Source: a virus. From it: 21,743 bases of DNA. A program made the position numbers and the translations under genes. Below are positions 1 to 21,743 of this stretch, one piece after another (the stretch's first letter is position 1; the number at the start of each line of letters is the position of its first letter). The stretch is taken from IMG/VR virus record IMGVR_UViG_3300042402_000456, positions 1-21,743 of that record, one strand, 5' to 3'. The notes below the pieces were generated by a model. It did no database searches and was not told the origin of the DNA. It was given only the letters and a program-made list of their open reading frames with translations.

Positions 1-726
1 CTCTTCAGCTAATTTGTTGATTGTGATAAGAGAATCATCACCATTTTCCATTCCGTCTGAAATGTATTCAAGAACAATGTAACCATCTTCAACACCAGAA
101 GAAAAGTCAATTACGCCAGCAGCCTTGTTTACAGTAAATTTAGGATTTCTATTAGCTGTGTCAGTTTGTAAACCATAACGCCCTCCAATAGAATAACCAA
201 AATACCAATCACCATTATATGCCCATCCATAACCACCATTGTAGGGTCCTGGACCAGTATATAACTGCTTATCCAATCGCATCATATCTACTTTAGAAGT
301 TCCAGTAACTACTTCACCATTTAAATCAAAAATAATGTCATAATTATTATCTTGTAAATATGCAGTAGCAGACATAATTGTTCTATTCTCAGTGAGTTGA
401 AACAATACACCTTCTCTTAATAATGATATTCTTACGTAGTTCACATAATCGGGAGGCAGAACCATTTTTAAACTATCGTCAAGATGCAATTCAACTACTT
501 TTATATTTCTTAATGCATCATAATTTAATTCTTGAATAGCTCTTTTTGCATGAAATAAAACAGTATATCGCTCAACATTATTGACAAGTTTGTCATTGCC
601 AACATACATAAGCATAAAATTGTTAATTATATCAGCAAGGCTAACATATTGATATGAACCCCAATTTATATCTTCAGGTATTATACCATTATTAGTATAA
701 TATTGATAGTTAGTAATATATGCCAT
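1..726 (-). CDS. Head-tail connector / ring protein candidate, 3' end outside window
   Basis: An open frame runs without a stop from the ATG at 726 to the left edge (242 codons), so the C-terminus is missing. The protein begins MAYITNYQYYTNNGIIPEDI, followed by YQYVSLADIINNFMLMYVGN (residues 27-46) and FHAKRAIQELNYDA, then a Gly/Tyr-rich stretch and VLEYISDGMEN near the edge. I recognise this as a protein conserved in crAss-like and related uncultured aquatic phages, always beside the gene that here lies at 730-1449. In such phages the pair sits between capsid and tail genes, so a connector, ring or tail-adaptor role is likely (inference from position and remembered homologues; no catalytic motif is seen). 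It starts 3 bases after the stop of the upstream gene, so both are probably on one transcript from the promoter at 1455-1462. Confidence 0.8.
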   Translation of the reverse strand, partial: MAYITNYQYYTNNGIIPEDINWGSYQYVSLADIINNFMLMYVGNDKLVNNVERYTVLFHAKRAIQELNYDALRNIKVVELHLDDSLKMVLPPDYVNYVRISLLREGVLFQLTENRTIMSATAYLQDNNYDIIFDLNGEVVTGTSKVDMMRLDKQLYTGPGPYNGGYGWAYNGDWYFGYSIGGRYGLQTDTANRNPKFTVNKAAGVIDFSSGVEDGYIVLEYISDGMENGDDSLITINKLAEE

Positions 727-729
727 TTA

Positions 730-1449
730 TTATTGTTTTTGTTGTATTTCTTGTAGCTCCTCAGTCTTAGCAGCAGCCATTACTTCTTGCTCTCTTATTG
801 ATACACCAGCATATTGCAATATCTTTACAACCAAATCAGAGAAATCACTCATTGGCATTTCAAAATCTTGATAATCAACAGCAGATGGATTAAATAATGG
901 ATCAGAATCATTTGGTCCTAATGCCACATAAGTCCACTTAGGTTCTTTTGGGTATCTTAAATAATGAACATCAACATTAGCTGTTATCGTATTAGGATAA
1001 ACCATAAAGTTAGATCTACTTGTAGTTGTTCCATCATTATCCATTAATGTATAAACAGGATAAGCAGCTGTTGGTGCAGTTAGATTTGATGCCAATAAGT
1101 AAAGAACTTTTTGTTGGCTTACATTTTCTATCTCCTTATTATTTAAAACTAATTTTTGAATAAAGTAACTATCTGATGGTGCTTCAAAATATGGTGCTGA
1201 ATAAGTAAGTGGACTTACTTTATAAAATGTATCTAAAACTTCAGATAGCTTTTTAGGAACATCTGCATATCCTTCACCATGCATCCTTTGATTTTGCTTG
1301 ATTATTGCATTGCTATATAGATAGATATATCGCTCGAATACCTCCAATTGTGCCTGTTTAGCATACAGATTGAATTCAAATGGAGTAATATATCCTCGGT
1401 TGTCTTTTGCTAATATAGACAGAACTGTATTTCTAACTTCGTTTATCAT
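730..1449 (-). CDS. Conserved virion protein, head-tail connector candidate (239 aa)
   Basis: The N-terminus (MINEVRNTVLSILAKDNRGY, then ITPFEFNLYAKQAQLEVFERY) is a signature I associate with a conserved structural protein of crAss-like and related Bacteroidetes phages. It has a helical N-terminal region, a beta-rich middle (residues 75-175) and a helical C-terminus ending in EELQEIQQKQ. Length and position after the capsid gene suit a connector or ring protein that completes the portal vertex. That role is inferred, not proven. No signal peptide or membrane segment is visible. A perfect TAnnTTTG promoter box ends 5 bases before the ATG, so the transcript would have almost no leader. It is probably co-transcribed with the next gene (1-726), 3 bases downstream. 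Confidence 0.82.
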   Translation of the reverse strand: MINEVRNTVLSILAKDNRGYITPFEFNLYAKQAQLEVFERYIYLYSNAIIKQNQRMHGEGYADVPKKLSEVLDTFYKVSPLTYSAPYFEAPSDSYFIQKLVLNNKEIENVSQQKVLYLLASNLTAPTAAYPVYTLMDNDGTTTSRSNFMVYPNTITANVDVHYLRYPKEPKWTYVALGPNDSDPLFNPSAVDYQDFEMPMSDFSDLVVKILQYAGVSIREQEVMAAAKTEELQEIQQKQ

Positions 1450-1454
1450 ACTTA

Positions 1455-1462
1455 CAAAGATA
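1455..1462 (-). promoter_or_regulatory. Bacteroidetes-type -7 promoter box TATCTTTG before the 239-aa gene
   Basis: The minus strand reads TATCTTTG, an exact match to the Bacteroidetes -7 consensus TAnnTTTG. Only five bases (TAAGT) separate it from the ATG at 1449, so transcription would start at or next to the start codon. The -33 region would fall inside the terminator hairpin at 1472-1492. A -33 TTTG at the usual distance is not clear. Confidence 0.6.
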
Positions 1463-1465
1463 AAT

Positions 1466-1492
1466 AAAAAAAGGCACTTACAATAAGTGCCT
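1466..1492 (-). terminator. Intrinsic terminator after the 94-aa gene
   Basis: The minus strand has a perfect 9-bp stem (AGGCACTTA, 3-base loop, TAAGTGCCT; arms 1484-1492 and 1472-1480) followed directly by seven T residues (1466-1472, counting the T that closes the stem). It ends transcripts of the gene at 1517-1801. It lies directly upstream of the promoter for the next unit, with only a few bases between them. Confidence 0.88.
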
Positions 1493-1516
1493 CTTCCTTT
1501 CTAGTTTGATTGCTTA

Positions 1517-1801
1517 TTATGCAACATCAATATCACTAACTGCTTGTGGTACTGTAACATCATAAACAACATTTGTCCAAGATGTTTGTAAAGCAGCAGC
1601 AATTGCATTTTGAATAGCTAACTTCATACTATATGCTACTTGAGCCGCATGAGTTAATGTAACAACCTTGCCTCCTGCATAAGTAATTAATGTTGTTACA
1701 GCAGTTGCTGAATCAGATGCTGCTTCAACTAAAATAACGTTATTAGCAGATACTAATTGATTTCCCTGTGAAGTTACTGGGATACTTAAAAATTTTTCCA
1801 T
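1517..1801 (-). CDS. Small conserved virion-associated protein (94 aa)
   Basis: A short Ala/Val/Thr-rich protein beginning MEKFLSIPVTSQGNQLVSAN, with alternating hydrophobic residues that suggest a small beta-sandwich followed by a helix (AYSMKLAIQNAIAAALQTSW, residues 56-75). I remember very similar short proteins in aquatic Bacteroidetes and Pelagibacter phages, sometimes as several copies per genome, but I do not know a function. It is a single-gene transcription unit, with its own -7 box at 1833-1840 and a strong terminator at 1466-1492. That arrangement suits a protein made in high copy. A capsid decoration or small virion protein is a reasonable guess given the capsid gene upstream, but nothing in the sequence proves it. 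Confidence 0.75.
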   Translation of the reverse strand: MEKFLSIPVTSQGNQLVSANNVILVEAASDSATAVTTLITYAGGKVVTLTHAAQVAYSMKLAIQNAIAAALQTSWTNVVYDVTVPQAVSDIDVA

Positions 1802-1832
1802 TGTTTAAAAATTTAATGGGTTAATAATAGTG

Positions 1833-1840
1833 CAAATATA
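1833..1840 (-). promoter_or_regulatory. -7 promoter box TATATTTG for the 94-aa gene
   Basis: The minus strand reads TATATTTG (TAnnTTTG), 31 bases before the ATG at 1801. The preceding bases ATAATTAG are identical to those before the box at 12241-12248, so the two promoters share a 16-base sequence. The leader is A/T-rich with no Shine-Dalgarno sequence. Confidence 0.6.
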
Positions 1841-2620
1841 CTAATTATTTGAGAACTTATCCTCTAAGAATTGGTACAGCTCAATACCCTCGTCTGACTG
1901 TAAATATGAAGCTAAAACACCTGTTGGGTTAGCACCAAACGGAACTGTAAGTAATTTCTTTTTATTTTCTTTTAAATTGAAATACATATCCTTACCATGA
2001 TTCTTCATTACTAAATAACCATCAGATATAGCTCTTGCAGCGATGTTATTTATTTTTAAAGATGGGTCATTTACAGCTTCTAAGAAATCCTGTGGGTATC
2101 TCTTTGCATAAATCATCATGTCTCTCTTAATTTCAGCACTACTCATTTTATCAACTTGACCACCTATTAAAATACGAGCAACAGCTTCTAATGTATTAAA
2201 GTCATTTGCAGCCAAATCTCTAGCGGCCAACTGTGCATCAAGTTCAGAGAACATAAATTCAATATCCTGTTCAGCATCTTTTTCATTATCAAATTCATAA
2301 AACTCATTTCCGTTACCTGGATGATAATGAAGAAATTGTTGTAGTGTTGGATTATTTCTTGGTACTGTTAATACGCCATCTTCAAATACAATTGGCTCAA
2401 CAATAACATTTTGATCTTGTTCTTCTTGAAAAGGGCTATTTGAGTTTCTAGCGTAACGAAGTGGGTGATTTGTATTTGTCTCTTCATTATAATAAAGTAG
2501 ACGTTTTCTAGGTGTATCCTTTGATGCTATATAATAAGCTAAAGGAGATTTTTGATTTTTTAAAAGATACACACGATCTTTTGGTTCAAGAATTGCTTTC
2601 TTAATTGTTAATTTTTCCAT
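1841..2620 (-). CDS. Conserved protein of unknown function next to the capsid gene (259 aa)
   Basis: The protein starts MEKLTIKKAILEPKDRVYLL, then SPLAYYIASKDTPRKRLLYY and PLRYARNSNSPFQEEQD. An FEDGVLTVPRNNPTLQQFL segment (residues 79-97) precedes an acidic helical middle (EFDNEKDAEQDIEFMFSELD). I recall this N-terminal pattern in uncultured aquatic phage genomes directly downstream of the major capsid gene, always unannotated. The C-terminal part (residues 150-259) is helical and charged and ends QFLEDKFSNN. No enzyme motif, signal or membrane segment is seen. Its position after the capsid gene but behind a strong terminator suggests a virion or assembly protein, perhaps an auxiliary capsid or internal protein. 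That is a guess from context. I saw no TAnnTTTG box in the short leader. Confidence 0.75.
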   Translation of the reverse strand: MEKLTIKKAILEPKDRVYLLKNQKSPLAYYIASKDTPRKRLLYYNEETNTNHPLRYARNSNSPFQEEQDQNVIVEPIVFEDGVLTVPRNNPTLQQFLHYHPGNGNEFYEFDNEKDAEQDIEFMFSELDAQLAARDLAANDFNTLEAVARILIGGQVDKMSSAEIKRDMMIYAKRYPQDFLEAVNDPSLKINNIAARAISDGYLVMKNHGKDMYFNLKENKKKLLTVPFGANPTGVLASYLQSDEGIELYQFLEDKFSNN

Positions 2621-2640
2621 TTGATATAATTTAAATTTTT

Positions 2641-2673
2641 AAAAAATAGAGAGGGACACTGATGTCCCTCTCT
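2641..2673 (-). terminator. Strong intrinsic terminator after the major capsid gene
   Basis: A perfect 11-bp stem (AGAGAGGGACA, loop of 4, TGTCCCTCTCT; arms 2663-2673 and 2648-2658) is followed on the minus strand by A and then six T residues (2641-2646). It starts 11 bases after the capsid stop codon and should end most capsid transcripts there. Confidence 0.9.
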
Positions 2674-2683
2674 GTATTTATTC

Positions 2684-4075
2684 TTATCCTTTGAAGATAA
2701 AGAAGTTGTTAGCTCCAAGTGTACAAAGTGCTCTTTCAGACAAGAAGTTAACCTCCATTGCATCCAAATCACTAGTTGCAGCACCACCAGCAGAACCAGT
2801 CATCCAAGTTTTGTAACGTCTGTTTTCAGCTTCAGAAGCTCTATAACGAACGTGCAAGAATGGACGTTTTGCGTTTTTACCAAGAACTTGGTCATAAACT
2901 GTAGTTGTACCAGCAGGAACTAATACACCATTTACAGCTCCACCAACTAGACCACCACGAAGAGTAGCATCGTTAAGGTATTTCCAATCAGTTTTGTAAA
3001 ACTCATAACCACGCTTGAAACCTGAAAACCCAAGGTTTAACGCCATTTGTTCGTTGTTATCAAACAATCCGTAAGATGTTCCACCAACTCCGTAAGAGTT
3101 TTGAGCAGCTAACATATCATCAATGTCAAAAGAGAATTGACGATTTAAGAACAATGCATTCTCAGCGATAGCTCCTTGTTTGTCAAGACGTTGTACGATA
3201 GTATCAAAGTCAGTCAAAGAAGTTGGATTACCACCAGACCATACGTTACCTCTAGTTTCAATAGAGTTAAATAAACCATCTGTTCCTTTGTTTCCTAAAT
3301 CACCTCCTAATGCGATAGCACCAGATCCAGATTCAGCAGGCACACCTTCTACCATTGCCATTTCAAGATAGTCCTCAAAACGTAAACGAGTTTCGTGCTC
3401 TGATTTCATATACCACAAATAACCTGTAGCTCCGTTCTCAGTTGTTACCTCAACCCATCCGATTTGTGCCATATCAGAACCAGATACAACATACTTATCT
3501 TTGATGATAATTGGAGAAACTTCGAAGAAAGAATCTTCAGCTTCTAATGAACCAGACATACCGTTAGATCCTTTTTTAAATTCAGATCCATAAACAAATG
3601 CGATAATATCAGAAGTTGTGTGAGCAAATCCTGGTGCTGTTGCATCATAAAATGCTACAGTAAATTGATCAGGATTAGGCAATGCAGTAATGATACCTTT
3701 TTGTAATTTATTAGCACTTGCAGATGACAAGATAACTGTTTGACCTACTCTAAAAACACAAGTTCCAGAACCAATGTCAAATGTTTGTAATCCTGAAGAT
3801 ACAGCAGCAGTTGTAGCAACTCCTGTGTATTTAGTATGCAAACGACCTTGCTCTGCCCACTTAATTAAGTCAGAGTTAGAAGGAAGTTCAGCACCAACCA
3901 TACGCAAGAAAGATGCGATAGATCGGTTTCCATAACGCTCGAATTCTTGCTCATAAGTATCAGGAAGATACTGATTCAAGAAATCAAAGTTAGTGATGTA
4001 GTTTGTAGGCAATGTTGCCTTTACTGAGCTAGGTGAAATTGCAACACCAGGACTCGCTTGTAATGTACCAGCCAT
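2684..4075 (-). CDS. Major capsid protein
   Basis: This 463-aa protein has the position and features of a crAss-like / HK97-fold major capsid protein. The N-terminus contains TNYITNFDFLNQYLPDTYEQ (about residues 25-44) and RYGNRSIASFLRMVGAELPS, a signature I recognise from capsid proteins of this phage group. The middle is rich in Gly, Ser and Asp with no enzyme motif, and the end reads LSERALCTLGANNFFIFKG. It is preceded 6 bases upstream by the scaffold-like gene and followed by the strongest terminator in the window, both typical of a highly expressed capsid gene. The usual length in crAss-like phages is about 460-500 aa, so it looks complete. It would self-assemble with the scaffold around the portal to form the icosahedral head. 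Confidence 0.87.
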   Translation of the reverse strand: MAGTLQASPGVAISPSSVKATLPTNYITNFDFLNQYLPDTYEQEFERYGNRSIASFLRMVGAELPSNSDLIKWAEQGRLHTKYTGVATTAAVSSGLQTFDIGSGTCVFRVGQTVILSSASANKLQKGIITALPNPDQFTVAFYDATAPGFAHTTSDIIAFVYGSEFKKGSNGMSGSLEAEDSFFEVSPIIIKDKYVVSGSDMAQIGWVEVTTENGATGYLWYMKSEHETRLRFEDYLEMAMVEGVPAESGSGAIALGGDLGNKGTDGLFNSIETRGNVWSGGNPTSLTDFDTIVQRLDKQGAIAENALFLNRQFSFDIDDMLAAQNSYGVGGTSYGLFDNNEQMALNLGFSGFKRGYEFYKTDWKYLNDATLRGGLVGGAVNGVLVPAGTTTVYDQVLGKNAKRPFLHVRYRASEAENRRYKTWMTGSAGGAATSDLDAMEVNFLSERALCTLGANNFFIFKG

Positions 4076-4080
4076 TTTTT

Positions 4081-5202
4081 TTAGTTTTTGTTTTTGTTTC
4101 TAATTACTAATCTATTGCCACGATCGTCATCTATAGCTGTAACTCTGAAACCTGGAGCTGGTGTTACTTGTGTTGCTTGTCGAGTCATATCTATATTTTT
4201 AGACTCTTTAGCTACACTGTCAACCGCATCCGACATGCCTTTCTCATAGAAAAACTTAGCGAACTTCTCTGGATTCGAAGCTACTGCTATAGCACGATGA
4301 AAAGCTTCAGCATCTTTAAGATAACCATCGTCATTCAAGAACTTTGATACAAAGGTCTGAAGATTAGATTGATCTTTTAGTAAGTCAGGTGCTTCAGCTG
4401 GTTTATAAACTAACTTTTTATTCTCATCTAAATTAAATCCGAAACCTTCGAACTTATCAGAGAATAACTCAGAAGTTTTTTCACTGAAATACTTTGACCG
4501 CTTTATTTGCTCATCATCTGTTTGACTAGCAGCTTGTTTATAACTCTTGTAAGCTTCATAGGCTTCTTTCTCTTCTTGCGGAACAAAAGATTCTCTTGAC
4601 TCAAGAGGAACTTTATACTGTTCTTTTAAGCTGTTGAAATATTCCTTAGCTTTATTGAGTTCTTTTTTCTTAGCCAATTGTTTTTTCTTAATCTCTTTCT
4701 CATCATCAAAATCTGGATCATATCCAAATTGAGTTTCTAGATCAAATTTGATATCTTCAATATCAAGATTCTTGTCGTGATTTTTTCGATATTCAAATAA
4801 CAATTGGTCCTGATCCATTGAATCATAGTCCTTATTTAATTTAATAAAGTCCTCGATTCCTCGACCAGTTTCTTTTTTATATTTCAAATACGTAGCAACC
4901 TCTGGATCTAAATCCTCATTATTTGATCTTTGTTCAAATAATTCATCAAGATTGCTAATCTCTTTGTTATACCTTTTTCCAATATATGAAAGAACTTTGT
5001 TGTCGTCTATCTCAATCCCTTGAGGTTCAACTTTATCTTCTATAACAGGTGGAGTATCTTCAATAACCACCTTGTCTACAGGTGGCTCTTCAGTAGATGG
5101 AATACCTGTCTTTTCCTCGTGCTCTTTTAGCAACTGTTCTTCTACTTCAGCAACAGACTTCTCTTCGAATTCTACTGCCCTTACTTTAAATTCACCTTCC
5201 AT
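4081..5202 (-). CDS. Scaffolding-like protein upstream of the capsid gene
   Basis: A 373-aa, very acidic and charged protein with little hydrophobic core. Residues 1-65 are rich in Glu, Val and Pro. A helical, coiled-coil-like stretch lies around residues 160-240 (KEIKKKQLAKKKELNKAKEY) and the C-terminus is basic (RGNRLVIRNKNKN). This composition, together with a place between portal and capsid genes, is typical of phage scaffolding proteins. Those direct capsid assembly with acidic helices and bind the coat through a basic C-terminus. There is no sequence motif that proves it, and an internal (cargo) protein is the main alternative. It is the first gene after the 224-base regulatory gap (5203-5426) and is presumably co-transcribed with the capsid gene 6 bases downstream. 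Confidence 0.7.
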   Translation of the reverse strand: MEGEFKVRAVEFEEKSVAEVEEQLLKEHEEKTGIPSTEEPPVDKVVIEDTPPVIEDKVEPQGIEIDDNKVLSYIGKRYNKEISNLDELFEQRSNNEDLDPEVATYLKYKKETGRGIEDFIKLNKDYDSMDQDQLLFEYRKNHDKNLDIEDIKFDLETQFGYDPDFDDEKEIKKKQLAKKKELNKAKEYFNSLKEQYKVPLESRESFVPQEEKEAYEAYKSYKQAASQTDDEQIKRSKYFSEKTSELFSDKFEGFGFNLDENKKLVYKPAEAPDLLKDQSNLQTFVSKFLNDDGYLKDAEAFHRAIAVASNPEKFAKFFYEKGMSDAVDSVAKESKNIDMTRQATQVTPAPGFRVTAIDDDRGNRLVIRNKNKN

Positions 5203-5222
5203 TTTATTTAATTTATTTTTTA

Positions 5223-5230
5223 CAAAGATA
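5223..5230 (-). promoter_or_regulatory. -7 promoter box TATCTTTG for scaffold and capsid genes
   Basis: The minus strand reads TATCTTTG, an exact TAnnTTTG match, 20 bases before the scaffold ATG at 5202. Upstream of it (5268-5403) lie direct and inverted repeats, so the promoter may be controlled. I saw no clear -33 TTTG at 19-21 bases. Confidence 0.6.
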
Positions 5231-5267
5231 ATAATTATATTTTATTACGTATAAACTGCTAATAACG

Positions 5268-5324
5268 GCTAATATATTATGCAAAAGCATATAATTTTAG
5301 GCAATATAGCTAATATATTATGCA
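5268..5324. repeat. Two copies of a 16-base AT-rich direct repeat upstream of the scaffold promoter
   Basis: The sequence GCTAATATATTATGCA occurs exactly at 5268-5283 and at 5309-5324, 41 bases apart, in the non-coding gap. It is not seen elsewhere in the window. The spacing is close to four helical turns, so both copies would lie on the same DNA face. Binding sites for a regulator or upstream promoter elements are possible. The function is not shown. Confidence 0.6.
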
Positions 5325-5326
5325 TG

Positions 5327-5403
5327 AGCCAAAATAAAGATTTTTTTGACGTTTTGGCTGTTTTTCAGTTGCCAAATCTGGAAAAATTCATGCAATTTGG
5401 CAA
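5327..5403. promoter_or_regulatory. Paired inverted repeats with identical 17-base spacers (operator-like)
   Basis: Two perfect inverted repeats stand side by side. AGCCAAAA (5327-5334) pairs with TTTTGGCT (5352-5359). TTGCCAAAT (5369-5377) pairs with ATTTGGCAA (5395-5403). Both spacers are exactly 17 bases, and all four arms share the core GCCAAA or its complement. Half-site centres lie at about 5329, 5357, 5372 and 5400. The region is non-coding and upstream of the scaffold/capsid promoter. A dimeric DNA-binding protein, or RNA hairpins in the read-through transcript, would both fit. Confidence 0.5.
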
Positions 5404-5408
5404 GTAAA

Positions 5409-5429
5409 TAATCGGTAAAAATCCGATTA
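5409..5429 (-). terminator. Weak terminator-like hairpin at the stop of the 213-aa gene
   Basis: A perfect 7-bp stem (TAATCGG and CCGATTA, 7-base loop) overlaps the stop codon at 5427-5429. The downstream tract on the minus strand is TTTACTT, so it is T-poor. It may give partial termination before the regulatory gap. Confidence 0.4.
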
Positions 5430-6068
5430 ATCTAGGTCTACATTGTCATAGAACATAGCATCTGAATCCTCAGTATGCCACTTGTCAAAGCCCTCACAAT
5501 TAAACCAAGCATTATTGACTAAATAATCAGGCTTAGATGGGAACTCTTTCGTTACAAAAGATGGTTCATACCAACGCACTCTATTATTTGGCTGTAGTGC
5601 TATCTGACCATTCTCAAGTAATATAATATGATGTGACTTATGCTCTAGTGGATCTTCAGCTAATGTTATATCAGTATTTATATCATTAGATCCCCAATTA
5701 ATTGTAGCATAATAATTACCCTTATACCATTTCCTGTCTTTCATATACACATCAACATTTGTGTCATACACATAAGATAGTTGTGTTAAAGTAAAACGAT
5801 AACTAAAACAATTCCATATTTGTAAAAAATGAAATGGTAAGTCAGGATCTGGTGTCTCAGGTTCAGTTAATAAAGCATGACTAGGGAGCTTATCTCTCAT
5901 AACACCATTATCAAGAAGAACTTGAAATAATGCTGCCTGTCCTGGCATGCATCTCACTGATATAATAACACCTTCAGTAAATTCACCATGCCCCTTTTTA
6001 AATTGATACATGTATTCATTCCTAACAAATACCTTCAAAGGAAAGAAGTTGTGTTCTATATATGCCAC
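5427..6068 (-). CDS. Conserved phage protein of unknown function (213 aa)
   Basis: An aromatic-rich protein beginning MAYIEHNFFPLKVFVRNEYM. The N-terminal half contains EGVIISVRCMPGQAALFQVL, which looks like a small beta domain. The C-terminal half contains QPNNRVRWYEPSFVTKEFPS (residues 159-178), WFNCEGFDKWHTEDSDAMFY and an acidic end. I recall this C-terminal pattern in uncultured aquatic Bacteroidetes phages close to the portal gene but not with an assigned function. No signal peptide, membrane segment or catalytic motif is visible. It lies 3 bases after the 71-aa gene and directly downstream of the portal, so it probably belongs to the head-assembly operon and may be a virion component (for example a head fibre or decoration). 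That is context only. Confidence 0.72.
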   Translation of the reverse strand: MAYIEHNFFPLKVFVRNEYMYQFKKGHGEFTEGVIISVRCMPGQAALFQVLLDNGVMRDKLPSHALLTEPETPDPDLPFHFLQIWNCFSYRFTLTQLSYVYDTNVDVYMKDRKWYKGNYYATINWGSNDINTDITLAEDPLEHKSHHIILLENGQIALQPNNRVRWYEPSFVTKEFPSKPDYLVNNAWFNCEGFDKWHTEDSDAMFYDNVDLD

Positions 6069-6071
6069 AAA

Positions 6072-6287
6072 TTATAGTTTATGTTTTATCTTAACTTTCT
6101 TGGTTATAGGAAATGACAAGTTAACATCAACATTAGTTTCAGCTTGATAATCAGATCCCTTTGATCTAGTTACAGAAACTGACAATGGGCCTTTTGATAT
6201 AGTAGCTCCTGCACTTGCATCGTATCCACTTGTTGGTGATGCAACAAGGCTTCCATAAGGTTTTACCTTTAATTTACTATTTCTCAT
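6072..6287 (-). CDS. Small basic protein downstream of the portal (71 aa)
   Basis: Starts MRNSKLKVKPYGSLVASPTS and ends FPITKKVKIKHKL. The protein is basic and rich in Ser/Lys/Val with alternating polar and hydrophobic residues (PLSVSVTRSKGSDYQAETNV), suggesting a few beta strands. I do not recognise a family. The ATG lies only 2 bases after the portal stop codon, and the next gene starts 3 bases after its own stop, so it is clearly part of the portal operon. The tight packing and the absence of a competing frame support it as a real gene. Its function is unknown, and a small virion protein is possible. Confidence 0.62.
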   Translation of the reverse strand: MRNSKLKVKPYGSLVASPTSGYDASAGATISKGPLSVSVTRSKGSDYQAETNVDVNLSFPITKKVKIKHKL

Positions 6288-6288
6288 A

Positions 6289-8718
6289 CTATTTAGGACT
6301 AAATGCTTCTAAATCGAATCCATCCAAAGAATCTTCAGTGCTTTCAAAATTTAATGGAGGTAGATTATTCTTTCTCTGATTAATAAGCTCAGATTGTCTT
6401 GTAGCTTGAAGATCAACTCTTTTATCCTTAGCTTCCTCTTTCTTTTCCTCACGTTTAAGTAAATTCTCAGTCTCAATACCTCTTAATTGCATATTATATT
6501 GGAACTCTTGCTCCATTAACTGAGCCTTAATTGCTGCTTCAGCTTGCATTTGTTGAACAGCAAAATTCATTTCAGCTTCTCTCAATTGTATCTTAGATTG
6601 AGCCTCAAGTTGAAGTAATTGAGATTTAGATTCAGCAGCAGCTTGTTGAGATTGAATGTTACTTTGCATCTGCATTTGGAATTGCATCTCTTGATCTTTT
6701 TGCTTTTGCTCTAATCTCTTTCTTCTTTTGAGTTTTAATAATTCATTAGCTAATTTGATATTATTAATCATTCTAATATCAATAGCATCCTCCAAGTCAA
6801 TTGTCTGTTGCTGTAAAGATACTTGAATGTTAGCCTCAAGCATTTGTCTCTGCTCTTCATCTGGTGCTAATTCTATAAATATACCGAAGTCATGTAGATA
6901 TAGATCTTTAATGTCATCTAGAATAGCAACATTATATTTCCCTATCTGCATTGCAAACTCATCCGCAAAATCAGAATATTCTAATATATCTGCAATTCTT
7001 ATTGATAAACATTCAGCTAATTTCTTAGTGATATTAAGACCTCCTTCTAAGATGTGTCTTGTAGCTGTATTTGAACTCAATGCTGCTAATTTCTGAACAC
7101 CAACCAATGCATCAGGATTTGGTGTTGTTCCATCTCTTACCTCATTAATACCAGTAACATCACGTATCATATTAAGATAGTGATTATAGTTACCAATTAA
7201 TGCAGACATTTTAGATTGACCATTATTTGAATTCAACTCTTGTATTGGAACTCTCGCATTATTAAAATCACCTTCTTGAGTATAACTTCTACCAATTACA
7301 CTACCAGTTTGGAAATATAATTTAAGTGCATCCTCTGGATTATAAGCAGCACCAGTTCCAAGATCTACCTCATTAATACCATCAGCATCAATGAATACAC
7401 CATCAGGAACTACTCTTGCCATTACTTGTTGTAATTTCAAATGAGTTAACTGTATCTGATCAGCAAAAGGAACCATACGTCTTACCAATGATTCAGTATT
7501 TCCTTTATACATTCTAGGTGCAAATACCACATAGTTAGGTAATGCTTTTTGTGTAGCTGATTTTGGTCTAACCATATTTTTCATCATGTCCCATTTCAAC
7601 ATGATATTAGAACCACCTACCAATATACCTTCATACCATACATCACGAACTGCCTCAACTTTCTCAAACATCATTCCTTCTTCTACAGGAGGATTGAATG
7701 TATCATTTTTTCTAATTACTCTCTCACCACCATTTTCAAGGATTTTCTTCTTCCATACAAATCTCTTGCTGGTTTTATAGTTGAAATAAAGCAATGTGAC
7801 AACTTCATTTAAAAATGCACTATCTTGATAGTTTCTTATAATTGGAAAATAATCATACCAAGCAGAAGAAGCATTACGTATTTCGTTTAATTGCTCGTCA
7901 GTTAGATTTGGATCTATTTTTAATAGCTCAGTATAATGAACTTGTTTAACTTCTCCAAAATAATAACAATCCGAAAAATCAGGCTTCTCTGTATAACTAT
8001 GAATAAAATTAGAAGGATCTACATAATCAACTTTCAATCCATCATTTACCAAAAATGTATGTCTTACAACAGCTTTACCTAAAACAGTCAAGTCATAGTC
8101 AACTTGTTTTTTAAGTTTTGGGTATTCATTCATTTTAAGAATTGTATCAATAGCAACTTCTTCAGCAATCTCAATTGACGGCTTATATTTTAATTGCATA
8201 TACAATGACAACTCTTCTTCAGTTTCAGGTAAATCGTCAGGATTTGTATTAAATGCATCAACACCAAATTGATCTTTTGTCATTTGCAAGAAATCCTTAG
8301 CAATCATATCTGCTTCAATCATGTCCTGAAAAATATTTTTCTTTTCAGCAGACATTACATCTTGTGATTCAGCTTTAATTGTAAAAACTCTATCATTCAT
8401 TCCATTGACAACTATGTCAACAAATTTTGGTATAATAGGAATAGGTGTCCAGTCTAAATTTAACATAGACATATCACCATTGACAGCTAATTCATCTTTA
8501 TATTTTTGAACAGGTTGCTCACCTCTTGCGTATAATCTTAAACGATGGAATTCACCCCATTGATCATAGAACCGACATGTATTTGCTTTACGTTTAAACC
8601 ACTCACCCTCAATTGATTTTGCAACTCTCAAGCCATATTCAATGGTAGCTTTTTCTTCATCACTAGCCATTTGATTTGGAAAGGGTGATTGATAAATTAC
8701 AACTGATAATTTCTCCAT
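6289..8718 (-). CDS. Portal protein (crAss-like type)
   Basis: At 809 aa this matches the long portal proteins of crAss-like phages. The N-terminal and central region (residues 1-590) contains WTPIPIIPKFVDIVVNGMND (about 91-110), KLKKQVDYDLTVLGKAVVRH, RMVPFADQIQLTHLKLQQVM and DVTGINEVRDGTTPNPDALV, which are typical portal-core segments. From about residue 660 to 770 runs a Gln/Glu-rich coiled coil (KDQEMQFQMQMQSNIQSQQA and onward), a hallmark of these portals, then a short acidic tail. A ring of 12 subunits would form the DNA entry channel at one capsid vertex, dock terminase during packaging and later hold the tail. Its ATG overlaps the terL stop codon by one base (TAATG), so translation of the two is probably coupled. 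Confidence 0.9.
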   Translation of the reverse strand: MEKLSVVIYQSPFPNQMASDEEKATIEYGLRVAKSIEGEWFKRKANTCRFYDQWGEFHRLRLYARGEQPVQKYKDELAVNGDMSMLNLDWTPIPIIPKFVDIVVNGMNDRVFTIKAESQDVMSAEKKNIFQDMIEADMIAKDFLQMTKDQFGVDAFNTNPDDLPETEEELSLYMQLKYKPSIEIAEEVAIDTILKMNEYPKLKKQVDYDLTVLGKAVVRHTFLVNDGLKVDYVDPSNFIHSYTEKPDFSDCYYFGEVKQVHYTELLKIDPNLTDEQLNEIRNASSAWYDYFPIIRNYQDSAFLNEVVTLLYFNYKTSKRFVWKKKILENGGERVIRKNDTFNPPVEEGMMFEKVEAVRDVWYEGILVGGSNIMLKWDMMKNMVRPKSATQKALPNYVVFAPRMYKGNTESLVRRMVPFADQIQLTHLKLQQVMARVVPDGVFIDADGINEVDLGTGAAYNPEDALKLYFQTGSVIGRSYTQEGDFNNARVPIQELNSNNGQSKMSALIGNYNHYLNMIRDVTGINEVRDGTTPNPDALVGVQKLAALSSNTATRHILEGGLNITKKLAECLSIRIADILEYSDFADEFAMQIGKYNVAILDDIKDLYLHDFGIFIELAPDEEQRQMLEANIQVSLQQQTIDLEDAIDIRMINNIKLANELLKLKRRKRLEQKQKDQEMQFQMQMQSNIQSQQAAAESKSQLLQLEAQSKIQLREAEMNFAVQQMQAEAAIKAQLMEQEFQYNMQLRGIETENLLKREEKKEEAKDKRVDLQATRQSELINQRKNNLPPLNFESTEDSLDGFDLEAFSPK

Positions 8719-10937
8719 TATTTTAGTATTTCGCTTCTAATTCCACGATTGTCGTATTTTACAAATTTAATACTTATTTTCGATTCTTTTTTCTCTGTTT
8801 CAAATAAATGCTTACGTGTAGCCATAATAGCTAAACCTGAACTAATAGAAGCATCATGTTTTGTTCTATTATTTGGATCAAATCTAGCCCAATCTTCTAA
8901 TGTTTTTGTAAAATACATAGATCCCATACAATCAGGATCTCTATAAGTGCCTTCTATGTCAAGACCTACATATTCCTCAATATACGTCTCAATAGCTGAT
9001 GCGTGAGCCTGTCTTACATCCTCAGATGAGTTAGGTATCCCACCTATCTCTATTTCAGTCTTAGAAAGCTTTGTTTTATGCTTATCAGGTCTATTCATAG
9101 AAAAAGCTCTATAACCTCTATTTTTAAAATGATATAACAACCTAGCCTTATTGTTCTCTGCTAATACTGGCATACCATAAAAAACGCATGCCATTAATAC
9201 GTCCTCAAAAAATACTTCAGCAGTTTGAGGTCTTGCTATATATTCTAAAAAAAATTCATTTGTTGGTGCTTCATCCATGTGAAATTTAGTCATTCCATGC
9301 AGCGCACCATTAGAACCACCTCCACCAACTACACCAGATATATCATAAGGGTCACATCCAAATGCACCTAAGTGTTCATTCCCAGGAAACTTCTTGCCTC
9401 CTCTATTAATTACATTATTTCGTAATTTACTATTAGGTATCCATGAAACTAAGAATCTTCCATTTTTATCAGGTGTCCAAATAACCTCGCTATCCTTTAC
9501 ACCATTCTTCCAATGAAAATATCCTCTAGTTAATACTTGATCTTTTATCAATGAATCATTGTAGTCAATCTGCTGATATATCTTTGTTAAATTAAACACA
9601 GACTGTTTAGACTCATCTCTAAATGCATGAGATTCACTTCTAGGAAACTGTCTGTAAAATTCATTTAATGCATCAGAATCTCCTTTTAATGCAGCTACCT
9701 CATTGTTCCACCAAGTAATTACGCCTTGCGTTATTATCTCACCATCAATACCCTTCACTGGCTTTTCTGGATCTTCAAATACAGGCCAACCAAACTCATC
9801 AATATAACCTTCAATATTCCACTCCATAGGTATAAACAATGAATACAAACCACTCTTAGTTTGACCATTAGCTGATCTATTTCTTGGATTACTATCGTTA
9901 TATAATTTCTTGAAATTTTCTCCTCCTTTGTTTAATGCATTTGATGTAGAACCCATCATACATTTACCAACAATCTTACTACCTAATCTCAAACATGTTT
10001 TTGTAACTCGCCAGTTGTTTAATATGTTTTCAGGCTTTTCCCATTTACCACTTTCATCATGAACAAGTAGAAGCAATTTTTCACCATCGTAACTGTTGTC
10101 AGCTGTATTCTTCCAGTCAATAGTAGTATCAAGTCCATCAATCTCATCTTGATTTTCTTGATCCATATTCTTTCTAGTAATCTTACTTGCAGGAACACGA
10201 AAGGCTAGTTCAGTTTTTGGATTATCCATACCATCCTGAATAGGCTTAAAAAAGAATGGATAGTTTCTTACAATAGGAACAACTTTATCTGTAAACATCT
10301 TCTTAGCATCACTACCAGTTTTTGACAAAATACCAATCCTAGAATCTCTAACTATTGTTCCAGTATTACATATCTCTGAACTAGACATAAACGAAAATCC
10401 AGATCGTCTGTTTTTCAAATAATCCATCCCAAAAGACCTATTGTCAGCTTTGCACGCTTCCCAATAAATATAGAATATCCTATTTGATTCCCTAAAGTCA
10501 GGCAGACCTATATCAATCTTTGTCCACTGCAAATACATGTAATGCGTTCCTGTTATATAGGTTGGCTTACCGTTATTTATAAACCAATGACCATTATCTC
10601 GCTTGTCAAATTCACCTTCAATCAAGTCAACGTATTTCGACTTAAAAGCATTATCTCGTCTATTCCAATCAAATATCGTCTTAATTTTCTGTAGCTCAGA
10701 TGGATAATCTTGTGCTACCCATTTGTTACCGTAATCGGTAACTTTTTCAGGTATTGAAGGCAGTGCAATTTTTACACTATTTATATCATATATCTGACCA
10801 ATAGTTCCATCTTTTGATATAACCACAACATCATAATCTTTATTGTAGCCATATTCCCAAGATTTGTAACGATTCTTAGTTATAATAACTCTATTGTCTA
10901 TATGACCATCTAATATAACGTAAAGATTATTTTCCAT
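8718..10937 (-). CDS. terL: Terminase large subunit (packaging ATPase and nuclease)
   Basis: A 739-aa packaging motor. The ATPase domain includes DYLKNRRSGFSFMSSSE (residues 172-188), an arginine-containing, non-canonical Walker A region as in crAss-like terminases. RIGILSKTGSDAKKMF (200-215) follows, then a Walker B with catalytic Glu in KLLLLVHDESGKW (D294, E295) and a coupling motif around MMGSTS (327-332). The C-terminal RNase H-like nuclease shows the expected acidic residues: GCDPYD (D529), LAENN (E594) and KHDAS (D695). It would pump DNA through the portal using ATP and cut the concatemer. It has its own -7 box at 10954-10961, follows the terS candidate, and its stop overlaps the portal start. 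Length is normal for the group. Confidence 0.95.
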   Translation of the reverse strand: MENNLYVILDGHIDNRVIITKNRYKSWEYGYNKDYDVVVISKDGTIGQIYDINSVKIALPSIPEKVTDYGNKWVAQDYPSELQKIKTIFDWNRRDNAFKSKYVDLIEGEFDKRDNGHWFINNGKPTYITGTHYMYLQWTKIDIGLPDFRESNRIFYIYWEACKADNRSFGMDYLKNRRSGFSFMSSSEICNTGTIVRDSRIGILSKTGSDAKKMFTDKVVPIVRNYPFFFKPIQDGMDNPKTELAFRVPASKITRKNMDQENQDEIDGLDTTIDWKNTADNSYDGEKLLLLVHDESGKWEKPENILNNWRVTKTCLRLGSKIVGKCMMGSTSNALNKGGENFKKLYNDSNPRNRSANGQTKSGLYSLFIPMEWNIEGYIDEFGWPVFEDPEKPVKGIDGEIITQGVITWWNNEVAALKGDSDALNEFYRQFPRSESHAFRDESKQSVFNLTKIYQQIDYNDSLIKDQVLTRGYFHWKNGVKDSEVIWTPDKNGRFLVSWIPNSKLRNNVINRGGKKFPGNEHLGAFGCDPYDISGVVGGGGSNGALHGMTKFHMDEAPTNEFFLEYIARPQTAEVFFEDVLMACVFYGMPVLAENNKARLLYHFKNRGYRAFSMNRPDKHKTKLSKTEIEIGGIPNSSEDVRQAHASAIETYIEEYVGLDIEGTYRDPDCMGSMYFTKTLEDWARFDPNNRTKHDASISSGLAIMATRKHLFETEKKESKISIKFVKYDNRGIRSEILK

Positions 10938-10953
10938 TTATACGACTTATTGT

Positions 10954-10961
10954 CAAAAGTA
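10954..10961 (-). promoter_or_regulatory. -7 promoter box TACTTTTG for terL and portal
   Basis: The minus strand reads TACTTTTG (TAnnTTTG), 16 bases before the terL ATG at 10937. It sits in the 31-base gap between the terS candidate and terL. No clear -33 element is seen, so it may add to read-through from upstream. Confidence 0.5.
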
Positions 10962-10968
10962 TTTTGCG

Positions 10969-11235
10969 TTATTTCTTTTTTGCCCTACCTTCTGCGAATC
11001 CACCATTACCCACATTTATAGTAGGTAAATCTGAACTTTTATTCTCTTCCTCCTCAATCTTCTGCAACATATTCAATGCATCCTCAAATGCCAACCTTTT
11101 TGCAGATGCAGCATTCTTTAATTTGTCTGCTGATATATCATCTTCAGATCGAGTAATAATTGGTTCTTTTAATACCTTTATCAATTCGTCAATAGCAACT
11201 TTTGCTGCCTCTAATATCTCTATTTTTTTAGACAT
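10969..11235 (-). CDS. Terminase small subunit candidate (88 aa)
   Basis: A short helical, charged protein: residues 1-25 form a likely helix (KKIEILEAAKVAIDELIKVL), residues 35-67 a second (SADKLKNAASAKRLAFEDAL), then a flexible acidic linker and a basic end (FAEGRAKKK). Its place directly before terL, its size (similar to the 89-aa T7 small terminase) and its helix-only design suit a small terminase subunit that recognises phage DNA and forms a ring. I have seen close relatives at this place in uncultured aquatic phages, but I cannot point to a helix-turn-helix motif. It overlaps the upstream 186-aa gene by 16 bases, indicating one operon. Confidence 0.55.
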   Translation of the reverse strand: MSKKIEILEAAKVAIDELIKVLKEPIITRSEDDISADKLKNAASAKRLAFEDALNMLQKIEEEENKSSDLPTINVGNGGFAEGRAKKK

Positions 11236-11780
11236 ATATTCCGATTATACATTCTATAAAGAACTTCATTGTTTATTCTAAATTCATACTCGCTATCAGG
11301 AGTGAATGAAACAATATCACCTACTTCAACTTCTTCTAAGTCGCAATTCTTGAATACAACTTCACCCCACAATTCTTCAAATGATCCTATTGGATTAAAC
11401 ATTTTATCCTCAGATGGAACAGGCCTAATAAAAACAAATGGAGATGGTGCATGCCAAAAATCTTTATTCTTGGAATACAAATACACCTGCTCAGGTTCAA
11501 CAATAAATAAGTCGTCTTTTAAATGATGCCAACTGCTTTTTTGTCTACCCTTCATGTCATAGTAAAACTTAAAGACATTATGATGAACGACTACAATGTC
11601 ACCAGCAGTAATAGGTCCATCATAATAAATTGGAACAGATATTACCTCAGCAAATCTATTTGAGACTCTATGATCTTCTTGAGAGGCACTTACAATGAAC
11701 TCAGTATTACCGTAAGTTCTTATGTTATCATACCTCCTACCATCAACAGCTTTGATGATAAAACAGTATGGTGCTTTCAT
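11220..11780 (-). CDS. Tandem GroES-like (double co-chaperonin fold) protein, 186 aa
   Basis: Each half resembles GroES by eye. Half 1 (residues 1-105) has an opening strand (YCFIIKAV), a long loop with a hydrophobic patch (TEFIVSAS, 26-33), RFAEVISV (42-49), AGDIVVVHHNVF (59-70) and a closing LFIVEPEQVYLY (91-102). Half 2 has FVFIRPV (115-121), a loop, WGEVVF (138-143), VGDIVSFTPDSEYEF (153-167) and VLYRMYNRNICL (173-184). In E. coli GroES the corresponding parts are RGEVLAVG, VGDIVIFNDGYG and VLIMSESDILAIV. The order and spacing of these elements match, so I infer two GroES-like domains, the plan known from chloroplast Cpn20. It lies in the packaging operon (stop/start overlap TAATG with the upstream gene, 16-base overlap with the terS candidate). 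It could help GroEL fold a virion protein or be a structural beta-barrel that has lost that role. Confidence 0.6.
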   Translation of the reverse strand: MKAPYCFIIKAVDGRRYDNIRTYGNTEFIVSASQEDHRVSNRFAEVISVPIYYDGPITAGDIVVVHHNVFKFYYDMKGRQKSSWHHLKDDLFIVEPEQVYLYSKNKDFWHAPSPFVFIRPVPSEDKMFNPIGSFEELWGEVVFKNCDLEEVEVGDIVSFTPDSEYEFRINNEVLYRMYNRNICLKK

Positions 11781-11998
11781 TAAAAATTTATATTATATTC
11801 AATTGATACAGGAACAGTATTCGAGAACTCCTTCCATAAAACTATCTCTCCATCCTTTATGATATACAGTCTGATTCCATCATCATTTCTCATTATCTGA
11901 TAAATAGAATAACTCTTGTCAAGAACTTCCTGCCCAACAGTATAGTTCATTGACTTCATATAGTCTGGACCAATTGATATTTTTCTAATGATATTCAC
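11780..11998 (-). CDS. Conserved small phage protein of unknown function (72 aa)
   Basis: Starts at a GTG (11996-11998) inside the end of the upstream gene. The first ATG in frame lies 13 codons later (M14), but the N-terminus encoded from GTG (MNIIRKISIGPDY) is the pattern I recall as conserved in crAss-like and aquatic Bacteroidetes phages, so GTG is preferred. The rest contains YTVGQEVLDKSYSIYQI and a C-terminal NTVPVSIEYNINF, suggesting a small beta domain. The function is unknown. It overlaps its upstream neighbour by 14 bases and its downstream neighbour by one base (TAATG), so it is an integral member of the packaging operon. Confidence 0.68.
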   Translation of the reverse strand: MNIIRKISIGPDYMKSMNYTVGQEVLDKSYSIYQIMRNDDGIRLYIIKDGEIVLWKEFSNTVPVSIEYNINF

Positions 11999-12221
11999 CT
12001 GTTTGTAGGTTGATAGTTATATCACCATATTTAGCAAATATCTCTTCTTGATATTTAGCTAGATCATGCGCAGCAATTTCTAGATTTGCTAGAGTTGATT
12101 TCTTTTTGCTTTTAAGTCTTTCGAATGAAAGTTCTATGTCAGCAACTTCAAATTTTAAATCTCTAAATCCACGATTTAATTCTGTCAATTTAGACAGTTC
12201 TTCTTGTTCTAATTTTTTCAT
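11985..12221 (-). CDS. Conserved coiled-coil small protein (78 aa)
   Basis: The protein is almost wholly helical. Residues 1-60 form a charged coiled coil (EQEELSKLTELNRGFRDLKF and onward), and the end reads KYGDITINLQTGEYH. The closing pattern YG-x-I-x-I-x-L-x-TGEY is one I recall from small proteins of crAss-like and other Bacteroides phages located upstream of the terminase region. No function is known to me, and oligomerisation is likely from the coiled coil. It is the first gene behind the -7 box at 12241-12248 (19 bases before the ATG), so it leads the operon that continues through the GroES-like and terminase genes. Confidence 0.72.
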   Translation of the reverse strand: MKKLEQEELSKLTELNRGFRDLKFEVADIELSFERLKSKKKSTLANLEIAAHDLAKYQEEIFAKYGDITINLQTGEYH

Positions 12222-12240
12222 TTTATTAAATTTTATATTA

Positions 12241-12248
12241 CAAATATA
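12241..12248 (-). promoter_or_regulatory. -7 promoter box TATATTTG leading the packaging operon
   Basis: The minus strand reads TATATTTG (TAnnTTTG), 19 bases before the ATG at 12221. It is preceded by ATAATTAG exactly as at 1833-1840. It lies in the only gap (12222-12252) between the receptor-binding candidate and the packaging operon. Confidence 0.62.
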
Positions 12249-12252
12249 CTAA

Positions 12253-12903
12253 TTATATACTAAACTTTCTTACTGCGCGAACATAATAACCATCTCCTTT
12301 AGGTGCATATATAAAATCTCCAAAAGCGAAGGATGCATACCATGCATTCATACTGTTACGTTCAGTGCTGCTCCAATATATCTCAGTTGCTAATTGTGAT
12401 CCTCCAGCATTATCAAGACCTTGAGCAATTTCCCATTTATTTTGCCATATTTTAGATAGTTCATCAATTGCTGGTAGATACCAATCTGTTTGACCATTGT
12501 TTGAACTAGTATCACATAAAACCGCAGCAGTTCCTGCTGTTATACCAGAAGCATCACCAGCAAAAATTAAATTTGTTGTATTTAATAATCCATTCCATTG
12601 ACTCTCAACATTAGATATGTTAACATTTAATGTTGCCCATGAGGCATTAGGTGTTAAATCATTAGTATCAATAACTAAGTAATTTTCAAATGAACCACTA
12701 ATTGGCGATCCTCCTGCTACATCAGACAACCATCTATGAGCAATAACACCTCCCTCATCAGCAACATACTCTCCTATTTGATATTTAAACACATTATTAC
12801 TAACAGCTGACATATCAAACTGCTTTTGATTACCAACTGAATCACTACCAAATAGTTTGTCTCCTGCGGATGGAGTCTTTAACGGATAATTATTTACTTT
12901 CAT
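12253..12903 (-). CDS. DUF1566 / C-type-lectin-like receptor-binding candidate (216 aa)
   Basis: The N-terminus (YPLKTPSAGDKLFGSDSVGN) is the short virion-attachment-type segment common at the start of phage appendage proteins. From residue about 40 it follows the DUF1566 (Lcl C-terminal) pattern, which adopts a C-type-lectin-like fold. GEYVADEGGVIAHRW is followed by TDWYLPAIDELSKIW (139-153), EIYWSSTE (174-181), NAWYASFAFGD and a closing YYVRAVRKF (206-214). In phages such domains are usually receptor-binding tips, and in some phages they are diversified by retroelements. No reverse transcriptase or template repeat lies in this window. Its start overlaps the stop of the 45-aa gene (ATGA), which places it in the endolysin transcript. 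Confidence 0.75.
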   Translation of the reverse strand: MKVNNYPLKTPSAGDKLFGSDSVGNQKQFDMSAVSNNVFKYQIGEYVADEGGVIAHRWLSDVAGGSPISGSFENYLVIDTNDLTPNASWATLNVNISNVESQWNGLLNTTNLIFAGDASGITAGTAAVLCDTSSNNGQTDWYLPAIDELSKIWQNKWEIAQGLDNAGGSQLATEIYWSSTERNSMNAWYASFAFGDFIYAPKGDGYYVRAVRKFSI

Positions 12904-13037
12904 CTTCCTTGTCCTTTATATTGTTTTTTATAATTTTTAGAGCTCTTAGTCTTAGAGCTTTTAGTCTTAGCATGCACACCAGGTCTACTTACCTTTGGCT
13001 TCACTATAAATGATGATATGTCTTTCTGCTTCTTCAT
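12900..13037 (-). CDS. Small basic conserved phage protein (45 aa)
   Basis: Read from the gap between the endolysin and the DUF1566 gene. ATG at 13035-13037, stop TGA at 12900-12902, product MKKQKDISSFIVKPKVSRPG followed by VHAKTKSSKTKSSKNYKKQY and KGQGR. It is very basic, with a 5-residue tandem (TKSSK twice) mirrored by a 15-base DNA repeat. I recall near-identical small proteins (SSK and KNY...GQGR motifs) beside endolysin genes in uncultured Bacteroidetes phages, so it is a real conserved gene of unknown role. The ATG overlaps the endolysin stop by one base, and its stop overlaps the next start (ATGA), which supports translational coupling. DNA or capsid-interior binding is possible from its charge. 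Confidence 0.75.
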   Translation of the reverse strand: MKKQKDISSFIVKPKVSRPGVHAKTKSSKTKSSKNYKKQYKGQGR

Positions 13038-13684
13038 TACAAACTCTTTAACATCTCAATTACTCGTGGACATGGATACATGTCAGACTTATCTTTTCTT
13101 ACTGAGTTATGAGTGAATATACCACGATCTCCTCTCATAGCTCTTTTCGATAAATCCCAAATGTCATCATTATAATCCTTAGATATGTCATAAGTATCAC
13201 ACAAATATACAACCAATTGACGTAAGCTCTCAATTTGCTCATCAGTATATTTCTGCCAATAAAAATGTCCTTTAAATGCTTTATCCAATTTAGTAATTTC
13301 ACTTGGATCCATTACTCCACCAACATAATTATAGAACTTGCCATTCTTCTCTTTTAAAGGACCATAATTACATACCTCTATACCTACAGAAAATTTATCA
13401 AGTGGCTTGTAAGGTAATCCAATATTTGAAAAAGGAGCATTCTTTAATCCTAAATGATATGCCCATTCTCTAGATGAAAAACACTGAACGATTGTACCTT
13501 TACTTCCTATTACAAATGCAGTAGCAACTCTGTCTTTTGTAGTATCCCAATATTTAGATACAGCAACAGCATTCCCACCTCCAGCAGTATGATGAAGATA
13601 AATTTGATTTTTAGGTGTTTCTTCTTGAAAATATTGACTAGGTTTTAATCTAGCCTGAACGATTTTTGTTGTATCTAACTCCAT
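13037..13684 (-). CDS. Endolysin, N-acetylmuramoyl-L-alanine amidase (Amidase_2)
   Basis: A 215-aa single-domain amidase that would cut the MurNAc-L-Ala bond of peptidoglycan at lysis. The Amidase_2 signature is clear: IYLHHTAGG with zinc ligand H31, AFVIGSKGTIVQCF (56-69), EWAYHLG (H77), FSVGIEVCNYG (E103) and a C-terminal FTHNSVRKDKSDMYPCPR. In that last segment H192 and C205 complete the zinc site and K199 is placed like the T7 lysozyme lysine. There is no signal peptide, so release depends on the holin encoded upstream. It has its own -7 box at 13706-13713 and lies 37 bases after the holin gene, so expression can be independent of the tail operon. Confidence 0.93.
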   Translation of the reverse strand: MELDTTKIVQARLKPSQYFQEETPKNQIYLHHTAGGGNAVAVSKYWDTTKDRVATAFVIGSKGTIVQCFSSREWAYHLGLKNAPFSNIGLPYKPLDKFSVGIEVCNYGPLKEKNGKFYNYVGGVMDPSEITKLDKAFKGHFYWQKYTDEQIESLRQLVVYLCDTYDISKDYNDDIWDLSKRAMRGDRGIFTHNSVRKDKSDMYPCPRVIEMLKSL

Positions 13685-13705
13685 TTCCTTATAATATTAC
13701 TGTTA

Positions 13706-13713
13706 CAAATATA
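13706..13713 (-). promoter_or_regulatory. -7 promoter box TATATTTG for the endolysin
   Basis: The minus strand reads TATATTTG (TAnnTTTG) in the 37-base gap between holin and endolysin, 21 bases before the ATG at 13684. An AAGGAA stretch directly precedes that ATG. It is too close to be a normal Shine-Dalgarno site. Confidence 0.58.
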
Positions 13714-13721
13714 AAATGAAT

Positions 13722-14147
13722 TCATGTTAACTTATCAGCTTCTTCTTTGGCTCTTGTTACAAACTCTCTTAATGACTTTAGTAAGTTCTTACCAGTAACC
13801 GATTCATAGCTTTCATTAATTGACTTAATTTCTACAGCAACACAAAAGAATGCTACTATCTTTGTCATTACAAGATCAACTGATATAAAGTGAGCAAGCA
13901 AATCAGCAGCTATATATTTCTCAACCAAAAATATAAATAATATTGCTCCACAATAAAGAAGTGATTTGCTTACAACGTGAGACAATCTTCTACTTCTAAT
14001 AGCCTTCCATCCTCCTTTTCTAACACTTCGCCAAATGCCAAATGCCGTATCTAAAATAATTGCAAGTATTGCAACATATATCATTGGTTTGACTGGAGAA
14101 AGTACTGCTAAAAATGATGCTGCTAGTAAAAGTAATTTTGTTTTCAT
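13722..14147 (-). CDS. Holin (phage holin family 4-like)
   Basis: A 141-aa inner-membrane protein with about four hydrophobic segments (roughly residues 3-19, 22-36, 63-80 and 95-108). Between the second and third is a basic loop with GIWRSVRKGGWKAIRSRRLS. The pattern LDTAFGIW, then K-G-G-W-K-A, then a second membrane pair and VEIKSINESYESVTGKN is the layout of the phage holin 4 family. The C-terminal tail (LREFVTRAKEEADKLT) is charged and cytoplasmic. It would form membrane lesions that let the amidase reach the cell wall. Its ATG overlaps the stop of the spanin-like gene by 4 bases (ATGA), giving a compact lysis cassette. Confidence 0.85.
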   Translation of the reverse strand: MKTKLLLLAASFLAVLSPVKPMIYVAILAIILDTAFGIWRSVRKGGWKAIRSRRLSHVVSKSLLYCGAILFIFLVEKYIAADLLAHFISVDLVMTKIVAFFCVAVEIKSINESYESVTGKNLLKSLREFVTRAKEEADKLT

Positions 14148-14593
14148 ATTAAGTAATTTCTTATAATCCTATACGTAGTATATATTATAAGCAAAATTAA
14201 TAAAATTCCTAGAACATTATGCAGCAATATCTTATACCAAGGAGTCTTTTCGTAATACTTTACAGGTATCTTCCTATAGACTATCCGTTCTATCGGCTTT
14301 TCGATATATACAGTGTCGCATTTGCCATTTATATATACCTTATCTTTTACTCGCCAAACCTTTACTTTTATCCTGTCTTTTCCTAATACAATTGTATCAT
14401 AAAGCTCTTTAATACTAACTATAGTATCAACTTGTACTTCTGGAACTGTTATACGAATTGTATCGCGTATGGTATCTCTTACGACAAGCGTGTCATTAGT
14501 CAAAAGATATGGGTACTTCTTAACTAACCTGTCAAATCTTCGTTGAGGTGTGCAGGCAATTAATATAAATAGAAAAGGTATTAGGTATTTCAT
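14144..14593 (-). CDS. Lipoprotein with C-terminal membrane segment, candidate unimolecular spanin (149 aa)
   Basis: The N-terminus (MKYLIPFLFILIACTPQRRF) is a lipoprotein signal with lipobox L-I-A-C at C14. The middle (residues 20-115) is a Thr/Val/Asp-rich, beta-prone periplasmic region with repeated DT-I/L motifs (NDTLVVRDTIRDTIRI). Residues about 122-142 (LHNVLGILLILLIIYTTYRI) form one membrane helix, followed by a short basic end. A lipid-anchored N-terminus plus one C-terminal inner-membrane helix is the layout of u-spanins such as T1 gp11, which link outer and inner membranes and fuse them in the last step of lysis. Its ATGA overlap with the holin supports that role. Sequence similarity to known spanins is not visible, so the call rests on topology and context. 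Confidence 0.68.
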   Translation of the reverse strand: MKYLIPFLFILIACTPQRRFDRLVKKYPYLLTNDTLVVRDTIRDTIRITVPEVQVDTIVSIKELYDTIVLGKDRIKVKVWRVKDKVYINGKCDTVYIEKPIERIVYRKIPVKYYEKTPWYKILLHNVLGILLILLIIYTTYRIIRNYLI

Positions 14594-14817
14594 TCAATTG
14601 TTGGAAATGGTGGTGAAGGCTTAGGCTCAAATGGACTCAAAGGAATATCTAATAAATAAGCATATTGAGTTGGCTTAATATCTGCCTCATCTGAATCACT
14701 TAAAAACAAGAAATATATATCATTAATATCCTGAACAAAGTTAAAGAATGTATCTGCGTCAAAGAATACTCCTTGTAGTTCTTCTGCTTGTTGGTTTGTT
14801 ACTATTCGTCCTTCCAT
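14590..14817 (-). CDS. Small acidic protein before the lysis cassette (75 aa)
   Basis: An acidic, aromatic protein: NNQQ-type start (MEGRIVTNQQAEELQGVFFD), then ADTFFNFVQDINDIYFLFLS and a Pro-rich tail (PLSPFEPKPSPPFPTIE). I have seen similar small proteins (GVFF-D-DTFFN-VQDIN pattern) next to tail-fibre genes in flavobacterial phages, with no assigned role. No signal or membrane helix is convincing. Its stop overlaps the start of the spanin-like gene (ATGA), and it follows the duplicated adhesin gene after 11 bases, so it is co-transcribed. A fibre-assembly or tail accessory role would fit the context only. Confidence 0.65.
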   Translation of the reverse strand: MEGRIVTNQQAEELQGVFFDADTFFNFVQDINDIYFLFLSDSDEADIKPTQYAYLLDIPLSPFEPKPSPPFPTIE

Positions 14818-14828
14818 TTTAAATTATT

Positions 14829-16337
14829 TTAATTATATCTACTTAATGCCGTTTGGTAAGTTGTTACAGCTGTATTAAAGTTTGCTATATCTGTATCTGT
14901 TAATCCATCTCCAATGGATGCAAATTTACATATTCCGTTGAAATAATCAGTTGCTCCTCCAAGCCTTGCGAGATTAATAGTTGCCGTTGGTCTAACTGTT
15001 GAATTTACTGTACCGCTAAAAATAGTTCCGTTATTTGCAAATTTATGAATTGTTGAAGATAATCGGCTTGTAATTCTGAATTTTGGAGTGCCACTAACTC
15101 CAACATTGTAGTTAGTAAATGTTGCTGTGTTAACTCCATATACACCATTCCCAGAATAAATCAAAATACCATTTGGTGCTGTATAAGCTCCTATCATACA
15201 CGCTTGTGTTGAATCAATAATACCAGTTGAAAAATAACTTAAATGCGAATCATTTAATCCAAGTACTGTTGAAGGTTGTATTCCAGTATCTGCAAAAGTA
15301 TTTAAAGGGGTCATTCCACTACTTGAATGAGTCCAACCCGTACCAAAAGTTAAATTATAAGTGCCCGGAGTTTTAAGATTAACTGCATGAGAACTTGCAT
15401 TACCACCACAAATTGGATATATTGCTTTCATCTTAGTCCATAAACCATCAGCCTTCATTCCTATAACAAGGTTGTTAATAGCATTAGCTTGAACTTGGTC
15501 ATCTATACCAGCAGCATTAATAAATGCTTGTGCATCAGCATCACTTACTGTTTGCGTTCCTATTGAGCGTCCTAAAGTTGTTTGATATGCTTGAACTGCT
15601 GTATAAAAATTAGCCGATTCCGTATCTGTTAATCCATCACCTATTGAAGCAAAAGCACATTGTTTACCAGTTGGAAAAGATGCTGTCCCTCCATTATTTA
15701 AAGCACCTATATAAATATTATAATTTTGTTTAAATGTTGAAGCTCCCGTACTTGTGGCTAATTTAACTCCATTTTTCCATGCGTTCATTACATTAGATGC
15801 TGTTCTGTTAGCTAAATAAAAAGCTCTTGAATCAGTATCCGCGTGTTGCAATAAAGCTGATGAATGAACTCTATAATATGAAACATTTGATGTTCTGGCT
15901 TCAATAAATAATCCATCACCTAAACCTGCACCCATTTCAATTACAGATACATTTTCATTTGTTCTTGAATAATAACTTATATGAACCGAGTTTAAACTTA
16001 AAATAGTATCATTATTTAAATTTGTATTTGCAAAAGTACTTAAAGGTGTCATTCCTAAATTTGAATGCGTCCAACCCGTTGCAAAAGTTAATCTAAACGC
16101 AGCATCTAAATCTCTTGGATCTTTCAAGTTATATTTGTGCTGTGATGCTGTGCCACCTACTATTGGATAAATAGCTTTGAACTTTGTCCAAATGTTATAG
16201 CCCTTTAAACTAACTACCAAAGTATTAATTGCACTTTGTTGAGTAGGGTCTGTTATTCCAGCCGCTGTTATGAATGCTTGAGCATCTGGGTCAAAAGCTG
16301 ACTTAGGCATCATTGATATTAATGGATAGTAGCTCAT
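14829..16337 (-). CDS. Tail adhesin made of two tandem homologous domains (502 aa)
   Basis: The protein consists of two copies of a domain of about 240 residues. Copy 1 begins DPDAQAFITAAGITDPTQQS (about residue 17). Copy 2 begins DADAQAFINAAGIDDQVQAN (about residue 265). Shared blocks follow in the same order: LWTK-KAIYPI-GG-AS-H, NLK-P, TF-TGWTHS--GMTPL-TFA, LS--SYYS/SYF, and a closing FASIGDGLTDTE/D-ANF-TAV--YQT-L-R. The Gly/Ser/Thr-rich beta pattern resembles concanavalin/LamG-like carbohydrate-binding domains (inference). No collagen repeats or catalytic residues are seen. It lies one base after the fibre gene, in the tail operon, and so is likely a host-recognition protein on the virion. 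Copy divergence suggests an old duplication. Confidence 0.75.
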   Translation of the reverse strand: MSYYPLISMMPKSAFDPDAQAFITAAGITDPTQQSAINTLVVSLKGYNIWTKFKAIYPIVGGTASQHKYNLKDPRDLDAAFRLTFATGWTHSNLGMTPLSTFANTNLNNDTILSLNSVHISYYSRTNENVSVIEMGAGLGDGLFIEARTSNVSYYRVHSSALLQHADTDSRAFYLANRTASNVMNAWKNGVKLATSTGASTFKQNYNIYIGALNNGGTASFPTGKQCAFASIGDGLTDTESANFYTAVQAYQTTLGRSIGTQTVSDADAQAFINAAGIDDQVQANAINNLVIGMKADGLWTKMKAIYPICGGNASSHAVNLKTPGTYNLTFGTGWTHSSSGMTPLNTFADTGIQPSTVLGLNDSHLSYFSTGIIDSTQACMIGAYTAPNGILIYSGNGVYGVNTATFTNYNVGVSGTPKFRITSRLSSTIHKFANNGTIFSGTVNSTVRPTATINLARLGGATDYFNGICKFASIGDGLTDTDIANFNTAVTTYQTALSRYN

Positions 16338-16338
16338 A

Positions 16339-18648
16339 TTATGCCTCTGTTGTTACACCAATTGCATCCCATCTATTATCTGTTGAATTGTAAATTAATC
16401 CAACATAAGTTGTCTTGCTTATTACTGTTGTTGTAGGTAAAGTAACTCCAATTGCTCTATATCCTCCAGTACCAGATGTCCAAGTGATTCCTCTTGCAGT
16501 TCCATCATCTTTAATTCTTATCATTAATGCTTGACCTTGAACAGGACTTCCTGTAGGAGCTGCTAATGTTAATGCTGCTGCTTGAGCTGTTATAACTACT
16601 ATATCATCATTTGCAGTTGGTGTAACTGTTGCAGCACTTGCCACTGATTGAACATTAGGAGCTGTTGTAGCTATTGTATAACTACCAGCAGGCTTATCAG
16701 GAAATTGTAATACAATATTTGTATTATTTACATTGTCATTCTTTATATAACTATCGTATGTATTTATATTAGTTCTTAACAATATACTGTCTGTATTCAA
16801 AGAAGTATATTGACCAGTTCCATTATGCTCAATAGTAATATTACTATCACTTATAATAGCTTGAGTATTTAATCCATTGACTGAAAGATTACTACCATCT
16901 GTAATACTAATTGATTGATCTGTAGTATTTCCCTGATCAGTTACCTGTTGTAATGTTGGAACCGCTGGTGCAGCCCAAGTTGCATCTCCTCTAAGAAACT
17001 TGGTTGTGTCATTTGGAGCTTTAGGAGCAAATCCATGTTTAGCGGTAGATACATCATTAGTTGTAATGTCTGATGTAGATAAATTACCATCTGTAACAGT
17101 AAATGTTCTATCAGCACTTAAATTAGCTGTAGTTCCATTAATAGTTAAATTTCGCGCATTTGTTACAGGTGTATATCCTAATGCTGTTGCAATAGTTTTA
17201 TTCTTCCATAACTGAGTAGAACTCTCATATATTAATGCATCGTTGTTTGCCAACGTGCCATTGTTAATATAAACATTATGAAGCTCATCAAGCTCCCATC
17301 CGTTCATTATCTTGATATATATCTTACCATTGTTAACATGAGCATACTCAACATACCCTATTATAACAATGTGAGCAGTTGCTCCTGTTGGTTTAATATT
17401 TGTAATTGCTCCAGGTATTGTAGATGATAAATATAACACATTACCATCCGCCCAAGTTTCTCCTTGCAAAGACCCAGTTGTGTTTATATCTTCAATCTGA
17501 CCAACCGTCATTATAAACCCTTCTTGATTTGTAGCAATCGTTTCAATAACAACACCCAAAGTATCAGCAGAGTTGTTGTCATTGTTAGCTTGAGCATAAG
17601 CTACAGCCAACCTACCACCCTGTGCTCCTGATACTCTTACAACAGGATATGCAGCTTTGGTAAGCGTAGCATTCGGAGTAACCTTATTAACCACTCTAGC
17701 AACCAAGTCAACGCCATTTTTAAGTATAACTGATCCACCCTTTAAAGTTGTCTCAGAACTACCCAACGTGTTATTCCATCGTGTTGTCCCTACCGCTGCT
17801 GTACCTGTTGGTGATACGTCTAATGTTAATTGACCTGCCTTTAACTCATATTCACCTAAATCAACATTTCCTGTCGCTCCTGTGTAAGGAACGTAACCAC
17901 CTGTTAAATCATCTGTTGTTGCTATTGTGTAATCACCTGAAACTTTATCAGGAAATTGTAATACAACACTATTGCCAGCAGATACATCTGTATTTTTTAG
18001 TTGACTCTCAACATCACCATTGTGCAATCCAAGTATTCCATCTTGTCCAATATATGCATAAGTTCCATTATTTACATTTTCTGTGCCAACTGCACCATTT
18101 CCTATCTCACTATAAGATGTAGATAAATCACCGACATAAATTGGATTATTGGTTACATTGCCATTATCGGTAACGGCTTGTAAGTCTAAAGATGTTAAAT
18201 CATCTGTTGTTGCTATTGTGTAATCACCTGAAACTTTATCAGGAAATTGTAATACAACACCTGTATCGGTTAGGTCGTCATTCTTTATATAACCATCAAA
18301 TGAATTTACATTGGTTCTTAATACTATGCTATCTGTATTTAAAGAAGTATATTGAGTAGTTCCTGTATTTTCAACAGTAATACTAGTCTCACTTATAACA
18401 GCTTGATAAGTTGAGTTAATAACCGAAAGATTACTACCATCTGTAATACTAATTGACTGATCTGTAGTATTTCCATTATCAGTAACAGTCTGTAAAGTTA
18501 TATTACTAGATACACCATCAATTATCTCTTGACCAGTTATCTTTTTACTAACATAAATAAGCCCGTTAAATTCACTAATCTCAAATAAATCAGTAGAATC
18601 TATATTAGCTCCTTTAGCTGTTAAGTCACTTATTTTTATATTTGCCAT
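16339..18648 (-). CDS. Large repeat-built tail fibre (769 aa)
   Basis: A long Ser/Thr/Asn/Asp-rich protein built from repeated beta modules. The segment LQTVTDNGNTTDQSISITDG (about 51-70) recurs at about 570. The block VVLQFPDKVSGDYTIATTDD appears twice nearly exactly (about residues 130-152 and 227-249) and a third time in weaker form near 650. The centre holds a GYVPYTGATGNVDLGEYELK-type segment and the C-terminal third has LTINGTTANLSADRTFTVTD followed by APNDTTKFLRGDATWAAP, common in flavobacterial phage fibres. The last 100 residues (QAAALTLAAPTGSPVQGQAL onward) form a known type of terminal module. It would form a trimeric fibre for host contact. The 42-aa gene starts the same stretch upstream, and the two-domain adhesin follows one base downstream. 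Confidence 0.83.
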   Translation of the reverse strand: MANIKISDLTAKGANIDSTDLFEISEFNGLIYVSKKITGQEIIDGVSSNITLQTVTDNGNTTDQSISITDGSNLSVINSTYQAVISETSITVENTGTTQYTSLNTDSIVLRTNVNSFDGYIKNDDLTDTGVVLQFPDKVSGDYTIATTDDLTSLDLQAVTDNGNVTNNPIYVGDLSTSYSEIGNGAVGTENVNNGTYAYIGQDGILGLHNGDVESQLKNTDVSAGNSVVLQFPDKVSGDYTIATTDDLTGGYVPYTGATGNVDLGEYELKAGQLTLDVSPTGTAAVGTTRWNNTLGSSETTLKGGSVILKNGVDLVARVVNKVTPNATLTKAAYPVVRVSGAQGGRLAVAYAQANNDNNSADTLGVVIETIATNQEGFIMTVGQIEDINTTGSLQGETWADGNVLYLSSTIPGAITNIKPTGATAHIVIIGYVEYAHVNNGKIYIKIMNGWELDELHNVYINNGTLANNDALIYESSTQLWKNKTIATALGYTPVTNARNLTINGTTANLSADRTFTVTDGNLSTSDITTNDVSTAKHGFAPKAPNDTTKFLRGDATWAAPAVPTLQQVTDQGNTTDQSISITDGSNLSVNGLNTQAIISDSNITIEHNGTGQYTSLNTDSILLRTNINTYDSYIKNDNVNNTNIVLQFPDKPAGSYTIATTAPNVQSVASAATVTPTANDDIVVITAQAAALTLAAPTGSPVQGQALMIRIKDDGTARGITWTSGTGGYRAIGVTLPTTTVISKTTYVGLIYNSTDNRWDAIGVTTEA
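17902..18260. repeat. Exact 68-bp direct repeat inside the fibre gene
   Basis: Bases 17902-17969 and 18193-18260 are identical over 68 bp, 291 bp apart and in frame. They encode the LQFPDKVSGDYTIATTDDLT block. Identity at the DNA level, including third codon positions, points to recent duplication or gene conversion. Recombination between the copies would remove exactly 97 residues without breaking the frame. Confidence 0.88.
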
Positions 18649-18652
18649 CTTA

Positions 18653-18781
18653 TTATTCTTTTATTCTACTATTACCATCTTCTGTTATTCTACTATTACC
18701 ATCTTCAGTAATTCTAAAAAATAATGCAGCTATAGACTTCATAGCTCCCTTTATAACATTATTTATAGCTATCTGTATCAT
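18653..18781 (-). CDS. 42-aa protein ending in RITEDGNS repeats
   Basis: Read from the gap between the spike base and fibre genes: ATG at 18779-18781, stop TAA at 18653-18655. The first half (MIQIAINNVIKGAMKSIAAL) is an amphipathic or weakly membrane-seeking helix followed by FF. The second half is RITEDGNS, RITEDGNS, RIKE. I recall small phage proteins of the same design (helix, FFR-I/V-TEDGN repeats) beside tail genes in aquatic phages, so this is a genuine conserved gene of unknown role. It starts one base after the upstream stop and ends 4 bases before the fibre start. Possible roles are a short fibre linker or a peptide that docks a fibre to the tail. Confidence 0.7.
   Translation of the reverse strand: MIQIAINNVIKGAMKSIAALFFRITEDGNSRITEDGNSRIKE
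18663..18706. repeat. Tandem 24-bp repeat coding RITEDGNS
   Basis: The 20 bases 18663-18682 recur exactly at 18687-18706, a period of 24 bp that gives one octapeptide per unit. Two full units are present, with a partial third in the protein. This is a coding minisatellite, which can gain or lose units by slippage without changing the frame. Confidence 0.8.
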
Positions 18782-18782
18782 A

Positions 18783-19046
18783 TTACCATATAGCTACAAT
18801 ACTGTCAGCATTAGTTCCAGTAGAAAAAACGCGTATTACTTGAACTGGGAACCATGTGCCATCTTGAACATTAAAAAACGTTACATCATCACCAGCTTCT
18901 GTTAATACTCTTATATTACCACCAACGCCAATATAAAGAACACAAGGCCAAACTTGACCATCTTGACCTCCAACAAAATAAATATTATCAGTATTGCTAG
19001 GTGTTACAGCTTGTGCTCTATGACCTTGTAATTTTAAATTTGCCAT
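18783..19046 (-). CDS. Spike base protein-like, RCAP_rcc01079 family (87 aa)
   Basis: The whole 87-residue protein follows the pattern of the small spike base family named after Rhodobacter capsulatus GTA protein rcc01079. A-x-AVTPSNTD (residues 12-20) is followed by LYIGVGGNIRVLTEAGDDVT (37-56), FFNVQDGTWFPVQVIRVFST (57-76) and a closing GTNADSIVAIW. In the gene transfer agent this protein forms the base on which receptor-binding head spikes sit. Here it is in the tail-appendage operon, 2 bases after the preceding gene and just before the 42-aa and fibre genes. A mount for the fibre or spike is the natural reading (role inferred from the family). Length is typical and the start is unambiguous. 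Confidence 0.8.
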   Translation of the reverse strand: MANLKLQGHRAQAVTPSNTDNIYFVGGQDGQVWPCVLYIGVGGNIRVLTEAGDDVTFFNVQDGTWFPVQVIRVFSTGTNADSIVAIW

Positions 19047-19048
19047 TA

Positions 19049-19312
19049 TTAACTTTTTTTAGTGCTTTTACCATTTGATCCATTTCGACCTCTATTAATC
19101 GAAGGACTTTCTTTTACAAAGTTACCATTTTTTTTCTTACTCATATCAGGACCACCCTTACCATATAAACCTGCCTCTCGTCTTGCCTTTACATGTTCAG
19201 CTCTATATTTTTTGCCTTCAGGAGTAGCATTAAGCTCACGTTGATATTCACGCCTCTTCTCAGCAGCTTTAGGATTCTCTGCGTAATATTTTGATGTCTT
19301 ACTATTTCCCAT
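19049..19312 (-). CDS. Small basic conserved phage protein (87 aa)
   Basis: Very basic and hydrophilic: MGNSKTSKYYAENPKAAEKR, then REYQRELNATPEGKKYRAEH, a Gly/Lys loop (YGKGGPDMSKKKNGNF) and the end INRGRNGSNGKSTKKS. The pattern SKTSKYY-NP-A, then T-E-KKYRAE, then R-RNGSNGKSTK is one I recall as widespread in uncultured phage genomes, without a function. The helical N-terminal half and disordered basic end suggest nucleic-acid binding or a virion-internal protein. It lies between the 99-aa basic protein and the spike base gene, 2 bases before the latter, so it is certainly in the same operon. An overlapping frame at 19189-19440 is a shadow of this gene and its neighbour. Confidence 0.75.
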   Translation of the reverse strand: MGNSKTSKYYAENPKAAEKRREYQRELNATPEGKKYRAEHVKARREAGLYGKGGPDMSKKKNGNFVKESPSINRGRNGSNGKSTKKS

Positions 19313-19330
19313 ATCTCGATGTTTTCTTCG

Positions 19331-19630
19331 CTACCCCTTTTTCCATTTCTTACTAGGTGATGCTGTCTTACTAGGACTCCATTTAACTTTGTCAGCCCAA
19401 TACGCTGCCGACATTTTGCCCTTAGCAATATTACTTGCATGACGACTTTTAAACGCTTCTCTCTGACCTACCGTCTGGTTGGTCTTTACTCCCTGCTGAC
19501 CGAAACGAATAGTTTTAATCCGATCGCCTTCCTTGGCCACAACAATATGACTCTTGGTCGGATGGCTGGGAGTTTTCTTGGGCTTATTGAAGCCCTCAAC
19601 TCCTGCTCGATCTAATCGTGGGTCTTTCAT
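19331..19630 (-). CDS. Small basic conserved phage protein, RFGQQG type (99 aa)
   Basis: Starts MKDPRLDRAGVEGFNKPKKT, then PSHPTKSHIVVAKEGDRIKT, IRFGQQGV (41-48) and AFKSRHASNIAKGKMSAAYWADKVKW (about 59-84), ending in a Lys-rich tail. The motifs TIRFGQQG and SR/ARH-NIAKGKMSAAYWA-KVKW are remembered from small proteins found in many phages of Bacteroidetes, Pelagibacter and cyanobacteria. Their function is not known to me. The high positive charge suggests DNA binding or packaging inside the head. Its first base overlaps the stop of the 204-aa gene, so it is co-transcribed. Base use (more G/C around 19430-19620) differs a little from its neighbours. Confidence 0.8.
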   Translation of the reverse strand: MKDPRLDRAGVEGFNKPKKTPSHPTKSHIVVAKEGDRIKTIRFGQQGVKTNQTVGQREAFKSRHASNIAKGKMSAAYWADKVKWSPSKTASPSKKWKKG

Positions 19631-20244
19631 TAGTTGTATACTCTTATTTCTATTGATTGTTTATTTCCAATCTCATCAATACCTGTTCCTCCAACTTCAA
19701 ATTGTTGAACGATAACTTCACTAACTGTAGAAAGTATAAATGTTGTATATTTAGGGTATCCTGAATCAGATGAAACAGAAGAAAATAAACAGGTTTTGTC
19801 TGGTATAAATAATCTATCAGAATTAACAGAATATGAACCAACATTCCCATAAGTCCACCAAATATTCCCAATAGTATTCTCTAACACTGTTACTAATGGT
19901 GCTCCGTAATTCCAAGATAGTTCACTACTATTAGTCCATACTGAAGGAGTATCTCCTATTGCTACAAATTTAACACCACTAGCATTTGAAGGAGCACCAA
20001 CATTTGTAAAATCATCTCCTAATTGATAATCTGTTATTTCATACGTGCGCCCTATAGATAAAGATCCACTTGTAAAAGATTCAGGGTTGTCTCCACCACT
20101 CTGTGTTAACAAAGCTGTATAAACCTTATAACCTCTAAGGTCTCCAACAGTTACAACCTCTTGGATATTATTATTCAATGCGCTCTTGCGCTCAGTCAGA
20201 TTTACATCTGGATTATAAACGATTATTTGTGATTCTGGTGTCAT
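19630..20244 (-). CDS. Conserved tail-region structural protein candidate (204 aa)
   Basis: A Ser/Gly/Thr-rich, beta-type protein. MTPESQIIVYNPDVNLTERK is followed by VVTVGDLRGYKVYTALLTQS (about 30-49), GRTYEITDYQLGDDFTNVGA (about 65-84), a segment FVAIGDTPSVW, then GAPLVTVLENTIGNIWWTYG (about 114-133). I recall YKVYTALLTQSGGDN plus GDDFTNVGAP and GAP-VTVLENTIGN as a recurring module in flavobacterial phage and prophage proteins, often in several copies near tail genes. Binding to another virion protein or to the host surface is likely, but no function is established. Its start overlaps the stop of the 48-aa gene (ATGA), and its stop overlaps the next start. Confidence 0.72.
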   Translation of the reverse strand: MTPESQIIVYNPDVNLTERKSALNNNIQEVVTVGDLRGYKVYTALLTQSGGDNPESFTSGSLSIGRTYEITDYQLGDDFTNVGAPSNASGVKFVAIGDTPSVWTNSSELSWNYGAPLVTVLENTIGNIWWTYGNVGSYSVNSDRLFIPDKTCLFSSVSSDSGYPKYTTFILSTVSEVIVQQFEVGGTGIDEIGNKQSIEIRVYN

Positions 20245-20387
20245 TTCTTCATTTTTTTAACGGATGGTACTTTCTTCTTGCCATATTCTCTCAATCGCTC
20301 TTGCATAGACTCAGACTTCTCATGCTTCGCCTTAGCAGCTTTCGAAGGATAAACCTCTTTGGTTTTCTTTTCTACGATCTTTTTCAT
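20241..20387 (-). CDS. Small Lys-rich protein, first gene of the tail operon (48 aa)
   Basis: Found by reading the gap: ATG at 20385-20387, stop TGA at 20241-20243. The product begins MKKIVEKKTKEVYPSKAAKA and continues KHEKSESMQERLREYGKKKV to the end PSVKKMKK. About a third of its residues are Lys, and a central helix (residues 20-36) is likely. It starts 13 bases after the -7 box at 20401-20408, and its stop overlaps the next start (ATGA), so it is well placed as a translated leader gene. Small basic proteins of this kind are common in phages of this group. Function unknown, nucleic-acid binding possible. Confidence 0.7.
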   Translation of the reverse strand: MKKIVEKKTKEVYPSKAAKAKHEKSESMQERLREYGKKKVPSVKKMKK

Positions 20388-20408
20388 AATTTTGTTTTTA
20401 CAAATATA
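20387..20408. promoter_or_regulatory. Face-to-face -7 boxes between the tail operon and the plus-strand regulator
   Basis: On the minus strand TATATTTG (20401-20408) heads the tail operon. On the plus strand TAATTTTG (20387-20394) heads the gene at 20414. Both match TAnnTTTG exactly and are separated by only 6 bases. Each predicted transcription start falls in or next to the other box, so the two promoters cannot both be occupied at once. The start codons are only 26 bases apart. Confidence 0.5.
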
Positions 20409-20413
20409 ATAAA

Positions 20414-20932
20414 ATGATTCCTAAAGTTAAAAAGAAAGTTACGCATAGACGTGATAATAATAAAATTTATGGTCGAAAACAAGGAGAATACGACTTCTTA
20501 AAAAATTGGGCCATCATTAGAAAATGGGCTATCATCACATACGGACTTAAATCAACAGCCGATTTAGAAATGCTACTCTTCTTATACTCAGAAAAATTGT
20601 TTACAAGAACTCAATTTACAGAATACTCAAACTTCTTAACATGGGATAGAGACCGATTCAATAGACTACTAAGAGAAGATTGGATATATATTTGGCGACA
20701 TCGAAATCACCAAGAGACACACTTGTATGAAGTGTCATACAAAGGTAAAAAGATGATAAATACCATCTATAAAAAATTGCTTGGACTAGAGCCTATTCCT
20801 GAGTCTACAAGGCGTAATAAAATATTCCTAAAGACAGCACCCTTCTCTCACAAGACTCTAGCCATAGCAATTAAAAATCATAACAAACAACTTAAAGAAC
20901 ACAAACAACGTCCTTCTCCTGGATTACAGTAA
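20414..20932 (+). CDS. Winged-helix DNA-binding protein candidate (172 aa), only plus-strand gene
   Basis: Basic, helical protein. After a Lys/Arg-rich start (MIPKVKKKVTHRRDNNKIYG) comes FLKNWAIIRKWAIITYGLKS, then DLEMLLFLYSEKLFTRTQF (50-68), RDRFNRLLREDWIYIWR (79-95, likely recognition helix running into a beta strand) and HLYEVSYKGKKMINTIYKKL (103-122). Helix, helix, recognition helix, wing and long C-terminal helix is the MarR-like winged-helix plan, and I recall this family in uncultured aquatic Bacteroidetes phages. The tail (residues 125-172) is basic. It opposes all other genes in the window and shares a 26-base gap with the tail operon, and its 3' end overlaps groES by 41 bases. Control of late transcription, including its own promoter, is a reasonable inference. 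Confidence 0.72.
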   Translation: MIPKVKKKVTHRRDNNKIYGRKQGEYDFLKNWAIIRKWAIITYGLKSTADLEMLLFLYSEKLFTRTQFTEYSNFLTWDRDRFNRLLREDWIYIWRHRNHQETHLYEVSYKGKKMINTIYKKLLGLEPIPESTRRNKIFLKTAPFSHKTLAIAIKNHNKQLKEHKQRPSPGLQ

Positions 20933-21149
20933 GACGTTTGTCATCTATCAACACATCATGACCTGCTGCCTTGTCAAAGTATATCTCGTTAGACTCTGAT
21001 ATTCCAGAGACTAACGAACCTACCGACACAACAACAGCCTTATTATATCTTAACTCACGCTTATCTTCCATTGTCATTATTAGACCTGACTTATTCTCTG
21101 ACTTGTCAGCTATCCGCTCGACAATCAGAAACTTATTTAGAACCTTCAT
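20892..21149 (-). CDS. groES: Phage co-chaperonin GroES, short form (85 aa)
   Basis: GroES-type beta-barrel subunit: opening strand VLNKFLIVERI (3-13), mobile loop ADKSENKSGLIMTMEDKRE (14-32) with the hydrophobic triplet L23-I24-M25 in place of the usual I-V-L, strand AVVVSVG (38-44), then DVLIDDKRLTVIQEKDVVCVL to the end, which matches the GroES closing pattern (V-I-x-x-x-x-x-V-x-x-E-x-D-I-x-A-V). It is 12 residues shorter than the 97-aa E. coli protein, mainly because the roof hairpin is reduced. Seven subunits would cap the phage or host GroEL. The ATG lies 17 bases inside the 3' end of groEL, so it is translated after groEL. Its 3' end overlaps the opposing gene at 20414-20932. Confidence 0.85.
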   Translation of the reverse strand: MKVLNKFLIVERIADKSENKSGLIMTMEDKRELRYNKAVVVSVGSLVSGISESNEIYFDKAAGHDVLIDDKRLTVIQEKDVVCVL

Positions 21150-21743
21150 AGTCTCTTACATTTGTGATTATTGCATTCGTACTCATGATTGTTGTAGCAA
21201 CCGACACAGCATTCAATAGTGCGTTCTTCGTGACTTTTGTCGGATCAATAATCCCCAACTTCATCATCTCACCATACTGCTCACCCTTCACGTCATAACC
21301 CATACCGTCTTTACGGTGTGATAATATCTCGTCACTATCCTTGCCAGCGTTCTCAACGATCTGCCTAAATGGTGCTCTTAATGCATGTATCATTATGTCA
21401 TTCGCTACACCGTCAGGTATTAGATCATAACTCGCATCCAATAACGCTACACCACCACCAGGTAATATACCATCCTCCAACGCAGCCTGAACAGCACACA
21501 CAGCATCGTCAATCCTATCCTTCTTCTCCTTCTGCTCAATGTCACTCAACGCTCCTACATATATAACACCAACACCACCAGACAAATTAGCAATTCGCTC
21601 ATTTAAAAAATTCTTCTCATCATCATTTGTAGCTGCATCACGCATGTCCTTGAGCTCATTAACTCTATTAACAATCTCTTGCTCCCTCGACTCACTATGC
21701 ATGAACACCGTCATGTTATTACTAACAATAACCTTTGTAGCCC
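21133..21743 (-). CDS. groEL: Phage chaperonin GroEL, C-terminal part (5' end outside window)
   Basis: The frame is open to the window edge (upstream residues LTKVIVSNN match E. coli AKRVVINKD), so the apparent ATG at 21714 is internal and only about the last 200 residues are seen. Alignment by eye to E. coli GroEL is continuous. ERIANLSGGVGVIYVGALSD covers the hinge, KDRIDDAVCAVQAALEDGIL keeps the catalytic Asp (D398), PGGGVALL the equatorial glycines and GIIDPTKVTKNALL the nucleotide-binding Asp (D495). The C-terminus stops at DYEGSK without the Gly-Gly-Met tail. Odd points: at positions equivalent to 461-464 (EPSV) it has DSDE, and the nucleotide-contact NAA (479-481) is DVK. It would fold phage virion proteins together with the GroES encoded just downstream. 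Confidence 0.95.
   Translation of the reverse strand, partial: ATKVIVSNNMTVFMHSESREQEIVNRVNELKDMRDAATNDDEKNFLNERIANLSGGVGVIYVGALSDIEQKEKKDRIDDAVCAVQAALEDGILPGGGVALLDASYDLIPDGVANDIMIHALRAPFRQIVENAGKDSDEILSHRKDGMGYDVKGEQYGEMMKLGIIDPTKVTKNALLNAVSVATTIMSTNAIITNVRDYEGSK

Follow-up and report, generated by a model that had tools for sequence, protein, structure and literature searches.

The chaperonin genes of this phage probably make up a vertically inherited group I module in which groEL precedes groES. In the reading that we regard as likely, both genes would be read from one mRNA, groES would be started at an ATG inside groEL, and the two products would work as a dedicated pair. Phage chaperonin loci are already known, and this module is a variant of them; its gene order and its overlap are genuine, of long standing and maintained. 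Three things appear to be new: evidence at the level of codons for a groES start within groEL, the loss of canonical ring contacts throughout the clade, and a tandem Cpn10-like gene linked to the pair. The window, by which we mean the whole stretch of DNA that was analysed, is an IMG/VR fragment of 21,743 bases, and the 5' end of groEL is absent because the right contig end cuts the gene. Its relevant features are as follows:

21133..21741, minus strand: groEL, C-terminal 202 codons plus stop (Pfam Cpn60_TCP1, 5e-23; PHROG 5725 GroEL, 1.8e-49)
20892..21149, minus strand: groES, 85 aa, with its ATG within groEL (Pfam Cpn10, 2.1e-10, above cut-off; PHROG 3188)
21133..21149, minus strand: groEL/groES overlap, 17 bases (identical in 76 of 146 distinct relatives)
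21150..21165, minus strand: putative groES translation start region in groEL codons (synonymous bias in the 17-nt class but not in the gap class)
20414..20932, plus strand: antisense gene, 172 aa (PHROG 17028, unknown function)
11220..11780, minus strand: second Cpn10-like protein, 186 aa (PHROG 13932 'co-chaperonin GroES', 2.3e-17)
8718..10937, minus strand: large terminase subunit, which marks phage kinship (PHROG 6681, 2e-175)

Read along the minus strand, groEL (21741-21133) comes before groES (21149-20892), and the groES ATG at 21149-21147 precedes the groEL stop codon TAA at 21135-21133. The 202-aa C-terminal part of GroEL belongs to the Cpn60 family (Pfam PF00118, 81.9 bits against a cut-off of 34.3) and the 85-aa groES product to the Cpn10 family (41 bits against 21.1). 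These coordinates, with the Pfam and PHROG matches, bear out the order and 17-base overlap described in an earlier note on this DNA. No promoter or terminator above chance was found at the groEL/groES junction, and no known RNA elements or tRNAs were found within the window. At its other end groES meets the antisense gene in a tail-to-tail overlap of 41 bases, an overlap of 1-99 nt that is kept in 129 of the 142 relatives having this gene; groES is thus overlapped at both ends, by groEL at the 5' end and by the antisense gene at the 3' end. The gene occupying the antisense position in MW202828 carries the annotation 'repressor'.

The window belongs to a large clade of podovirus-like phages of roughly 60-68 kb. 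Its large terminase subunit (TerL) shares 70% identity with the TerL of Podoviridae sp. ctfjg026 (MW202828, circular, 60.9 kb) and 44% with the TerL of Elemovirus (Flavobacterium phages), and many of the IMG/VR relatives are contigs of 58-68 kb. By analogy with the hosts of cultured kin, the host group is presumably Flavobacteriia. Two scans of viral contigs yielded 148 distinct contigs after removal of 12 repeats, and 146 of these reach both chaperonin genes and constitute the informative IMG/VR relatives; full-length groEL in relatives spans about 515-525 codons. Also in the window is a tail-like 769-aa protein (16339-18648, minus strand) in which modules of the form LQ.VTD.GNTTDQSISITDGSNLSV recur. 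One record labelled as an Acinetobacter phage, L085 (CAKLQH020000021), carries pckG, glpQ and acrB together with a standard groES-groEL operon, and resembles a bacterial chromosome.

The survey of gene order in related phages that the earlier note had proposed gave a uniform result, groEL preceding groES in all 146 informative relatives. The reverse order was found in 80 out of 80 nearest bacterial groEL loci, in keeping with the note's statement that bacterial operons almost always run groES then groEL. The canonical groESL arrangement, with groES upstream, occurs neither in the window nor in any informative relative; the phage locus shares with the bacterial operon two adjacent, co-directed group I subunits and differs in their order. 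GroEL is indeed carried by a minority of phages, as had been claimed, since 219 of 50,697 phage records match it. Elsewhere among phages groES comes first in immutovirus and DAC19, and Callevirus has groES, one gene, and then groEL. HMM searches found no adjacent groES in crAss-like and Vibrio phages, and by HMM the small groEL neighbours in phi14:2, Vibrio phages and Mx1 are not Cpn10. A second groES upstream of groEL, an arrangement raised in the earlier note, was not found in 24 large relatives, and each of 25 records gave a single Cpn10 match above the cut-off.

In a GroEL tree of 51 rows, with Elemovirus scored as groEL then groES, a single change of gene order suffices, and the branch that bears it has an SH-aLRT support of 99%; this tree, like our others, comes from a quick search and contains some long rows. 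Judged from sequence comparison, the reversed order is an old, clade-wide lineage trait that arose once, and not, as the earlier note had proposed, a rearrangement made in this phage. The flip itself may have taken place in a phage or, alternatively, in some donor that has not been sampled. Marine et al. 2017 (ISME J, doi 10.1038/ismej.2017.102), in their work on virioplankton group I chaperonins, reportedly linked subunit gene order to GroEL phylogeny. To our knowledge that study mentions neither a 17-nt overlap with codon constraint nor a tandem Cpn10-like protein. It is the source cited for phages with both chaperonin genes in a later paper (PMC7185714).

Could the pair have been taken over in recent times from the operon of a Bacteroidetes host and then re-ordered in this phage? 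The best solved-structure match to the phage GroEL is the reconstructed ancestral Fibrobacteres-Chlorobi-Bacteroidetes GroEL (a full-length relative aligned to solved GroELs at positions 4-511 of 519), and Flavobacteriia are the hosts of cultured kin, both of which would fit such a capture. However, the core GroELs of the phages fall into one deep group, with 85% support on an 81-row tree and 99% after very long rows were removed. Forcing them together with Bacteroidota lowered the log-likelihood by 49 and was rejected (AU p=6e-5), which rules out a recent host copy. Moreover, the nearest bacterial GroELs are just about 41% identical, and the groEL-groES order is common to the whole clade. A real recent capture looks different: the DAC19 GroEL nests inside Bacteroidales, and groES comes first in that phage. 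Deep branches are not resolved in the GroES tree, whose alignment offers too few columns; by the GroEL tree and AU test the phylogenetic check suggested in the earlier note thus sets the phage pair apart from any recent host operon, and we consider recent capture highly improbable.

Within this old gene order the spacing between the two genes has gone on changing. The 17-nt overlap, with the ATG at the same position, was found in 76 of the 146 relatives, some with a GroEL identity as low as about 54%, and since both recur in this way the overlap is not due to chance. A further 16 relatives have overlaps of 1-14 nt, and 54 have none, with gaps of up to 50 nt in 7 of these and longer gaps in 47. 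Spacing state changes at least 11 times on the phage tree. ORFs are inserted between groEL and groES in four distant relatives, and we take these from our own reading of the sequences to be homing endonucleases, HNH-like in L072 and L074 and GIY-YIG-like in L079 and L080. Given these insertions and the 54 relatives without overlap, a tight overlap is not essential. MW202828, the closest annotated relative, likewise has groEL followed by groES, yet by homology its groES starts 4 nt past the groEL stop, whereas the deposited start overlaps by 44 nt. Elemovirus (vB_FspP_elemo) resembles the window in carrying groEL then groES on one strand and a related terminase, but differs in an overlap of 1 nt instead of 17 and in a GroEL that sits on a long branch and is 39% identical to that of the relative L002. 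The 17-nt geometry also differs from that typical of termination-reinitiation, which favours 1- and 4-nt overlaps (PMC10666635).

An indication of how groES might be started comes from groEL codons that lie just upstream of its ATG. In the window this region reads ACA AAT GTA AGA GAC T, followed by ATG, with A at -14 to -12, AGAG at -7 to -4, and the Shine-Dalgarno (SD) motif absent. All 74 rows of the 17-nt class use AGA for the final conserved Arg of groEL, whose codon occupies -7 to -5 relative to the groES ATG. Overall, AGA accounts for 31% of the Arg codons in these groELs and for 0-65% of those at the other conserved Arg columns, and the gap class has it in 15 out of 45 cases at the corresponding column. 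Similarly, ACA encodes the groEL Thr at -16 to -14 in 71 of 74 rows of the 17-nt class (background 36%), the Ala that follows the conserved Arg, where present, is GCA in 27 of 27, and A occupies positions -14 to -12 in 92-97% of the contexts. The rows behind these counts are kin and not independent events, with the matched Arg columns and the gap class serving as controls. Because the codons sit upstream of the ATG, the coding of GroES protein does not explain the AGA, ACA and GCA choices. A Shine-Dalgarno-driven groES start was rejected, as none of 39 distinct 17-nt contexts contains an SD motif.

These patterns support nucleotide-level selection for groES initiation at the ATG inside groEL, with the constrained codons apparently building an A-rich, SD-free start region of the Bacteroidetes type. 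The A-rich context agrees with initiation in Flavobacterium johnsoniae, where A at -12 and -13 promotes initiation (PMC6847099), and Bacteroidetes carry out termination-reinitiation without reliance on SD (PMC6728339). We infer that groES translation may be coupled to that of groEL through the overlap. Under the proposed mechanism both chaperonin genes would be read from one mRNA, groES would be initiated at its internal ATG by the Bacteroidetes-type, SD-free route, and ribosomes finishing groEL would help that initiation and thereby fix the ratio of lid to ring.

A competing explanation is that the overlap reflects mere compaction, i.e. an inherited junction frozen by the damage that indels would do to two proteins, with the amount of GroES unaffected. 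Several observations are compatible with this: the length of the overlap is passed on within a single subclade and variable outside it, the locus is dense, with the antisense gene overlapping the other end of groES as well, and a conserved overlap can persist solely on the grounds that indels would break both genes. Yet the synonymous codons upstream of the ATG, which lie outside the dual-coding stretch, are held constant in the overlap class but vary freely among members of the gap class. Protein coding alone leaves this constancy unexplained, and we judge compaction to have a real though minor chance of being the right account.

The proteins themselves bear on whether phage GroEL and GroES act together. 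With residues numbered from the E. coli K-12 record, and 146 phage GroELs compared with 80 from bacteria, the ATPase residues D52, D87 and D398 were found to be kept in all phage GroELs covering them (the window fragment shows only D398). In the GroES-binding groove L234 is replaced by Glu in 132 of the 146 phage proteins, and V263 mostly by Asn or Ala. The R452-E461 ring-ring pair is present in 2 of 146 phage GroELs versus 75 of 80 from bacteria, and the S463-V464 contact in 0 of 146 versus 66 of 80. The phage proteins also stop soon past the last equatorial strand and lack the GGM tail, whereas nearly all bacterial GroELs examined have a glycine-methionine-rich tail or close variant. The loss of contact residues is a hint that the ring-ring interface of phage GroEL is probably weakened or lost.

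As for the partner, the AlphaFold model of the window groES has the Cpn10 fold, matching T. thermophilus Cpn10 with Z 10.2 and an rmsd of 2.4 over 80 residues. Nearly all relatives have a hydrophobic mobile loop with a G-[LI]-hydrophobic or GL[LI][LM]-type motif, predicted to bind GroEL. The roof spacer has 8 residues in phages, 12 in Bacteroidota and 17 in Pseudomonadota; the idea that the roof hairpin was lost only in phage is weakened by the already short roof of Bacteroidota GroES. T4 gp31 is alike in its phage GroES fold and reduced roof (our groES model matches gp31 in the GroEL complex with Z 8.4), but T4 has no GroEL of its own, and the short roof that the two share is not particular to phages.

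The changes in the groove and the loss of ring contacts suggest a dedicated GroEL-GroES pair, which would fold phage proteins and would possess a private lid-ring interface. Distances among GroELs and among GroESs are correlated (Mantel r 0.71, 0 of 2000 permutations). Here the matched pair of the earlier note holds insofar as both proteins diverge together, although co-divergence is expected of linked neighbours even when there is no special co-adaptation. Alternatively, phage GroES might mainly serve the host GroEL, as T4 gp31 does, with phage GroEL having another role or acting alone. The altered groove (L234E, V263N/A) could be taken this way. So could the GroELs of phages EL, OBP and AR9, which are single-ring or ring-splitting, resemble ours in being phage-encoded with altered ring-ring contacts, and function with no co-chaperonin (PMC9598537, PMC7185714). 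In the window clade, by contrast, groES stands beside groEL in every informative relative, the two co-diverge, and phage GroEL retains its ATPase and hinge residues, so that we regard service to the host GroEL as quite unlikely. The GroELs of EL, OBP and AR9 are distant from those of the window clade, the phage EL protein matching over just 64 residues.

The earlier note had passed over a tandem Cpn10-like gene inside the window. Its 186-aa product is encoded upstream of the terminase gene and has a PHROG 13932 homologue in 24 out of 25 large records, the window counted; the sole exception, L004 (record G002), may be an incomplete record. The gene lies near or directly before terL in Elemovirus (directly before), Maribacter phage Panino, phage phi40:1 and MW202828. 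An AlphaFold model of the protein (pLDDT 81) matches chain R of 7ekq over its full length (Z 10.9, rmsd 4.5, 159 residues), 7ekq being the ClpP complex of Chlamydomonas, which reportedly contains the co-chaperonins CPN11/20/23 (PMC8889267). By profile comparison with phage GroES, the C-terminal half matches with an E of 1.4e-5 (hhalign) and the N-terminal half weakly (E 0.08). The protein thus apparently consists of two Cpn10-like domains in tandem, and HHN.F and RYDN-type motifs are invariant in its first half. Annotations in some phages already call it a co-chaperonin, and from its profile matches and predicted fold we regard it as an overlooked candidate for a second co-chaperonin beside the terminase.

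Taken further, these features might add up to a complete, host-independent folding kit, comprising a GroEL with weakened contacts that is possibly single-ring, a dedicated small GroES, and a tandem Cpn20-like co-chaperonin that perhaps serves head assembly; this we put forward tentatively and on the whole doubt. If true, such a kit would have the groES start region lying in synonymous codons of groEL, and a tandem co-chaperonin that resembles chloroplast Cpn20 and is placed with the packaging genes. The reading that we favour, the inherited groEL-groES module, yields a testable rule for the lineage, namely that chaperonin order flipped once and held while spacing went on changing. Its overlap class would be a natural case of an SD-free, Bacteroidetes-type start maintained within another gene by synonymous codons, and bears on how ribosomes of this type find internal starts. 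Finally, the changes in GroEL predict that ring and lid form a private pair, possibly a single ring with a partner, unlike the co-chaperonin-free systems of EL, OBP and AR9.
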